Shown here: positions 1 through 64,000 of the stretch, one piece after another
Layout: each line of letters opens with the position of its first letter
Position numbering within the stretch: position 1 is the stretch's first letter
Origin: Alphaproteobacteria bacterium 46_93_T64
GTDB lineage: Bacteria > Pseudomonadota > Alphaproteobacteria > Sneathiellales > Sneathiellaceae
Direction of reading: 5' to 3'
Length of the DNA stretch: 64,000 nt
Assembly (NCBI GenBank): GCA_002163135.1
Contig: MAAN01000011.1
Location: 62,001 to 126,000 of the forward strand
The notes under the pieces: generated by a model
The model's database searches: none
The model's input: the letters and a program-made list of their open reading frames with translations, nothing else
What the model was told of the DNA's origin: nothing
Made by a program: the position numbers and the translations under genes

Positions 1-527
1 TGCTAACCGAAGCTGTCGTCCGATATTTCCATAAGCTTATGGCTTATAAAGATGAGTACGAAGTTGCTCGCCTTTATACGGATGGAACGTTTGCAAAGAA
101 AATTGCGGATCAGTTTGAAGGAGACTTTAAGTTGAAGTTCCATTTAGCGCCGCCAATTTTCGCAAAATCTAACCCAGAAACCGGGCATTTGATCAAGAAG
201 GAGTTCGGGCCATGGATGATGCGCAGTTTTGCAGTTCTTGCTAAGTTTAAATTCCTGAGGGGATCAGTTCTTGATCCGTTTGCGAAAACAGAAGAACGCA
301 AAAAGGAAGTTGCTTTGATCGGTGAATATGAAGCGACTGTTCTCGAAATGCTTAAATCACTATCCTCAAATAATCTGGCATTAGCGACTGAAATTGCAGA
401 AGTGCCTGAGCATATTCGTGGGTTTGGTCATGTGAAAGAAAAGCATTTGAAAGCTGCTGAAGCAGAACGGGAAAATCTGGTGACGCGTTATCGGAATGGC
501 GACAACCAAACTTTAGCTGCCCAATAA
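1..527 (+). CDS. Indolepyruvate ferredoxin oxidoreductase, C-terminal end (partial)
   Basis: The reading frame is open from base 3, ahead of the first ATG at 39, so the gene enters from the left edge and only about the last 175 residues are present. The visible part (start LTEAVVRYFHKLMAYKDEYE, then ARLYTDG and a basic helical tail) matches the C-terminus of the large single-chain indolepyruvate:ferredoxin oxidoreductases of about 1150 residues. These enzymes oxidatively decarboxylate aryl-pyruvates to aryl-acetyl-CoA, using thiamine diphosphate and iron-sulfur clusters. The catalytic domains lie outside the window, so the call rests on tail similarity. A hairpin follows the stop, and the next gene encodes a crotonase, which would fit aryl-acyl-CoA breakdown. 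Confidence 0.8.
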   Translation, partial: LTEAVVRYFHKLMAYKDEYEVARLYTDGTFAKKIADQFEGDFKLKFHLAPPIFAKSNPETGHLIKKEFGPWMMRSFAVLAKFKFLRGSVLDPFAKTEERKKEVALIGEYEATVLEMLKSLSSNNLALATEIAEVPEHIRGFGHVKEKHLKAAEAERENLVTRYRNGDNQTLAAQ

Positions 528-545
528 AAATGTAGGAAACAGATT

Positions 546-579
546 ATGAAAGTTGGCAGCTAATCCGGCCAACTTTCAT
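546..579 (+). terminator. Hairpin after the indolepyruvate oxidoreductase gene
   Basis: ATGAAAGTTGG at 546-556 pairs perfectly with CCAACTTTCAT at 569-579 across a 12-nt loop. The T-run that follows is weak, so this is a terminator-like hairpin rather than a textbook intrinsic terminator. Confidence 0.5.
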
Positions 580-613
580 TTGGTGAATAACAATAATTAG
601 AAAAGGAAAAACC

Positions 614-1417
614 ATGTCTACTGATATTCTAGAAAAATTTGAAAATGGTGTTGCAACTCTAACTTTTAATCGTCCTGAGGCGCGCAATGCTCTGACAAGG
701 GCAATGTTCGATTATCTTTTGGAGGCATTGCCAAGATTAAGTGCAGATCCGTCTGTTCGGGTGGTCGTTTTAACCGGAGCTGGCGGTGCTTTTTGTGCTG
801 GCGGTGACGTAAAAGGATTTGCCGCGAAAGCAGATGGTGAAGCAAGCAACGCGTATGACTTTAATCAAAAAGTGGATGATATTCGCGCGCGCATGGAAGT
901 TAGTCGTTTTCTTCATGAAATGCCTAAGCCAACCATTGCTGCCATTCCGGGGCCAGCAGCAGGCGCAGGGCTTTCAGTTGCACTCGCGTGTGATATGCGC
1001 ATTGCAGTTGATACAGCAAAAATAACAACAGCATTCTCGAAAATCGCATTGTCTGGTGATTTCGGTGGATCCTATTTTCTGACCAAGCTGGTCGGAACAG
1101 CGAAAGCACGTGAACTTTACTTTACTGGCGAAGTTCTAACCGCAGCCAAAGCTGCAGATCTAGGGATCGTAAACAAAGCTGTGCCTGCAGATGTATATGA
1201 AGCTGAAGTTGAAAAATTCGTTGCCTCTGTTGCAGCGCTCCCAACCATTGCTCTAGGCTTTATGAAAAAGAACCTGAACAAATCTCTTCATTCTGATTTA
1301 GGCGAAGTTTTGGATTGGGAGTCAGTACACATGATTTCTACATTTGATACAGAAGATCATAAAGGGGCTGCAAAAGCCTTTGTTGAGAAAAAAGCACCGG
1401 TTTTTAACGGTCGCTAG
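614..1417 (+). CDS. Enoyl-CoA hydratase/isomerase (crotonase) family protein
   Basis: 267 residues, the usual single-domain crotonase length, with an AAGGA Shine-Dalgarno site before the ATG. The oxyanion-hole segment GAFCAGGDVKGF lies near residues 58-69 and the second CoA-binding turn, PGPAAGAGLSVALACD, near 113-128. Where classical hydratases have the first catalytic Glu in a PEI motif, this protein reads FSKI. It then has SGDFGGSYFL, which resembles the Asp-containing loop of PaaG-type enoyl-CoA isomerases. An isomerase or other crotonase activity is therefore as likely as hydration. It probably acts in fatty or aromatic acyl-CoA catabolism in the cytoplasm. The substrate cannot be read from sequence. 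Confidence 0.88.
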   Translation: MSTDILEKFENGVATLTFNRPEARNALTRAMFDYLLEALPRLSADPSVRVVVLTGAGGAFCAGGDVKGFAAKADGEASNAYDFNQKVDDIRARMEVSRFLHEMPKPTIAAIPGPAAGAGLSVALACDMRIAVDTAKITTAFSKIALSGDFGGSYFLTKLVGTAKARELYFTGEVLTAAKAADLGIVNKAVPADVYEAEVEKFVASVAALPTIALGFMKKNLNKSLHSDLGEVLDWESVHMISTFDTEDHKGAAKAFVEKKAPVFNGR

Positions 1418-1434
1418 GATTGAATGTATACACT

Positions 1435-1479
1435 GATTATTGATGCTGAAACAAAACCTATGATTCAGCATCAGTAATT
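1435..1479. terminator. Long perfect-core hairpin after the crotonase gene
   Basis: TGATGCTGAA (1441-1450) and TTCAGCATCA (1464-1473) pair perfectly around a 13-nt loop. Flanking bases 1435-1440 and 1474-1479 extend the stem to about 16 pairs with two G-T wobbles. No T-tract follows, so it may act as a transcript-end stabiliser or a bidirectional stop. Confidence 0.5.
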
Positions 1480-1659
1480 CACGAAGCTAACTACAATAGA
1501 AAATTAGTTATTCATTTTTTCGATGTATTCGGTGTTATGAGATTTTCTCTAAAGTTGAATAAGTAGTGAGCCTGTCGTAACTATTGGGCAGTCTTTGCTA
1601 GTTTTTACTAAATAGGACGTTATATATTAGTATATTGCTTATATGTGCGGAGTATCGTT

Positions 1660-2262
1660 ATGCGTTTGGTCGATGGCTTGAAGGTATTGGGCTCTTTGGT
1701 TTTTACGGTAATTCTATTTGTAGTTCCAGTTCATGCAGTGGCAGTACCTGTCATGTGTACATTTGGGGATGAATTGTATCCCGACGGCACTGCTGCAGAT
1801 CTTACAACGTCCACAGATTGCGAAGTTCATCTAGGTATCAACGATACCGAGGCAAATGTTGCTACTGTGGATCCGTTCGGGATCACTGATTGGGTTCGTG
1901 CCGACAAGATTGCAGGTGGCGATGGTGACGGTGAGTTGGACTTAAGTGGCGTTGCCGTTGATGTTAATAGCGGTACATGGTCAATCGCCGACTTCAAAGG
2001 ATATACATCGATATTTTTAACACTAAAGGCTTCAGACGGTTTTGCAGCTTATCTATTGGATACAGCTTTTTCATCTGGTGAATGGACGACAGCAGATTTG
2101 TTCCCATCTGGTGATGGAGGCAAAGATCTTTCGCATATGTCCCTATATTATTCACCTGGTTCGGTAACGGTTGTTCCTTTACCTGCTGCATTCCCTCTTT
2201 ACGGGGCAGGACTTGCATTGCTGGGATTGGTCGCGCACAGACGCCGCAGTAAATCAGCCTAA
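1660..2262 (+). CDS. VPLPA-CTERM sorting-signal secreted protein
   Basis: About 200 residues starting MRLVDGLKVLGSLVF. I prefer ATG 1660 over GTG 1645 because GGAG sits 7 nt upstream of it. An N-terminal hydrophobic signal peptide ends near VPVHA. The mature part is Asp/Gly/Thr-rich with no recognisable catalytic motif. The C-terminus is a classic tripartite sorting tag: VPLPAAFPLYGAG, a hydrophobic helix and a basic RRRSKSA end. Such tags direct proteins to an exosortase for cleavage and surface or extracellular-matrix delivery in Gram-negative bacteria. No exosortase gene lies in this window, so the enzyme must be encoded elsewhere. The function of the mature protein is unknown. Confidence 0.8.
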   Translation: MRLVDGLKVLGSLVFTVILFVVPVHAVAVPVMCTFGDELYPDGTAADLTTSTDCEVHLGINDTEANVATVDPFGITDWVRADKIAGGDGDGELDLSGVAVDVNSGTWSIADFKGYTSIFLTLKASDGFAAYLLDTAFSSGEWTTADLFPSGDGGKDLSHMSLYYSPGSVTVVPLPAAFPLYGAGLALLGLVAHRRRSKSA

Positions 2263-2285
2263 ATAGAAAGCGCGGAAATAGTCAC

Positions 2286-2315
2286 AAGCCCTGAAAAATA
2301 TTCAGGGCTTTTTCT
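2286..2315 (+). terminator. Intrinsic terminator after the VPLPA-CTERM gene
   Basis: AAGCCCTGAA (2286-2295) pairs with TTCAGGGCTT (2301-2310) and is followed by a T-rich run. Confidence 0.85.
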
Positions 2316-2382
2316 TGCGTGGATTGACCTGAGGTTGCGAAGCTCCTAGGACTAATTCAGTTTTATCATTAGGACCCTCAAA

Positions 2383-3348
2383 ATGTCGGATATCGCAGCA
2401 TTAGTACTTCCCCTGTTTGGGTTGATTTTTCTTGGGTATCTGATTGCCCGTATTACGCGCCAACCTGAAGCGGCCATGGGATGGCTTAATACCTTCATTA
2501 TTTATGCTGCATTGCCAGCTCTGTTTTTTAAACTGCTCTCAAAAACGCCAGTTGAAAAACTTGCCAGTTGGCAATTTATTTTGGCAAACTTATCCGCGAC
2601 CTTTTTGATTTTTGTCGTTGTCTTTTTAGTGGCGAGTGTTGTTCGGCGATCAGGTGTTGCTGCGGGTACTATTCAGGGACTTGCCGCGGCTTATGGTAAT
2701 ATCGGGTATATGGGGCCAGCCCTTGCAATCCTGACATTCGGTGAAATGGCAGCGGTACCGGTTGCGCTGATTTTTTGTTTTGAAAATGTCATGCACTTCA
2801 CGATCGCGCCGACCATGATGGCATTTTCGGGGAAGGAAAGCCGCGGCCCGTTGTCGTTAGTTAAAGAGATCCTGAAACGTGTTTTTTTTCACCCGTTCAT
2901 CATCGCGACCATTATTGGGGTAGGGGCTGCAGTAATCGGGTTTGAGCCGCCAAAACCGATAGAGGGGTTGATCAATTATTTAGCACAAGCGGCAGCACCC
3001 TGCGCCCTGTTCGCGATGGGAGTTAGTCTCGCCCTCCGTCCCCTCAACCGTATTCCGGCGGAGCTTGGCTATATAGTGCCAGCAAACCTGATGTTACATC
3101 CGCTTTTAATGTATATTGTTTTGAGTTGGGCCGGTGATTTTGATCCAATTTGGGTTTACACTGCCGTTCTACTGGCCGCTTTGCCGACGGCAACGAATGT
3201 TTTTGTTCTCGCACAGCAATATGGCGTTTGGATCGAGCGGGCCTCCGCCAGTATTCTGGTAACGACGGTTGCCTCTATTTTTACGGTTAGTGCGTTATTG
3301 TTTGCGATAACAGGCGGGTATCTACCTGCAGATCTTTTCCCGGGTTAG
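2383..3348 (+). CDS. AEC (auxin efflux carrier) family transporter
   Basis: 321 residues, almost wholly hydrophobic, with about ten predicted membrane helices, the normal AEC size. The N-terminus (LPLFGLIFLGYLIAR) and the conserved NTFIIYAALPALFF segment near residues 37-50 are typical. So are the central GNIGYMGPALAI (about 105-117) and the late PTATNVFVLAQQYG segment. AEC proteins move organic anions such as malonate, malate or auxin-like molecules across the inner membrane. The substrate cannot be deduced here. The gene stands alone between a terminator and ettA. Confidence 0.88.
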   Translation: MSDIAALVLPLFGLIFLGYLIARITRQPEAAMGWLNTFIIYAALPALFFKLLSKTPVEKLASWQFILANLSATFLIFVVVFLVASVVRRSGVAAGTIQGLAAAYGNIGYMGPALAILTFGEMAAVPVALIFCFENVMHFTIAPTMMAFSGKESRGPLSLVKEILKRVFFHPFIIATIIGVGAAVIGFEPPKPIEGLINYLAQAAAPCALFAMGVSLALRPLNRIPAELGYIVPANLMLHPLLMYIVLSWAGDFDPIWVYTAVLLAALPTATNVFVLAQQYGVWIERASASILVTTVASIFTVSALLFAITGGYLPADLFPG

Positions 3349-3445
3349 TCCATAACTATTCAGCGGCGAAACATTGCGCAATTGGCTGCAAGAGGCTACA
3401 ACAAGGCCAAATTAAACCATTTGAATTCTGGAGTAGTAGAGAATT

Positions 3446-5125
3446 ATGGCCTCCTACCAATATATCTATGTGATGAACGGTCTTGGAAAGACTTATCCCG
3501 GCGGAAAACAAGTGTTGAAAAACATCCGCTTAAGTTTCTTCCCCGGCGCGAAAATTGGTGTCCTTGGATTGAACGGATCGGGTAAATCGACACTGCTTAA
3601 AATTATGGCCGGCATCGAAACCGAGTTTACGGGTGAAGCTTGGGCTGCAGATGGCGTTAAGGTTGGTTATCTTGAACAGGAGCCTAAGCTTGACGAGAGC
3701 AAGGATGTTCTTGGTAACGTTATGGAAGGTGTGGGCGAGAAAAAAGCACTCCTTGATAAGTTTAACGAAATTTCTGCTCGTTTTGCAGAAGACCTGACAG
3801 ATGATGAAATGAATGATCTCATCACACAACAGGGAGATCTTCAGGAAGAAATCGACGCCCAAAATCTTTGGGATCTCGAGCGTGAAGTCGACATTGCAAT
3901 GGATGCGCTACGCTGCCCTGCCGGGGATGCCGATGTCTCCACGCTTTCCGGTGGTGAACGACGCCGGGTTGCGCTCTGTCGTTTGCTCTTGGCGAAGCCT
4001 GATATGTTACTGCTTGACGAGCCAACCAACCATCTGGACGCCGAAAGTGTCGCGTGGCTTGAACGTTTCTTGCATGACTATGATGGCACCGTTGTGGCTG
4101 TGACCCATGATCGCTACTTCCTGGACAATGTGGCAGGCTGGATTTTGGAGCTTGACCGTGGAACAGGTATTCCGTGGGAAGGAAACTACTCAAGCTGGCT
4201 TGAACAGAAAGAGAAACGTCTGGAACAAGAAGGCAAAACAGATGACACGCGTCGTCGCACACTGAAGAATGAGCTTGAATGGGTACGCCAAGGCGCCAAA
4301 GGCCGTCAATCCAAGTCTAAAGCCCGTCTAAGCGCTTATGAAGAACTTCTGAACCAGGATACCAGTGCAAAAGTTGAACAAATGCAGATCTCGATCCCAC
4401 CGGGGGCCCGCTTGGGTGATCTGGTTGTTGAGGCTGAAGGTGTTTCCAAGGGCTTTGGAGATCGCTTGTTGATCGATGATATGTCATTCAAGTTGCCACC
4501 GGGAGCCATTGTTGGTGTTATCGGACCCAATGGCGCTGGTAAGACAACGCTATTTAAGCTTTTGACAGGTCAAGAGAAAGCAGACAGCGGATCCTTTAAA
4601 GTAGGCCCAACTGTTGAACTTGGTTACGTTGATCAAGACCGTGATTCGTTAGATCCGAACAAAACTGTTTGGGAAGAAGTTTCTGAAGGTAACGAGATCA
4701 TCTATCTTGGCAAACGCGAAATAAATAGCCGCGCATATGTATCGGGCTTTAACTTCAAAGGTTCCGATCAGCAAAAGAAAGTGGGACAATTGTCCGGCGG
4801 TGAACGTAACCGGGTAAATTTGGCGAAGATGCTGAAATCCGGCTCGAACTTCCTGCTTCTCGATGAGCCGACCAATGATCTGGACGTGGATACACTTCGT
4901 GCTCTTGAGGAAGCTCTTCTTGAGTTTGCTGGCTGTGCTGTGGTCATCAGCCATGATCGCTGGTTCCTAGATCGTATCGCGACCCATATCCTATCTTATG
5001 AAGGCGACAGTCACGTGGAATGGTTTGAAGGAAACTTCGAAGCCTATGAAGTCGACAAAAAACGCCGTTTGGGTGCTCATGCAACAGAACCTCATCGCAT
5101 TAAATACAAGCCTATCAGCCGCTAA
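3446..5125 (+). CDS. ettA: Energy-dependent translational throttle protein EttA (ABC-F)
   Basis: 559 residues, the standard EttA length. It has two ABC ATPase domains and no membrane segment. Domain 1 carries Walker A GLNGSGKS near residue 42, signature LSGGERRR and Walker [13 protein letters not shown]. Domain 2 carries GPNGAGKT near residue 358, LSGGERNR and [12 protein letters not shown]. The arm and linker region between the two, about residues 240-320, is rich in charged residues. EttA binds the ribosomal E site and gates the first steps of elongation in response to the ATP/ADP ratio. The start [20 protein letters not shown] is the canonical family N-terminus. Confidence 0.96.
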
Positions 5126-5158
5126 TCATTGCAGCGCAGTCAGTTTGTAGATTAGATC

Positions 5159-5189
5159 GGGAGGCACTATTAGTGCCTCCCTTTTTTTT
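5159..5189 (+). terminator. Intrinsic terminator of ettA
   Basis: GGGAGGCAC (5159-5167) pairs with GTGCCTCCC (5173-5181), followed by eight T's. Confidence 0.93.
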
Positions 5190-5213
5190 GCTTAACGAAG
5201 AATAATTTTTATA

Positions 5214-5246
5214 CTATTGACAATCATTCTTAATTGCATAAATATT
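5214..5246 (+). promoter_or_regulatory. bfd promoter with probable Fur-type iron box
   Basis: A consensus -35 TTGACA lies at 5217-5222, with AT-rich -10 candidates around 5237-5244. Overlapping the spacer is an AATCATT-centred sequence (about 5219-5236) that resembles a Fur/Mur operator. Iron-dependent repression of bfd is the normal arrangement in bacteria. The box identity is inferred from pattern and position only. Confidence 0.5.
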
Positions 5247-5271
5247 GATGGCAACACAGGAGTTATAGTCA

Positions 5272-5463
5272 ATGTATGTATGCATTTGTAATGGCATAAA
5301 GGATAGTCAGGTTAGATCAGCCGCCCAAGATGGTGCGGGCACGGTTGGTCAGGTCTTTAAGGCTCACGGATGTAAGCCTGACTGTGCGCAATGCGTTGGA
5401 TGTATACGAGATGTCTTGGAAGACGAACTTACCCCTTCTGGCATTATGCTGGCTGCAGAATAG
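5272..5463 (+). CDS. bfd: Bacterioferritin-associated ferredoxin
   Basis: 63 residues with the four [2Fe-2S] ligands of the family: C4 and C6 in the N-terminal MYVCICNGI, and C38 and C41 in DCAQC. Bfd delivers electrons through haem to mineral iron in bacterioferritin so that stored iron can be released under starvation. It is convergent with the two bacterioferritin genes across a shared bidirectional terminator. A likely iron-regulated promoter lies just upstream, and an AGGAG Shine-Dalgarno site precedes the ATG. Confidence 0.93.
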   Translation: MYVCICNGIKDSQVRSAAQDGAGTVGQVFKAHGCKPDCAQCVGCIRDVLEDELTPSGIMLAAE

Positions 5464-5480
5464 CCGATCAATCTCTGGAT

Positions 5481-5517
5481 ACAGAAAAACCCCGGTTTTA
5501 AGCCGGGGTTTTTCTGT
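5481..5517. terminator. Bidirectional terminator between bfd and the bacterioferritin genes
   Basis: A perfect 15-bp stem, ACAGAAAAACCCCGG (5481-5495) with CCGGGGTTTTTCTGT (5503-5517), has T-runs readable on both strands. It serves the converging bfd and bfr transcripts. Confidence 0.93.
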
Positions 5518-5536
5518 ATTTATAGGGAAGCTGAAT

Positions 5537-6007
5537 TTACGACGTTTTGGATTGAGTATAGTTTTCCAATCCCATTTTATCGATAAGCCCTAACTGGATT
5601 TCCAGCCAATATGTGTGATCTTCTTCTGTATCTTTCAGAAGCTCCACAAGGATACCGCGAGAGACATAGTCTTGCTCAGTCTCACAAATCGCGATGGCAT
5701 CTTTAAGTCCTTTGCCGACCATCAATTCGTAGGCTAAGTCACTTTTCATCATCGACGGGATATCATTGCCAATATTCAGTTTGTCACGGGCCGCAACATC
5801 TGGCGTACCTTCCAAGAACAGGATGCGCTCAACTAGCTTGGAAGCATGCTCGAGTTCTTCTTCCTGTTCATGCTTAAGCCGTTCATAGAGTTCATCCAAA
5901 CCCCAGTCGTGATACATGCGTGAGTGAACAAAATATTGATCTGCAGCACTCATTTCATGAGTTAGAAGACCGTTCAATGTATCGATAACTTTTTTACTCC
6001 CTTTCAT
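5537..6007 (-). CDS. bfr: Bacterioferritin, ferroxidase-type subunit lacking the haem methionine
   Basis: 156 residues of the ferritin-like four-helix fold, aligned by eye with E. coli Bfr. The di-iron ferroxidase ligands are retained: E18, E51, H54, E94 and the ExxH pair E128/H131 (one residue is inserted before it), together with Y25. Position 52, which is the axial haem methionine in E. coli, is leucine. The subunit should therefore oxidise iron but not bind haem in the usual way. It is the second gene of a two-gene operon, 12 nt downstream of a bfr paralogue with the reverse pattern. An AAGGAG site lies 8 nt before the ATG. Confidence 0.93.
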   Translation of the reverse strand: MKGSKKVIDTLNGLLTHEMSAADQYFVHSRMYHDWGLDELYERLKHEQEEELEHASKLVERILFLEGTPDVAARDKLNIGNDIPSMMKSDLAYELMVGKGLKDAIAICETEQDYVSRGILVELLKDTEEDHTYWLEIQLGLIDKMGLENYTQSKTS

Positions 6008-6019
6008 CTCTTGATCTCC

Positions 6020-6484
6020 TTAAGCTTGTGATTGAATGTAGTTTTTGAGGCCCATTTTCTGAATAAGGCCTTGCTGAGTTTCAAGCCAATCAAGAAATTC
6101 TTCTTCATCCTCAAGAATGTCATCAAGAATTTCCCGACTAACATAATCGGATTGCGTTTCGCAAAGTGCGATCGCAGACCGTAAGTCTGATAATTGATCG
6201 TTCATCAGATCCATTTCGCATTTGATAATCTCTTCGGTGTTTTCACCAATGCGTAGCCGACCCAGACTTTGAAGGTTGGGTAACCCTTCCAAGAAGAGAA
6301 TACGCTCAATCAATTTGTCGGCCTGCTTCATGTCCTTAATGGATTTTTTGTATTCTGCTGAACCGAAGTCATCTAATCCCCAGTCATTTAGCATTCGCGA
6401 ATGCAAGAATGTCTGATTAATGGAGATAAGCTCATTACCAAGAATACTATTCAACACTGCGATAATTTTGGGATCACCCTTCAT
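6020..6484 (-). CDS. bfr: Bacterioferritin, haem-type subunit with degenerate ferroxidase site
   Basis: 154 residues starting MKGDPKIIAVLNS. I use ATG 6484, preceded by AGGA at 7 nt, rather than the longer frame from 6568, because MKGD is the family N-terminus. The axial haem ligand M52 is kept. Ferroxidase positions are altered: Y25 is T, E51 is D, H54 is Q, E94 is M and H130 is F, while E18 and E127 remain. This is a haem-binding, catalytically impaired subunit expected to co-assemble with the product of the next gene into the 24-mer iron-storage shell. Confidence 0.92.
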   Translation of the reverse strand: MKGDPKIIAVLNSILGNELISINQTFLHSRMLNDWGLDDFGSAEYKKSIKDMKQADKLIERILFLEGLPNLQSLGRLRIGENTEEIIKCEMDLMNDQLSDLRSAIALCETQSDYVSREILDDILEDEEEFLDWLETQQGLIQKMGLKNYIQSQA

Positions 6485-6759
6485 TTGCGGGTCCTCACTG
6501 TTTGGCGACTGGAATAAAACAGGGTACTTATTGGAAAATGATATTAGTGCGATTTTAGTTAATATCAAGAAAAATAGAGAAATAGTGCAATGTTTTCAAT
6601 TGCTTAGGAATGATTATGATTTTCATTTTTAAAAACCCTGAGGGTTCGGCGCACGGGATAGTTTAGATGAAATCCAAGATTTTTATTTAAAAACAGTCTT
6701 CTATTGGAGACTGGCAAAAGTTCAGGCTATTCTGAGTTGAATTATTAGGGGGGATAGCA

Positions 6760-8250
6760 GTGTTTTCTGAATACGAAAATTTTGATGCAATTGGGTTGGC
6801 AGAGTTGGTTAAAAAGAAGGATGTGACGCCAGTTGAGCTGCTCGACACAGCTATAGCAAGAACGGAGCAGTATAATCCGGACCTCAATGCGGTTGTACAT
6901 AAGATGTATGATGAGGCGCGGGGACACATTTCAGCAGGCATTGATCTTGAAGCTTCTTTTGCGGGCGTTCCTTTTTTGCTGAAAGATCTTATAGCGACTT
7001 ATACGGGGGTTCCCACCACTGGCAGCAGTAAAATACTGGCCGGAGTTAAGGAGACATCAGATTCCGAATTGGTCACACGTTTGAAAAAATCCGGTGTTGT
7101 GGTTTTTGGGAAAACCAATACGCCGGAATTTGGAATAATGGGCATCACAGAATCAAAATTTAGGGGGGCCGCTTGCAATCCATGGGATTTAGACAAATCT
7201 ACGGGAGGTTCTAGCGGTGGATCAGGGGCCGCTGTCGCAGCACGTATTGTTCCAATGGCCCATGGCGGAGACGGGGGTGGATCTATCCGAATTCCATCTG
7301 CCCACTGTGGCACTGTTGGCCTGCTACCAAGCCGGGGCCGCAACCCTATCGGACCTTCTATTGGGGAGGCTTGGGGGGGATTAGCTAGAGAACATGTTTT
7401 GACGCGTTCTGTTCGCGATAGTGCCGCGATGCTCGATTGCTTGAGTGGTCCGGATGCTGGTGCGCCCTATACTGCCCCGAAGAAAAAGCATGGCTCATTT
7501 CTGGCAGCGTGCCAAGCATCGGATACACGCCTTAGGATCGCCTTTACGACCGAAGCGCTTTATGCCGCCTCCAATCATCCCGATTGTGTGGAAGCGGTCA
7601 TGAATACAGTACATTTGCTCCGAGATCTTGGACATGAAGTTATAGAGGATAAGCCCACGATCGATCGCCATGGTCTGGCTCGATCATACTTGCAGGTAGT
7701 TTGCGCTTGGGTGGCATGGGAAATTCGGGAAACAGCGAAGAAAGCTGGCCGGCAGGTGGTTTCTGGCGATTACGAACTTACCAGCTGGGTTATGGGTTTG
7801 GTTGGGAAAAAGAACAGCGCCCTTGATCTAGCTGATGCTATACACCAAAATCATTTAGCTGCGCGCGTTATGGGACGTTTCCACGAGGACTATGATCTGT
7901 TCTTAACCGCTACGACAGCCCAACCGCCAGCAAAAATTGGGGAACTCTATCCACACGGGGCTGATGAAACTGCACTGAAGGTGTTAAAATGGTTGCCGTT
8001 TAAGCCGCTCCTTAACAAGGCCTTGGATAGTTTAGCTGAGGATGCATTAGCCGCCACGCCGAATACGCAGCTCTTTAACCAAACAGGGCAACCGGCAATT
8101 TCTTTGCCGTTGCATCGTAACTCCTCGGGAATTCCGATTGGAGTTCAATTGTCTGCAGAATTTGGTAACGAATGGACCTTATACACAATAGCAAGCCAAT
8201 TGGAACACGCAAAACCGTGGTCGGATATGAAGCCCGACTTAATAAGCTAG
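6760..8250 (+). CDS. Amidase signature family hydrolase
   Basis: 496 residues from a GTG start with a strong AGGGGGGA site six nt upstream. The amidase triad is visible: Lys75 in VPFLLKDL, cis-Ser S151 in GGSSGGSGAA, and nucleophile S175 in GGGSIRIPSA. Family members hydrolyse amide bonds of small substrates such as amides, nitrile-derived amides or 6-aminohexanoate cyclic dimers. The overall form (short FDAIGLAELVKKKDVTPVEL N-terminus, C-terminal QPAISLPLHRNSSGIPIGVQ) is that of stand-alone amidases rather than GatA. No gatC or gatB is adjacent. The substrate is unknown. Confidence 0.9.
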   Translation: MFSEYENFDAIGLAELVKKKDVTPVELLDTAIARTEQYNPDLNAVVHKMYDEARGHISAGIDLEASFAGVPFLLKDLIATYTGVPTTGSSKILAGVKETSDSELVTRLKKSGVVVFGKTNTPEFGIMGITESKFRGAACNPWDLDKSTGGSSGGSGAAVAARIVPMAHGGDGGGSIRIPSAHCGTVGLLPSRGRNPIGPSIGEAWGGLAREHVLTRSVRDSAAMLDCLSGPDAGAPYTAPKKKHGSFLAACQASDTRLRIAFTTEALYAASNHPDCVEAVMNTVHLLRDLGHEVIEDKPTIDRHGLARSYLQVVCAWVAWEIRETAKKAGRQVVSGDYELTSWVMGLVGKKNSALDLADAIHQNHLAARVMGRFHEDYDLFLTATTAQPPAKIGELYPHGADETALKVLKWLPFKPLLNKALDSLAEDALAATPNTQLFNQTGQPAISLPLHRNSSGIPIGVQLSAEFGNEWTLYTIASQLEHAKPWSDMKPDLIS

Positions 8251-8281
8251 ACCAAGAGATAAGTCTAAACTGGAATAAAAA

Positions 8282-8851
8282 ATGACAGAGATAAGCACGA
8301 CCAAATTGCCTGATGTCAAAATTATTACACCCAAGAAATTTGGGGATGATAGAGGTTTCTTTTCAGAGGTCTGGAACAGAGAAACCTTAAAGTCTGTTGG
8401 AATAAAGGATGATTTTGTACAGGATAATCATGCTTTTAGCGCTGAAAAAGGCACTATTCGGGGGCTTCATTATCAATTGAGCCCCAAGGCGCAGGGTAAG
8501 TTGGTCCGCGTCACTCGCGGCGCTGTCATGGATGTTGCCGTGGATATTCGCGTAGGGTCTCCCACTTTTGGTGAGCATGTTGCCGTTGAACTCTCTGCCG
8601 ATAATTGGCGGCAGTTATGGGTTCCAGCAGGATTCGCTCATGGATATTGCACTCTCACTGATGATGTTGAGTTTTTGTATAAAGTAACCAACGATTACAG
8701 CCCTGCTCACGAACAGGGGATTATCTGGAATGACCCGGCGCTCGGGATTGATTGGGGAATGCCAATAGATAATATTCAGCTTTCTGAAAAAGACAAAATA
8801 CTTCCGTCATTGGCAGACCAGATCAACTTATTCACTTACGGAGATATCTGA
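8282..8851 (+). CDS. rfbC: dTDP-4-dehydrorhamnose 3,5-epimerase
   Basis: 189 residues of the RmlC cupin fold. The family motifs are present in order: KFGDDRGFFSEVWN near 18-31, the catalytic-His segment GTIRGLHYQ near 57-65, and the VPAGFAHGYCTL segment near 118-129. It converts dTDP-4-keto-6-deoxyglucose to dTDP-4-keto-rhamnose in the dTDP-L-rhamnose pathway that supplies O-antigen or exopolysaccharide. It overlaps rfbB by one base and leads a three-gene operon with rfbB and rfbD. Confidence 0.95.
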   Translation: MTEISTTKLPDVKIITPKKFGDDRGFFSEVWNRETLKSVGIKDDFVQDNHAFSAEKGTIRGLHYQLSPKAQGKLVRVTRGAVMDVAVDIRVGSPTFGEHVAVELSADNWRQLWVPAGFAHGYCTLTDDVEFLYKVTNDYSPAHEQGIIWNDPALGIDWGMPIDNIQLSEKDKILPSLADQINLFTYGDI

Positions 8852-9906
8852 TGACAATTTTGGTAACTGGTGGTGCTGGATTTATAGGCTCTGCTCTTGT
8901 CCGGGATCTGGTGAAAGACGGTGGTGATCATGTCATTACAGTGGATAAGCTGACTTATGCTGGAAGCCTTGAAAATCTTCGTCAGATAGAAAATAGTCCT
9001 CTTCACACGTTTGAAAAGGTTGATATTTGTGATGCAGTCGCTGTGTCCGCGCTGTTTGATAAATACCAACCCACAACTGTTTATCATTTAGCTGCTGAAA
9101 GTCATGTGGATCGTTCCATTGATGGGCCCACAGATTTTATCCAAACCAACTTGGTTGGCACATTCACAATGCTCCAATGCGCACTGGAGTACTGGCGAGA
9201 CCTTAAGGATGGCGGCCAAGAGAATTTCCGTTTTCTCCATATCTCCACCGACGAAGTTTATGGGGAACTCGGGGCGGAGGGATTATTTTCGGAAGAAAGC
9301 ACATATGAGCCCAGTTCTCCCTATTCTGCGAGTAAAGCAGGGTCTGATCATTTGGCCCGGGCTTGGCAGCGGACATTTGGGCTACCAGTTTTGATTACCA
9401 ATTGTTCCAATAATTACGGACCCTTTCAATTCCCCGAAAAACTTCTGCCAGTGATTATCCTCAATGCCTTGCAAGGCCGCGAATTGCCTGTCTACGGCAA
9501 TGGCCTGAATATCAGAGACTGGCTGTATGTACATGACCACACGGCAGCACTGCGCTTGGTCGTTGAAAAGGGGCGTGTGGGCGAGACTTATATGATTGGC
9601 GGACGCGCAGAACAAACGAATATCAATATGGTGCGGGCCATTTGTAAAATTTTGGACAGTAAATTCCCTACGCGGGCACCACATGAAGAGCTAATCCGAT
9701 TTGTGACCGACCGACCAGGCCATGACGCACGTTATGCAGTCGATTGTTCGAAGATAGAAAATGAATTGGGATGGCGTCAATCTGTTGACCTTGAGGGCGG
9801 TTTGGAGAAAACCGTTGATTGGTATCTTGAAAATATCGATTGGGTAGAAGCTGTTGGAGAGGGCGTCGCATTGGATCGTCGCGGGTTAGGGACAGAAAAA
9901 TCTTGA
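8851..9906 (+). CDS. rfbB: dTDP-glucose 4,6-dehydratase
   Basis: 351 residues, a short-chain dehydrogenase. It has the NAD-binding GGAGFIGS near residue 7, the STDEVYG loop with catalytic acids and the YSASKAGSDH motif with the Tyr-x3-Lys pair. It makes dTDP-4-keto-6-deoxyglucose, the entry to dTDP-rhamnose. Its ATG overlaps the rfbC stop and its own stop overlaps the TTG of rfbD, so the three genes are translationally coupled. Confidence 0.96.
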   Translation: MTILVTGGAGFIGSALVRDLVKDGGDHVITVDKLTYAGSLENLRQIENSPLHTFEKVDICDAVAVSALFDKYQPTTVYHLAAESHVDRSIDGPTDFIQTNLVGTFTMLQCALEYWRDLKDGGQENFRFLHISTDEVYGELGAEGLFSEESTYEPSSPYSASKAGSDHLARAWQRTFGLPVLITNCSNNYGPFQFPEKLLPVIILNALQGRELPVYGNGLNIRDWLYVHDHTAALRLVVEKGRVGETYMIGGRAEQTNINMVRAICKILDSKFPTRAPHEELIRFVTDRPGHDARYAVDCSKIENELGWRQSVDLEGGLEKTVDWYLENIDWVEAVGEGVALDRRGLGTEKS

Positions 9907-10739
9907 AAATATTGGTCGCCGGACGTGACGGACAAGTTGGGCAGGCATTGGTCCGCACGGCTAATAAACGAGGGTTGGAATTAGTCGCACTTTCTCGGCA
10001 GGAACTGGACATAACAAATGCTTCTGACGTAGAGCTGGCAATTGCCCAACATAACCCCGATGTTGTGATTAATGCGGCAGCCTATACGGCTGTTGACAAG
10101 GCGGAAGAGGATCGAGAGCAAGCGCACTCGATAAATACCCTCGGACCAGAGCTTTTAGCTAAAGCTTGTGATGCGGTATCAGTGCCGTTTCTGCATATTT
10201 CTACAGATTTCGTATTCGATGGCGAAAAGGAAAGCGCTTATCTGGAAACCGATACTTGCAATCCGCTAGGTGTGTACGGGGCTAGTAAACTTGCCGGAGA
10301 AAATGCGATCAATCAGCTATGCCCCCGTCATATTATTTTAAGAACATCATGGGTGTTTGGCGGAGAACAAAATTTTGTAAATACGATGCGGCGACTGGCA
10401 AAAGACAGAGATCACTTGAATGTCGTAAATGACCAGAGAGGCGGACCGACAGCAGCTACTCAAATTGCGGAGGCTTTGCTTATAATTGCTGAGAAAGTGG
10501 TCAATCCAGCATTTGACAACTGGGGTATTTATCATTTTTCAGGTGCCCCTGCTGTGAGCTGGTATGAGTTTGCATGTGAAATTTTAAAGGATGTTCCGAG
10601 TGTTACGGTGACAGCAATCCCGACCTCTCAATACCCAACACCTGCTAAACGACCCGCAAATTCTGTACTTGATTGTAAAAAAATTGAAACGGCTTTTTCT
10701 ATAAAGCAACCAAGTTGGAAAGTGGCACTTACCCAATAG
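9903..10739 (+). CDS. rfbD: dTDP-4-dehydrorhamnose reductase
   Basis: 278 residues from TTG 9903, which overlaps the rfbB stop. The longer frame from 9840 lies inside rfbB and adds an Arg-rich leader unlike the family, so I reject it. The N-terminus ILVAGRDGQVGQAL is the NAD(P)-binding turn. STDFVFDG and YGASKLAGE follow as in RmlD. It catalyses the last step to dTDP-L-rhamnose. The first pathway gene, rfbA (thymidylyltransferase), is not in the window. Confidence 0.94.
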   Translation: MKILVAGRDGQVGQALVRTANKRGLELVALSRQELDITNASDVELAIAQHNPDVVINAAAYTAVDKAEEDREQAHSINTLGPELLAKACDAVSVPFLHISTDFVFDGEKESAYLETDTCNPLGVYGASKLAGENAINQLCPRHIILRTSWVFGGEQNFVNTMRRLAKDRDHLNVVNDQRGGPTAATQIAEALLIIAEKVVNPAFDNWGIYHFSGAPAVSWYEFACEILKDVPSVTVTAIPTSQYPTPAKRPANSVLDCKKIETAFSIKQPSWKVALTQ

Positions 10740-10752
10740 AAGGAAAAGAATA

Positions 10753-11181
10753 ATGGCCCGAAGTGATTTTAGATTTTTCCACGACCTACGTGTTCGGTAT
10801 TCAGAAATTGACGGGCAGGGAGTGGTCTTTAATGCTCACTACCTGACTTATTTCGATGTCGCTATCACCGAATATTTTAGGGGCATGGCATTTGATTATT
10901 CCGCCTATGCAAAAGAAACCGGTTTGGATTTTCATTTGGTGAAATCACTGGTGAATTATGCAAAACCGATTTTGTTTGATGCAGAAATTCAAGTTGGGTG
11001 TAGAACCGCAAAAATTGGAAATAGCTCACTCACATTCATTCTGGAAGTGTTCGAGAAAGAGAGTGAAACCATCTATTCCAGCGGTGAAATTATTTGGGTG
11101 AACACGGATCAAAGTAGTCATAAAACTGTACGAATTGGCGATAACCTACGCGAGCTAATTGATAGGTTTGAAGACAATTAG
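10753..11181 (+). CDS. Acyl-CoA thioesterase, 4HBT hotdog family
   Basis: 142 residues of the YbgC/FadM-like single hotdog fold. The active-site region YSEIDGQGVVFNAHYLTYFD (about 16-35) has the family Asp followed by the V-x-N-x-x-Y pattern. It likely hydrolyses short or medium acyl-CoA or acyl-ACP thioesters in the cytoplasm. It sits 13 bases after rfbD behind an AAGGA site and is probably cotranscribed with the rhamnose genes. No mechanistic link to sugar synthesis can be seen. The physiological substrate is unknown. Confidence 0.85.
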   Translation: MARSDFRFFHDLRVRYSEIDGQGVVFNAHYLTYFDVAITEYFRGMAFDYSAYAKETGLDFHLVKSLVNYAKPILFDAEIQVGCRTAKIGNSSLTFILEVFEKESETIYSSGEIIWVNTDQSSHKTVRIGDNLRELIDRFEDN

Positions 11182-11187
11182 GTGCGA

Positions 11188-11223
11188 AAATGCGGCCCGA
11201 TTATTTTCGAGCCGCATTTCCTT
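11188..11223. terminator. Terminator hairpin between the thioesterase gene and hsp20
   Basis: AAATGCGGC (11188-11196) pairs with GCCGCATTT (11211-11219). It lies between two convergent genes. Confidence 0.7.
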
Positions 11224-11247
11224 AAACAAAAAGAGTTGGGGCGATAG

Positions 11248-11694
11248 TTATGAAGCCTTATCTTCAATTTGATCGCTTTTTTCAATTTTAATACGAAGAG
11301 GTTTCAGAGATTCTGGGATCTCTCGCACAAGCTCAACCTTCAGCAGACCATTGTCCATTGTCGCGCCTTTGACCTTGATCATATCCGACAATTCAAATTT
11401 CTGGGTAAATGCGCCAGCAGAAAGTCCGTGATGAAGATATTCAATATTTTCATCACTCTCATGCGATTCTGCACTAATACTCAGCGAATTTTGGGCAACA
11501 GTAATATCAATGTCATCTTCGGAATAGCCAGCTGCAGCAACCACAATTTGAAAATGATCCGCGTCTTTTTTAAGGATATTGTAGGGTAACCTTCTACTCT
11601 CGCTTGCCGAACGATCCAGCTCATCAAATAAACTATTGAAGGGACTGTGAAGTGATGCAGAACGCATTAGGGGTGAAAAGTCAAAATTACGCAT
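11248..11694 (-). CDS. Small heat-shock protein Hsp20 (IbpA family)
   Basis: 148 residues starting MRNFDFSPLMRSAS. ATG 11694 is preceded by GGAG, while the longer frame to 11787 runs through the structured 5' leader and is rejected. The alpha-crystallin domain spans about residues 35-125, with YSEDDIDITV and the C-terminal GLLKVELVREIPESLKP carrying the hydrophobic tail motif. It is an ATP-independent holdase that binds unfolding proteins. Control is probably thermal: a ROSE-like hairpin covers the Shine-Dalgarno site and a sigma-32-like promoter lies about 120 bases upstream. Confidence 0.94.
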   Translation of the reverse strand: MRNFDFSPLMRSASLHSPFNSLFDELDRSASESRRLPYNILKKDADHFQIVVAAAGYSEDDIDITVAQNSLSISAESHESDENIEYLHHGLSAGAFTQKFELSDMIKVKGATMDNGLLKVELVREIPESLKPLRIKIEKSDQIEDKAS

Positions 11695-11698
11695 GTCT

Positions 11699-11785
11699 AT
11701 ATTCTCCAAATGAGCAATATTTATTTGGCTCCCCCAGTATTGGGCTGAACCGCTGTAGTCCCGGGTCCACTCTGGGCACCCGGTC
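11699..11785 (-). promoter_or_regulatory. ROSE-like RNA thermometer in the hsp20 leader
   Basis: On the minus strand the leader ends in a hairpin, ATATT-G-CTC / GAG-AATAT (11720 to 11699). The stem is perfect except for one bulged G, and it buries the GGAG ribosome-binding site. The opening arm contains TTGCT, matching the UYGCU signature of ROSE elements, in which a bulged or non-canonical G opposite the Shine-Dalgarno site makes melting temperature-sensitive. A second, upstream hairpin (11761-11766 with 11778-11783) fits the multi-hairpin layout of ROSE leaders. Confidence 0.7.
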
Positions 11786-11790
11786 AAACA

Positions 11791-11820
11791 AATGTATGCT
11801 CAGTTTTGGAAGGTTCAAGG
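11791..11820 (-). promoter_or_regulatory. Candidate sigma-32-type promoter of hsp20
   Basis: Read on the minus strand, CCTTGAA (11820-11814) and CATACATT (11798-11791) are separated by 15 nt. They resemble the CTTGAAA and CCCATNT elements of RpoH promoters, though the -10 match is partial. Initiation just downstream would give a leader of about 90 nt that contains the ROSE-like element. Confidence 0.4.
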
Positions 11821-11884
11821 TGGGAGGAGAGAAAATTAACAAATTTCAAGTACAACGAACGCTTCAAACAATTGAAGGGCTAAT

Positions 11885-12325
11885 ATGAGTAACGGGCAGC
11901 AGCAAAGTCTTTCCAACACTTCAGGTACTATTTTTTTCTCTAGGACCTATGATGAAGCTCTTAAGTTGGTGGTTGAGGCTCGGGAGTACCTTCTTGGTCC
12001 GGGTAAAAACGCCGTGCGAAAACTGTCAAATGAAGCTAGCTTTTTCTATGCGACAGAATCTCTGCGACTCACAACCAGATTAACTGAAAGTATGTCATGG
12101 CTGATGTTTCAGCGCGCCGTTATTGAAGGGGAGATAACCCCTGAAGAGGGGCAGGCCGAAGAATGCCATCTGCAATTTCAATCGGTTTGCTTGCCTGAAG
12201 CAGAATTCGATCAGCCGCACCTGTTGCCGCCTGGGCTGATGTCTCTACTTGATCGGAGCGAATCTCTTTATCGACGGATATCGAGGCTTGATCAGCTTTC
12301 CATAGAGAATTTTCAGGCAACCTAA
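11885..12325 (+). CDS. rcdA: RcdA-family protein (DUF1465), regulator of CtrA degradation
   Basis: 146 residues with the alphaproteobacterial RcdA pattern. FSRTYDEALKLVVEAREYL lies near 18-36, and ESLRLTTRLTESMSWLMFQRAVIEGE, the most conserved helical block, near 58-83. A C-terminal LLDRSESLYRRI helix follows. In Caulobacter, RcdA is an adaptor in the ClpXP hierarchy that delivers CtrA for degradation at the G1-S transition. Whether the same client is used here is unknown. It is divergent from hsp20 and convergent with rpmE. Confidence 0.82.
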   Translation: MSNGQQQSLSNTSGTIFFSRTYDEALKLVVEAREYLLGPGKNAVRKLSNEASFFYATESLRLTTRLTESMSWLMFQRAVIEGEITPEEGQAEECHLQFQSVCLPEAEFDQPHLLPPGLMSLLDRSESLYRRISRLDQLSIENFQAT

Positions 12326-12342
12326 ATCTCAAAAAAATGCAG

Positions 12343-12368
12343 CAAAAAGGCGCCCGAGAAGAGCGCCT
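12343..12368 (-). terminator. Intrinsic terminator of rpmE
   Basis: On the minus strand AGGCGC (12368-12363) pairs with GCGCCT (12353-12348) and is followed by a T-run (bases 12347-12343). Confidence 0.75.
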
Positions 12369-12399
12369 GTTCCGCAGTACACCAATAAACGTAGGTGTG

Positions 12400-12621
12400 T
12401 TATTTAATGCCGAAGCCTGAGAAACGTTTGTTAAACTTAGCAACACGGCCATCTTCACGTAGACGCTGTGTGCCGCCAGTCCATGCTGGATGAGATTTAA
12501 CATCGATGTCGAGCTTAAGAACATCGCCTTCGCTACCGTATGTGGAGCGAGTTTCAAAGGTCGTTCCATCAGTCATTTCGACAGTGATGGTGTGGTAATC
12601 TGGATGCGTTTCTTTTTTCAT
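12400..12621 (-). CDS. rpmE: 50S ribosomal protein L31
   Basis: 73 residues starting [19 protein letters not shown]. The C-terminal [21 protein letters not shown] block is diagnostic of L31. There is no CxxC pair, so this is the cysteine-free, zinc-independent form. It binds at the 30S-50S interface. It is a single gene with its own terminator. Confidence 0.96.
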
Positions 12622-12784
12622 ATCGCCTCTACCCTCTCGGGGATGCTGGAATTCACTAAGCGGGCCTTATATTAAAGGAACGGCTCCGTGGCAAGTAAAG
12701 ATATAGTTTTTTGCGAATTTTCTTGTAGAAATTCCTATTTTCCGTAAAACCGTTGGCAGAAATGCAAGTACGGAAAGTGATAGC

Positions 12785-14596
12785 GTGACAGATACCCGTG
12801 TTGGAACAAGTGAAGCGACGTCAGGAGAAGTAACAGAAAAACCTTCTGTTACACGCCTTTGGGACCTAGTACGATTCGTCAAACCCTATAAGTGGCAATT
12901 TGTGGGCGCCGCGATTGCTCTCGTCATCGCGTCGTCTAGTCTTCTTTTAATCGGACAGGCAGTCAGACTTCTTCTCGATCATGGATTCTCAGCGGGCTCT
13001 GGCAATCTCAGTCAGTATTTTTTGGGTCTTATGGCTGTTGTCGTTGGCCTCGCTTTCGCGTCTTTCGCCAGATACTATTTGGTCTCTTGGATCGGTGAGA
13101 GAGTTATCGCTGATATCAGGCAGGCCGTGTTTAGTCATATTTTGAAACTCAACCCGGCTTTCTTCGAGGTTACCCGTACCGGCGAAGTGTTGTCGCGCCT
13201 GACAACTGATACCACATTAATTCAAACAGTGATCGGGTCGTCTGTATCCGTCGCGCTTCGAAATATCCTTTCATTCGTGGGCGGTTTGGCGTTTCTAGTT
13301 TATACCAGTCCCAAGCTTGCGGGCATGGTGCTTCTTGTTGTGCCTTGTATTTTAATCCCTATTATTATCTTCGGTCGCCGGGTTCGTAAACTCAGTACAA
13401 TCAACCAAGACAGTATTGCTCGCGTCAGTGCCCGCGCGGATGAGACATTGCGGTCCATCCAGACATCTCAAGCCTATAACCATGAAGATATTGACAGAAA
13501 AGCATTTGCCTCTGATGTAGAGGAAAGTTTTCGTATTGCCGTAACGCGCATTCGCGCAAGAGCGTGGCTAACTGCAATCGTTATCCTTCTTATTTTTGGC
13601 GCGATTGATTTTGTCCTTTGGAGCGGCGCCACAGATGTGGTGCATGGCAATATGTCCCCAGGTACTTTGGGTTCATTTGTTTTCTATGCAATTGTTGTTG
13701 CAGGTTCCATGGGATCTTTGAGTGAGATCTGGGGGGAACTCCAAAGGGCTGCAGGCGCGTCGGAGCGCTTGATAGAGCTTCTTAAGGAGGAGCCGGTGAT
13801 CGCATGTCCGGAAAATCCTGTACCGCTCCCTAGCAAGCTTACAGAGGGCTTGGAGTTTTCGTCTGTGAATTTCCATTACCCATCTCGAAAAGAAATGGCG
13901 GCCCTTAACAACTTTTCGCTCAACGTAAAGCCGGGAGAAACCGTGGCTATCGTTGGCCCTAGTGGCGCAGGTAAAACAACTGTATTTCAGCTGTTACAGC
14001 GCTTCTATGACCCTCAGGAGGGGAAAGTTCTGATCAATGGTGTCGATATATCTAAGACGGATCCCGCTTCTGCAAGGTCACTGATGGGATTGGTGCCACA
14101 AGAACCCGTAATTTTTGCAGACACAGCCATGAACAATATACGGTATGGTCGGCCCGATGCTTCCGATGCAGATGTGATGGCCGCAGCGAAAGCGGCCGCA
14201 GCTTTTGACTTTCTAAGTGAATTACCAAACGGTTTTGATAGCCAGTTTGGGGAGCGCGGTATGACCCTTTCAGGGGGACAAAAGCAGCGCGTTGCTATTG
14301 CGAGAGCGATTTTGAGAGACCCTGAAATTTTGCTGCTGGACGAGGCTACATCTGCACTCGATGCCGAAAGTGAAAATCTGGTACAGACTGCGCTTGAAAA
14401 TTTGATGAAGGGCCGAACGACCCTTGTTATTGCGCACCGTTTAGCAACAGTTCTTAATGCAGATCGCATCGTGGTTCTGGATAAGGGGCATGTTGTTACG
14501 CAAGGTACGCACGAGCAACTAATGAAGGAAGACGGATTGTACGCCAGACTGGCCAAGCTGCAGTTCAATGTTAATCGTGAAGCGATGAAAGTGTAA
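12785..14596 (+). CDS. ABC exporter, MsbA-like (fused membrane and ATPase domains)
   Basis: 603 residues from a GTG start. A six-helix membrane domain covers about residues 30-330 and the nucleotide-binding domain about 355-595. Walker A GPSGAGKTT, signature LSGGQKQRVAIARA and Walker B ILLLDEATSALD are all intact, as is the switch His in VIAHRLATV. Homodimeric half-transporters of this type flip lipids or export hydrophobic compounds. MsbA-like lipid A flippase activity is plausible but cannot be proven from sequence. The stop lies 17 bases before the paraoxonase-like gene, suggesting cotranscription. Confidence 0.88.
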   Translation: MTDTRVGTSEATSGEVTEKPSVTRLWDLVRFVKPYKWQFVGAAIALVIASSSLLLIGQAVRLLLDHGFSAGSGNLSQYFLGLMAVVVGLAFASFARYYLVSWIGERVIADIRQAVFSHILKLNPAFFEVTRTGEVLSRLTTDTTLIQTVIGSSVSVALRNILSFVGGLAFLVYTSPKLAGMVLLVVPCILIPIIIFGRRVRKLSTINQDSIARVSARADETLRSIQTSQAYNHEDIDRKAFASDVEESFRIAVTRIRARAWLTAIVILLIFGAIDFVLWSGATDVVHGNMSPGTLGSFVFYAIVVAGSMGSLSEIWGELQRAAGASERLIELLKEEPVIACPENPVPLPSKLTEGLEFSSVNFHYPSRKEMAALNNFSLNVKPGETVAIVGPSGAGKTTVFQLLQRFYDPQEGKVLINGVDISKTDPASARSLMGLVPQEPVIFADTAMNNIRYGRPDASDADVMAAAKAAAAFDFLSELPNGFDSQFGERGMTLSGGQKQRVAIARAILRDPEILLLDEATSALDAESENLVQTALENLMKGRTTLVIAHRLATVLNADRIVVLDKGHVVTQGTHEQLMKEDGLYARLAKLQFNVNREAMKV

Positions 14597-14613
14597 GACT
14601 ACATAGACTTCAA

Positions 14614-15714
14614 GTGCTATCGTATTACAAACGCACTGGGGGAGTTGTGGCGACTATACAGAAACTGTTTTTTGTCTTTGTTAGTCTTATGGTCTTTGCC
14701 ATAGGGGCCGCAGTTTACGCTTTATATTCTGCAGGACAGTTTAAGACTATTACACCAATGTTTAATGGGCATTGCGTCGCAATTGAGAATATCGCCGGGC
14801 CCGAAGACATTGTGCTCCATCCTTCGGGAAACTATGCATTCATTTCTTCAGATAACAGGCGAAAGACAGCAGATGGACAGCCTGTCGCGGGTGCGATTTT
14901 TCTATATGACTTAAAAAAGCCGTCAGTTGAGCCAATAAATCTGACACCTGAAGCCAATATAGATTTCCATCCTCTTGGTATTTCCTATTTTCAGGGAAAT
15001 GATGGACATGGAACACTGATGGTGGTCAACCGGCAAAGCGTATCGCCAGTCGTTGGTAACCCAAACAAAATCGAACTGTACGATTGGAAAAATACCACGC
15101 TAATTCACCGTAAAACCATCGAAGGTGCCCTGAGCCCAAACGATATTGCAGCGCTTAGTCATGAGACCTTCTATGTAACAAATGATCATGGTTATTTAGG
15201 CAATCTATTAGCCTCGTTAGAGGCTTATGTTCCTTTGCCTGTTGGTGTTGTCAGCTACTACAACGGATCGGCGTTTAAAGAGGTTGCCAGCGGATTGCAT
15301 TTTGCAAATGGTATTTCCCTATCCAAAGACCGCAAAACAGTGATTATATCTGAAACCTTGGGGCAACGACTTCGAGTTTATTTGCGTGAAGAAGAATCCA
15401 ATACTCTTTCCTTACAACAGGAATTGGACCTGGGAACTGGGCCCGACAATATCTCTTTAGACCAGAACGGAGATATTTGGGTCGCGTCTCATCCGCAGCT
15501 CTTTAGTTTCCTTGGTCATGCTGCGGACGCTAGTAAGTATGCGCCCAGCCAAGTCTTGCGGTTGACGAAAGGGGCCGCAGGTCAGCTCGTTGTCGGGCAA
15601 ATTCTACTCGATGCCGGAGACCTGATTTCAGGAGCGTCCGTTGCAACACCAATAGGGAATAGATTTTTGGTTGGTGCTGTTTTTGAAAACAAATTTTTGG
15701 ATTGTAGTCAGTAA
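14614..15714 (+). CDS. Paraoxonase/arylesterase-like beta-propeller protein
   Basis: About 366 residues from GTG 14614; GTG 14647 is an alternative. A single hydrophobic anchor lies near residues 17-38. The conserved blocks of the serum paraoxonase family follow in order: GPEDIVLHPSGNYAFISS, SPNDIAALSHETFYVTNDHG, FANGISLSKDRKTVIISETL, GPDNISLDQNGDIWVASHP and ASVATPIGNRFLVGAVF. The D/N residues in PED, SPND, TNDH and PDN are positions that bind calcium in PON1. Family members hydrolyse lactones and aryl esters, including acyl-homoserine lactones. It is probably anchored on the periplasmic side of the inner membrane. The pairing with an exporter gene is noted without a clear reason. Confidence 0.82.
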   Translation: MLSYYKRTGGVVATIQKLFFVFVSLMVFAIGAAVYALYSAGQFKTITPMFNGHCVAIENIAGPEDIVLHPSGNYAFISSDNRRKTADGQPVAGAIFLYDLKKPSVEPINLTPEANIDFHPLGISYFQGNDGHGTLMVVNRQSVSPVVGNPNKIELYDWKNTTLIHRKTIEGALSPNDIAALSHETFYVTNDHGYLGNLLASLEAYVPLPVGVVSYYNGSAFKEVASGLHFANGISLSKDRKTVIISETLGQRLRVYLREEESNTLSLQQELDLGTGPDNISLDQNGDIWVASHPQLFSFLGHAADASKYAPSQVLRLTKGAAGQLVVGQILLDAGDLISGASVATPIGNRFLVGAVFENKFLDCSQ

Positions 15715-17103
15715 CTATTTTTCCGTTAATTTTAACTCAATTCTGCGGTTACGTAAAAATGCGATTTCATCCTCACGCGGATCAAGAGGTTGGAATTGTC
15801 CAAAACCAGTTGGGGCAAGCCGCTCTGGTGGAATACCTCTGGCAATCAGATATTTCGTAACGGAAAGTGCCCGAGCCATTGAAAGCTCCCAGTTGGATGG
15901 GAAACGGGCTGTTTTGATGGGTTGTTTGTCTGTATGGCCATCCACACGTAAGACCCAGTCAATTTCATCAGGGATTGACGTAGATATCTCCAGCAGTGTT
16001 CTGGCAAACGTTGCCATGCTTTCCCTACCTTGATCGCCCAATTCGGCTTCACCCAAGCCAAACAAAACTTCAGACTGGAAGACAAAACGATCGCCAACAA
16101 TACTGATACCGGGGCGATTTTTAAGAACCTGCCGAAGCTGGCCGAAGAAATTGGAGCGATATTGCTGCAGTTCCTGTACTTTTTGCGCTAATGCCTGATT
16201 TAAGCGACGCCCAAGATCAACGATTTGGGCTTTCTGGTCTTTGTCTTTTGCTTCAGATACTTCCAATGCTTGTTCAATTCTGGAGAGTTGTTCTCTAAGA
16301 GCCGCAAGTTGAGCATTTAAAAGTGTAACTTGAGCCTGTGCCTTACTTGATATTTTCTCTTCAGCGGTAAGCGAGTCTTGCGTTAGCAAATACAACGCTT
16401 GAAGTTCCGACAACTGTACATCACGTTCTTTGATGTCTTTCTGAGCCAGAAGAGTGCGTTCCGCTTCCCCTGAAAGTTTAACTTCAAGTTCTTTGCTTCG
16501 ATCTCTTATTTTACCAATTTCAATATCTTTGTCCGTGAGTTTCGCTGTCAGAGCGCCGACATCGGCCTCAAGTTCAGTACGAACTTTCTTAAGCGCTTCG
16601 ATATCTCTTCTGAGGCTTTCCATTTCTTTTAAGTTAATGGCGATCTTGTCTTTTTCGATCTGAATTTTTTCTTCAGCTAGTTTGAGATCACTCTGTCTGT
16701 CTGCTGTTTTCTTCTCTTGCTCTTTTAACAGGAGGACTAAGTTGTCTCTTTCTTTTTCTGCTTCTAAAGCCCGGGAAGTAAGAGTGTCCAATCTGATAAT
16801 AGCGCTGTCACGTTCTGTATTTGACGATGCGAGAGAGACGGTTAGTTTTTCTATATCTAAGCGAAGTTCGGTGCTGGATTGTTTCTCAAGGGCCAGTAAA
16901 TCAGCGAGTTCCGCAACCTGCTGATTGAGTTTTTCAAGAGCGGCATCCCGGCCTGATAAGGCTTGAGATAGGAAAAATTGCGCCAGAACAAAAACAACCA
17001 GCAGGAAAATGATAACCAGCAATAATGTCGTTAAAGCGTCAACGAAACCCGGCCAGATTTCATATCCTGCGCGTTGTCCTCTGCGTCTACGTCCCATACT
17101 CAA
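15715..17103 (-). CDS. MotB-like protein: membrane anchor, long coiled coil, OmpA peptidoglycan-binding domain
   Basis: 462 residues. The N-terminus has EIWPGFVDALTTLLLVIIF, one membrane helix that begins with Asp22. This is the position of the proton-carrying Asp in MotB, TolR and ZorB. About 230 residues of Gln/Glu/Lys-rich coiled coil follow (roughly 50-290). The C-terminal OmpA domain has VDGHTDKQPI and NWELSMARALSVTKYLIARG. With the ExbB/MotA-like partner encoded 14 bases upstream it should form a proton-driven stator that reaches through the periplasm to peptidoglycan. The flagellar motor is unlikely because no flagellar genes are near and the coiled coil is far longer than in MotB. Confidence 0.85.
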   Translation of the reverse strand: MSMGRRRRGQRAGYEIWPGFVDALTTLLLVIIFLLVVFVLAQFFLSQALSGRDAALEKLNQQVAELADLLALEKQSSTELRLDIEKLTVSLASSNTERDSAIIRLDTLTSRALEAEKERDNLVLLLKEQEKKTADRQSDLKLAEEKIQIEKDKIAINLKEMESLRRDIEALKKVRTELEADVGALTAKLTDKDIEIGKIRDRSKELEVKLSGEAERTLLAQKDIKERDVQLSELQALYLLTQDSLTAEEKISSKAQAQVTLLNAQLAALREQLSRIEQALEVSEAKDKDQKAQIVDLGRRLNQALAQKVQELQQYRSNFFGQLRQVLKNRPGISIVGDRFVFQSEVLFGLGEAELGDQGRESMATFARTLLEISTSIPDEIDWVLRVDGHTDKQPIKTARFPSNWELSMARALSVTKYLIARGIPPERLAPTGFGQFQPLDPREDEIAFLRNRRIELKLTEK

Positions 17104-17117
17104 CCCTCACCAATTCA

Positions 17118-18317
17118 TTACTTGCGCCGGTCTTCTTCGGCAATGGCCGCAATGGTGCGGGTAAGAAGTTTAATGTCGCTGCGGATCTCTTGCGTGATCT
17201 GGTTTCGACCATCTGAGATATCCTCAAGCAACCTTGCCATATAAACATCGAGGTTCCGAAGGTGGTTTTTACTCGCTTGATCCAACGCACCCTGTTCTTG
17301 AATTTGCGCCATGCGCTGTAAGACAGGTTTCAATTCCATTTGGCCTTCAACAAGTTTGACCATCAGGTCTTGTTCCGCACGCATTTGATCTGTAAGGGCT
17401 GCTAGCCGCTCACTCACATTAAGCATTGCACTTTCGCCTGTATGACGGCGGTCTTCATTACGGGCAAGTGTTCGTTGTAAACTATCGAGACTTTCTGCTG
17501 TTTGCTCAAGCAAGGCATTAACATAGGCAGGAACACTATGGTCACCATCGCCCAGACCAACAGGACCTGAAGAAGTAAATTTCGTAATAGATGTCAGCCA
17601 CTCTTCCAAATCAGTATAAAAGCGGCTCTGAGCTTGACCTGCTTGCATGTCAAGAAAGCCCAAAATCAATGAACCTGACAATCCGAACAGAGAAGAAGAA
17701 AACGCGACAGCCATACCCGACAATGGTTTTTCAAGGCCAGCTTTCAATTCATCAAATACTTTTGAAAAGTCGTTAGAGGAGCCTACGTTCAAAGTCGTTA
17801 TGGCATCACCAACAGAGTCAACAGTTTCAAGGAGACCCCAAAAAGTTCCCAGCAACCCAAGGAAGACAAGAACGTTAATTAGGTAGCGAGAGATGTCCCG
17901 CCCTTCATCTAGGCGGGCGCTAATGCTATCCAGTACCGTATTCATTGTAATGGCAGACATTTGTAAAGGACCATTATTGTCTCGAATAATGGTGGCGAGG
18001 GGCGACAAAAGATTTGGGCCACTCTGCAATGAAATGCCAGAAGACGTTTTCTTTAGATTTTCAGTCCAATCTACCTCTGTGTTCAGGATCAAGACTTGCC
18101 GGAAAATGAAAATAATTCCAAATAGAAGGGTCGCAAGAATAAGGCCATTTAGATATGGATTTGCAACGAATGCATTTCTGGCTGGCTGATAAAGAAAGAA
18201 AGCTATTCCAGTGACGATGGCTAGAAACACCATCATTCGAAAAATATGTCTTCTTGGTTTATTGATTTTCGGGGCAGAGATAGCTGCAGGGGATGCAATG
18301 CCGGGAAGTGTTGTCAT
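17118..18317 (-). CDS. MotA/TolQ/ExbB proton-channel family protein
   Basis: 399 residues. Two N-terminal membrane helices (about 26-45 and 56-75) are followed by two in the MotA/TolQ/ExbB domain: LINVLVFLGLLGTFWGLLET near 143-162 and GMAVAFSSSLFGLSGSLILG near 200-219. The GLLGTFWGLL stretch is the channel signature. The last 150 residues are a charged helical, probably cytoplasmic, tail. It is the middle gene of three, starting 2 bases after the OmpA-like gene and ending 14 bases before the MotB-like gene. It probably forms the ion-conducting stator with the latter. Its biological role is not established by sequence. Confidence 0.85.
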   Translation of the reverse strand: MTTLPGIASPAAISAPKINKPRRHIFRMMVFLAIVTGIAFFLYQPARNAFVANPYLNGLILATLLFGIIFIFRQVLILNTEVDWTENLKKTSSGISLQSGPNLLSPLATIIRDNNGPLQMSAITMNTVLDSISARLDEGRDISRYLINVLVFLGLLGTFWGLLETVDSVGDAITTLNVGSSNDFSKVFDELKAGLEKPLSGMAVAFSSSLFGLSGSLILGFLDMQAGQAQSRFYTDLEEWLTSITKFTSSGPVGLGDGDHSVPAYVNALLEQTAESLDSLQRTLARNEDRRHTGESAMLNVSERLAALTDQMRAEQDLMVKLVEGQMELKPVLQRMAQIQEQGALDQASKNHLRNLDVYMARLLEDISDGRNQITQEIRSDIKLLTRTIAAIAEEDRRK

Positions 18318-18319
18318 AA

Positions 18320-19303
18320 TTATCTTGCCACCAGTTTCAAATCTACACGATCAGCAGGAGAGTTGTCCGTTGGTTTGCCAAGGGCTCTCACTTCAATTTT
18401 GTTGTTAGGGACACCGAACTTCATTAACTGAGATCTTATGACCAGTGCACGGCCTAGAGACAATCGGCGTGCAGTTCCATTGCTACTCGCATCTGCATAC
18501 GCAACCAACTGAACCCGTTTGCTTGAGCTCGCAACCATCTCCGCCAGTTTTTGCAGATCTGTTTTTGCGGATGCCGGAAGTTTGGTTTCATCCTTCTCAA
18601 AGAATATTTGCTGCAAGTTGGCAGCGACCTCGGGTTCAATTGCAGGCATCTTTTTCTGCGGTGCAACAGGTTTTTTCGTTTGCTCTGGTGCAACAGATGC
18701 TACTTTAATTTCGGCCTCTTTAGGCTCTGTTGTCGTCGCTTTTGGAATGACGGGTGTGGGAGCCTTGGAAACAACTGTTTCCTTTTTACTTTCCACAATT
18801 TTCTTCGCTGGCGCGGGTGTCGCTACCGTCATTGTTTCTTTTGTTACGGTTTCAGCGGGTGCGGATTGTGTTTTGTTTTTACCAATTTTTGGCGCTTTAG
18901 GAGGTGCTACTTTGGCAATCTTGGGCGCCGCTTTTTCTATTTTTTTTACGGGCGCTGTCGATTTCTTAACGGCGACAGATTTAGGTATTTTGCGTTTAAC
19001 AGGTTTTGCCGCGACTTTCTTTTTCTTTACCTGACTTCCAGGCGGAATAAGAGTTATTACTTCATTGCCGTCAATAATTTTTGCACTTTTACTATAATCA
19101 GTACTGCCTATTGAGGGCTGGTATTTTTGTTGATAGTTTCCGTAAACTGTATTCATATTTACAGTGACCGACTGGCGGTTGGCACCGCCAATGATGACAG
19201 TTTGCGCGGTCGCAAGCGCGGTCAACGAAAGTCCAGCAGCAGCGACGCAAAGTAATCTAATACTTTGGCGCATGAATTGATTCTTGTTTTTCCCCAGAGC
19301 CAT
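18320..19303 (-). CDS. Secreted OmpA-domain protein with Lys/Pro/Ala-rich linker
   Basis: 327 residues from ATG 19303 (MALGKNKNQFMRQSI), which has a GGGGGT site 7 nt upstream. The longer frame to 19345 lacks a credible site. A signal peptide ends near LTALATAQ. The central region (about 75-215) is dominated by Lys, Pro and Ala, with repeated KK, PAPAK and APKI stretches, probably an extended periplasmic spacer. The C-terminal OmpA-like domain (about 225-325) has VQLVAYADASSNGTARRLSLG. It heads the envelope motor operon and is probably its outer-membrane or peptidoglycan-side component. Confidence 0.78.
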   Translation of the reverse strand: MALGKNKNQFMRQSIRLLCVAAAGLSLTALATAQTVIIGGANRQSVTVNMNTVYGNYQQKYQPSIGSTDYSKSAKIIDGNEVITLIPPGSQVKKKKVAAKPVKRKIPKSVAVKKSTAPVKKIEKAAPKIAKVAPPKAPKIGKNKTQSAPAETVTKETMTVATPAPAKKIVESKKETVVSKAPTPVIPKATTTEPKEAEIKVASVAPEQTKKPVAPQKKMPAIEPEVAANLQQIFFEKDETKLPASAKTDLQKLAEMVASSSKRVQLVAYADASSNGTARRLSLGRALVIRSQLMKFGVPNNKIEVRALGKPTDNSPADRVDLKLVAR

Positions 19304-19410
19304 TTCTGGCACCCCCACAAATACTCGTTTCAAGATGCAGCACAAAAGCGCAATAGTTGCATCTTTGTGGCATGACTTGATGTTTCTTTTCTAGTCATAA
19401 AAAATGACAC

Positions 19411-19459
19411 AAAAAAGGCGTATGCCACAACGTCTGCCAAGAATAGCTTAGCAGACGCC
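19411..19459 (-). terminator. Terminator after suhB
   Basis: On the minus strand GGCGT (19459-19455) can pair with ACGCC (19421-19417), followed by a T-run. It encloses an inner hairpin, CGTCTGC..GCAGACG (19431-19457). This separates suhB from the envelope motor operon. Confidence 0.6.
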
Positions 19460-19518
19460 GTGTCACAACTTTTTAGTGAAATAGAAGGAGATTATGCGAG
19501 GTATCGATTTTGAGGTTC

Positions 19519-20325
19519 TTATGATTTCTTGCGACGTGCTTTGCGGAGTATATCCATCATTGTTTGGTTGACGCCGCTGTTTGAGGCGAGAATGTCACCT
19601 TTTTCCAGCATCTTTTCTCCGCCGTCGATTTGACTGATAAGGCCACCAGCTTCACGAACTATGATGATACCCGCGGCCATATCCCATTCAGAAAGTCCGC
19701 GCTCCCAGTAGCCGTCAAAACGGCCTGCAGCTACATATGCCAAATCAAGTGAAGCTGCGCCAAAGCGACGAAGTCCTGCGGAAATTCCCATAAACTCATT
19801 GGCTTCACGTAAGAATGTTTCGTGGCCTGATTTTCCCAGGAACGGAATGCCTGTCGCCAGAACGCAATCTGCCATCCGAGAACGGCCAGATACTCTCAAA
19901 CGGTGGTCGTTTACAAAAGCGCCATCACCTTTACTTGCCCAGAATAGCTCATCTTTAATCGGGTCAAGGATAACACCTGCAACAATGTTAGGGCCTTCCA
20001 TCAATGCAATGGAAATAGCAAAATGCGGGAGACCATGTAGGAAGTTTGTTGTTCCATCAAGAGGATCAATAATCCAGTAATGTTTTTCATCTTTTGCTGG
20101 GATTACGCCGCCTTCTTCAAGTTTGAAGCCGAAGTCAGGACGTGCACGGGATAATTCCTCATGCAGAGTTTTTTCGGCAGCAATGTCGGCGTTACTTACA
20201 AAGTCAGCCGGACCTTTCCTTGAAACCTGCAAGTTTTCGACTTCGTTGAAGTCTCTTACAAGCTTCCGCGCAGCTTTCCGTGCGGCGGCTTCCATAACGT
20301 TGATAAGTGCTGATTTGCGAGCCAT
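19519..20325 (-). CDS. suhB: Inositol monophosphatase family protein SuhB
   Basis: 268 residues with the full metal-binding set of the IMPase fold: KLEEGG near residue 69, IIDPLDGTTNFLHGLPHF near 85-102, and SEWDMAAGIIIVREAGG near 216-232. It hydrolyses inositol-1-phosphate and related sugar phosphates with Mg2+. In enterobacteria SuhB also joins rRNA antitermination complexes. It lies 47 bases after efp on the same strand, an order also seen in other alphaproteobacteria. Confidence 0.94.
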   Translation of the reverse strand: MARKSALINVMEAAARKAARKLVRDFNEVENLQVSRKGPADFVSNADIAAEKTLHEELSRARPDFGFKLEEGGVIPAKDEKHYWIIDPLDGTTNFLHGLPHFAISIALMEGPNIVAGVILDPIKDELFWASKGDGAFVNDHRLRVSGRSRMADCVLATGIPFLGKSGHETFLREANEFMGISAGLRRFGAASLDLAYVAAGRFDGYWERGLSEWDMAAGIIIVREAGGLISQIDGGEKMLEKGDILASNSGVNQTMMDILRKARRKKS

Positions 20326-20372
20326 TGTATTTACCTGATTACTGGGGGATGGAACTTAATAGAAAAGGGCGC

Positions 20373-20936
20373 TTAGTCTGCCCGTTTCGTATATTCGGAT
20401 GTTTCTGTGTTCACGACAACTTTTTCGCCGGTGCTGCAGAATGGCGGCACCATAATACGTAAACCGTTTTCAAGAATTGCGGGCTTGTATGAAGAGGCAG
20501 CTGTTTGGCCTTTTACAGTTGGCTCAGTTTCGCTGATTTCAAATGTCAGATGCTCTGGTAGTAAAACATTTAGCGGCTCATCTTCATAAGATTCAATTTT
20601 AAGTTCCATTCCGTCTTTTAGGAAAATGGCTTTATCGCCAATCAAATCCTTAGAAAGAGAAACTTGTTCATACGAATCTGTATCCATGAAAGTAAGCAAT
20701 TCGCCATCTTCAAACAGGAACTGGAATGGTTTCTGTTCCAAGCGCGCGCGCTCTACTGTCTCGGAGGAGCGGAAGCGTTCGTTGAGCTTGCTGCCATCAC
20801 GCAGGTTCTTGAGTTCTACCTGCAAATAAGCACCACCTTTACCAGGTTGTGTATGTTGGATCTTTACTGCAACCCACAAGCCGTTTTTGTGCTCGATAAC
20901 GTTACCGGGGCGAATTGCATTGCCGTTAATTTTCAT
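20373..20936 (-). CDS. efp: Elongation factor P
   Basis: 187 residues with three beta-barrel domains. The modification loop near residue 33 reads [16 protein letters not shown], with Lys at the tip, the form compatible with lysylation by EpmA. The C-terminal domain ends [14 protein letters not shown] as is standard. EF-P rescues ribosomes stalled on polyproline stretches. One local candidate client is TolA, whose Pro-Lys-Pro-Glu tract is extensive. It lies between thiE and suhB. Confidence 0.96.
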
Positions 20937-20984
20937 GGCTTACCATCGTCTATTTGAATATCAAAATATGTTGGGCGGAACCTA

Positions 20985-21629
20985 TCAGGTTGCCACGGCC
21001 AATTCAATGACCCTATTAAATTCTGCAACTGCTTTATCAGGGCCTTCAGAATAATTCCAAATCCCACCAGAAACTGCAAGAAAGTCTGCCCCGCTTTTAA
21101 TCAGTGGAGCAGCATTGTCAACTGTTATCCCGCCAATCGCCACAGACGGTGTTTCTACCATTGTGCTCCACCATTGTAGTATTTCAGGTGCGGCGCTTGT
21201 TTTAGCCACTTTTGTTTCCGTCGGATAGAACGCGCCAAAGGCCACATAATTGGCTCCGCTTTCCGCCGCTAGCATTGCCAAATGCCGAGAGTCGTGACAG
21301 GTCACGCCAACAATAGCGTCCTCACCAACAATCGCCCGTGCTGCTTTATACGGGGTATCGTCTTGTCCAACATGAACGCCGTCAGCGCCAATTGATTTGG
21401 CAAGTTCAGGGTCATCATTGAGCAGAAATGCAACGTCATTCGCTTGGGCAATAGGGATTAGTTTTTCCGCTGCACGGCGGATATCGTCGCTGGACTGATC
21501 TTTCATTCGCAATTGAAAACAAGCGACATCCCCACCATCCAAAGATTTACGAAAAGCTGTTTCAAACTCTTCCAGATCAAAAGTTGGGGGTGATATTAAA
21601 TATAAGCGAGGTCGAAGATCTTCGATGAT
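20985..21629 (-). CDS. thiE: Thiamine-phosphate synthase with non-standard start
   Basis: Homology runs in one open frame from about 21629 (IIEDLRPRLYLISPPTFDLE) through DGGDVACFQLRMK, GVHVGQDD, VAFGAFYPTETK and VAIGGITVDNAAPLI. These are the beta-strand and phosphate-binding blocks of the ThiE TIM barrel. It joins HMP-pyrophosphate and thiazole phosphate. Between the in-frame stop at 21642-21644 and a TTG at 21540-21542 there is no ATG, GTG or TTG. Starting at that TTG would delete strand beta-1. The best-placed initiator is one of two consecutive ATC codons (21629-21624), 4-7 nt after GGAG. A point mutation or sequence error is the alternative. Total length from there is about 214 residues, the normal size. 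Confidence 0.8.
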   Translation of the reverse strand: MIEDLRPRLYLISPPTFDLEEFETAFRKSLDGGDVACFQLRMKDQSSDDIRRAAEKLIPIAQANDVAFLLNDDPELAKSIGADGVHVGQDDTPYKAARAIVGEDAIVGVTCHDSRHLAMLAAESGANYVAFGAFYPTETKVAKTSAAPEILQWWSTMVETPSVAIGGITVDNAAPLIKSGADFLAVSGGIWNYSEGPDKAVAEFNRVIELAVAT

Positions 21630-21659
21630 ACTGCTCCGGAATTACGATGGCGATAAGTA

Positions 21660-21690
21660 TGAGGCCTGTACATCTATAGCACAGGCCTCA
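21660..21690 (-). terminator. Hairpin between fba and thiE
   Basis: GAGGCCTGT (21661-21669) pairs with ACAGGCCTC (21681-21689), and flanking T/A extends the stem. No strong T-run follows on the minus strand, so attenuation or partial readthrough into thiE is possible. Confidence 0.6.
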
Positions 21691-21717
21691 TCTTTATTTG
21701 TACTGAAAGCGGCTCGT

Positions 21718-22740
21718 TTAGGAACTGCTCTCCATATCTGTAGAATATTCGCCATCCCTTGCTGCACTTGTCAGCTGACAACGATGAATTAGAGCTTTTT
21801 GCGCTGCTGCGACATTTTCGCTTTTTCCGCCCCATGCCGACAAAGCTGATGCTTGCAATGCTCGGCCAAAGGAATAGCTGATTTCCCAGGGATGATCGCC
21901 CATTTGGTTGATTGCATTCAAGTGTTCAGTCGCTTGTGCTTCTGACTGCCCACCTGACAGGAAGACAATGCCCGGCACAGCAGCTGGAACGGTTTGCTCA
22001 AAACAATAGATGGTTTTGGCGGCAACTTCATCAACTCCGGCTTGTTCAGTGCAATCTTGACCAGAGACAATCATGTTAGGCTTGAGAAGCATTTGTTCCA
22101 AGACAACACGCTGTTTGTAAAGTTCATCAAAGACTGTTTTCAACGTTGTTTCCGTAACAGCATAGCATTCGTCAATCGAATGCGAGCCGTCAATCAACAC
22201 TTCAGGTTCCACAATGGGAACAATGTTGGCTTCCTGGCAAAGGGCCGCATATCGCGCCAGCGCATGGGCATTTGCATCAATGCAGTATTGGCTTGGCGCC
22301 GTGTCGCCAATTGAAACAACCGCCCGCCATTTTGCAAATCGTGCACCAAGTTCATAATATTCTGCAAGTCGATCGCGTAGGCCATCAAGACCCTCTGTCA
22401 CCAGTTCGCCGTCAGAAAAGGCAAGGGGCTTGGCACCCATGTCTACTTTAATGCCGGGAATGATACCTTGATCTGCGAGAATTTCTGCGAGGCGCTGACC
22501 ATCATTTGATGATTGGCGTAGTGTTTCATCATATAAGATCACACCGCTGACAAAATCTGAGACACCCTCTGCTGTGAACAACAACTCGCGGTAGTCGCGT
22601 CGGGAATTTTCAGTGCACTCTGCGCTAATGCCATCAAATCGCTTTTTAATGGTTCCAGTGCTTTCATCCGCGGCCAAAATGCCTTTGCTCGTTGCAACCA
22701 ATTGGGCTGCGATATCTTCCATAAGTATAATTTCGCTCAT
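21718..22740 (-). CDS. fba: Fructose-bisphosphate aldolase, class I
   Basis: 340 residues from ATG 22740 (MSEIILMEDIAAQLV), which has AAGG 8 nt upstream. The ORF could begin at 22773, but that would overlap the end of pgk. The class I blocks are ATSKGILAADESTGTIKKRF, PGIKVDMGAK and VLEQMLLKPNMIVSGQDC (with the Schiff-base Lys), followed by PGIVFLSGGQSE. It interconverts fructose-1,6-bisphosphate with two triose phosphates. It is the last gene of the tkt-gap-pgk-fba operon. Confidence 0.95.
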   Translation of the reverse strand: MSEIILMEDIAAQLVATSKGILAADESTGTIKKRFDGISAECTENSRRDYRELLFTAEGVSDFVSGVILYDETLRQSSNDGQRLAEILADQGIIPGIKVDMGAKPLAFSDGELVTEGLDGLRDRLAEYYELGARFAKWRAVVSIGDTAPSQYCIDANAHALARYAALCQEANIVPIVEPEVLIDGSHSIDECYAVTETTLKTVFDELYKQRVVLEQMLLKPNMIVSGQDCTEQAGVDEVAAKTIYCFEQTVPAAVPGIVFLSGGQSEAQATEHLNAINQMGDHPWEISYSFGRALQASALSAWGGKSENVAAAQKALIHRCQLTSAARDGEYSTDMESSS

Positions 22741-22765
22741 TTGATCAGCCTTATATTTACAAATT

Positions 22766-23959
22766 TCAGACACTAAGGGCTTTTACACCCGGTAACTCTT
22801 TACCTTCCATCCACTCGAGGAAAGCGCCACCAGCGGTTGAGATATAAGTAAAATCGCTACTCACTCCCGCCTTTGCCAAAGCTGCAACTGTATCTCCGCC
22901 GCCTGCAACGGAAATCAGATCCGATTCTCTGGTCAAACGTGCCGCTTCTTTTGCCAGTGAGAAGGTGCCCACTCCAAAAGGGGAAATCTCAAACGCTCCC
23001 AGCGGACCATTCCAGATCAGTGTTTTACATACTTTGAGTTTATCTTTTAATAACGCCGCGGATTTTGGTCCAATGTCCAACATCATTTCATCTGCTGCTA
23101 TGTCATTAACAACTGCGGCACGATTGGGGGCATCTGCTTTAAATTCCTTGGCAAGTACTGCATCGTCTTGAAGTAAAACCTCGCAGCCAATTTTTTCTGC
23201 TTTCTCAAGAATTTCACTCGCGGTACCTGCAAGATCATGTTCACAAAGAGAGGCCCCGACATTGATACCCTTGGCGTTCAAAAAAGTATTAGCCATACCG
23301 CCACCAATAACCAGGCTGTCAACTTTTTCGACCAAGTTGAACAACAAATCGAGTTTACTGGAAATTTTTGCACCGCCAACAATGGCCATAACGGGACGTT
23401 TTGGCGCACCGAGAGCTTTCTCTAAAGCGGTGAGCTCCGCCTCCATATTCCTTCCAGCGAACGCGGGAAGTTCTTTCGTAATAGCTTCTGTAGAGGCATG
23501 CGCTCTATGGGAGCAGGAAAAAGCATCGTTCACGAAAAAATCGCCAAGGGTTGCAAGGCTCTTGGCGAAGTTTGTGTCGTTTTTTTCTTCGCCCGGATAG
23601 AAGCGAACATTTTCAAGAAGAATAATGTTGCCACGGTCAGTGTTAGCAATAGCCTGCGTGGCAATATCCCCCGTACAGTCGTCTGCAAAGGCAACAGACA
23701 TATTCAAATGTGCCGCCATTGCTTTTGCAACAGGCGCCAAAGACATTTCAGGCACAACTTGACCCTTCGGTCTGCCAAAATGGCTGAGAAGGACAACTGT
23801 TGCACCCTTTTCAGTCAATTCACGAATGGTTCCGGAAATTCTTTCAATTCGGGTGAAATCTGAAACTTTCCCGTCTTGCATGGGAACGTTCAGATCTACC
23901 CGAACAAGGGCAGTCTTGCCATTTGCGTCAATGGCATCGAGTGTCCGATAATCCGCCAT
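22766..23959 (-). CDS. pgk: Phosphoglycerate kinase
   Basis: 397 residues. Substrate-binding segments are ALVRVDLNVPMQDGKV near 14-29, SHFGRPKG near 59-66, and NDAFSCSHRAHAS near 146-158. The nucleotide-side GGAKISSKLDLL and C-terminal VAGGGDTVAAL follow. It makes ATP in glycolysis, or runs in reverse for gluconeogenesis. It lies 25 bases after gap and 25 bases before the fba start. Confidence 0.97.
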   Translation of the reverse strand: MADYRTLDAIDANGKTALVRVDLNVPMQDGKVSDFTRIERISGTIRELTEKGATVVLLSHFGRPKGQVVPEMSLAPVAKAMAAHLNMSVAFADDCTGDIATQAIANTDRGNIILLENVRFYPGEEKNDTNFAKSLATLGDFFVNDAFSCSHRAHASTEAITKELPAFAGRNMEAELTALEKALGAPKRPVMAIVGGAKISSKLDLLFNLVEKVDSLVIGGGMANTFLNAKGINVGASLCEHDLAGTASEILEKAEKIGCEVLLQDDAVLAKEFKADAPNRAAVVNDIAADEMMLDIGPKSAALLKDKLKVCKTLIWNGPLGAFEISPFGVGTFSLAKEAARLTRESDLISVAGGGDTVAALAKAGVSSDFTYISTAGGAFLEWMEGKELPGVKALSV

Positions 23960-23984
23960 TCGATCTTTTTCTCCGTCTTTTTTA

Positions 23985-24992
23985 TTAACCTAAGTTCGCC
24001 ATCACAACGGCGGTGTCACTCATCCTGTTAGAGAAGCCCCATTCGTTATCATACCAGCTTAGGATACGAACAAATGTGCCTTCGATGACTTGAGTTTGTG
24101 TCACGTCGAATGTCGAACTTGCAGGGTTGTGGTTGAAATCGATAGAAACAAGTGGCTCGTCGCAGACAGCCAAGACACCCTTAAGGCGGCCATTGGCAGC
24201 CTCAACAATAGCAGCGTTGACTTCTTCAACTGTCGTTGTGCGGCCGGCAACAAATGTTAGATCAATTAATGAAACATTTGGTGTTGGAACACGAACGGAT
24301 GTGCCATCCAATTTGCCTGCAAGTTCTGGAAGAACCAGGCCAACAGCTTTTGCTGCCCCAGTAGACGTCGGGATGATAGATGATGTTGCGCTGCGTGCAC
24401 GACGCGGATCACTATGCAATGTGTCAAGAACCGGCTGATCACCTGTATAGGAGTGAACAGTTGTCATGAAACCATGAGACAAACCAACAGCGTCGTTCAA
24501 GACTTGAGCAACCGGAGCTAGGCAGTTTGTTGTGCAAGAGGCGTTTGACACGATTTTGTCGTCAGCTGTAAGTTTGTCATGGTTCACACCATAGACAATC
24601 GTTTTGTCAACTTCTGTACCGGGAGCTGAAATCAGAACCTTTTTGGCACCTGCTTCGAGATGAGCTTTGGCTTTTTCAGCATGTGTGAATATACCGGTAC
24701 ATTCGTACGCAACGTCCACGCCAAGTTCACCCCAAGGCAGATCAGCAGGATTACGTTCTGCTGAAACTTTAATCGGACCACGGCCAAGATCAATCGTGTC
24801 GCCGGATACAATTACTTCGCCTGGAAAACGACCATGAACACTGTCATATCTTAATAGGTGAGCATTGGCTTCAACAGATCCCAAGTCGTTGATACCAACA
24901 ACCTCAACATCTGTACGGCCGGACTCATAAATTGCCCGAAGGACGTTACGTCCAATACGGCCAAATCCGTTAATTGCAACACGAACTGTCAT
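23985..24992 (-). CDS. gap: Glyceraldehyde-3-phosphate dehydrogenase, type I
   Basis: 335 residues. [15 protein letters not shown] is the NAD(P)-binding turn and [17 protein letters not shown] carries the catalytic Cys near residue 153. The [20 protein letters not shown] and [14 protein letters not shown] segments are standard. Second gene of the tkt-gap-pgk-fba operon, with AAGGAAG just before the ATG. Confidence 0.97.
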
Positions 24993-25022
24993 CTTCCTTA
25001 AGCTCCTTTAACTATACTCCAA

Positions 25023-25039
25023 GGCGGATCAACTCCGCC
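25023..25039 (-). other. Intercistronic hairpin between tkt and gap
   Basis: GGCGGA (25023-25028) pairs with TCCGCC (25034-25039) around a 5-nt loop. No T-run follows on the minus strand, so mRNA processing or stability is more likely than full termination. Confidence 0.45.
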
Positions 25040-25046
25040 GTCTCAA

Positions 25047-27050
25047 TTAAAGTTGTTTCTTTGCCGCTACGACGATGGCATCGCTTGTAATGCCAAAATG
25101 TTCATAAAGTGCGTCAGCAGGAGCCGAAGCACCAAATCCGTCTAGTCCAATAAACACACCCGTATCACCAATATATTTTTGCCATCCAAAGGACGATGCA
25201 GCTTCGATCGCAACTCTGGCTGTACCTGGGCCCAGTGTTTCGAGTTTGTAATCTGCATCTTGCGCATCAAACAGTTCCCAACATGGAACTGAAACAACAC
25301 GTGTTCCGATGCCTTCAGCCTCCAAGGTTTTTTGGGCGCCAAGTGCAATTGTTACTTCAGAACCAGTCGCAAAAATAGTGACTTTAGCATCTTCAGATGC
25401 CGAAGCCAGTTCATAGGCTCCTTTTGCGGACAGATTTTCTGGACTGTGATCCTTACGCACTGTCGGCAGGCCTTGGCGGCTGAGAGACAAAATAGAAGGT
25501 GTCTTCTTAGATTTCATCGCCAATTCCCAGCATTCAGCAGTTTCGACAGCATCAGCAGGGCGGAAGACATTCACATTCGGCATCGCTCGTAGTGTTGCCA
25601 AATGTTCAACTGGCTGATGGGTTGGTCCGTCTTCACCGAGCCCAATGGAATCGTGTGTCATCACATAGATCACACGTTGCTCCATCAACGCGGAAAGGCG
25701 GATGGCAGGCCGTGCATAGTCAGTAAAGACCATAAAAGTGCCGCCATAGGGTATGAAACCTTTATGAAGGGCCAAACCGTTCATGATCGCTGCCATGCCA
25801 AACTCACGGACACCGTAATGAACGTAACGGCCGGAGAAATCTTTTGGCGAGATAGGGAGGGTTTGTACTGTTTTAGTCAAGTTGGAGCCAGTGAGATCCG
25901 CAGAGCCGCCAACTGTATTTTTGACATGCTCATTGATAACGTTAAGAGCTTCTTGACTAGATTTGCGGCTGGCCCAGCCCGGAGCGTCTTCGCTGAGCTG
26001 CTTTTTATAAGCCATCATGATTTCGTCAAAGTCTGCAGGAAGTTCACCGGAAAGCGCAAATTCAAATGCAGCTTTCTTTTCTGCATCCAGTGCGTTCAAC
26101 GTTTGTTCCCACTCAGATGAAAGTCGAGCGCCTTTTGTGCCCACAGCACGCCAGCGATCCAGAATTGTACCGGGGATTTCAAAAGGGGCATGTGGCCAGT
26201 TCAGGACTTCCCGCGCCAACGCAATTTCATCGGCACCAAGGGGCGCGCCATGAACACCAGATGTTCCTTGCTTGTTCGGAGAGCCAAAGCCGATAGTGGT
26301 TTTGCAAGCGATAAGGGATGGCTTGTTTGTCGCACGTGCGGCCGCGATTGCTGTTTCAATGGCTTCGGGATCATGACCATCTGCACTGTGAGTGTCCCAG
26401 CCCAACGCTTCAAAACGTTTTAGCTGATTGTCAGTTACAGATAGTTCAGTTTTACCATCGATGCTAATTTCGTTGTCATCCCAAAGAACAATCAGTTTTT
26501 CCAGTCCAAGATGTCCAGCGAAAGACGCAGACTCGTGACTGATGCCTTCCATCAGGCAGCCGTCACCAACAATTACATATGTATAATGATCGACAACGTT
26601 TTTATACTGAGTAGCAAGCATTTTTTCGGCAAGCGCCATACCAACAGCTGTCGCAAGGCCTTGGCCAAGTGGGCCTGTTGTTGTTTCAATGCCTGTGGCA
26701 TGGCCGTATTCCGGGTGCCCAGCAGTTTTTGACCCGAGCTGGCGGAAATTTTTGATTTCCTCCATGGTCATGTCTTTGTAGCCGGTCAAATGCAATAAAG
26801 AATAAAGCAGCATGGAACCATGACCGGCTGAAAGGACAAAACGGTCCCGATCTGGCCAATTCGGTTTTGCTGGATCAAATTTCAAGAACTTGGAAAACAG
26901 AACAGTTGCAACGTCAGCCATCCCCATCGGCATGCCTGGGTGGCCGGAATTTGCTTGTTGTACGGCATCCATGGACAAAGCACGGATTGCGTTTGCCATA
27001 TCTGTATGCTTGGAATTAGTAGGCGAAGTGTTGGCGCCAGTATCGTTCAT
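25047..27050 (-). CDS. tkt: Transketolase
   Basis: 667 residues from ATG 27050 ([20 protein letters not shown]). GTG 27071 in frame is possible but less well placed. Thiamine-diphosphate and metal sites are visible: [13 protein letters not shown] near 35-47, [12 protein letters not shown] near 110-121, and the ThDP motif beginning [12 protein letters not shown] near 155 and ending at DDNEIS. The middle domain has [14 protein letters not shown] and the [15 protein letters not shown] loop. It exchanges two-carbon units between sugar phosphates. It leads the central carbon operon. Confidence 0.96.
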
Positions 27051-27443
27051 AATCGACTCTTTGCTATCCACCGGTCACGCCAAAATATCCGGATAGGTCT
27101 AAAAACTCGCCCAAATAAATTGCAAGTCCAAAGTCCAGTTGGCTGCCGGTGCCCGATCGGGGTCACATATATATATTAACTTGCCAGTACTTTGATTGTT
27201 CCCGCACGACGTTCTTCATAATGTACATCACAAAGAATGGTTTGGGCGCATCTCTGGCAAGCATTGGAAACGGGGGGGAAGATGCCGCCCCGCAACGCTC
27301 ACGTCAACTGCTTAGTTTGCCAGATTGTTTAATAATAAGCTAAAAACTCAATTTGCATTTCAGTTGACGCATATTGTGTACAGGTCTTATTGTCTTATTC
27401 AGAAACAATTATTGCTCGATACGAGAATTAGGACGATTTAATT
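27051..27443. other. Intergenic region between tkt and the DUF4164-like gene
   Basis: 393 bases between divergent genes, with no credible coding frame. Visible content: an AT-only tract at about 27167-27178; an 8-bp inverted repeat, CTTGCCAG (27180-27187) and CTGGCAAG (27254-27261), with a smaller CTTTG/CAAAG pair inside it; a G-run near 27270; and a promoter near 27364 for the rightward operon. Part of it could encode a small structured RNA, but I cannot assign one. Confidence 0.4.
27364..27393 (+). promoter_or_regulatory. Candidate sigma-70 promoter for the DUF4164-like gene and zapA
   Basis: TTGACG at 27364-27369 is followed after 17-18 bases by TTATTG/TATTGT (27387-27393), about 50 bases before the ATG of the first gene. 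Confidence 0.45.
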
Positions 27444-27728
27444 ATGGGGAATGGCGAAAATACCGAATCGCGAATCCAAGTCGCATTGGAACGGCTTGAA
27501 ACGCTGGTTAACGGGAAAGAAAATCGTCCGTCCCAGGGAAGTTTGCTGATCGGCGAAGATCCGATTATTAAAGCAGAAATGGACAGTCTGCGGGTCGAAA
27601 ATCAACTTCTTCGCCAGGAACTCCTCGAGCTAACGGCGGCATATAACGGCTTAAAACAGGCAAGTGATAACGTATCGTTGCGGTTAGATAAAACCATTGG
27701 TGATATCTCACAGATGCTGGAGCAATAA
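27444..27728 (+). CDS. Small coiled-coil protein, DUF4164-like
   Basis: 94 residues, strongly helical. Heptad-like stretches are ESRIQVALERLETLV near 8-22 and AEMDSLRVENQLLRQELLEL near 44-63, with a C-terminal amphipathic KTIGDISQML helix. There is no signal peptide or membrane segment. Its place two bases before zapA is shared by DUF4164-type proteins in alphaproteobacteria. A role with ZapA at the division site is an inference from position. Function unknown. Confidence 0.7.
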   Translation: MGNGENTESRIQVALERLETLVNGKENRPSQGSLLIGEDPIIKAEMDSLRVENQLLRQELLELTAAYNGLKQASDNVSLRLDKTIGDISQMLEQ

Positions 27729-27730
27729 GT

Positions 27731-28045
27731 ATGGCAAGCGTGACTGTGAAGGTAAATGGACGGCCTTACCCTATAATTTGCGGGGATGGTGAAGAAGATC
27801 ATTTGACCTATCTTGCTGAATTTGTGGACAAAAAAGTTCAAGATTTAAGCGGTATGTCCAATACGACTAATGAGGCGCAACTCCTTCTTATGGCAGCGCT
27901 TCTTGTTGCCGATGACTTATCGCAAGCCTATGAGACTATCGATGAGTTGAAAGGAAAGGTTTCCGACACGCCGAAAAGTGTAATCAACACGGAAAATTGG
28001 GCAAATAGGTTGGAAGCTATTGCAGATCGGCTTGAAAAAGCTTAA
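27731..28045 (+). CDS. zapA: Cell division protein ZapA
   Basis: 104 residues. The globular head starts VTVKVNGRPYPIICGDGEEDHL, followed by the LTYLAEFVDKKVQDL helix and the conserved NEAQLLLMAALLVADDL block. A C-terminal coiled coil follows. ZapA tetramers cross-link FtsZ protofilaments in the Z-ring. Immediately downstream comes the 6S RNA gene and then the 5-formyl-THF cyclo-ligase gene, a very common order in proteobacteria. Confidence 0.93.
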   Translation: MASVTVKVNGRPYPIICGDGEEDHLTYLAEFVDKKVQDLSGMSNTTNEAQLLLMAALLVADDLSQAYETIDELKGKVSDTPKSVINTENWANRLEAIADRLEKA

Positions 28046-28053
28046 GTAAAGCC

Positions 28054-28214
28054 TACTGCACTGCTTGGTTCGTTAGATTCTAGACATCCTGGGGCCAATA
28101 CCGAAATCTAGGGGGCTAATCCCTGACTGGACCGTGGTCCTATTATATCGGCTCCCACCTGACTTGTCAGGCCACAGAGATTTCATACAATCGACGGCTT
28201 GTGGTGGTGCAGTA
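28054..28214 (+). ncRNA. ssrS: 6S RNA
   Basis: The terminal stem TACTGCAC (28054-28061) pairs perfectly with GTGCAGTA (28207-28214), enclosing about 145 bases that can fold into a long rod. The total of about 161 nt is typical of 6S RNA. The zapA-ssrS-fau position is the standard locus. 6S RNA mimics an open promoter and sequesters sigma-70 RNA polymerase in stationary phase. The call rests on position, size and the closing stem. I did not derive a full secondary structure. Confidence 0.75.
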
Positions 28215-28259
28215 CAATTCTATGCAGCGGGTTTTCGTGAAAATAGTCGGGTTATTTAT

Positions 28260-28829
28260 TTGAGTGATGTTAGCACGTTAAAGCAAGCGCAACGAAAAAC
28301 GGCACTGCAAATCCGGAAAGAACTGGTTGAAGATAGCGCAGGCTTAAAGGCCGCGGAAATTTTTCTAAATAATATTGACGTTAAGGTAGATGCGAAAGTT
28401 TCCCTTTACTGGCCGATTGGAAGCGAACTTGATACGCGACCATTGATTTCAGCATTGCACAAACGAAAGATATCCTGCTTTTTACCTGTTGTTGTGGATA
28501 CTGGCGAACCGCTCATTTTCCGCGAATGGACTTCAGATGTTCCGCTAGTTAAAGGGAAGCATGATGTTGAAGTCCCGCCTGATAGCGCAGCAGAAGGTAT
28601 CCCGGACATCATTATTACACCGTTGCTTGCATTCGACGAAGCTGGTTTTCGCATGGGATACGGCGGAGGGTTTTATGATAGGACACTTGAGAGAATTAGG
28701 GCTTTGAAGCCCTGTGTCGCTGTCGGGTTCGCTTATGCGGGGCAGGAAATAGAAAAAGTTGTGACCAATTCATATGATGAAAAAATGAACTGGATTGTCA
28801 CCGAAAAAGAAATAAGGAAAATTCAGTGA
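28260..28829 (+). CDS. fau: 5-formyltetrahydrofolate cyclo-ligase
   Basis: About 190 residues from TTG 28260. The longer frame from 28134 starts inside the 6S RNA and is rejected. LSDVSTLKQAQRKTALQIRK is the usual substrate-binding N-terminus. The ATP-site motif FRMGYGGGFYDRTLERI near residues 137-153 is diagnostic. It converts 5-formyl-THF to 5,10-methenyl-THF with ATP. Its stop overlaps the GTG of the next gene by four bases. Confidence 0.9.
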   Translation: MSDVSTLKQAQRKTALQIRKELVEDSAGLKAAEIFLNNIDVKVDAKVSLYWPIGSELDTRPLISALHKRKISCFLPVVVDTGEPLIFREWTSDVPLVKGKHDVEVPPDSAAEGIPDIIITPLLAFDEAGFRMGYGGGFYDRTLERIRALKPCVAVGFAYAGQEIEKVVTNSYDEKMNWIVTEKEIRKIQ

Positions 28830-29638
28830 GAGTTTTATATTGCGGTGACATTGTTGGCCGTTCCGGACGTGACGCCGTCATTGAAAATGTACCTGAGTTG
28901 CGCAAGAAGCTCTCGCTCGATTTCGTCGTTGTAAATGGCGAGAACGCAGCGTCCGGCTTTGGTATAACTGAAAAAATCTGCAATAGCCTATATGCTGCTG
29001 GTGTAGACAGCATCGTCCTTGGCAATCATAGTTTCGATCAAAAGGAAATTATGAGTTATATGACACAAGATGTGCGTATTATTCGTCCAATAAATTACCC
29101 AGAGGGAACACCCGGGAGAGGGGCTGCTGTCTTTAAGACTAGGAGTGGCAAAACTATACTGGTTGTTCAGGTTATGGGCCGGGTTTTTATGGATCCCTTG
29201 GATGACCCATTTGCCGGTGTTGATAAAATTCTGAATTCTGGAAAACTTGGCGGAAAGTACGATTTTATTCTGGTTGATATTCACGGGGAAGCGACATCGG
29301 AAAAAATGGCCATGGGGCATTTTTGTGATGGACGGGTCTCCATGGTTGTCGGTAGCCATCAGCACGTACCAACAGCAGATGCAATGATATTGCCGAGCGG
29401 TACAGCGTATCAAACTGATGCAGGGATGTGTGGTGATTACAATTCCGTAATTGGTATGGAAAAAGAAGAGCCCCTTAGGCGTTTTACCCGCAAAATAAAT
29501 GGGGGCCGTTTTTCTCCAGCATCGGGACCAGGAACCGTATGTGGTGTTTTCGTTGAAACGGACGACGCGACAGGTTTAGCCGTTCGCATTGAACCAGTAA
29601 GAGTTGGCGGCAAGTTGCATCAAACACATATAGGCTAA
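28826..29638 (+). CDS. TIGR00282-type metallophosphoesterase (YmdB-like)
   Basis: 270 residues from a GTG that overlaps the fau stop. Metal ligands of the calcineurin-like fold are in order: D8 in CGDIVGRSG, E39/N40 in VVNGENAASG, LGNHSFDQKEI near 65-75, DIHGEATSEK near 148-157 and VGSHQHVPTADA near 172-183. Close relatives such as B. subtilis YmdB hydrolyse 2',3'-cyclic nucleotides and influence biofilm and motility decisions. The biological role here is not known. Confidence 0.88.
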   Translation: MRVLYCGDIVGRSGRDAVIENVPELRKKLSLDFVVVNGENAASGFGITEKICNSLYAAGVDSIVLGNHSFDQKEIMSYMTQDVRIIRPINYPEGTPGRGAAVFKTRSGKTILVVQVMGRVFMDPLDDPFAGVDKILNSGKLGGKYDFILVDIHGEATSEKMAMGHFCDGRVSMVVGSHQHVPTADAMILPSGTAYQTDAGMCGDYNSVIGMEKEEPLRRFTRKINGGRFSPASGPGTVCGVFVETDDATGLAVRIEPVRVGGKLHQTHIG

Positions 29639-29762
29639 CTAATTCTCTAACATTTTTAGACAATTTATCTAAAGCCACTGTCCGATATTCGTACTTTATT
29701 AATAGTGTCATGGTATTTCTGAGCACTATAGATTTAGTATTTTTCCCCTACCGGAGAGTAAA

Positions 29763-31439
29763 TTGTCCAGTGGTAGCTGCCATTATGAGGTTCATGGGCG
29801 TCAGGCTAATTCCTGGACAGTTCAGCGTGTCTGCGATGATCGACAAAGCGCAATCGAAAGCGCAGGAAGTCTTTTTAAAGAACTCTCTTTAAAAGCAGTG
29901 AAAGTGCTTGAGGTTTCATACGGTTCGGATGAGCCAGTATATCATGACAAAGAAGTTTTTTTTAATGGTGAGAGAAAGCAAGTCTCAAAAGCGCCAGATG
30001 TTGATCTGATTGGCCCGGTTTGCCAAAAAGTTTCTGAATTCTACCTTCCCGAAGCAAGACGATCCATCTTAACTTTATTGCATAAACCACTTGCGGGCTG
30101 GAAAATTACTCCGCTTGAGCTCTTATACCATGCCGAGCATTTGCAAAAACTGAATGATACCGGACAAATATTACAAGGTGCAGTTCAGCGAGTAGCTATC
30201 TCCCAGATACACAAAACAGGCCAAAAGGTTAGCGAACGTGTACTTGAGCTATATTCAATGTGTAATGAGCTCCTTCAAGATCTGAAAACACGGCGTCACG
30301 AAGGAGAGTTTATTTCACTCGAAAATGACGATCTAAATGAGCTGCTTAAAAAGGCCAAAGCAACTGAAAATCCAACTTTAGTATTTATGCTAGCTTTAGC
30401 GCAATACCTTAAATCAATATCAACGCTTGATCAAAAATTCGACAAAATACTGGAATTTATTACCGATAATGAAGATCATGAAGTTCTTGGTTTTTTGGAT
30501 CAGTATCTTGCAGATTTTTTATTTTCTTCGGGAAACATTAAGAAAATAATGGGAGACGAAGAAAATCTGGGAGATGGTCTGTTAGGTCTTATAAATCTGA
30601 TACGCGCAGAAACCAAACCAAGCGCAGAAAATCACCACACTCTTCAAAGAATTAATCAACTAATTGGCGAAGGTTTGTTGCCGGAAACCAAAAAACTGCT
30701 CGTGTTCAAAGTTAAGGCTGCGCTCAAGGGAAATGCCTCTTTTGTAAAAGGAGATCCTTATGAAAGTGCTTTATTTCACCGCCGCATTTTATCTCGATTG
30801 AATGTGGATGAGAATACGCATATTGGAGGAAGTGACTGCGTAGATGCGGTTCAAGAACGGTGCTCGCGCATGACTGGTAGTACAAGTATCGCAGAGATAT
30901 TGACTGGTTTGAATAACCCCTTGGATAGGGTCGAAAGGTTAATTAGAGTTGCGAACGGAATGGTGGGAAGTGCGAATATACGTGCGATTTGCAATTATAT
31001 TATTCCAGTCTTGGAAAGCACTCACAATACTCAGGTAATACTTGAAGAGAGTTTAGACGATTTGAAGCTGTTGAAGAAGTTATCGGCTCTACAGCAAAAA
31101 ATCCGCGATGCTGATTTTCAAGATTATTATTATGACAAAATAATGTCAGGGTTGGATAATATTGGCATGGAAGCTTTTAAAACTAAAAAAATCCAAAGCC
31201 AGTTGACGTCCGCTAACCCAAACAAAATACAACTTGGATTTTCTGTCTTGGGCCTTATTGCTGAGGATTCTGTTCCATATCCCAATGTGATGAACTTAGT
31301 CCGTGCCTTTGCCAAACAAACCATTATGTCTGCGGAGTTTATGGGAGAGCTAGAGCAAAAGGCAAAAAAAGGCGGAGAGGAGGCTGATATGATTAAGGAG
31401 TTCTATTTGCTCCTTGAAGGCAGCCTTGCAAGAAAATAG
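29763..31439 (+). CDS. Large cytoplasmic protein of unknown function
   Basis: 558 residues from TTG 29763 with GGAGAG four bases upstream. No signal peptide or membrane helix is apparent. The N-terminal 60 residues form a small alpha/beta-like unit (CHYEVHGRQANSW, then DRQSAIESAGSLF and KAVKVLEVSYG). The remainder is helical and charged, with Lys/Glu-rich helices and recurring LL and hydrophobic heptads, suggestive of a helical-repeat scaffold. I recognise no catalytic motif. It lies between the metallophosphoesterase and yebC genes. Similar proteins seem to me to occur in Rhodospirillales, but that is recollection, not a search. Confidence 0.7.
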   Translation: MSSGSCHYEVHGRQANSWTVQRVCDDRQSAIESAGSLFKELSLKAVKVLEVSYGSDEPVYHDKEVFFNGERKQVSKAPDVDLIGPVCQKVSEFYLPEARRSILTLLHKPLAGWKITPLELLYHAEHLQKLNDTGQILQGAVQRVAISQIHKTGQKVSERVLELYSMCNELLQDLKTRRHEGEFISLENDDLNELLKKAKATENPTLVFMLALAQYLKSISTLDQKFDKILEFITDNEDHEVLGFLDQYLADFLFSSGNIKKIMGDEENLGDGLLGLINLIRAETKPSAENHHTLQRINQLIGEGLLPETKKLLVFKVKAALKGNASFVKGDPYESALFHRRILSRLNVDENTHIGGSDCVDAVQERCSRMTGSTSIAEILTGLNNPLDRVERLIRVANGMVGSANIRAICNYIIPVLESTHNTQVILEESLDDLKLLKKLSALQQKIRDADFQDYYYDKIMSGLDNIGMEAFKTKKIQSQLTSANPNKIQLGFSVLGLIAEDSVPYPNVMNLVRAFAKQTIMSAEFMGELEQKAKKGGEEADMIKEFYLLLEGSLARK

Positions 31440-31637
31440 CCACCCTTCGACACCTAATTCCCCTTCTGACGTAATTATTTTCGTTATTTTCTCAATCTTG
31501 TCTTGGGAGAAGCGAAGCCATGCGCTAAAAAAGGGTAAGCGTGGCGATTGTGTGCTTTCCCGCTCGTGAAAATAAGCACATGTGCCAACTAATCTGGATA
31601 AAGGGAAGAACATCTTCCTGAGGTAAAGAGAAGACAT

Positions 31638-32390
31638 ATGGCTGGACATTCACAGTTTAAGAACATCATGCATCGTAAAGGTGCGCAAGATAAGAAACGC
31701 GCTAAGATTTTCGCAAAGCATATTCGCGAATTGACAGTAGCAGCCAAATCCGGGCTGCCTGAACCGGATATGAACCCACGGCTGAGAACAGCGATTTCTG
31801 CGGCTCGTTCCGATAATATGCCTAAAGACAACATCGATCGCGCAATTAAACGTGCTGCTGGTGGCGCTGAAGGCGAGAATTATGATGAAATTCGCTATGA
31901 AGGTTATGGCCCTGGCGGTGTTGCGATGATCGTCGAAGCTTTGACAGATAATAAAAACCGAACTGCAGCTGAAGTGCGTTCGGCATTTGCAAAATCTGGC
32001 GGTGCACTCGGAGAAACAGGATCCGTGGGTTTCATGTTCGATCAAGTTGGAAGGATTTCATATGCTGCTGCGGAAATTGACGCAGATGAAATTTTCGAAG
32101 TCGCACTTGATGCCGGTGCGGAGAATGTTGAAAGCAGCGATGACGAACACGAAGTAACATGTGCACGTGAAGACTTCAACGATCTGCAAAGCGCGCTTGA
32201 AGGAAAGTTTGGAACTCCTCAGGAAGCAGGAATTATTTGGAAACCAAATATTACTGTGCCTGTTGAAAATGAAGACAAAGCAATGTCTATATTCAAGCTT
32301 GTCGATGTTCTGGAAGATAACGATGATGTGCAGCGTGTATTCGTGAATTTTGACATTGCAGACGATGTGATGGAAAAGTTGAGCGACTAG
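31638..32390 (+). CDS. yebC: YebC/PmpR family transcriptional regulator
   Basis: 250 residues with the full TACO1/YebC fold. The N-terminal [19 protein letters not shown] is the family signature. [16 protein letters not shown] and [23 protein letters not shown] follow. YebC proteins bind DNA as regulators, and recent work also assigns some a role in translating proline stretches. It precedes ruvC, a conserved order in many proteobacteria. Confidence 0.96.
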
Positions 32391-32412
32391 TAGAGTAGAG
32401 GGGCCAACGGGC

Positions 32413-32928
32413 ATGCGTTTGTTGGGGTTGGATCCGGGATTGAGACATACCGGATGGGGAATAATTGAGGTGAACGGAAATTCACTGCGGCATCTTGCAA
32501 ATGGTGCCGTAGCTTCTGATGGCTCCCTTGATCTTGCTAGCCGGCTGGTTCAACTGTATGAGGGTTTGGAAAAGGTCTTAAGTGACTGGCAGCCGCATGA
32601 AGCTGCAGTCGAAGAGACATTTGTGAATAAAAACCCGGTTTCAACATTGAAGCTTGGACAGGCGCGCGGGATTTCTCTCCTTGTGCCTGCTCTTCATAAC
32701 CTTCCTGTATTTGAATACGCCCCCAATAAAATCAAAAAATCTGTGGTTGGAGCTGGGCATGCGGGAAAAGATCAAATTCATGCCATGGTCAATATGCTTT
32801 TGCCCGGTTGCAAAATTGCCAATGAGCATGCGGCTGATGCACTGGCGGTCGCCATATGCCATGCACATTATGCAGGAACCAACCGGACCCTGAAAAAAGC
32901 AACCCTAATGGCAGGAAGTAAAACATGA
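32413..32928 (+). CDS. ruvC: Holliday junction resolvase RuvC
   Basis: 171 residues of the RNase H-like nuclease fold. D7 in [14 protein letters not shown] and the acidic pair in [20 protein letters not shown] are visible. The last catalytic acid is in [14 protein letters not shown]. It cuts Holliday junctions. Its stop overlaps the ruvA ATG (ATGA), and ruvA overlaps ruvB the same way, so the three are coupled. Confidence 0.97.
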
Positions 32929-33554
32929 TTGCAAAGCTTACGGGCAAAGTGGACAGTTCTGGGGATGATTGGCTCATTCTGGATGTGAACGGTGTCGGGT
33001 ATCTCATCTTTTGTTCCGTTAAAACGCTTCGTAGCCTTCCGATGGATGGCGGCATGGTTTCCCTGTTGATTGAGACCCACGTTCGTGAGGATCATATACA
33101 CTTGTATGGTTTTCAGGGTGCTGGTGAAAAGGCGTGGTTCTCTTTGTTGCAAACGGTTCAAGGTGTTGGCGCGAAAGTCGCACTTGGTATTTTGTCTTTG
33201 TTTGGAAGTGATGAGTTGACACAAATTGTGGCAGCTGCTGATAAGACTGCCCTTACTAGGGTGAGCGGCGTCGGCCCAAAAGTCGCGGGCCGTATTACAG
33301 CTGAACTGAAAGATAAAGTTGCCAAGATGGACCTTGGCGCAGCAGCATATGTTTCTGGGGGAACGGATGCCAAGTCTAAAGATGCGAAAGCCGCCAACCA
33401 CACGGCTGCTGGCGACGCTGTTTCTGCATTGGTAAATCTTGGATATGGCCGTGTGGATGCATTCGGCGCAGTTGCGACTGCGGGCAGGAGCCTTGGAGCA
33501 GATGCGACGGTCGAACAACTTATTACTGAAGGCTTGAAGGAGCTAGCTGCATGA
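32925..33554 (+). CDS. ruvA: Holliday junction DNA helicase subunit RuvA
   Basis: 209 residues. An N-terminal OB fold ([20 protein letters not shown]) is followed by tandem helix-hairpin-helix motifs ([12 protein letters not shown] and [15 protein letters not shown]). A flexible Ala/Lys-rich linker and the C-terminal RuvB-contact domain ([19 protein letters not shown]) complete it. It binds the four-way junction and docks RuvB rings. It overlaps both neighbours by four bases. Confidence 0.97.
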
Positions 33555-34597
33555 CAGATGAGCGCTTGGTCACTTCGTCTAAGCAGGAACTGGATGACAG
33601 CGAACGTCATTTTAGACCTCAAGTTCTGGATGACTTCATTGGTCAAAGGCAGGTTCGTGAAAATTTAAATATTTTCATTCAGGCAGCTAAATTTCGTGGA
33701 GAAGCGCTGGATCATGTGATGTTTTTTGGACCGCCTGGCCTTGGAAAAACAACATTGTCTCAGATTGTGGCACGCGAACTCGGTGTTAACTTCCGAGCGA
33801 CGGCGGGGCCGGTAATCACCAAGGCTGGCGACCTAGCTGCGCTGCTTACAAATCTTGAAGAAAACGATGTCTTGTTCATTGACGAGATTCACAGATTGGC
33901 ACCTGCGGTGGAGGAAATTTTATATCCTGCCATGGAGGATTTTCACCTTGATTTGATTATCGGGGAAGGACCGTCTGCGCGTTCTGTCAGGATTGATTTG
34001 CCGCCGTTTACGCTTGTTGGCGCAACAACACGATCCGGATTGATTACGACACCGCTGCGTGAAAGATTTGGTATCCCGCTTCGCATGAACTTTTATGAAC
34101 CGGATGAGTTGCAATTAATTGTCTCTCGTGGGGCTCGCGTTCTTGGTTTTGACTTGAGCGCTGATGGCGCTGAAGAAATTGCAAAGCGGAGCAGGGGCAC
34201 TCCGCGTGTGGCGGGTCGATTGTTGCGCCGGGTTCGTGATTTTGCAGCAGTAGCAGGTGAGACACTTGTTGATGCGCGCCAAGCAGATGCGGCTCTCAAT
34301 AGACTTGAAGTGGATAAACGCGGTCTTGATGCAATGGATCGTCGCTATCTCACACGTATTGCTGAGGATTTTGGCGGAGGCCCAGTTGGCGTGGAAACTT
34401 TATCAGCAGCATTGTCAGAACCCCGGGATGCCATTGAAGATATTATTGAGCCTTATCTGATCCAGCAGGGACTATTGCAGCGAACACCGCGTGGTCGCTT
34501 GCTGACAAAAGCAGCGTATGAGCATTTGGGATTGTTCTTTCCAGCTGAGATATCGTCACAGTTGGATTTGATGAAGGAACAACGCAGTGACGATTGA
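33551..34597 (+). CDS. ruvB: Holliday junction helicase motor RuvB
   Basis: 348 residues. Walker [10 protein letters not shown] lies near residues 60-68, Walker [10 protein letters not shown] near 110-118, sensor 1 at GATTRSGLI and the arginine finger in TTPLRERFG. The C-terminal winged helix contains [12 protein letters not shown]. It is the ATP-driven ring that pumps DNA through the RuvA-bound junction. Its end overlaps the GTG of ybgC by 11 bases. Confidence 0.97.
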
Positions 34598-35039
34598 GCT
34601 GAGTATGCAAGGCCGCCTTGATTATTCAGCGGATGGTGAAAACTGCCATTATTTTCCATTGCAAATTTATTGGGAAGATACGGACGCTGGCGGAATAGTC
34701 TACTACGCAAACTATCTGAAATTTACGGAACGCGCCCGCACTGATTTGCTGCGCGGGCTCGGTATTAATCAGCAGGAAATGATGCAGGAGGATGGACTGA
34801 ATTTCGTTGTGCGAGAGTGTCATGTTGAATATTTAAAACCTGCAAAAATGGATGATCTTATTGAAGTTCAAACCAGAGTTTGTGATCTAAAAGGAGCGAG
34901 TTTGCAGATGCTCCAGAATGTCTATCGCGGAGACGATCTTCTCATAAAAAGCAGTGTTCGTGTCGCGTGTCTTAAAAAAACTGGGCGACCTGCCCGTTTT
35001 TCGCCTCAAATCAAAGATAAATTCGCTTCAATCGTTTAA
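34587..35039 (+). CDS. ybgC: Tol-Pal cluster acyl-CoA thioesterase YbgC
   Basis: 150 residues from GTG 34587, with AAGGA 8 bases upstream inside ruvB. The hotdog active site [19 protein letters not shown], near residues 29-47, has the catalytic Asp of the family and the VYYANYLKF helix start. It hydrolyses short acyl-CoA esters or acts in phospholipid metabolism. Genetically it is always the first gene of the Tol-Pal cluster, here 23 bases before tolQ. Confidence 0.95.
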
Positions 35040-35062
35040 GTGCCGGGAGCAAAGAAGGAATA

Positions 35063-35782
35063 ATGGAAAAGCAAGTCGTAACTGTTGCACAGGATCTTGG
35101 CAGTTTAAGCCACGATCTGTCTATGCTGGATCTATTCATTCGGGCTGACGTCATTGTCCAGCTTGTAATGATTATCCTTATTCTGGCTTCCTTTTGGAGC
35201 TGGGCGATTATTATTGATAAAATTATACGCTTCCGTCGAGTGACCGCAGATTCAAACGATTTTGAACAGGACTTCTGGTCTGGCGGCAATTTGGAAGAGC
35301 TTTACAAACGTGTTGGCAGTAATCCTGATAATCCACTGGCGATGTTATTTTCGACAGCTATGCGCGAATGGTTACGCTCCACCGAAGGTGGACTGGATGT
35401 ACATGCGCACACTGGATTGCAGGCTCGAATTCATCAAGTGATGCGTGTTGCAATCGATCGTGAAGTCGAACGGTTGGAACGGTATATGGGCTTCCTTGCA
35501 ACAGTTGGATCAACAGCGACTTTTATTGGCTTGTTTGGGACCGTTTGGGGCATTATGAACAGCTTTCAGGCTATTGCCGCAACCAAAGATACAAGCTTGG
35601 CGGTCGTGGCCCCCGGTATTGCAGAAGCGCTATTTGCGACAGCCCTTGGCCTTGTTGCGGCGATCCCGGCGGTTGTTGCCTACAATAAATTTTCAAACGA
35701 CCTGCAACGAATTATTACACGTCTTGAAGGTTTCGCCGGCGAGTTCTCAGCAATCCTCTCTCGCCAACTTGATTTGGGGTGA
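35063..35782 (+). CDS. tolQ: Tol-Pal system proton channel TolQ
   Basis: 239 residues with three membrane helices (about 30-50, 150-172 and 182-205). The signature GLFGTVWGIMNSFQAI is near residues 157-172 and the GIAEALFATALGLVAAIPAV helix follows. With TolR it uses the proton gradient to power TolA, which helps the outer membrane constrict during division. An AAGGA site precedes the ATG. Confidence 0.97.
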   Translation: MEKQVVTVAQDLGSLSHDLSMLDLFIRADVIVQLVMIILILASFWSWAIIIDKIIRFRRVTADSNDFEQDFWSGGNLEELYKRVGSNPDNPLAMLFSTAMREWLRSTEGGLDVHAHTGLQARIHQVMRVAIDREVERLERYMGFLATVGSTATFIGLFGTVWGIMNSFQAIAATKDTSLAVVAPGIAEALFATALGLVAAIPAVVAYNKFSNDLQRIITRLEGFAGEFSAILSRQLDLG

Positions 35783-36249
35783 TGTCGATGAGCAGCAATC
35801 AATTCGACGCCTTTAGTGGCAAAGGGCGAAAACGCAGGCATCAAGCGATGTCTGAAATTAATGTGACTCCCTTTGTCGACGTAATGCTTGTTCTCTTGAT
35901 TGTTTTTATGGTGACAGCTCCCTTACTAACAGTCGGGGTGCCGCTGGATTTGCCAGAAACGAAATCTCAGACCGTGCAAGGAAATGATGAACCGTTAGTT
36001 GTCAGTGTAAATGCTGAAGGACAGGTTTTTCTCGAGGATTTAGAAATTGAGCTGGAAGGTTTAGTCGCCAAACTGCGAGCAGTTACGGGAGCGAAAGCCG
36101 ACCAACGTATTTTTGTAAGAGGCGACAAGGACGTAAGTTATGGTCGTGTCCTCCAGGTAATGGGTGAAATTCATGAAGCTGGATTTACGCGGGTTGCCAT
36201 GGTTTCAGCGGGTTTGCCGAAAGCGGCAAGCGCGAAACAGATTAAGTAA
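35779..36249 (+). CDS. tolR: Tol-Pal system protein TolR
   Basis: 156 residues from GTG 35779; ATG 35782 or 35788 are alternatives. One N-terminal membrane helix begins at EINVTPFVDVMLVLLIVFMV, whose Asp is the proton-path residue. The periplasmic domain ends in LQVMGEIHEAGFTRVAMVS. It partners TolQ in the stator. The start overlaps the tolQ stop. Confidence 0.96.
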   Translation: MMSMSSNQFDAFSGKGRKRRHQAMSEINVTPFVDVMLVLLIVFMVTAPLLTVGVPLDLPETKSQTVQGNDEPLVVSVNAEGQVFLEDLEIELEGLVAKLRAVTGAKADQRIFVRGDKDVSYGRVLQVMGEIHEAGFTRVAMVSAGLPKAASAKQIK

Positions 36250-36264
36250 GGTCAGTTTAGTTTC

Positions 36265-37233
36265 ATGAAGGTTTCGGTGCTTATATCTGCAGGACTACAT
36301 TTGGTCATTTTGATCTTGATGTATACGGGACTGCCGTTATTCCAAGAGCCAGATATCCTTGAACAACCGACGGTGATCGAAGTTGAATTCGTTGAAATCT
36401 CAGATATAACAAATTTGCCCAAGCCTGCTGACGAACCGGAAAAAATAGAAGAACCGGAACCGAAGCCAAAACCTGTCCCAAAGCCTGAACCTAAGCCGAA
36501 ACTTGAACCGAAGCCGGAGCCAAAACCGGAGCCAAAACCGGAGCCAAAACCGGAGCCAAAACCGGAGCCAAAACCGGAGCCGGAACCGGAACCTGCTCCC
36601 AAACCTGAACCAGAGCCAGAGCCAGAGCCAGAGCCTGCACCCCTTCCAAAACCAAAACCAAAAGTGAAGCAGGAAGCAGAAAAGAAAGCGGCGAAAATTG
36701 TCCCTAAGCCTCGTGTTAAACCACGGATCAAACCCAAGTCGCCGCCTAAGAAGAAGGTTGAGAAGCCAGAGAAAAAATTTGATTTGAGTAAGATTTCTGC
36801 TTTGCTTGATAAAAAGAAACGGGAAAAAGCATCAAAGAAGACAGTAGAGCCTGACACAAAAAAGTCTCAATCTGCTGCAAAAGTGCCCAATTCTTCGAGC
36901 AAGGCTGCAGATACATCGCTGCCGCTTAGTATAAGCGAAACTGATGCTTTTAAGCGAAAGGTACAGCAATGCTGGAACCCGCCAACTGGCAGCGTAAAAG
37001 CAGAAAACTTGACTGTTCGAATTAAAATCGCATTGAACCGAGACGGGACAGTTCAAGGACAGCCGGAAATAGTTAGAAGCGGTAAATACAAAACAAGGTT
37101 TGAACGAATCGCGGCAGAAAGTGCGGTGCGTGCGATTTTATTATGCCAACCGTATAAGCTACCGATTGATAAATATGAACGGTGGCGCGATATTACGCTA
37201 AACTTCGATCCAAGGGAGATGTTTGGACAATGA
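36265..37233 (+). CDS. tolA: Tol-Pal system protein TolA
   Basis: 322 residues. One N-terminal membrane helix ([18 protein letters not shown]) is followed by a Pro-Lys-Pro-Glu spacer of about 75 residues and then a Lys-rich helix. A compact C-terminal TonB/TolA domain (about 225-322) has [14 protein letters not shown] and [12 protein letters not shown]. It links the TolQR stator to Pal and TolB across the periplasm. The spacer is built from a 12-bp DNA repeat and may vary in length between strains. The stop overlaps the tolB start. Confidence 0.94.
36516..36587 (+). repeat. 12-bp tandem repeat inside tolA
   Basis: Five perfect copies of GGAGCCAAAACC (36516-36575) plus a degenerate sixth (36576-36587) encode the core of the Pro-Glu-Pro-Lys spacer. 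Length variation by slippage would keep the frame. Confidence 0.93.
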
Positions 37234-38582
37234 GAAATAGGATGAGTAATTTGGCCCGTAAAGGCTCCTTGGTTTTGTCATCGTTGTTTATGTTTGCAGC
37301 CGTTTCATTGCCTGCACATGCAGAACTTGTTGTGGATATAACGCAGGGCAATATTCAACCGTTGCCAGTTGCTATTACAGATTTCCACAGTGCCACCGAA
37401 GTTGCGGGTCTGGTAGGACAAAAAATCGCCGATGTTATTCGTGCGGATCTAGAACGTTCCGGCCTATTTAAGCCTATTGATAAAAGAGCTTTCTTGCAAA
37501 AGCCTAAGGAATTACAAACAATTCCGGTTTTCTCCAATTGGCGGAAAATTGATGCACAAGGTTTGTCTACAGGTCTCGTGAAAGCTCTTCCAGATGGTCA
37601 GCTGTATGTCGAGTTTCGTCTTTGGGACGTTTTCTCAGAGCAGCATTTGATGGGGGAAAAGCTAATAACCTCCCCAACAAACTGGCGCCGTATTGGTCAT
37701 AAAATTGCTGACAAAATTTATGAACGGCTTACCGGCGAAAGCGGTTATTTTGATACGCGTTACGTGTATGTGTCTGAGAGCGGGCCCGCGAATAGACGTG
37801 TTAAACGTCTCGCGATTATGGATCAGGATAGTGAACGCCATCAATTCCTTACCGATGGCAGCAACCTGGTTCTTACGCCAAGGTTTTCGCCAACTCGGCA
37901 GGAAATTACATATCTGTCCTATTTTAACAAACGCCCAAGAGTGTATTTGTTGAATATTGATACAGGACAACAGGAAGTTCTGGGAGAGTTTCCCGGAATG
38001 ACATTTGCGCCACGGTTTTCGCCCTCTGGCAATCAAGTCGTTATGACAATGGCTGAGAATGGAAATTCGGACATTTATCTAATGGACCTTCGGACACGTG
38101 CCGTGAAACGGTTAACGAAGCATCCGGGTATTGATACCGCGCCGTCCTTTTCACCTGATGGCTCACAAATTACATTTGAGTCTGACCGCGGCGGTCGTCA
38201 GCAATTATATGTGATGAATGTTGATGGTACTAATCCTCGCAGAATTAGCTTTGGTCGCGGGAATTATGGTACTCCAGTTTGGTCTCCGCGTGGCGACTTG
38301 ATAGCATTTACCAAATTAACCGGAGGAAAATTCTCCATTGGGGTGATGCGTGCCGATGGCTCTCAGGAGAGAATTCTTACAGAGGGTTTTCACAACGAGG
38401 GGCCTTCCTGGGCGCCTAACGGTAGAGTTTTGATCTTCTTTCGCCAAATTCCAGGTAGAAGAAAAGGTGAAGAAGACAAAGTACGCTTGTGGTCTATAGA
38501 CTTAACAGGCTATAACGAACGTGAAGTTATTTCTCCGAGAGACGGGTCTGACCCAGCATGGTCGCCCTTGAACTCGGAGTAG
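37230..38582 (+). CDS. tolB: Tol-Pal system beta-propeller protein TolB
   Basis: 450 residues from ATG 37230, overlapping the tolA stop; ATG 37242 is also possible. A signal peptide ends near AAVSLPAHA. The N-terminal domain (about 30-165) is followed by a six-bladed propeller. Its repeats share the pattern [32 protein letters not shown] and [15 protein letters not shown]. Periplasmic TolB binds Pal and modulates its grip on peptidoglycan. Confidence 0.96.
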
Positions 38583-38640
38583 AGCACACGTATAGTATTA
38601 AGTAAGTTAAATTCGGGGGGTCTGTCTTGTGAGGTCGAGA

Positions 38641-38664
38641 CCATCAATTTATTTGATGGGGTTT
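38641..38664 (+). terminator. Hairpin between tolB and pal
   Basis: CCATCAA (38641-38647) pairs with TTGATGG (38653-38659), followed by GGTTTT. It could be a weak terminator or attenuator that lets pal be expressed at a different level. Confidence 0.55.
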
Positions 38665-38714
38665 TACTTGAGATACCCAAATATATAAATTTCCATAGGA
38701 TGGGAGTTAAGTAA

Positions 38715-39254
38715 ATGCGGCTCAATCTTGGCCTTAAATTCTTGAGTATGATTGCTGCGCTAACTTTGGTAGCAGCTTGTGAAACTGTGCCTGAAGATAC
38801 TGGCGACAGCTCTGGTAGCGGGGCAACATCCCAGGCTAGCAGTACAACTGGATCAACCGGCTCCTCTACATCTGGTACTGTTGTGAACAAAGTTCAACCT
38901 GGAAGTCAGGAAGATCTTGTTCTGAACGTTGGTGATCGTGCCTTCTTTGGTTTTGACAAATACAACCTAACAGCAGAAGCGCGCTCGACTGTTGAGCGTC
39001 AATCCGCGTGGTTGAAAGCGAACCCAAGCGTAACCGTTACAATCGAAGGCCATGCCGACGAACGCGGTACACGTGAATATAACTTGGCTCTCGGCGATCG
39101 CCGGGCGACTGCAGTTAAAAATTACCTCGTTACACTGGGAATCTCGTCTTCCCGTGTTGCATCCCTTTCTTACGGCAAAGAACGTCCGGTAGCTTTGGGA
39201 CACAACAACGACGCATGGTCACAGAACCGACGCGGTGTAATGACCGTCAACTAA
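38715..39254 (+). CDS. pal: Peptidoglycan-associated lipoprotein Pal
   Basis: 179 residues. The lipoprotein signal ends LTLVAAC with the lipidated Cys at 22, and a Ser/Gly/Thr linker follows. The OmpA domain begins near residue 65 and has FGFDKYNLTAEARSTVERQ and IEGHADERGTREYNLALGDR, the diaminopimelate-binding motif. It anchors the outer membrane to peptidoglycan and is the TolB/TolA partner. Confidence 0.97.
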   Translation: MRLNLGLKFLSMIAALTLVAACETVPEDTGDSSGSGATSQASSTTGSTGSSTSGTVVNKVQPGSQEDLVLNVGDRAFFGFDKYNLTAEARSTVERQSAWLKANPSVTVTIEGHADERGTREYNLALGDRRATAVKNYLVTLGISSSRVASLSYGKERPVALGHNNDAWSQNRRGVMTVN

Positions 39255-39271
39255 TTGACGATTATTCAAAG

Positions 39272-39319
39272 AAACCCGTTACTGAACCAGAGCCTCTGGA
39301 AATCAGTGACGGGTTTTTT
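39272..39319 (+). terminator. Intrinsic terminator of the tol-pal operon
   Basis: AAACCCGTTACTGA (39272-39285) pairs with TCAGTGACGGGTTT (39303-39316) with one wobble and encloses a small CCAGAG/CTCTGG hairpin. A T-run follows. Confidence 0.9.
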
Positions 39320-39427
39320 ATTGACTGTTTGCCATATAGTATCAGCCTCGGTTTGGTCACAATAAAGACGTAGGCTGCAGGGATTAGGCTTTTGTATAAA
39401 GCTATTGATGAAAGGTGATTGAGGAAG

Positions 39428-40516
39428 ATGCTGGACGTTCTTATGGAAAATATCGTGCGTAAGATGACACGCCAACTCTCAAGATATGCAATGGCAATCA
39501 TGACTACATTTGCTTTGCTATTTATGCCTCTTTCAATTGCTTATGCGCAAAGCAGTGATGTTCAAGCTCTCCTCGATCGCATAAATCGAATGGAAGCGGA
39601 CCTCAACAATGTACAGCGAAAAGTGTATCAGGGGCGAGATATCCCGGCGTCTGGAGCCACTGTCGGATCTTCACCTAAGCTTGGTGGCGAAGCCGCAGCT
39701 GTTCTGTCGTCACGTATCGATGGAATTGAGGATGAACAACGTCGGATGACCGGTTCGTCTGAAGAAGTTAGTTACCAATTGAACCAGCTAAAAACAAGAC
39801 TTGATAAGTTGGTTCTGGATATCGATTATCGCTTAAGTGCGATTGAAAGCCAGCTAACCGGCGGACAAACGGGGCAAGTTAATGTTGGAAATGCCCAAAA
39901 TGCGCCAACATCTAACTGGTCAGAATCCAATTCGGCTCTTCAACAACCTGTAAGACCTGAGACACCGAGTGGTAATCTCGCGCTTGGGGGAGAATTACCT
40001 CAAGGAACTAAACTGCTTGGAACGCTGAGAGCGCCTTCAAACACTGCAGGGCAGTCAAGTGCGCAATCCATAAATAATACGGCAACACCGGCAGCACTTG
40101 AGACATCCGTTGCCGCAGTGCAACCTGTTGGCTCGCCGTCTGATCAATATAACCGTGCTATGGGCCTTATTCGAAAAGATGATTACATTGCCGCTGAGCA
40201 AGCCTTTATGTCTTTTCTTGAAGGAAACAGAAAGCATGCCCTTGCCGGGAATGCGCAATATTGGCTTGGTGAAACATATTACGTGCGCGGGGATTACAGC
40301 AACGCAGCCTCGTCTTTCCTGAACGGATATCAAAACTATCCTGATAATGCCAAAGCGGCGGATAATCTGCTTAAATTGGCTATGACTTTAGGACGAATGG
40401 AGCAAGTCGAAGAAGCCTGCGCAACTTTTCAACAATTATCCAAGCAGTTCAAAGATCTGCCGTCCAGACTAAAGCGTATAGCGGACCGTGAAAGAGTAAA
40501 GTTTAACTGTTCTTGA
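39428..40516 (+). CDS. cpoB: Cell division coordinator CpoB (YbgF)
   Basis: About 362 residues. The start is ambiguous: ATG 39428 has GAGG close by, TTG 39419 and ATG 39464 are alternatives. A signal peptide ends near MPLSIAYAQ. An N-terminal trimeric coiled coil (VQALLDRINRMEADLNNVQ, then DEQRRMTGSSEEVSYQLNQL) and a polar linker lead to C-terminal TPR repeats with NAQYWLGETYYVRGDYSNAA and DNAKAADNLLKLAMTLG. It coordinates outer-membrane constriction with septal peptidoglycan synthesis. Confidence 0.92.
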   Translation: MLDVLMENIVRKMTRQLSRYAMAIMTTFALLFMPLSIAYAQSSDVQALLDRINRMEADLNNVQRKVYQGRDIPASGATVGSSPKLGGEAAAVLSSRIDGIEDEQRRMTGSSEEVSYQLNQLKTRLDKLVLDIDYRLSAIESQLTGGQTGQVNVGNAQNAPTSNWSESNSALQQPVRPETPSGNLALGGELPQGTKLLGTLRAPSNTAGQSSAQSINNTATPAALETSVAAVQPVGSPSDQYNRAMGLIRKDDYIAAEQAFMSFLEGNRKHALAGNAQYWLGETYYVRGDYSNAASSFLNGYQNYPDNAKAADNLLKLAMTLGRMEQVEEACATFQQLSKQFKDLPSRLKRIADRERVKFNCS

Positions 40517-40538
40517 ATTCAATCGGTTGGTGCTTTGA

Positions 40539-41861
40539 ATGACTACGGCTCTACCTGAAAAATTCGATATAGAACTGGAACAAATCTTCCGTGGAGAGCA
40601 AAAGCCTCGGAGGATTGCCGTGGCTGTGTCAGGGGGCTCTGACAGCATGGCACTGTGTTCCCTTGCCAATACATGGTGTGCCAAGCATAAAGTTGATTTA
40701 GTGGCGTTGACAGTTGATCACGGCTTGCGAGAAGAGGCTGCTAGCGAGGCTGAACTCGTACATGACTGGCTTAAAGCGCAAGATATCGAACATGTTACGT
40801 TAACACGCAAAGGACCTGCACCATTTACGGGGCTTCAAGAGTTTGCCCGGAATGCGCGATACCGCCTTCTGCTGGATAAATGCCACGAAATAGGGGCAAG
40901 CGCTCTATTCGTTGGGCATCAAATGGAAGATCAGTTGGAAACGTTTTTGATGCGCTTTTCTAAAGGAAGTGCACTTCAGGGGCTTTCTGTCATGCGACCG
41001 AAGGTAAGGCGTAGCGGTATTGATTTGGTTCGGCCCATGCTTGTGTTCCGCCGTGCTGAACTGCGTGAATATCTTGACGCGCTAGAGCAAGACTGGGTGG
41101 AAGATCCCAGTAACGAAAATCCAGAATACACTAGAACAGAGCTTGGGCGCGTTCTAAATGTGATGAGCAATTTGCCGGGAAGTGACCATTCATCAATGGC
41201 ACTTTCTGTGAACCGCGTGCAAAGAGCAGATAATGCCTTGCGTCAAATAGCCAGACTAATGTTTTCTCAAAAAGCAAATATTGATCCTTTGGGATTTGTT
41301 CAAATTCCAGAAGATTTTTATGTGGGCGTTCCTGCGGAAATCAATGTTCGGTTTTTAATGGAAATTTTTCAAACTGTTCGTTGTGCAGGCGTTCACATCA
41401 AACTTATACATATTGAACAACTCTTAGACAGGCTGGTTCGTATGGACCAGCGGGTTGCTGTTACCATGGCGGGATGCCAGATGCGGCCTTTTAAAAAAAG
41501 CTGGATTATTTGTCGCGAACCCGGCCGGTCGGATCTTCCAGAAGAAAAACTAGAGGGTCTGCACGAATTGGTTTGGGATAACCGTTTCAAAGTGATCGAT
41601 AACGCAACAGCAGATGAGCGCGTTGCTGTTTCTAATTTTGAGATACGCCGTTTAGGAGATGCAGGATGGCGTCAATTAGCAGAATCAGTGATGCCTAGTG
41701 ACATCCTAAATCTGCCTAGTATGGTTCGAAAAAACCTTCCCGCTCTCTGGAATGGGGATGAAATTGTGGCAATGCCCTTGTTTTCAGAGCAAAATACTGT
41801 GTTGGGCATTGCTAAAGGGCGCTTTGAAATGGTATTCATCCCTAAAATAAATCAAAAATAG
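40539..41861 (+). CDS. tilS: tRNA(Ile)-lysidine synthase TilS
   Basis: 440 residues. The PP-loop AVAVSGGSDSMALCSLA lies near residues 28-44 and TVDHGLREEAASEAE near 63-77. FVGHQMEDQLETFLMRFSKG near 126-145 marks the TilS core. It modifies C34 of tRNA-Ile(CAU) to lysidine, so AUA is read as Ile. The order cpoB-tilS-ftsH is typical of alphaproteobacteria. Confidence 0.95.
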   Translation: MTTALPEKFDIELEQIFRGEQKPRRIAVAVSGGSDSMALCSLANTWCAKHKVDLVALTVDHGLREEAASEAELVHDWLKAQDIEHVTLTRKGPAPFTGLQEFARNARYRLLLDKCHEIGASALFVGHQMEDQLETFLMRFSKGSALQGLSVMRPKVRRSGIDLVRPMLVFRRAELREYLDALEQDWVEDPSNENPEYTRTELGRVLNVMSNLPGSDHSSMALSVNRVQRADNALRQIARLMFSQKANIDPLGFVQIPEDFYVGVPAEINVRFLMEIFQTVRCAGVHIKLIHIEQLLDRLVRMDQRVAVTMAGCQMRPFKKSWIICREPGRSDLPEEKLEGLHELVWDNRFKVIDNATADERVAVSNFEIRRLGDAGWRQLAESVMPSDILNLPSMVRKNLPALWNGDEIVAMPLFSEQNTVLGIAKGRFEMVFIPKINQK

Positions 41862-41979
41862 CAAGGTGTTTGATAACAGCCCCTTGGAAGTCTGCAGTAT
41901 TGACTTATATTTAAGATGTTTCCCCGAAAAATGGGGTGGTTTAACTTAGTTGGGCGGTTTTGTGTCGGCTAATTAATAT

Positions 41980-43926
41980 ATGGGAAGATTGTTCGTGAAT
42001 CTTTTTGGAAAAAATGTAGTTCTGTGGGTGATTATCGGCATGTTGGCCGTTGCCCTGTTTAATATCTTTAGTGATTCATCTCAGCGGACCACAGGTGCCC
42101 CGTTGGCGTATTCCCAATTCCTCGATTTAGTGAATACCGGTCAGATCAAAGCTGTCACCATTCAAGGGCAGACGATCAAAGGCAAAGATGAGAATGGCCA
42201 AAGTTACTCAACATACGCTCCCAACGATAATACGCTGGTAGAGCGTTTAACCGCGCGTGGCGTCCAAATATCAGCTGCCCCTGAAGAAGAAGGCAGCCTG
42301 TTAATGGCCACACTTCTGTCTTGGTTCCCAATGCTCTTATTGATTGGTGTATGGATTTTCTTCATGCGTCAGATGCAAGGCGGCGGCGGTAAGGCTATGG
42401 GATTCGGAAAATCCAAAGCTAAACTTCTGACTGAAAAGCAGGGCCGTGTGACGTTTGAAGATGTTGCAGGTATTGAAGAAGCTAAGGAAGAGTTGGAAGA
42501 AGTTGTGGATTTCTTGAAAAATCCGCAAAAATACCAGCGTTTGGGCGGAAAAATACCGAAGGGGTGTCTTTTGGTTGGTCCTCCAGGCACCGGTAAAACA
42601 CTGCTAGCACGTTCTGTTGCTGGTGAAGCTAACGTTCCTTTCTTCACTATTTCCGGCTCCGATTTTGTTGAGATGTTTGTAGGTGTTGGTGCAAGCCGTG
42701 TTCGAGACATGTTTGAACAAGGCAAGAAAAATGCCCCCTGCATTATCTTTATCGATGAAATCGATGCTGTAGGTCGTCACCGTGGTGCCGGACTTGGCGG
42801 CGGGAATGATGAGCGGGAACAAACTCTCAACCAGTTGTTGGTTGAAATGGATGGCTTTGAAGCAAATGAAGGCGTGATCCTGCTTGCTGCAACTAACCGC
42901 CCGGACGTTTTGGATCCAGCTTTGTTGCGTCCAGGCCGCTTTGATCGCCAGGTAGTTGTTCCAAATCCTGATATCATTGGCCGTGAGAAAATTCTTAAAG
43001 TCCACATGCGTAAAGTGCCTTTGGCGAATGATGTGAACGCTCGGACTATCGCACGAGGAACGCCTGGTTTCTCTGGCGCGGATCTTGCGAACCTTGTGAA
43101 TGAGGCAGCTTTGCTTGCGGCCAAAAAATCACGCCGTTTGGTCACGCATCAGGAATTTGAAGATGCTAAAGATAAAGTCATGATGGGCTCTGAACGCCGG
43201 TCAATGGTTATGTCTGATGAAGAGAAAAAACTTACAGCATATCATGAAGGTGGTCATGCACTGGTTGGAATGCATATGGTTGCATCTGATCCTATTCATA
43301 AAGCAACTATTATTCCGCGCGGACGTGCGCTTGGAATGGTGATGCGTCTTCCTGAAAAAGACAGTTACTCACTCCGACGTGATCAGTGTCTCGCTCATTT
43401 GGCCGTTGCTATGGGTGGCCGTGTTGCAGAGGAAATGATCTTTGGTCATGATGCTGTGACAACTGGTGCATCTGGTGATATCAAAATGGCGACGGATATG
43501 GCTCGCAGCATGGTTACAGAATGGGGCCTGTCCGATAAGTTGGGACCGTTGATGTATAGTGCTAATCAGGAAGAAGTTTTCCTTGGCCATTCAGTTGCTC
43601 AGCAGAAAAATATGTCCGATGCGACAGCTCAACTAATCGACAATGAAGTGCGCCGGTTTGTTGAAGATGGTGAAGATACTGCTCGCAAAATCTTGACGGA
43701 GCATGAAGAACAACTACACCGGATTGCTAACGGGTTGCTGGAATATGAAACACTTAGCGGTGATGACATCAAAATTCTGATGGAAGGCGGCGATTTGAAC
43801 CGACCAGAAGATGATGATACATCATCCGAAAACGGACCAAGTTCTGCTGTTCCTGAAGCCGACGGTCATAGAAAACCCGACAGTGATACTGGTGGGATGG
43901 AACCGGAACCACAACCGGGTTCTTAA
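41980..43926 (+). CDS. ftsH: ATP-dependent zinc metalloprotease FtsH
   Basis: 648 residues. Two membrane helices (about 10-28 and 108-128) are followed by an AAA+ domain with Walker A GPPGTGKT at 200-207, Walker [16 protein letters not shown] and the second-region-of-homology [20 protein letters not shown]. The zinc site HEGGH is at 422-426. It degrades membrane proteins and, in many bacteria, sigma-32 and LpxC. RpoH, a potential client, is encoded at 62596. The C-terminal tail is acidic and Pro-rich. Confidence 0.97.
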
Positions 43927-43935
43927 GGATCTGAA

Positions 43936-45003
43936 ATGGTTACTATGAATAAAGGCTCCGCTTTACCGCGGAGCCTTTCCTCTTCTGAGGCTATATATCT
44001 CGCTCCGAACTTCTCGGTATCAACGGATCTTATTACAGTTGCTATTCGCGCTGGGTCCAACGTGTCTTATATTGGCGATCACACGGTTAAAGACATTCGA
44101 GGTTGGGCAAAGCTTCTAGATGTTCGAGGTGAGGATGCTTTAAGTCAGTTGGCACATATTTCGTCAAACACAGCCAAACCTATAACATCTGGTGTCCAAT
44201 ATCCGCTGATTATGGGGATTGTTAATGTGACGCCCGATAGCTTTTCGGACGGCGGAGAATTTGCTGGTGAAGAAACCGCTGTCAATCACGCTATTTCTCT
44301 GACAAATGACGGTGTAGATATCCTCGATTTCGGAGGTGAAAGTACACGTCCCGGTGCAGATGAAATTTCTAGTGAGGATGAACTGGCACGCGTGCTACCT
44401 GTCATTGAAAGATGCCGTAACCTAGGACCAATATTATCCATTGATACGCGGAAAGCTACTGTTATGGATCGTGCCGTTAAGGGCGGTGCTGCCATAATTA
44501 ACGATGTAACTGCTCTTGAATATGACGAAAGAAGCATGCATGTTGCTTCTAAGGCTTCTGTTCCTGTTTGCCTGATGCACAGTTCAGCTGACCCGAAGGT
44601 TATGCAAGATAATCCCCAGTATGATCATGTGTTGTTTGATGTCATAGACTATCTAAGGAAGCGCGTTGACGACTGCGTTCGGGCCGGGATCAAGCGTTCA
44701 GATATCATACTTGACCCGGGTATAGGCTTTGGAAAAACTCTGGACCACAATCTTGTTTTGCTAAAAGGGTTACGCTTCTTTCATGCTTTGGGATGCCCGA
44801 TTTTGTTGGGTGTTTCTCGTAAATCTTTTATTGGTAAGATTGACAGAAATGAAGATGCGAAACACCGTATAGGTGGTTCGCTGTCTTCGCTGCTTTACGG
44901 ATTGGCCGCCGGAGTCCATATTTTCAGGGTTCATGATGTGAGGGAAACCCGTCAAGCGATTGCAATATGGCAATCCATTGATAATACTTCCTTGACCCTT
45001 TAG
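43936..45003 (+). CDS. folP: Dihydropteroate synthase
   Basis: 355 residues. The catalytic TIM barrel starts near residue 89 with YPLIMGIVNVTPDSFSDGG. It continues with DILDFGGESTRPGADEIS, ILSIDTRKATVMDRAV and ILDPGIGFGKTLDHNLVLL, the pterin and pABA sites and sulfonamide target. The first 85 residues are an extension absent from short E. coli-type enzymes (about 280 residues) but common in alphaproteobacteria. It starts 10 bases after ftsH and precedes glmM, as in E. coli. Confidence 0.95.
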   Translation: MVTMNKGSALPRSLSSSEAIYLAPNFSVSTDLITVAIRAGSNVSYIGDHTVKDIRGWAKLLDVRGEDALSQLAHISSNTAKPITSGVQYPLIMGIVNVTPDSFSDGGEFAGEETAVNHAISLTNDGVDILDFGGESTRPGADEISSEDELARVLPVIERCRNLGPILSIDTRKATVMDRAVKGGAAIINDVTALEYDERSMHVASKASVPVCLMHSSADPKVMQDNPQYDHVLFDVIDYLRKRVDDCVRAGIKRSDIILDPGIGFGKTLDHNLVLLKGLRFFHALGCPILLGVSRKSFIGKIDRNEDAKHRIGGSLSSLLYGLAAGVHIFRVHDVRETRQAIAIWQSIDNTSLTL

Positions 45004-45065
45004 AATTATAAATAATTACTAATAGAATAAGTGCCCACATTTGGTGGGTAGTGTGCAGGGCTAAT

Positions 45066-46415
45066 ATGACACGAAAATATTTTGGTACTGACGGTATTCG
45101 GGGAACTGCCAATCAGGATCCGATGACAGCGGAAATTGCGCTTAAAGTCGGTAAAGCTGCTGGGAAAAAGTTCACGGGTCGTGGCAACTTCCGCCATCGT
45201 GTTGTCATTGGTAAGGACACACGACTTTCTGGCTATATGATAGAGCCCGCATTAACTGCCGGATTCATTTCAATGGGGATGGACGTTATCTTAGTGGGAC
45301 CTCTTCCAACGCCTGCTATTGCGATGCTTACAAGATCACTTCGAGCAGATCTCGGCGTGATGATCTCAGCTTCCCACAATTCGTTTCAAGATAACGGCAT
45401 TAAGCTCTTTGGCCCAGATGGGTACAAACTTTCCGATGAAGTCGAGCTCTCCATAGAAAACGACATCGATCAATCTGAGCAGTTGCAGCTTGCTTCCCCT
45501 GAGATGCTGGGGCGCGCAACTCGGCTTGACGATGCGAAAGGTCGATATATTGAATTTGCCAAAAGCAGTTTTCCACGCCGCCAGCTTCTTAAAGGGCTTA
45601 AAATTGTGGTCGATTGTGCGAATGGTGCCGCCTACAAAGTTGCGCCGACTGTCCTTTGGGAGTTAGAGGCTGAAGTCATCGCAATGGGTGATAAACCCGA
45701 TGGATTTAACATTAACGACGGATGTGGTTCCACGGCGACCGAGGCGATGTGTACCCGTGTTGTTGAAGAAGGAGCCGATCTTGGTATTGCGCTTGACGGC
45801 GATGCAGATCGCTTGATCATGTGTGATGAGAAGGGGGAGCTCATCGACGGTGATCAGCTAATGGCGTTAATCGCTGCGAGTTGGGCAGAAAAGGAACAGC
45901 TTCGAGGGGGCGGACTTGTCGCCACTGTTATGTCTAACATGGGACTAGAAAAATTCTTGAACGGTAAGGGGCTGAATTTGGTTCGCACTGCTGTTGGAGA
46001 TCGATATGTTGTTGAACATATGCGAGCTCATGGATTTAATTTGGGCGGAGAGCAATCCGGCCACGTAGTTATGAGCGATTTCTCGACGACAGGCGATGGC
46101 TTAATCGCAGCCCTTCAAATCCTCTCAGTTATTCTGGATGAGAACCGGCCAGTGAGTGAGATTTGTCGGAGTTTTGAGCCTTATCCACAAATTTTGAAAA
46201 ATGTAAAATATGTGTCTGGAGATCCTCTGGCTAATGATCTCGTGAAAGCTGCTATCGCCAGCGGGGAACAGAAATTGGCTGAAACAGGGCGTCTTCTAAT
46301 TCGAAAATCGGGAACCGAACCGTTGATCCGCGTAATGGGCGAAGGCGAGAATATAGATCTGGTAAACCAGGTTGTTGATGACATTGTTGGTGAAGTAAAT
46401 CGAGTATCTGACTAA
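45066..46415 (+). CDS. glmM: Phosphoglucosamine mutase
   Basis: 449 residues from ATG 45066, with AGGG five bases upstream; an upstream in-frame codon at 45051 is rejected. The N-terminal [14 protein letters not shown] and the phosphoserine loop [18 protein letters not shown] (with S103) are present. So are the metal site [13 protein letters not shown] and the C-terminal [14 protein letters not shown]. It converts glucosamine-6-phosphate to glucosamine-1-phosphate for UDP-GlcNAc, the peptidoglycan and LPS precursor. Confidence 0.97.
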
Positions 46416-46430
46416 TTAAAGGAGAGAAAG

Positions 46431-47231
46431 ATGAAGGGACGTGTTTTGTCTATTGCTGGATCCGACTCTGGCGGAGGCGCCGGTATTCAGGCAGATATTA
46501 AGACAATTACGGCACTTGGAGGCTATGCTGCCACCGCACTGACGGCTCTCACAGCACAAAACACCGAAGGTGTAACAGCAATTGTCGCTGTCGATCCAGA
46601 ATTTGTAGTGGAGCAAATTCGTGTCGTACTAGACGATATTGGTATTGATGCGATCAAAATCGGAATGTTGCATCGGGCGGAAGTTGTCCATGCAGTCGCC
46701 GATTTCTTTGATAAGTGTGATGACTTGCCGCCAATCGTCCTTGACCCGGTTATGATCGCTAAAGGTGGCGCTTCGTTATTGTCGGGTGATGCAGAACGGG
46801 CAGTCATCGAGAGGCTTGTTTCAAAACACACGACATTGCTGACGCCTAATATCCCGGAAGCAGAAAAGTTAATCGGGACTAAAATTCAAACCATTGAGGA
46901 CATGAAGGATGCTGCGAAAAAGCTGCTCGACATGGGTCCAGAAGCTGTCTTGATGAAAGGTGGGCATATGGAAGGTGTTGTGGTTTCAGATATTCTCGCA
47001 ACACTGGAAGAATATCATCAATATGACCATCCCCGTATTTTGAGCAGGCACACGCACGGCACGGGGTGTACTTTGTCTTCTGCTGTGGCCATTGGCTTTG
47101 CACAGAAAATGAGTCTGACGGATAGTGTGGAGCGGGGCTTGCGATATGTTGAACTCGCGATTGCTGACGCCCCGGGATATGGCAGTGGGCATGGGCCACT
47201 TAATCATGGGCACATGATTAGCAGCTTCTAG
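46431..47231 (+). CDS. thiD: Hydroxymethylpyrimidine/phosphomethylpyrimidine kinase
   Basis: 266 residues of the ribokinase fold. SIAGSDSGGGAGIQADIKTI lies near residues 5-24, VLDPVMIAKGGASLL near 104-118, TLLTPNIPEAEKLIG near 127-141 and the anion hole HTHGTGCTLSSAVAIGFAQ near 206-224. It phosphorylates HMP twice for thiamine synthesis. Together with thiE (20985-21629) it makes two thiamine genes in the window at separate loci. A GGAG site precedes the ATG. Confidence 0.95.
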   Translation: MKGRVLSIAGSDSGGGAGIQADIKTITALGGYAATALTALTAQNTEGVTAIVAVDPEFVVEQIRVVLDDIGIDAIKIGMLHRAEVVHAVADFFDKCDDLPPIVLDPVMIAKGGASLLSGDAERAVIERLVSKHTTLLTPNIPEAEKLIGTKIQTIEDMKDAAKKLLDMGPEAVLMKGGHMEGVVVSDILATLEEYHQYDHPRILSRHTHGTGCTLSSAVAIGFAQKMSLTDSVERGLRYVELAIADAPGYGSGHGPLNHGHMISSF

Positions 47232-47260
47232 GTATTATGGGTTTTTTGTTAAGTCTGAGG

Positions 47261-48040
47261 TTAGGCGATTAAATTAATCGCTGAGGCGTTGCCTTGAGGA
47301 GGCGCACTTTCAGAATTTCCCGCCGGACTGTCTTGGCCTGAAGTCACCGCTTTTGTTTGTTCAGTTGTTTCGCCAGTTGTTTCGCCAGTTCTTTCCGCTT
47401 GTTTTTCTGAATTTAGCTCAACTTGCGCTTCAAATTTCATTTTGCTGGCAGCTACTGCAACAGCACGGTCTGGACCTGAAGGTTCAGCCGGCGCGAGTGC
47501 GGCACGAATTACAGTTTCCATTTTGGCAATTGTCGCTGCTGGATCACCGGGAATTGGGGCTGTATCAATACTAACTTCGCCGCCAACAGCATATTGCCGA
47601 CCATCCGGTCCGGTTTCATACTCGTAGCTCGGTGATCCTGCGTAAGCACCACCGGTAATCGCATGTGCTTGTTCGTGCGTTCGGACTTCTGCATCCCGTT
47701 CTTGTAGACTATCCACCTGAGCCTGCTCCGCTTCTGAAAGCCCTAGGGCATTTTCGCTCTCATCTGCTTTTCCAGATTCTGGAAGTGGGCGGGTCTCTTC
47801 AGTACGCTCAACGTCATTCTCTCCCTGGAGTTGGGTCACAATATCTTTTGATAAAATGCCAAAGGGAGGTTGTTTATCTTCGCCAGCAGGAACACTGGGA
47901 ACAGCCGAAGCAGTTTCGGTGTCAGTGACGGCAGACGGACGAGATGCATCAGGGAGGTTTTCAGCCGCAGCCGAGGATGCGGGGGCACCCAAATTTGCGG
48001 CGTATGATATGTTTGGCAGTGCGGCTGATACTGAGATCAT
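47261..48040 (-). CDS. SprA-related putative metalloprotease
   Basis: 259 residues. The N-terminal half is Ala/Ser/Glu-rich and probably disordered. The conserved C-terminal half has VRTHEQAHAITGG near residues 136-148, whose HEQAH fits the zincin HExxH pattern. YETGPDGRQYAVGGEVSIDT near 159-178 follows, then a helix with AAASKMKFEAQVELN. This is the SprA-related / CJM1_0395 family, annotated as putative metalloproteases with no known substrate. There is no obvious cleavable signal peptide. It follows a small acidic gene in the same direction. Confidence 0.8.
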   Translation of the reverse strand: MISVSAALPNISYAANLGAPASSAAAENLPDASRPSAVTDTETASAVPSVPAGEDKQPPFGILSKDIVTQLQGENDVERTEETRPLPESGKADESENALGLSEAEQAQVDSLQERDAEVRTHEQAHAITGGAYAGSPSYEYETGPDGRQYAVGGEVSIDTAPIPGDPAATIAKMETVIRAALAPAEPSGPDRAVAVAASKMKFEAQVELNSEKQAERTGETTGETTEQTKAVTSGQDSPAGNSESAPPQGNASAINLIA

Positions 48041-48072
48041 AACTGGGTTCCAAAAGACATTAAGTCTTTCAG

Positions 48073-48531
48073 TTAAATCTGTAGATCTAGAGGATTGCGA
48101 ACTGACCGACCTGCTGTATCGGTTTCTTCACCGACAGAAATTTCTTCGCTTGCTTCGTCTCTAGAGGCGGTAGCTTCTTGTTCAAGCTCTTCTACCTGTA
48201 CAGTTGCAGCAGCGACACCATCTGTGTCTTCACTCTGAGCAACTAGAAGGTTTGCCTGCTCTTCATTATCTACGGCCGCAGTCGCAGCGCCAGCAACACG
48301 TTGCTCAGCTGTCGCTTCTTCAGCTTGAACCTGTTGCAGGGCAGTTACCGCATCTACTGAAAGCGGGGCGCCGTTAGTAGCTGGTACTGCAGGCACAGAA
48401 GCGTCCTTTACAATTGGGGCTTCTTTTTCTGCGGCACTTGTTGAATTAAAATTCTGTTCCTGAGTTTCAGGTTTAGGGGCCGCTCCTGCTGGAAGGACAC
48501 TCGCAGTAGCACCAATTGTTGCAGATAACAT
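48073..48531 (-). CDS. Small acidic low-complexity protein, unknown function
   Basis: 152 residues from ATG 48531 (MLSATIGATASVLPAGAAPK), with GAAAGG 7 bases upstream; the longer frame from 48582 is less likely. Composition is dominated by Ala, Glu, Val and Thr, with a probable helix AVTALQQVQAEEATAEQRVA near residues 58-77. No domain is recognisable. Its N-terminus resembles in style that of the metalloprotease-like protein encoded 32 bases downstream. They may be a functional pair, for example substrate or regulator and protease, but this is inference. Confidence 0.6.
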   Translation of the reverse strand: MLSATIGATASVLPAGAAPKPETQEQNFNSTSAAEKEAPIVKDASVPAVPATNGAPLSVDAVTALQQVQAEEATAEQRVAGAATAAVDNEEQANLLVAQSEDTDGVAAATVQVEELEQEATASRDEASEEISVGEETDTAGRSVRNPLDLQI

Positions 48532-48658
48532 AATGAAGCCTTTCGGAAATTCTATACCGGTCCGCGCCTTCTGGCACGACAAACTATTACTAATATGTAT
48601 TCATTAAACATTAGTTAATTCGCGATATAATGCTACCCTAAACGGCAAGAAATAGCGA

Positions 48659-49831
48659 TCACAATTTTGAAACGCTGCTCAAAAAGGCATCTAATTCGCT
48701 TTCACTGTTATAGTAGTGAAAAGATGCCCGAACTATATTTTCCAGCGACCTTCTCTCCATATCGTATCGAGTTGACCCGGTAGACGATGTGGAGACATTT
48801 ATAGTCTCGCGCGCGAGCATGGATTTTACATCGTCAGAGGAGAGGTCTTTATGACTAAACGTTACCATTCCACCTTTATTTTTGCCGATATCGTGAACTG
48901 TGATATTTGGCAGAGCAGAGAGTTTTTCTCGTGCAGTGGCTGCTAAGTTACAGAGCCTCGTTGAGGCTTCCTGAACTCCAATATTCATAAAATAATCTAC
49001 GGCGACACCAAGACCAACAACTGCGGCGATGTTAAACTCCCAGTTTTCAAAACGTCTGGCGTCGTCTCTCATTTTATAGGCATTTGTGCTTGTCCACCTC
49101 GCACTATGTAGATCTAGAAATGGCGGTTCTAACTTATTCATGAAGTCGCAGCGGATATATAAAAAGCCGGTCCCGCGGGGCCCACGCAAATATTTCCGGC
49201 CTGTCGCCGACATCATATCGCAGCCAATTTCTTCAACATCTATGGGAATTTGCCCAACAGATTGGCAGGCATCTAGAAGGTAGGGTATGTTGTAGCGTCT
49301 TGCGATCTTGCCGATTTCAGCCGCTGGGTTAATCAGGCCGCCATTGGTTGGAATATGACTGATTGATATCAGTTTAACTTTATCGTCCAGCATTTCTTCA
49401 AGAGCTGCGGTGTCTAACTGACCATCTGCATCGGATGGGACAACATCTATGATGATCCCTTTATTTTTCGCGGCCTGTAGATAGGTTATGGCATTACTGG
49501 CATATTCCGCCTCTGCAGTTAGAATGCGATCACCTTTCTTCAAAGAAAGGCCGTGAAATGCCATCATCCAACCAGCAGTGGCGTTCTCCATTAAAGCGAC
49601 TTCGCTTCGGTCACAATTAATAAGTTCAGCAACAGCGTCATACGTCCGCTCAAACGCAGGAAGCGCGCGGGCATGGGCTTCGTATCCGCCCATATTCATT
49701 TCCAAATCCAGATGATCTACGACAGCCTGATAAACGGGTGTGGGCATTAACGCAGAGCCTGCATTGTTCAGGTGAATGCGTTTTTCAGTGCCGGGGGTAT
49801 CTTGACGAATGGTAGATAGATCAAATGGCAT
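48659..49831 (-). CDS. Class V aminotransferase-fold PLP enzyme (second of tandem pair)
   Basis: 390 residues with the NifS/class V fold. The N-terminal IHLNNAGSALMPTPV lies near 19-33, LLDACQSVGQIPIDVEEIGC near 195-214 carries the PLP-ring Asp, and SATGRKYLRGPRGTGFLYI near 218-236 carries the Schiff-base Lys. Members include cysteine desulfurases, isopenicillin-N epimerase-like enzymes and C-S lyases. No cysteine loop typical of NifS/IscS is evident. It starts 2 bases after the upstream paralogue. Confidence 0.82.
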   Translation of the reverse strand: MPFDLSTIRQDTPGTEKRIHLNNAGSALMPTPVYQAVVDHLDLEMNMGGYEAHARALPAFERTYDAVAELINCDRSEVALMENATAGWMMAFHGLSLKKGDRILTAEAEYASNAITYLQAAKNKGIIIDVVPSDADGQLDTAALEEMLDDKVKLISISHIPTNGGLINPAAEIGKIARRYNIPYLLDACQSVGQIPIDVEEIGCDMMSATGRKYLRGPRGTGFLYIRCDFMNKLEPPFLDLHSARWTSTNAYKMRDDARRFENWEFNIAAVVGLGVAVDYFMNIGVQEASTRLCNLAATAREKLSALPNITVHDIGKNKGGMVTFSHKDLSSDDVKSMLARETINVSTSSTGSTRYDMERRSLENIVRASFHYYNSESELDAFLSSVSKL

Positions 49832-49833
49832 GA

Positions 49834-51000
49834 TTATTTTCCTGAAAAGCGTGAAAGGGCGTCAATAAGGCGGTCAATGTCATGTTCAGTATTGAATACA
49901 TGCGGTGTAATCCGAAGCGAGTTTCCGCGATGTGATACAAATATATTTTCTGAAGCAAGATTACCAAGTAGGGACGATGAAAATCCGCCTTGTTTTTCCA
50001 AACCTAAAAAATGACCTGCACGATATTTGGTTGGGGCTGATTGCAATCCAAAAGACGCTGCAGCTTCAGCTATGGTCGCATTAGTTTGGCTGATGTTGGC
50101 GTATATATTTTCAACGCCCCAATCCAAAATTTGCGCAAGAGAAGCGATTGCCATCGGGAGTAAAGCAAAATTGGCTCGCTGCCCCATATCATAGCGAACA
50201 GCCCCGTTTTGGTAATCATCTTGATAATTTACCAGACCTGAAAAGTTTTCTGATCCTGCTCGATTTAGCCAATTATGTTCGATGGGACTTCCCTGCTGAT
50301 TTTCTGGGGAAACATACATCATACCAACACTGTAGGGCCCTAAAAGCCATTTGTACGCTGCAACAATAAGAAAATCAGGCTGAATTGCCTTCACGTCAAG
50401 TGGCATAGCCCCAAGTGATTGAGTGACATCCAAAACAAGCTTGGCGTCCCTTTTTCTAAGCTCAGCTGCAATTTTAACTAAATCCAGCAAGCCACCATCA
50501 GCCCAATGGTTATGGGGAAGGGCTGCTACGGCAACTGAACTATCAATTTTTTCGAGGACAGCACTTGTCCAGTCACGATCGACAGGCGCTGCTACCGTTA
50601 CAATTTTTGCACCGGTTTCCTTACATCGTTCTTGCCAGCAATAAATATTACTTGGAAATTGTTCTTCTAGCACAAGTATCGTCTGCCCTTCTTTAAGGGG
50701 GATATTCTTTGCAGCGATCGCAAGGCCATAGGAGGCTGATGGAATGAGAGCAATGTCAGTTGGGCTTGCATTTACAAGGTCTGCAAATAGTTTCCGAAGA
50801 GTGTCACTATTTGTGAAAAAATCCTGAGGTGTCATTTTCCAAGGCGATGCTTTTTGCAGAACGCCTTTAACGCCAGCTTCACTCACAGATTTCGAAAGAG
50901 GCCCCATATAACCGCAGTTAAAGTAGGCAATTTCTTCAGGAATATCGAACAGGTGACGTTGGTTGCTTAGCATAGGGGCCCTCATTGCAAATAATGTCAT
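49834..51000 (-). CDS. Class V aminotransferase-fold PLP enzyme (first of tandem pair)
   Basis: 388 residues, the same fold as the next gene but quite diverged. IAYFNCGYMGPLSKSVSEAG lies near 23-42, LVLDVTQSLGAMPLDVKAI near 193-211, and AAYKWLLGPYSVGMMYVSP near 218-236 holds the PLP Lys. The start is uncertain (MTLFAM; internal ATGs at residues 6 and 10) because the upstream Shine-Dalgarno site is weak. The tandem arrangement suggests either a heteromer or related steps on amino acids. The substrate is unknown. The MddA-like methyltransferase gene lies 98 bases upstream on the same strand. Confidence 0.82.
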   Translation of the reverse strand: MTLFAMRAPMLSNQRHLFDIPEEIAYFNCGYMGPLSKSVSEAGVKGVLQKASPWKMTPQDFFTNSDTLRKLFADLVNASPTDIALIPSASYGLAIAAKNIPLKEGQTILVLEEQFPSNIYCWQERCKETGAKIVTVAAPVDRDWTSAVLEKIDSSVAVAALPHNHWADGGLLDLVKIAAELRKRDAKLVLDVTQSLGAMPLDVKAIQPDFLIVAAYKWLLGPYSVGMMYVSPENQQGSPIEHNWLNRAGSENFSGLVNYQDDYQNGAVRYDMGQRANFALLPMAIASLAQILDWGVENIYANISQTNATIAEAAASFGLQSAPTKYRAGHFLGLEKQGGFSSSLLGNLASENIFVSHRGNSLRITPHVFNTEHDIDRLIDALSRFSGK

Positions 51001-51098
51001 TTATATTTGTAATAAAGTCCTCTAGTTACCAGTAAAACTTTGTCATGGGGACAATTATCCTGTGTCTTAAGAGTTCTCAAAATCGCTTGCCTCTTTCG

Positions 51099-51845
51099 TC
51101 AATGTTTTCTGTAGTTTTTTCGTATGCGAGGAAAAAAGGTTCCGACTTGCTCCTGATACCTTACATATTCTTCCCCGATTTCATTGACGAGGTCTTTTTC
51201 CTCGAAGTGTTTCACTGCAATGTAAATATATGCTGTTGTTATTATCGAAAATAGAAGGTGGCCGGTTGTCATCTGTGGCGTAGCCCAGAACCCAATAATA
51301 AACCCGCTCATGATCGGATGCCTAACAAGTTTATAAAACAGGTGTTTTCGAAATCTGGGGTGGGCAAACTCTCGCCCCTTGAGATTGACGTAAACTTGCC
51401 GTAATCCAAATAAATCAAAATGATCAATCATAAAAGTGGAGGTAAGGACAATGCCCCAACCGATCCAGAACACCACTTGAAGTGCGGCTCCTGTTGTTGT
51501 GCCGCTGAGGTTCCATATGACGCCACGCATTGGCTGCCAATAGGCGTAAATTAGAAGTAATGCCAAGCTAGAAAGAAGAACGTAAGTTGTTCTTTCAACA
51601 GTTTTGGGGATAACTTTCGTCCAAACTCTCTTAAAAGAAGGCCTAGCCATAACTGTATGCTGCAAAGCAAAGATAGAGAGCAAGAAAATATTAGTTATTG
51701 CAGAAGTTATTGGAAAACTTCCAATACCAGAGTCTATGCTTTTTGGAACAATGATGTTTCCAACAAATCCGATTGAGTAAAGAAAGCTCACTAAGAATAC
51801 AAGATACGCAAAAATTCCGTAAATAAGCGCAAAAATACGGTCCAT
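51099..51845 (-). CDS. mddA: MddA-like methanethiol S-methyltransferase (NnrU/ICMT fold)
   Basis: 248 residues with five to six membrane helices. The family blocks are IFALQHTVMARPSFKRVWTK near 57-76, VERTTYVLLSSLALLLIY near 83-100, IDHFDLFGLRQVYV near 140-153, LVRHPIMSGFIIGFWATP near 173-190 and FEEKDLVNEIGEEYVRYQ near 217-234. The RHP...EE.D arrangement is the S-adenosylmethionine site of isoprenylcysteine-methyltransferase-like enzymes. Proteins with this exact pattern are MddA, which makes dimethyl sulfide from methanethiol. The specific activity is inferred. An AAGGAG site precedes the ATG. Confidence 0.75.
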   Translation of the reverse strand: MDRIFALIYGIFAYLVFLVSFLYSIGFVGNIIVPKSIDSGIGSFPITSAITNIFLLSIFALQHTVMARPSFKRVWTKVIPKTVERTTYVLLSSLALLLIYAYWQPMRGVIWNLSGTTTGAALQVVFWIGWGIVLTSTFMIDHFDLFGLRQVYVNLKGREFAHPRFRKHLFYKLVRHPIMSGFIIGFWATPQMTTGHLLFSIITTAYIYIAVKHFEEKDLVNEIGEEYVRYQEQVGTFFPRIRKNYRKH

Positions 51846-51947
51846 GCTCAGGCTCCTTTTAAAAAAACTAAATGAGCACCTTGTCGTTAAAGATGTAAGA
51901 ACATCGTTCCTTGAAGAATAAACTGAGATTAAAATTAGATTTCTAAT

Positions 51948-52172
51948 GTGTTAAATCAAGGTGGTCTTAATAAACAGCGAAATCGGAATATACGTTGGAC
52001 ACGTCAGGCTTCGAGCGGTGAACGAACTTTCAGCGTCCAGCACACCGTTGCCGCAAAGGCGGCATTGATTCCAGAGATTTCTGTTGCTGACGAAATGAGG
52101 AGGTGGAGCGTTTCTCCCTCTGATTTTGATCAGTTACTATATGGTTTGAAAAAAACCGAATGCAGTGATTAG
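51948..52172 (+). CDS. Short ORF with possible helix-turn-helix remnant, uncertain
   Basis: 74 codons from a GTG without a clear ribosome-binding site. The segment ISVADEMRRWSVSPSDFDQL, near 44-63, resembles the recognition part of helix-turn-helix units found in transposase-associated or SciP/DUF1153-like proteins. Nothing upstream or downstream extends the match, and no inverted repeats were seen. It may be a degraded gene or a small real protein. Confidence 0.3.
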   Translation: MLNQGGLNKQRNRNIRWTRQASSGERTFSVQHTVAAKAALIPEISVADEMRRWSVSPSDFDQLLYGLKKTECSD

Positions 52173-52221
52173 AATGTTCAGCGGATCAAAAATTATCAGC
52201 AACAGATTGTCATAGCAAAAG

Positions 52222-52704
52222 CTAAATTTGAATGCGATTTATGCGAAATTGGAAACAGTTATTTGTGGATGAACGAGCGTGTATAAACGCAACGTTTTTG
52301 TCTTGAAACATATGTAAAGCCTCGCTTTCAATGTTGGGGACATCAACAACTTTACCTGTGCCATATATGATTCGCTCATCACCTCCATACCCACGCAGGA
52401 TGAGCCTTTCGTTTTCGCCATACATTGAGGGCACTTTATCCTGAGTTTCGTAGGGCATACAGGGATCTGCATGGAGAAAAATGGGGCCTTGTTCGGCATA
52501 AGGCTGGGTTGTTTCAAATGGCTTGTAAGAGAGGATGAGGAACTTGTCGCCAACAGAAATATGTTCAAGACAATGCCTGCAGGGGAGGCCGCCGCCGGGA
52601 GAGACGTGCACCTCAGGGACGTTTCCGTGAATATCTTTTTCACCTTGTTGTAGTGCGCGTACTTGTTGGGTTGGTAAGGGGGTATATTCTATATTTTTCA
52701 TCAT
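52222..52704 (-). CDS. DUF1203 domain-containing protein
   Basis: 160 residues from ATG 52704, with AAGG six bases before it; the longer frame to 52794 is rejected. Conserved features of DUF1203 are visible: PCRHCLEHISVGDKFLILSY with paired cysteines near residue 41-60, GPIFLHADPC, and RGYGGDERIIYGTGKVV near 105-121. The fold is small and cytoplasmic with no known function. It is divergent from serC. Confidence 0.78.
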   Translation of the reverse strand: MMKNIEYTPLPTQQVRALQQGEKDIHGNVPEVHVSPGGGLPCRHCLEHISVGDKFLILSYKPFETTQPYAEQGPIFLHADPCMPYETQDKVPSMYGENERLILRGYGGDERIIYGTGKVVDVPNIESEALHMFQDKNVAFIHARSSTNNCFQFRINRIQI

Positions 52705-52840
52705 GTTAGGCCTTCTGTTTCGTTTCAATTGAAGCGACCTTAAACATCTTGAATCGGTAAAAATATCCGGTATCCGGGGTGCAATTTTCCGCACTGCACA
52801 AAAAACTGTTTGACAGAGGAGGGCCGATCTCTAGTATTTG

Positions 52841-52889
52841 CGGCGGGCCACATCCCCCCACCGGGATGCTCTAAACTGGAAGGTTTAGT
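52841..52889 (+). promoter_or_regulatory. serC-type RNA leader element
   Basis: Two adjacent hairpins lie directly before serC: CATCCC (52851-52856) with GGGATG (52863-52868), and CTAAAC (52871-52876) with GTTTAG (52883-52888) around a GGAAGG loop. The loop holds the only Shine-Dalgarno-like sequence. The position and shape fit the serC RNA motif described in alphaproteobacteria from comparative genomics, whose ligand is not established. The assignment is from memory of its form, not from a covariance search. Confidence 0.6.
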
Positions 52890-52896
52890 ATATAAA

Positions 52897-54063
52897 ATGA
52901 CAAACGAAATGCGTCCGGAGAGACGCCCTAACTCTCCCTTGTTCTCATCCGGCCCTTGCGCTAAGCGTCCCGGATGGTCTCCCGAAGTTCTTAATAATGC
53001 TTTTCTTGGCCGATCTCATCGAGCTGCAGAAGGCAAAGCACGACTTAAAGCCGTTATTGACGAGCAACGTGAAATCCTCGGCATTCCTGACGACTATCGA
53101 ATTGCCATCGTTCCGGGATCTGATACAGGTGCCGTTGAAATGGCACTTTGGTCTATGCTGGGCGCACGTCCCTCTACAATTCTCGCATGGGAAAGCTTCG
53201 GTTCTGGATGGGCCACTGATGTCGTCAAACAATTAAAACTTGATGATGCAGAAGTTGTTACTGCAGATTATGGAACACTTCCTGATCTTAATGCTGTCGA
53301 CTGGGCCCGCGATGTGGTTTTCACTTGGAACGGAACAACATCTGGCGTTCGTGTACCAAATGGTGACTGGATTGCCGATGACCGTGAAGGCCTGGCGATT
53401 TGCGATGCAACTTCGGCTGTATTTGCCATGGATATGCCTTGGGAAAAACTGGATGTAGTTACTTGGTCATGGCAAAAAGTTTTAGGAAGTGAAGCTGCCC
53501 ACGGCATGCTCGTCCTTAGCCCACGCGCTGTTGAGCGACTTGAAAGCTATACGCCAGCTTGGCCGCTTCCAAAAGTTTTCCGCATGACAAAAGGCGGCAA
53601 GCTTATAGAAGGTATCTTTAAGGGCGAGACAATTAACACGCCTTCCATGCTAGCAGTTGAAGATGTGCTTGATGCTCTGAATTGGGCGAAAAGTATTGGC
53701 GGTCTTGAAGGAATGATTGGCCGCGTAACCGCAAATGCCAAAGTTATTTCTGACTTTGTTGATGCGTCTGACTGGCTTGATTTTCTTGCCGAAGACGAGA
53801 CCGTTCGAAGCACCACTTCTGTTTGCTTGAAAATCACGGATGCGTGGTTTGAAAACCTTTCATCCGAGGATCAATCAAAAGCTGCAAAAGCTTTGGTGGG
53901 CATATTGGCAAAAGAAGGTGCGGCACTTGATATAGGTGCGTATCGCGATGCGCCAGCCGGTCTTCGTATTTGGGCAGGGGCTACGGTAGAAGCAGATGAT
54001 CTTGCTGCCTTGATGCCTTGGCTCGATTGGGGCTACGCGGAACTGAAGAACACATTCAAATAA
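52897..54063 (+). CDS. serC: Phosphoserine aminotransferase, alphaproteobacterial type
   Basis: 388 residues from ATG 52897 ([19 protein letters not shown]). The longer frame from 52810 would translate the RNA leader and is rejected. [17 protein letters not shown] near 15-31, [16 protein letters not shown] and [19 protein letters not shown] (with the PLP Lys) mark the TIGR01365 branch. It transaminates 3-phosphohydroxypyruvate to phosphoserine. It starts a serC-serA-hisZ-purA run. Confidence 0.94.
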
Positions 54064-54099
54064 TTCATCCTTAGAACCTGAACTTAAAGGATCTGACAA

Positions 54100-55677
54100 A
54101 TGGTTAAAGTACTTATCTCCGACAAGATGAGCCCGAAGGCGGCTGAGATTTTCCGTGAACGTGGCGTAGAAGTTGATGAAATTACTGGTATGTCACCAGA
54201 GGAACTAAAAGCCTGTATTGGTGACTATGATGGCCTCGCAATCCGGTCGTCTACAACGGCGACTGCTGAAATTATTGCTGCAGCGAGTAATCTGAAGGTC
54301 ATTGGCCGCGCAGGTATCGGTGTGGATAACATTGACATTCCAGCCGCGACTGCCGCTGGTGTTTGCATCATGAACACTCCGTTTGGTAATGCGATTACAA
54401 CAGCAGAGCATGCCATCGCGATGATGTTTTCATTGTCACGACATATTCCAGCGGCCAACGCTTCCACTCAAAGCGGTAAGTGGGAAAAATCAAAATTTAT
54501 GGGTGCTGAGCTTTACGGCAAAGTTCTCGGTGTTATTGGGTGTGGCAACATTGGATCAATTGTTGCTGATCGCGCCCTTGGCTTGAAAATGAAAGTTGTG
54601 GCGTTTGACCCGTTCTTATCCCATGAACGCGCGGTTGAGCTCGGTGTCGAAAAGTTGGAGCTGGACGAGCTTTTTGCTCGTGCAGATTATATTTCTCTAC
54701 ACACGCCAATCACGGATACGACACGTAATATTATCAATGCTGAGAATATTGCGAAAATGAAACCGGGCGTTCGTCTTATTAACTGCGCGCGCGGTGGTCT
54801 AGTTGTTGAAGAAGATCTGAAAATAGCCCTTGAAAGTGGCCATGTCGCGGGTGCGGCGGTTGACGTATATGCAGTTGAGCCTGCTAAAGAGAACGTACTC
54901 TTCGGTTTGGATAATGTTGTTTGTACGCCGCATCTTGGCGCTTCCACCAATGAAGCGCAGGTAAACGTCGCCATTCAAGTTGCGGAACAGATGGCTGACT
55001 ATTTACTTGTTGGATCTGTTACCAATGCTCTCAATATGCCTTCTGTAACTGCAGAAGAGGCTCCAAAACTTAAACCTTACATGGATCTTGCTAAACAATT
55101 GGGCGGATTTACAGGGCAAGTAACGGAAAGTGGTCTGAAGAAAGTACATGTGGAATATGAAGGTCAAGCCGCTGGACTTAATATCAAGCCGCTGACTTCT
55201 ATTATTTTGCAGGGGCTACTTGGACCGCTTCTTGATAGCGTTAATATGGTCAATGCACCTATTGTTGCAAAAGAACGCGGCATTGATGTGACCGAAAGCA
55301 TTAACGACAAAGTAGATGACTATCAAACTCTCATCCGGGTCACAATCACGACCGAAAATCGCAGTCGTGATATTGCCGGAACGCTTTACGGTGATAAAAG
55401 CCCACGCATTGTCAGTATTAAGGGTATCAGCATGGAAGCTGAAATGGGCCCGCATATGCTTTATATTACCAATCAGGATAAGCCCGGTTTCATCGGCGCC
55501 TTGGGAACCCTGTTGGGCGAGAAAGACATCAACATTGCAACATTCCATTTGGGCCGTAATGAAGCGCAAGGGGAAGCTATTGCGCTGATTGAAATAGATT
55601 CGGCCCTTGATGCTGAAACTGAGGCAAAAGTGCAGGCTCTTCCACATGTAGAGCAAATCAAGACCCTGAAATTCTGA
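54100..55677 (+). CDS. serA: D-3-phosphoglycerate dehydrogenase
   Basis: 525 residues, the long form. NAD-binding domain: LGVIGCGNIGSIVADRAL near 146-163, NCARGGLVVEEDL, and a catalytic His in VCTPHLGASTNEAQVNVA. It also has the intervening ASB domain (about 320-445) and a C-terminal ACT domain (about 450-525) with NQDKPGFIGALGTLLGEKD, a common serine-feedback site. It commits 3-phosphoglycerate to serine synthesis and lies 36 bases after serC. Confidence 0.97.
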   Translation: MVKVLISDKMSPKAAEIFRERGVEVDEITGMSPEELKACIGDYDGLAIRSSTTATAEIIAAASNLKVIGRAGIGVDNIDIPAATAAGVCIMNTPFGNAITTAEHAIAMMFSLSRHIPAANASTQSGKWEKSKFMGAELYGKVLGVIGCGNIGSIVADRALGLKMKVVAFDPFLSHERAVELGVEKLELDELFARADYISLHTPITDTTRNIINAENIAKMKPGVRLINCARGGLVVEEDLKIALESGHVAGAAVDVYAVEPAKENVLFGLDNVVCTPHLGASTNEAQVNVAIQVAEQMADYLLVGSVTNALNMPSVTAEEAPKLKPYMDLAKQLGGFTGQVTESGLKKVHVEYEGQAAGLNIKPLTSIILQGLLGPLLDSVNMVNAPIVAKERGIDVTESINDKVDDYQTLIRVTITTENRSRDIAGTLYGDKSPRIVSIKGISMEAEMGPHMLYITNQDKPGFIGALGTLLGEKDINIATFHLGRNEAQGEAIALIEIDSALDAETEAKVQALPHVEQIKTLKF

Positions 55678-55717
55678 TTTAATTCCAGAATTTCAGCGGA
55701 AGTTTGCTCAAGACAAG

Positions 55718-55746
55718 AAGCGGCACTTAAAAAGTGCCGCTTTTTT
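55718..55746 (+). terminator. Intrinsic terminator of serA
   Basis: AAGCGGCACTT (55718-55728) pairs with AAGTGCCGCTT (55732-55742), followed by a T-run. It separates serCA from hisZ-purA. Confidence 0.92.
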
Positions 55747-55796
55747 GTTGTTCTTGTTGGCACATTTGTTCGAAATATGCTTTAAAAGCCCATGTG

Positions 55797-56924
55797 ATGA
55801 ACAATTATTCTGAAAAAGGGTTACTGCCAGCCGGATTGGCTGACATGTTACCACCCGCCGCCGCCGCCGAAGCTGCCGTAAGTGAAGCCTTAATGAAGGT
55901 CTTTACCTCAAACGGTTACTTCCGAGTGAAGCCTCCGCTTATCGAATTCGAAGATCATCTTTTGGAAGGCGCTGGCGAAGCACTATCTTCCAAGATGTTC
56001 CGGGTTATGGATCCTGTGTCGCATCGTATGATGGGCATACGGACGGATATTACGCCTCAAGCAGCGCGGATAGCAACAACCCGAATGAAACAGGATGCGA
56101 GGCCATTACGCCTTTCTTACAGTGGGCAGGTTTTGCGTGTTTATGGGTCTCAACTACGTCCTGAACGCCAATTTACGCAAGCGGGTGTGGAATTAATTGG
56201 AAGTGAAGAGATTACAGCAGACGCAGAATTGATCCTTTTGGCGGCAGAAGCGCTTGGCAATCTGGGTGTTACGGATTTCTCTGCAGATCTGACATTACCA
56301 ACGTTGGTACCTACTATATGTGATGAGTTGGGGATCGACGAGGAAACTGCGAAAAACGCACGCGAAGCACTTGATCATAAAGACGCTGCAGTGCTTGCAA
56401 ACTTTGGCGATGTGCTGTCTCCTATTCTCAATGCTCTACTTGAAGCCGCAGGACCCGCGGGGCATGCGCTTTCTCAGCTTGAGAAAATCGTTTTGCCAGA
56501 ACAAGCCGCTTCTCAGGTTGCTGAACTAAAAACACTGGTTGGACTCCTCGCGCAATCGGCACCGGATTTAGTGCTTACAATTGATCCGGGAGAGTTTAGA
56601 GGCTTTGAATACCAAACTGGTATCAGCTTTACGTTATTTGCGAGGACCGCCCGCGGAGAAATTGGTCGCGGAGGACGTTATCACCTCGTTGACGGCGAAC
56701 CTGCAACTGGTTTCACATTGTTTTTGGACAGCTTGATGCGCGCTGTACCGGTAAGGACTCCTGAAAATCGTCTATTCTTACCACATGGAACTCCTCAAGA
56801 TACGGGTTTGAAATTAAGGACGTCTGGCTGGATAACTGTCGCCGGCCTATCGCCTGAAATCGACGGTAAAGCCGTCGGTTGTACACATGAATTGATCGAA
56901 AATGAGATCATAGAAATCACCTGA
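55797..56924 (+). CDS. hisZ: ATP phosphoribosyltransferase regulatory subunit HisZ
   Basis: 375 residues from ATG 55797; the frame from 55734 begins in the terminator and adds a Cys-rich leader, so I reject it. It is a class II aminoacyl-tRNA synthetase-like paralogue of HisRS. KPPLIEFEDHLLEGAGEALS near 42-61, FRVMDPVSHRMMGIRTDITPQ and EFRGFEYQTGISFTLFAR are visible. It is catalytically inactive and regulates the short-form HisG in histidine synthesis. hisG is not in this window. No clear ribosome-binding site is present. Confidence 0.9.
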   Translation: MNNYSEKGLLPAGLADMLPPAAAAEAAVSEALMKVFTSNGYFRVKPPLIEFEDHLLEGAGEALSSKMFRVMDPVSHRMMGIRTDITPQAARIATTRMKQDARPLRLSYSGQVLRVYGSQLRPERQFTQAGVELIGSEEITADAELILLAAEALGNLGVTDFSADLTLPTLVPTICDELGIDEETAKNAREALDHKDAAVLANFGDVLSPILNALLEAAGPAGHALSQLEKIVLPEQAASQVAELKTLVGLLAQSAPDLVLTIDPGEFRGFEYQTGISFTLFARTARGEIGRGGRYHLVDGEPATGFTLFLDSLMRAVPVRTPENRLFLPHGTPQDTGLKLRTSGWITVAGLSPEIDGKAVGCTHELIENEIIEIT

Positions 56925-56941
56925 TTTACTAAGTAATTTAA

Positions 56942-58246
<1,305 letters not shown>

Positions 58247-58270
58247 CCTCTTCGAACTCCGAAATCTGAT

Positions 58271-58297
58271 AAGGCGGTGCACTAGTGTGCCGCCTTT
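58271..58297 (+). terminator. Intrinsic terminator of purA
   Basis: AAGGCGG...CCGCCTT hairpin (58271-58293), with the stem continuing through wobble pairs, followed by T's. Confidence 0.88.
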
Positions 58298-58454
58298 TTT
58301 TGTTGTTATTTGCAATTTTCGAAAATTGTCGATTTTTTAGAGCTAACAGCTTGTATTTTTAACTGGTTTTTAACTGTAAGTCTCCATTTTGGGTAATATA
58401 TTTTTTATGTGTATTTGAGTATGGCGGCTGAAACACTACAGCCGAAAAGAAAAA

Positions 58455-60470
58455 ATGGAAAATGGGCAAAATAGTGGTGTCTTGCGGTCTCGATATAAAG
58501 TGCTGTTGCAGCACCCGCTTGGGCACATGGATAGCGGGGAAAATCGAGCATATAAAGTTGAAGACATGCGAGATTCCAGCAATGTCCTATACGCACTTGT
58601 TATTGCCTCGGGTATGCCTTTTCGCTCCTCAATCATTGAAACGATAACGGCAAAAAATACACCGGGTATGATAGACTTACATTCCCATGGTGTTGTGCAA
58701 TTTGACGCGACAGATTTCAGATATGTTTTCGTGTTTGATCTGCCCGTTGGTGGTTATGCCTTCACTGAAGGCAAGGGATTGTCCGAACAGGTAGTCCTCG
58801 GGGTGATTGTTCCAAGAATAGTCGACGTCATAATCAATTTGGCCTCTCGCGAGATCAGCCATAGAAATATTCGTGCTGATAATGTCTTCTACATGGAAGA
58901 GGGAAATTCCGGTGTAGCGGTAGGGGAGTGTGTATCCACCCCGCCGGGATCGCTGCAGGCTGCCGTTTACGAGCCATTAGAAAGTGCAAATGCCCTTGCC
59001 GATGGTCGCGGTGAAGGCAGTTTGATGACTGATATTTATGCTCTTGGGGTGATGATTGTTCACATGTTGGGAGGGACCCATCCTGGTGAAGGCCGAACGC
59101 CTGCAGAACTGTATGCAGCAAAATTAATGCACGGTACATATGCGGTTTTGGTTCCAAAAATACCGGCATCCTCTCGCGTTAGCTTTTTATTGGCGGGCCT
59201 CTTGAATGATGACCCTTCCCGTCGTTGGAATTTGGATGTGCTGATCCGATGGAGGGATGGTGTATATGAGCGTCCTCGACCCGGTTTTGGCGATAGGCAA
59301 GCACCAGGGCCACTTGTTTTTGACGGAAATGAATACTTATCGCCCAGAGTATTAGCATTAGCAATGACACGCCGCCCTGCGCAGGCATATTCTTTGCTTG
59401 AGGGGGGCAAAATCGAAAGCTGGGTCCGAAATTCCCTGAATGATAAGGATGCGGGGGCAAGACTGGCAGACAGCATTGCGACTGGGGGCCGGGGATCAGG
59501 AGGCGCTCGGAGAAGAGAGCTTCAATCTGTGGCCAAAGCCAGTGCTATTCTAGATAGCCAAGGTGCCTTTTGGTATCGTGAGTCGTCTTTCTCTCGTGGA
59601 GGATTAGGGGGAGTATTAGCATATGCATTTCGTAATGAAGGGGCGGTCAAAACAGCTATAGCTGAATTGTTGGAAGGTGGTGTTTTAGTTGACGCTGTCT
59701 ATAGTGATCTTCAGAAAACTGAAGGGGGCCGACGCAAAGATGATAGCTGGGTTGGAATAGGAAAGGTGACCGAGTGTTTCGCGTATATGGAAAAACGCGA
59801 AGATCTGGGTTTTGGTTTAGAACGTTGTTTGTACGAATTGAACACCAGACTGGGTTGTATGAGTCCAGTACTGAAGGGAAGTTATGTTAGTGACGCTGAA
59901 AAACTCATAGATCTCCTCGAACAGCTGGCTCTTAAGGAGAATGGTAAAATAAATCCATTCGATCGTCATATATCTGCGTTTGTTGCAACTCGAACACCTA
60001 ACACGCAAAAAATGTTTCATAAACTCTCGACTATTCCACTAAAGGATGTGGATTACACATTGAACTTAGTTATGATACTTGGCCGCATGCAACATCTGTT
60101 GAGCCCATCTCCCAAACCTGGTTTGTGCCTGTGGGTCAAGTCTGCGCTTACACCTATCATCAATACAATTCATTCAGATATTCGGCGCGAGTTTTTGAAA
60201 AAGAAACTGGATAAGGTAATAGAACGGGGAAATATCGAACTTATTTTGAAGGAAATGGATCTAAAGAATAATTTGAAACGTGATGCGAGTGAGTATGATC
60301 AAGCAATTACATCATTTGCTTCAATCGTAAACAATATAACGGCGTTAGAGAATGGAACAATCGCCAGAAAATACGCCGCGCATAAATACGGCCACTGGAT
60401 TGCCTCCATTATGTCTATCGCAGCCCTACTTTCCAGTATGGGCTTATCCTATATGTATTTTTTAAGGTAG
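58455..60470 (+). CDS. Membrane-anchored pseudokinase
   Basis: 671 residues. An N-terminal region (about 15-280) is a degenerate Ser/Thr kinase fold. The catalytic loop reads SHRNIRADNVFY near 134-145, where kinases have HRDxKxxN, so the catalytic Asp is Asn. The DFG site reads GEC. No VAIK lysine is evident, since the matching strand reads VLYALVI. Late motifs survive: DIYALGVMIVHMLGGTHP near 195-212 and DDPSRRWNLDVLI near 252-264. About 370 mostly helical residues of unknown fold follow, then one C-terminal membrane helix (about 649-669). It should face the cytoplasm as an inactive kinase-like scaffold or signal receiver. Three bases of overlap-free spacing separate it from the next gene. 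Confidence 0.8.
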   Translation: MENGQNSGVLRSRYKVLLQHPLGHMDSGENRAYKVEDMRDSSNVLYALVIASGMPFRSSIIETITAKNTPGMIDLHSHGVVQFDATDFRYVFVFDLPVGGYAFTEGKGLSEQVVLGVIVPRIVDVIINLASREISHRNIRADNVFYMEEGNSGVAVGECVSTPPGSLQAAVYEPLESANALADGRGEGSLMTDIYALGVMIVHMLGGTHPGEGRTPAELYAAKLMHGTYAVLVPKIPASSRVSFLLAGLLNDDPSRRWNLDVLIRWRDGVYERPRPGFGDRQAPGPLVFDGNEYLSPRVLALAMTRRPAQAYSLLEGGKIESWVRNSLNDKDAGARLADSIATGGRGSGGARRRELQSVAKASAILDSQGAFWYRESSFSRGGLGGVLAYAFRNEGAVKTAIAELLEGGVLVDAVYSDLQKTEGGRRKDDSWVGIGKVTECFAYMEKREDLGFGLERCLYELNTRLGCMSPVLKGSYVSDAEKLIDLLEQLALKENGKINPFDRHISAFVATRTPNTQKMFHKLSTIPLKDVDYTLNLVMILGRMQHLLSPSPKPGLCLWVKSALTPIINTIHSDIRREFLKKKLDKVIERGNIELILKEMDLKNNLKRDASEYDQAITSFASIVNNITALENGTIARKYAAHKYGHWIASIMSIAALLSSMGLSYMYFLR

Positions 60471-60476
60471 TGCATA

Positions 60477-60974
60477 ATGTCAACTGATGCACAAAGCAAA
60501 ACTGGAGCAAAAGGGTACGTCCCGCTTCTTGTGTTTATCGCGCTGGGCTCGGTGTTCGCGCCCCCGACTATTATCGTCCTTGCAGTGGGTATGATCCCCA
60601 GCATCATCGCAAGATTTGCAAATCCTGCCCGCGTTCCTGGAACAATTGCCTCTATGATTGCGCTGAACCTGGCAGGTGTCATACCTGCATTAGGATTTCT
60701 ATGGGAGCGTGGCCACACAATAGATCAAGCGCTTGATCTTCTCTCAGATCCATATATGTGGCTGATGATGTATGGCGGGGCAGGTGTTGCTGCTTTTCTG
60801 TTGTGGGGTGTCCCAACGGTGGTTCTTGCTTTCTATGAGGTGCAAGCAAAGCAACATATAAAGCGTCTTGAAAAACGGCGTTCTAAGATGATTGAAGAAT
60901 GGGGCGCTCAAATCATTGAAGATTCGAAAATACAGCCTTCGGCTGGTAAAAACAAAAAAACACCAAAAAGCTGA
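60477..60974 (+). CDS. Small multi-pass membrane protein coupled to the pseudokinase
   Basis: 165 residues with about three membrane helices (roughly 13-45, 55-75 and 96-117). A strongly basic, helical cytoplasmic tail follows (VQAKQHIKRLEKRRSKMIEE near 122-141). The ATG lies six bases after the pseudokinase stop, so the two are probably cotranslated and may form a complex. I recognise no known family. A partner, anchor or transport role cannot be chosen from sequence. Confidence 0.72.
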   Translation: MSTDAQSKTGAKGYVPLLVFIALGSVFAPPTIIVLAVGMIPSIIARFANPARVPGTIASMIALNLAGVIPALGFLWERGHTIDQALDLLSDPYMWLMMYGGAGVAAFLLWGVPTVVLAFYEVQAKQHIKRLEKRRSKMIEEWGAQIIEDSKIQPSAGKNKKTPKS

Positions 60975-61048
60975 CTATCTTAGTCTTCTCTAAATTTTTG
61001 TTGGTATAGTGTTTTCAATTAAACACAAAAACAACTAAGGGAAGCGTT

Positions 61049-61408
61049 ATGTCTGAATACGTATACTGGATTATCGAAGCAAGTGTTGCAGAAGGTAAAT
61101 TGGACGAACTTAAAGAGTTGATGGTGACGATGAGTGAGGCGACATTGGCGGATGAGCCAGGCGCTCTTAACTACGAATGGTCACTAAGTGAAGACGAAAA
61201 GGCCTGCCACATTTTCGAACGCTACGTAGATTCAGATGCAACAATGGTTCATATGAAGAACTTCGGTAGTAAATTTGCCAAAAGCTTTATGGGTGTGTTG
61301 CAGCCAACAAAATGCACACTCTATGGCAACCCTGATGAATGCGTTTGTAAAGCAATGAAACCGATGGGATATATCGCTATGTCATCGGCTGCTGGGTTCT
61401 CGCGATAA
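61049..61408 (+). CDS. Antibiotic biosynthesis monooxygenase (ABM) family protein
   Basis: 119 residues. The dimeric alpha+beta barrel pattern is visible: VYWIIEASVAEGKLDELKEL near 5-24, DEPGALNYEWSLSED near 36-50 and ACHIFERYVDSDATMVHMKN near 53-72. Relatives are small quinol or cofactor-free monooxygenases, such as YgiN. The 27-residue C-terminus has a Cys-x-Cys pair (DECVCK) unusual for the family. The substrate is unknown. AAGGGAAG precedes the ATG. Confidence 0.82.
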   Translation: MSEYVYWIIEASVAEGKLDELKELMVTMSEATLADEPGALNYEWSLSEDEKACHIFERYVDSDATMVHMKNFGSKFAKSFMGVLQPTKCTLYGNPDECVCKAMKPMGYIAMSSAAGFSR

Positions 61409-61431
61409 ATACATCGGGGATAGATTAGAAG

Positions 61432-61459
61432 AATAAGGGCGGCAATTACCGCCCTTATT
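61432..61459. terminator. Bidirectional terminator between the ABM gene and hupE
   Basis: AATAAGGGCGG (61432-61442) pairs with CCGCCCTTATT (61449-61459) around a 6-nt loop, between convergent genes. Confidence 0.85.
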
Positions 61460-61466
61460 AATTTAG

Positions 61467-62030
61467 CTACGCAACTGCAAGGCCAAAGCCAGCAACGGCT
61501 ACTGCAGCGCCTGCATAGCGGAGAAGATGGGGGGCAAACTGTCCGACACCCATGCCTGCAAAATGAAGCAGTGTACTTGCTGCAATCATGCCTGAACCAT
61601 AGGCCATTGCAGAGGTATCAACGGCCATTTCCATGCCGTGAGCTGCACCATGAAAGAGGGCAAATGCAGCGACCATCGGTGCGCTGATGCCGAGTGATAA
61701 TTTACCGCCTGCTGCAATGACAACTCCCAGAAGGATAACAGATGCGAGTATGCCTTGTTCAACAAATGGAACGTTAAGGGCAGAAAGACCCGCGTATCCA
61801 CCAACAATCATGACACCAACAAACAAAGCCGGAAGTGCGAATTTTGCTTTTCCGCCTGATTGCACAGCAAGTAACCCTACAGCAAGCATTGCAAGAATAT
61901 GGTCAAGACCTAGAAAAGGATGCATAAGTCCGGTAGCAAGGTCGCCCGCAACCGTGTGCCCTGGATGGGCAAGCACAGGCGTTGCAAAAAGGCCCGCAAA
62001 AGTTGCGGCTAAAATAAATGTGCGTTTCAT
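61467..62030 (-). CDS. hupE: HupE/UreJ family nickel/cobalt transporter
   Basis: 187 residues from ATG 62030, with GGGAG six bases upstream; the longer frame to 62267 crosses the operator and nikR and is rejected. A signal peptide ends near ATPVLA and the mature protein begins HPGHTVAGD. The metal-binding signature HPFLGLDHILAMLAVG lies near residues 37-52 and FHGAAHGMEMAV near 126-137, with about six membrane helices. It moves Ni2+ or Co2+ inward. It is divergent from nikR across a NikR operator, so it is probably nickel-repressed. Confidence 0.9.
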   Translation of the reverse strand: MKRTFILAATFAGLFATPVLAHPGHTVAGDLATGLMHPFLGLDHILAMLAVGLLAVQSGGKAKFALPALFVGVMIVGGYAGLSALNVPFVEQGILASVILLGVVIAAGGKLSLGISAPMVAAFALFHGAAHGMEMAVDTSAMAYGSGMIAASTLLHFAGMGVGQFAPHLLRYAGAAVAVAGFGLAVA

Positions 62031-62063
62031 TTGATGCTCCCGGTAGGAAAACGAATTATTAGT

Positions 62064-62094
62064 GAGTATGATGAATTTTTTATTTATCATACTC
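62064..62094. promoter_or_regulatory. NikR operator between hupE and nikR
   Basis: A perfect 9-bp inverted repeat, GAGTATGAT (62064-62072) and ATCATACTC (62086-62094), contains the NikR half-sites GTATGA and TCATAC. They are 15 bases apart, where E. coli nikA has 16. It lies between the two divergent starts and can control both. Confidence 0.88.
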
Positions 62095-62127
62095 AAGTTT
62101 TTTGCAAGTGCAACACCGGAGGAAGCT

Positions 62128-62529
62128 GTGGAGAGAATAACCATAACCATCGAAGATGATTTGTTAGAGGAATTTGACAAATATATCTCATTGAAGGGGT
62201 ATTCCAACCGGTCTGAGGGGATCCGTGATGCGCTGAGACACATGCTGTCCCATGAAACAGGGACCAATACTGATCTCGAAAAATGTGTTGGGTGCGTGTC
62301 ATATGTCTACAATCACAAAGAACGACTTTTGTCATCTAAGTTGATAGAGGCACAGCATCACCATCACGAAATACCAGCAGCAACCTTACATCTTCATATT
62401 GATGCGGAGAACTGCCTGGAGGCAACCATTCTGTCAGGAACGGGAAAACAGGTTCATGATATGGCGAATGATATTATTTCCCAAACCGGTGTCCGATATG
62501 GAAAATTGCACGTTATACCGGTAAAATAA
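62128..62529 (+). CDS. nikR: Nickel-responsive regulator NikR
   Basis: 133 residues from GTG 62128, preceded by GGAGG. The longer frame from 62062 would translate the operator. The N-terminal ribbon-helix-helix starts VERITITIEDDLLEEFDKYI and includes NRSEGIRDALRHML near 31-44. The C-terminal ACT-like domain has the nickel ligands in AQHHHHE, LHLHI and NC, as in E. coli H76, H87, H89 and C95. It binds Ni2+ and represses nickel uptake, here very likely hupE and itself. Confidence 0.95.
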   Translation: MERITITIEDDLLEEFDKYISLKGYSNRSEGIRDALRHMLSHETGTNTDLEKCVGCVSYVYNHKERLLSSKLIEAQHHHHEIPAATLHLHIDAENCLEATILSGTGKQVHDMANDIISQTGVRYGKLHVIPVK

Positions 62530-62556
62530 AACAGTAGGTGTGGCGATTTAGAAAAT

Positions 62557-62589
62557 AAAAAGGCCGCGTTTTAAATGCGCGGCCTTTTT
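62557..62589. terminator. Bidirectional terminator between nikR and rpoH
   Basis: AAAAAGGCCGCG (62557-62568) pairs with CGCGGCCTTTTT (62578-62589). T-runs appear on both strands, between convergent genes. Confidence 0.92.
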
Positions 62590-62595
62590 GTGTTC

Positions 62596-63474
62596 TTAAT
62601 TTACGCGATCTTCAAATGCTTTTGCACGTACGGCTTTTTGAAGTTTTTCAAACGCTCTTACTTCAATCTGGCGAACACGCTCCCGGCTAATATTGTATTG
62701 TTTACTTAGGTCTTCCAAAGTTAGTGGATCTTCACGAAGCCGACGTTCGGTGATGATATGTTTCTCGCGATCATTCAAGCAATCCATAGCACCTTCAAGC
62801 ATAGCTTTACGGTGTGTGAGCTCTTCGTTCTCGGCATAGATAGTCTCCTGACTTGGGCTTTCATCCACAAGCCAGTCCATCCACTCGCCTTCGGTATCTG
62901 CTCTCATTGGAGAGTTAAGGCTATGATCCGGGGCTGTAAGCCGACGGTTCATGTTTATAACTTCAGTCTCAGAGACACCCAGTTTCGTTGAAATGGTTTC
63001 AACATGTTCTGGTGTTAAATCACCTTCTTCAATGGCTTCAATCTGGCCTTTAATTTTACGTAAATTGAAGAACAGTTTTTTCTGTGCAGCGGTTGTTCCC
63101 ATTTTAACAAGGGACCAAGTGCGCAGAATGTATTCTTGTATAGCGGCACGGATCCACCACATTGCGTAGGTTGACAAGCGGAACCCTTTTTCAGGCTCAA
63201 AACGCTTCACGGCTTGCATCATGCCAACATTACCTTCGGCAATCAATTCACCAACAGGTAAACCATAGCCGCGATATCCCATCGCTATCTTTGCAACGAG
63301 ACGTAGATGGCTGGTTACCATTTTGTGAGCAGCTTCAGAATCTTCACGATCCTTCCAAGCCTTAGCCAACATATATTCTTCGTTTGGTTCCAACATTGGG
63401 AATTTACGAATTTCTTGAAGATAGCGAGTTAATCCGCCTTCTGGGGAAATAACCGGTACACCTGTTTGGCTCAT
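62596..63474 (-). CDS. rpoH: RNA polymerase sigma-32 factor RpoH
   Basis: 292 residues, typical of alphaproteobacterial sigma-32. Region 2 has HLRLVAKIAMGYRGYGLPVGE near 56-76 and FRLSTYAMWWIRAAIQEYIL near 97-116. The RpoH box QKKLFFNLRKIKG, near 131-143, distinguishes it from other sigma factors. Region 4.2 ends EDLSKQYNISRERVRQIEVR. It directs heat-shock transcription. Probable local targets are hsp20 and ftsH; FtsH is also its usual protease. GGAGAGGG precedes the ATG. Confidence 0.95.
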   Translation of the reverse strand: MSQTGVPVISPEGGLTRYLQEIRKFPMLEPNEEYMLAKAWKDREDSEAAHKMVTSHLRLVAKIAMGYRGYGLPVGELIAEGNVGMMQAVKRFEPEKGFRLSTYAMWWIRAAIQEYILRTWSLVKMGTTAAQKKLFFNLRKIKGQIEAIEEGDLTPEHVETISTKLGVSETEVINMNRRLTAPDHSLNSPMRADTEGEWMDWLVDESPSQETIYAENEELTHRKAMLEGAMDCLNDREKHIITERRLREDPLTLEDLSKQYNISRERVRQIEVRAFEKLQKAVRAKAFEDRVN

Positions 63475-63599
63475 ATTGCTTTACCCTCTCCATTGATATC
63501 AGCAGATTTCCTTTACCCTCTTCGTGAAGCCGGGTTAATTAGAAATCCCTGTCTGACAAAATCTAGGAATTAAGTTTGGCAATTTGATGACGCCGCACT

Positions 63600-64000
63600 T
63601 TATCCCCGAAACGCTGTCAGCAATTTCTTTATGTCATTTGGGAATTCTACCTCAAACTTCAAGGGTTTGTGTGTGATGGGATGCACAAAACCAAGTGTTT
63701 GCGCGTGTAGAGCCTGACGCGAGAATTCTCTGATCACATTTTGTCGAGATTCTGGAAGGGATTTCGTTCTGCTGAGTTTAGGGCGCGTATAAACCGGATC
63801 GCCAACCAACGGGTGACCGATATGGCCCATATGGACCCTTATCTGATGAGTTCGACCTGTTTCCAGTTTGCAGCGAACGAGGCAAGCGATGTCCGCGAAA
63901 CTTTCTTCAAGTTCATAATGGGTTACAGCAGTTTTACCGCCGGTTACCACGCTCATTCGTTTTCTGTTATGCGGGTCACGTCCCAAATTTGCTTCAATCC
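63600..64000 (-). CDS. RluA-family 23S rRNA pseudouridine synthase, C-terminal part (partial)
   Basis: The frame runs off the right edge. Only about 133 residues are seen, starting IEANLGRDPHNRKRM. The RluA/RluD C-terminal half is clear: VRCKLETGRTHQIRVHMGHIGHPLVGDP, then FSRQALHAQTLGFVHPITHKP. The catalytic Asp domain is outside. It isomerises uridines in 23S rRNA, and in this position next to rpoH is usually RluD-like. Confidence 0.9.
   Translation of the reverse strand, partial: IEANLGRDPHNRKRMSVVTGGKTAVTHYELEESFADIACLVRCKLETGRTHQIRVHMGHIGHPLVGDPVYTRPKLSRTKSLPESRQNVIREFSRQALHAQTLGFVHPITHKPLKFEVEFPNDIKKLLTAFRG

Follow-up and report, generated by a model that had tools for sequence, protein, structure and literature searches.

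Bacterial pseudokinases, defined by the loss of at least one of the beta-3 Lys, the HRD Asp and the DFG Asp, were described as seven families in a 2025 review (O'Boyle et al., PMC12599244). DLHK comprises proteobacterial pseudokinases that are often fused to a helicase/DNA2, keep the HRD Asp, read GFG for DFG and have no membrane segment. Based on models, an arginine-based ATP binding with one Arg in the catalytic loop was proposed for DLHK, and ATP binding without the beta-3 Lys for ActPs2 and DYD (PMC12599244). EssB/YukC of the Firmicutes, with the motifs YTFVLAPD and TRG (Table 1 in PMC12599244), is a membrane pseudokinase that serves as a scaffold in type VIIb secretion. The actinobacterial MviN (ActPs3) is a pseudokinase domain inside a large transmembrane protein that recruits a regulator and is phosphorylated by the active kinase PknB; its motifs are VALT and LSIDHPSR, with DFG deleted and a deletion in the activation loop (PMC12599244). 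GLW is proteobacterial and has GLW in place of HRD, poly-Leu (LLLL/W) in place of VAIK and a C-terminal transmembrane region as a criterion. ActPs2 (actinobacteria) combines a beta-3 Arg with HRN, a DFG deletion and a long activation-loop insertion, DYD (actinobacteria/firmicutes) has a beta-3 Arg and a DYD motif, and CP1 has no transmembrane region and is linked to COG3899 (PMC12599244).

We analyzed a stretch of 64,000 nucleotides (the window) from a Sneathiella-like genome, for which the initial annotation had proposed a tail-anchored pseudokinase, here termed KIN, and a small membrane protein encoded six bases downstream, here termed PAR. Both open reading frames, their common strand and the six-base gap were confirmed, and no description of KIN-PAR was found in literature and database searches, in agreement with the earlier view that the pair is undescribed. 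In two annotated Azospirillum records, KIN is listed as 'serine/threonine protein kinase' and PAR as a hypothetical protein. The features are as follows:

58271 to 58296, plus strand: intrinsic-terminator-like hairpin between purA and KIN (11 pairs, T run)
58455 to 60470 including stop, plus strand: KIN gene, 671 residues, probable tail-anchored pseudokinase (open reading frame; full-length orthologues)
58455 to 59264, plus strand: pseudokinase domain, residues 1-270 (structure match; sub-threshold PF00069)
58590 to 58601, plus strand: beta-3 YALV, residues 46-49, with Val49 at the VAIK Lys position (family alignment)
58860 to 58868, plus strand: HRN replacing HRD, residues 136-138 (family alignment)
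58881 to 58883, plus strand: Asn143, the catalytic-loop Asn, kept (family alignment)
58926 to 58928, plus strand: Glu158 at the DFG Asp position (profile and model register)
59301 to 60260, plus strand: C-terminal helical domain, residues 283-602, with GFGLERCLYELN and DRH motifs (model, alignment)
60261 to 60464, plus strand: single long helix, residues 603-670, a stalk into the tail anchor (DSSP on model)
60399 to 60455, plus strand: residues 649-667, hydrophobic and probably the membrane anchor (Kyte-Doolittle mean 1.59)
60477 to 60974 including stop, plus strand: PAR gene, 165 residues, putative membrane partner (open reading frame; AlphaFold2)
60504 to 60812, plus strand: PAR residues 10-112, membrane region with about four hydrophobic helices (model, hydrophobicity)
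60816 to 60932, plus strand: PAR residues 114-152, probably cytosolic, at the end of the 61-residue helix 92-152 (model, charge)
60894 to 60905, plus strand: PAR EEWG motif, residues 140-143 (alignment)

As the terminator-like hairpin separates purA from KIN, the two genes probably form an operon of their own, with 5 terminator-like sites found in the region against 3.0 expected. The neighboring purA, hisZ and rpoH are housekeeping genes and give no hint of the process served; the neighbors of split or orphan KIN or PAR copies, judged from the starts of their sequences, presumably are housekeeping genes as well. A mobile origin was rejected, since no phage match was found and plasmid matches were confined to five replicons of Azospirillum, 0.88 to 1.46 Mb in size. 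A defence function was likewise rejected, as the PADLOC kinases MkoA, PD-T4-6 and MAD6 match the kinase domain only (best match 4.5e-6) and no full-length match was obtained.

A scan of genome contigs with the single KIN protein found no relatives. With alignment A1 as query, which covered 27 of the first 30 loci (L002-L031, without the incomplete L020 and L022 and the split L024), 217 relatives were found, and the best 80 of the 217 were kept; Magnetospirillum, Azospirillum and Sneathiella are among the named KIN-bearing records. Alignment A3 left out 19 duplicate loci (including the partial L106), L046, L130 and the interrupted L163, and A4 additionally L121 and short PARs. Antisense frames that greedy gene calling had chosen in GC-rich loci were excluded from counts.

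The initial annotation had claimed that all three catalytic elements are lost in KIN, which held for two of them. The beta-3 Lys was present in none of the 105 aligned orthologues (Arg in 1) and in 2 of 39 further copies, its position being taken by Val49 in the window. The HRD Asp was absent from 102 of the 105 orthologues and from all 39 further copies; Asn as in the HRN of the window occupied this position in 9 of the 105. The alpha-C Glu position, with the register taken from a MAPKAPK2 profile alignment, carried Glu in 2 of the 105 and was mostly hydrophobic. DIYALGVMI was found at residues 193-201, as reported earlier. The losses of Lys and Asp, seen throughout the family, support the view that KIN and all of its orthologues are pseudokinases. 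The possibility that KIN remains an active protein kinase, with other residues doing the work, would fit the Azospirillum annotation and the HGD with Asp in L049, L136 and L150, but this trio also lacks the beta-3 Lys, and with Lys and Asp gone almost family-wide we regard it as very improbable.

The third element gave a different picture. The DFG Asp position was acidic in 104 of the 105 orthologues (E in 56, D in 48, Q in 1) and in 28 of the 39 further copies, and the reported reading of DFG as GEC was therefore probably one residue out of register. In alignments of the family profile with the active-looking kinase L181 and with MAPKAPK2, Glu158 stands opposite the DFG Asp and Gly157 before it, and strand beta-8 of the AlphaFold2 model is predicted to end at residue 156. 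A single-sequence phmmer alignment with MELK instead pairs Gly157 with the DFG Gly, so that the register is the one given by profile and model. In active kinases, the catalytic-loop Asn is a metal ligand. This residue, Asn143 at the end of HRDxxxxN, on which the initial annotation was silent, was invariant (105 of 105; 36 of the 39 further copies). Judged from the alignments, the family kept the metal-site residues while the Lys and the catalytic Asp went.

Such conservation leads to another explanation, namely that KIN acts as a sensor of a ligand, or as an enzyme of non-canonical type, in which Asn143, the acidic residue 158 and Arg140/Arg57 hold a metal-nucleotide or other anion, so that KIN would sense this ligand or might catalyze a different transfer, by analogy with the kinase folds of SelO (AMPylation) and SidJ (glutamylation). 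Besides the two metal-site positions, R57 (104 of 105) and R140 (98 of 105) argue for it, as do the Arg-based and Lys-free binding modes proposed from models for DLHK, ActPs2 and DYD (PMC12599244), whereas the missing beta-3 Lys and alpha-C Glu and the further 39 copies, which keep the acid in 28, the Asn in 36 and R140 in 26, argue against it, and we consider it unlikely.

KIN matches none of the seven families as they are described. Like DLHK, it has a kinase fold without the beta-3 Lys and an Arg that follows the catalytic position (HRDLRP in DLHK, Table 1 in PMC12599244; HR[AGSN]IRP in KIN), and its similarity to DLHK-like proteins reaches past the kinase domain, although a search with that stretch by itself gives a weak match. 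Unlike DLHK, KIN has lost the HRD Asp, has no GFG and carries a hydrophobic tail, shared by 104 of the 105 orthologues. The DLHK-like proteins L182-L186, so called by their kinase motifs and by helicase motifs in the longer ones, formed a branch separate from KIN (100/99). EssB/YukC, compared by description, resembles the proposed role of KIN but differs in host and motifs, and MviN shares the tie of a pseudokinase to a membrane protein but not the architecture. The tail of KIN agrees with the C-terminal transmembrane region of GLW, while HR[AGSN] and FAL[VI] differ from GLW and poly-Leu. In contrast to ActPs2, KIN has a beta-3 Arg in only 1 and an Asn for the HRD Asp in only 9 of 105 orthologues and no DFG deletion; it does not fit the DYD description and, unlike CP1, has a probable tail anchor and no second Pfam family. 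L181 (genome G421), from another class of Pseudomonadota, branches with KIN (96/92), aligns with it from the kinase into the helical region, up to profile position 439, and has hydrophobic C-terminal segments by eye. Its 907-residue open frame differs in keeping the Lys (VILKFY), HRDIKPGN and ADFG, and L181 apparently is an active kinase. No PAR was fused to or located beside L181 in the 6 kb examined.

Structure prediction of each protein singly, as had been suggested, gave a confident AlphaFold2 model of KIN (mean pLDDT 94.6, pTM 0.88) in which a bilobal, protein kinase-like fold is followed by a helical domain and then by a long stalk that leads into the tail anchor. VIA-align matched residues 2-270 to WNK3 with a Z of 22.7 (rmsd 3.1, 254 aligned), the next rows being tied. 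PF00069 matched KIN at 6.4e-6 and 26.2 bits, under the Pfam cut-off of 31.7 bits, and the family profile matched the solved MAPKAPK2 at 1.4e-13; the relationship to kinases indicated by these matches is more than chance. In the helical domain, G454, E456, R457, Y460, C468 and D503 were invariant in 105 orthologues, no consistent Pfam family was found over 27 members, and profile comparison of slices of residues 283-602 revealed no internal repeat. The model of this domain, made within the full-length protein, shows two hairpin-plus-helices units. The proposed tail anchor was corroborated in that a 19-mer of at least 1.6 lies within the last 45 residues in 104 of 105 orthologues. As such a 19-mer also occurs elsewhere in 31 of 105, and helix 113-131 of the kinase part scores higher (2.02), the anchor is assigned from where the stretch lies and from its conservation rather than from the score alone.

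The likewise confident PAR model (mean pLDDT 88.9, pTM 0.67) has about four membrane helices. At one cut-off, 14 of 97 members have four hydrophobic stretches, as does the PAR of the window, while 39 have three, another 39 have two, 4 have one and 1 has five. Residues 114-165 contain 12 K+R against 6 D+E, confirming the basic tail, and Trp142 of EEWG was invariant in the 97 members. Foldseek gave nothing at 0.001, the PDB profile search nothing better than 1.3, and no Pfam family was consistent over the 97 members; the best VIA Z was 5.6, and one weak PHROG match (0.012) was found. These absent matches do not make the fold new.

The co-occurrence of both genes, which had been named as a check, was strict at the genome level. 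Among 387 alphaproteobacterial genomes, the same 130 held KIN and PAR, adjacent in 126, and none held one gene without the other at the threshold used. The weakest genome counted as KIN-bearing matched at 8.4e-79; of the 147 genomes with a match, 17 were excluded from the count as weak (1.0e-20 to 1.7e-4). None of these 17 was in the PAR list; G377, the strongest of them, may contain a fragment of KIN. The 130 genomes represent 88 genera and 62 family codes (read from the table by eye), and among 397 genomes sampled across the phylum, strong matches were confined to the class Alphaproteobacteria. The expected restriction to Rhodospirillales relatives thus held broadly, but the range is wider than that order, including Sneathiellales and Puniceispirillales, and the pair is old and widely distributed among alphaproteobacteria.

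Copy by copy, pairing is not strict. At least 150 KIN places were listed, with up to three candidates scored per genome, and 15 of the 150 had no adjacent PAR by the first count. Of these, 7 are fragmentary or lie at contig edges, 2 are unlinked and 5 are lone paralogues for which the absence of PAR was confirmed; the last, G140:C35, has a weak adjacent PAR after all (1.3e-9). Among 146 PAR places, 11 had no adjacent KIN, and the named loci L123, L140, L163 and L169 lacked an adjacent PAR despite enough DNA.

As 61 of the 80 named loci contain purA and 40 contain rpoH (counted from 80% of the protein upward, contig ends uncorrected), KIN and PAR could in principle stand together without being partners, simply because the purA-rpoH region is conserved. 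Four of the 130 genomes hold the genes non-adjacently, however, and in two of these, G287 and G217, both are kept well inside separate contigs; tandem KIN-PAR-KIN-PAR arrays in G327, G261 and G145 show that they were duplicated together, and in Azospirillum ramasamyi neither purA nor rpoH is annotated within 8 kb of the pair, in an incomplete gene table. We also compared evolutionary distances in the 43 of 80 loci that have all four proteins. The partial correlation of KIN and PAR given purA was 0.75, against 0.23 and 0.12 for hisZ controls, and 0.49 against 0.31 and 0.00 in the 33 loci without Sneathiella; none of 2000 permutations was as high. In those 33 loci the KIN-hisZ control (0.31) also correlates, more weakly than KIN-PAR, and this counts against the pairing signal. 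We give the non-partner explanation very little credence; the shared 130 of 387 genomes and the correlated divergence strongly support the functional pair that the initial annotation had predicted from gene spacing.

Starting from the computed pseudokinase state, fold, hydrophobic tail and gene pairing, we propose, with a probability of roughly 60% for the proposal as a whole, that KIN and PAR form an ancient complex of two proteins in the inner membrane, with a kinase that has lost catalysis at its core. The pseudokinase and helical domains would be held in the cytosol on the long helical stalk that ends in the membrane anchor, and PAR, with its long C-terminal helix ending in EEWG, would be the dedicated partner; we infer a physical complex in which the stalks of both proteins pack together. 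Together with the helical domain, the pseudokinase cleft or an activation segment specific to the family may bind a cytosolic client or an anionic/metal ligand, and the signal may travel down the stalk to PAR, which would then organize or gate an envelope process. The signalling or scaffold role suggested in the initial annotation is plausible, and the pair probably serves as membrane scaffold or sensor and not as kinase; the conserved metal-site Asn and acidic DFG residue, needless in a pure scaffold, count against the proposal. More tentatively, the family may be a further pseudokinase family, old in much of the Alphaproteobacteria, with metal site kept and catalysis lost, a membrane-tethered ligand sensor that controls an envelope process with PAR, mostly in hosts without a strong Hanks kinase.

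Pseudokinases such as STRAD and HER3 allosterically regulate active kinases in eukaryotes. A corresponding role of KIN as allosteric regulator of an active Hanks kinase would be in line with Pkinase matches of E < 1e-15 in 32 of 122 KIN genomes (handles to G393, taken to be the same genomes) and with the phosphorylation of MviN by PknB (PMC12599244). In the genome of the window, however, PF00069 finds KIN alone (27 bits) and PF07714 finds nothing, G012 and G015 of the same genus have no PF00069 match at all, and 90 of the 122 have no match below 1e-15, some with weaker unsorted matches that include KIN, so that such a role is most improbable. That no other Hanks kinase was detected in this host as a target of regulation argues for the proposed KIN-PAR complex. 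The pair is a clean test case for bacterial pseudokinase function, with a dedicated partner, cultivated hosts, the active-looking L181 and, in this host, no further detected Hanks kinase to complicate matters. Its conservation suggests that an annotated kinase is dead and that KIN and PAR work together. As dS was saturated and undefined, dN/dS is not given; in two pairs of KINs, in favor of the proposed complex, dN was lower in the pseudokinase part than in the rest of KIN (0.111 versus 0.149 and 0.149 versus 0.211).

The KIN-PAR pair, a 671-residue tail-anchored kinase-like protein (KIN) and a 165-residue membrane protein encoded next to it (PAR), is real, old, and unexplained, and the best reading is that of a putative membrane pseudokinase scaffold or sensor. 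Both open frames were confirmed in the window, with the spacing of six bases given in the initial annotation:

58271-58296, intrinsic-terminator-like hairpin that separates purA from KIN
58455-60470, + strand, KIN open reading frame
60477-60974, + strand, PAR open reading frame
61049-61408, gene with an ABM domain (PF03992, 3.4e-8), downstream of PAR

Upstream of KIN are genes that we take, from their translations, to be serA, hisZ, and purA. In the window, rpoH lies downstream of KIN-PAR on the opposite strand. In Azospirillum thermophilum, hisZ, purA, and rpoH are annotated alongside the copy. Relatives of the ABM-domain gene were found, among the named loci (best 80 of 217), only in Sneathiella-type loci.

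The Pfam kinase match of KIN falls below the Pfam cut-off. The family profile matched the solved kinase MAPKAPK2 at 1.4e-13, and residues 2-270 of the AlphaFold2 model (105 sequences, mean pLDDT 94.6) adopt a kinase fold (WNK3, Z 22.7, rmsd 3.1, 254 aligned; the WNK label carries no meaning, as the following structure matches were tied with it). That KIN is a pseudokinase, as first annotated, held in an alignment of 105 sequences with 24-81% identity to the window protein. The beta-3 Lys is present in 0/105 (V in 49, I in 46, others), and the HRD Asp position is occupied by A in 56, S in 17, G in 14, N in 9, D in 3, and others. The three copies with Asp (L049, L136 from Skermanella, and L150 from Arenibaculum) read HGD[IV]RPTN and all lack the beta-3 Lys. 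Among 39 further copies, mostly divergent or paralogous and added to the alignment automatically, none had the Asp and two had the Lys. On the sequences, catalytic loss is the state of the whole family and not the decay of a single gene. His136 is kept in 102/105 and the catalytic-loop Asn in 105/105, and the activation segment is remodelled yet conserved (Q168 and E173 each 102/105, R185 105/105).

The DFG motif had been read as GEC, which the profile register does not bear out, as it matches the DFG Asp with Glu158. The KIN profile placed vvLGec opposite AVIADFg of an active-looking relative and vvLGe opposite LKLTD of MAPKAPK2, and beta-8 of the model finishes at residue 156. A phmmer comparison of the single KIN sequence with MELK disagrees and puts Gly157 on the DFG Gly; we prefer and follow the profile register, by which the Asp position is Glu in 56, Asp in 48, and Gln in one of the 105 KINs, with an acid kept in 28/39 further copies. 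With the Asn and an acidic residue 158 retained, both kinase metal-binding positions are by this register still filled in a family that has lost the Lys and the catalytic base.

Residues 283-602 of the model fold into helices and two short hairpins. No consistent Pfam family was found for this region among 27 members scanned, and several invariant residues lie in it (G454, E456, R457, Y460, C468, D503). Residues 603-670 form a single helix whose end is hydrophobic in 104/105; a second hydrophobic stretch occurs elsewhere in 31/105 and is a kinase helix in the window copy. The window PAR had no Pfam or NCBIfam match, 97 members gave no consistent Pfam family, and neither profile nor fold searches matched the PDB. 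Its AlphaFold2 model (mean pLDDT 88.9) has helices at 11-27, 29-38, 40-48, 54-78, 82-90, and 92-152, the last a single helix of 61 residues, and P41, N64, P113, and W142 are invariant in 97/97. With the same cut-off, four hydrophobic stretches were counted in the window PAR and one to five, mostly two or three, in the members; the charges suggest that both ends are cytosolic.

PAR directly follows KIN in 26/26 loci with enough DNA (of 27 first aligned) and was found in 94 of 100 further loci, many of which share genomes; two of the six others (L106, L157) have too little DNA beyond KIN. KIN loci without a recognisable adjacent PAR were L123 (Roseospira), L140 (uncultured Rhodospirillaceae), and L163 and L169 (Magnetospirillum); in L163, a stop interrupts the KIN frame near its end. 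Of 387 evenly sampled alphaproteobacterial genomes, the KIN profile matched 147, of which 130 matches were strong (8.4e-79 or better) and 17 weak (1.0e-20 or worse). The same 130 genomes hold both genes, adjacent in 126; the genes are on separate contigs of broken assemblies in two genomes (G288, G320) and deep within different contigs in another two (G287, G217). With purA signal removed, KIN and PAR distances correlated at 0.75 over 43 loci, versus 0.23 and 0.12 for hisZ controls. Without Sneathiella (33 loci), the value was 0.49, reached by 0/2000 permutations, versus 0.31 and 0.00, and the margin over KIN-hisZ is modest. From this identical distribution and correlated divergence beyond purA, we infer that the proposed functional pair probably exists.

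Pairing is looser for copies than for genomes, with 135 of the 150 listed KIN places paired. The 15 others comprise seven fragments or contig edges, two unlinked copies, five lone paralogues with no PAR within the loci read (genomes G112, G147, G229, G298, G361), and one copy that adjoins a weak PAR (G140, contig C35). Paralogues at L204, L206, L218, L220, and L221 read HG[AG]IRP[TND][NS], have no PAR within the loci read, and share their genomes with a paired KIN. Of 146 PAR places, 135 are paired with KIN; the other 11 are two split, two unlinked, three in G038, three in G158, and one in G135. The extra PARs of G038 (L190, L191, L192, where KIN was sought and not found) and G158 (contigs C4, C86, C137) occur in genomes that each hold one KIN-PAR pair. 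The unit is duplicated head to tail at L195 (G327), L193 (G145), and G261 C80, and one KIN (G014:C18:390290-392279) is split over two overlapping frames, through either gene disruption or a sequencing error.

KIN was the sole PF00069 match in the host genome, where PF07714 had none, and a Pkinase match below 1e-15 was present in 32/122 KIN genomes (those presumed common to both searches). The host-genome census would count against KIN acting as a kinase regulator. Bacterial Ser/Thr kinases fall into 42 families in O'Boyle et al. (2025; PMC12599244), five made up entirely and two mostly of pseudokinases, and by their text descriptions KIN does not fit these seven. Literature searches, mostly at listing level and with PMC12599244 in part, returned no description of the pair.

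In a sample of 397 genomes of the phylum, 209 matched the KIN profile at 0.001. Strong matches (6e-111 or better) came from 20 genomes, all within class Alphaproteobacteria; the rest were weaker kinases. The best match outside the class (1.5e-28) was L181, an apparently active kinase in a 907-residue frame on the reverse strand of G421, from another class of Pseudomonadota. Unlike KIN, it has all catalytic residues by eye; its likeness to KIN reaches the helical region, and it has hydrophobic C-terminal segments, as in the KIN tail. Among the 46 kinase domains placed in a tree, those of KIN form one branch (support 100/99), L181 groups with them (96/92), and proteins like DLHK, a pseudokinase family of that review, form a separate branch (100/99); as the root is arbitrary, L181 as sister of KIN is a reading. 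KIN would descend from an active kinase whose helical C-terminus was associated with the membrane, through loss of catalysis and gain of PAR.

The 80 named loci (best 80 of 217) comprise 47 from Rhodospirillales, 13 from Sneathiellales, one from Puniceispirillales, one labelled Rhodobacterales, 17 without order, and one labelled Ignavibacteriota. Among them, the closest species-named record to the window KIN is from Sneathiella glossodoripedis (68% identity), and a MAG reaches 81%. The Ignavibacteriota bin (L114, labelled Stygiobacter) is most likely mislabelled; its serA-hisZ-purA-KIN-PAR layout matches those of Magnetospirillum (L115, L128).
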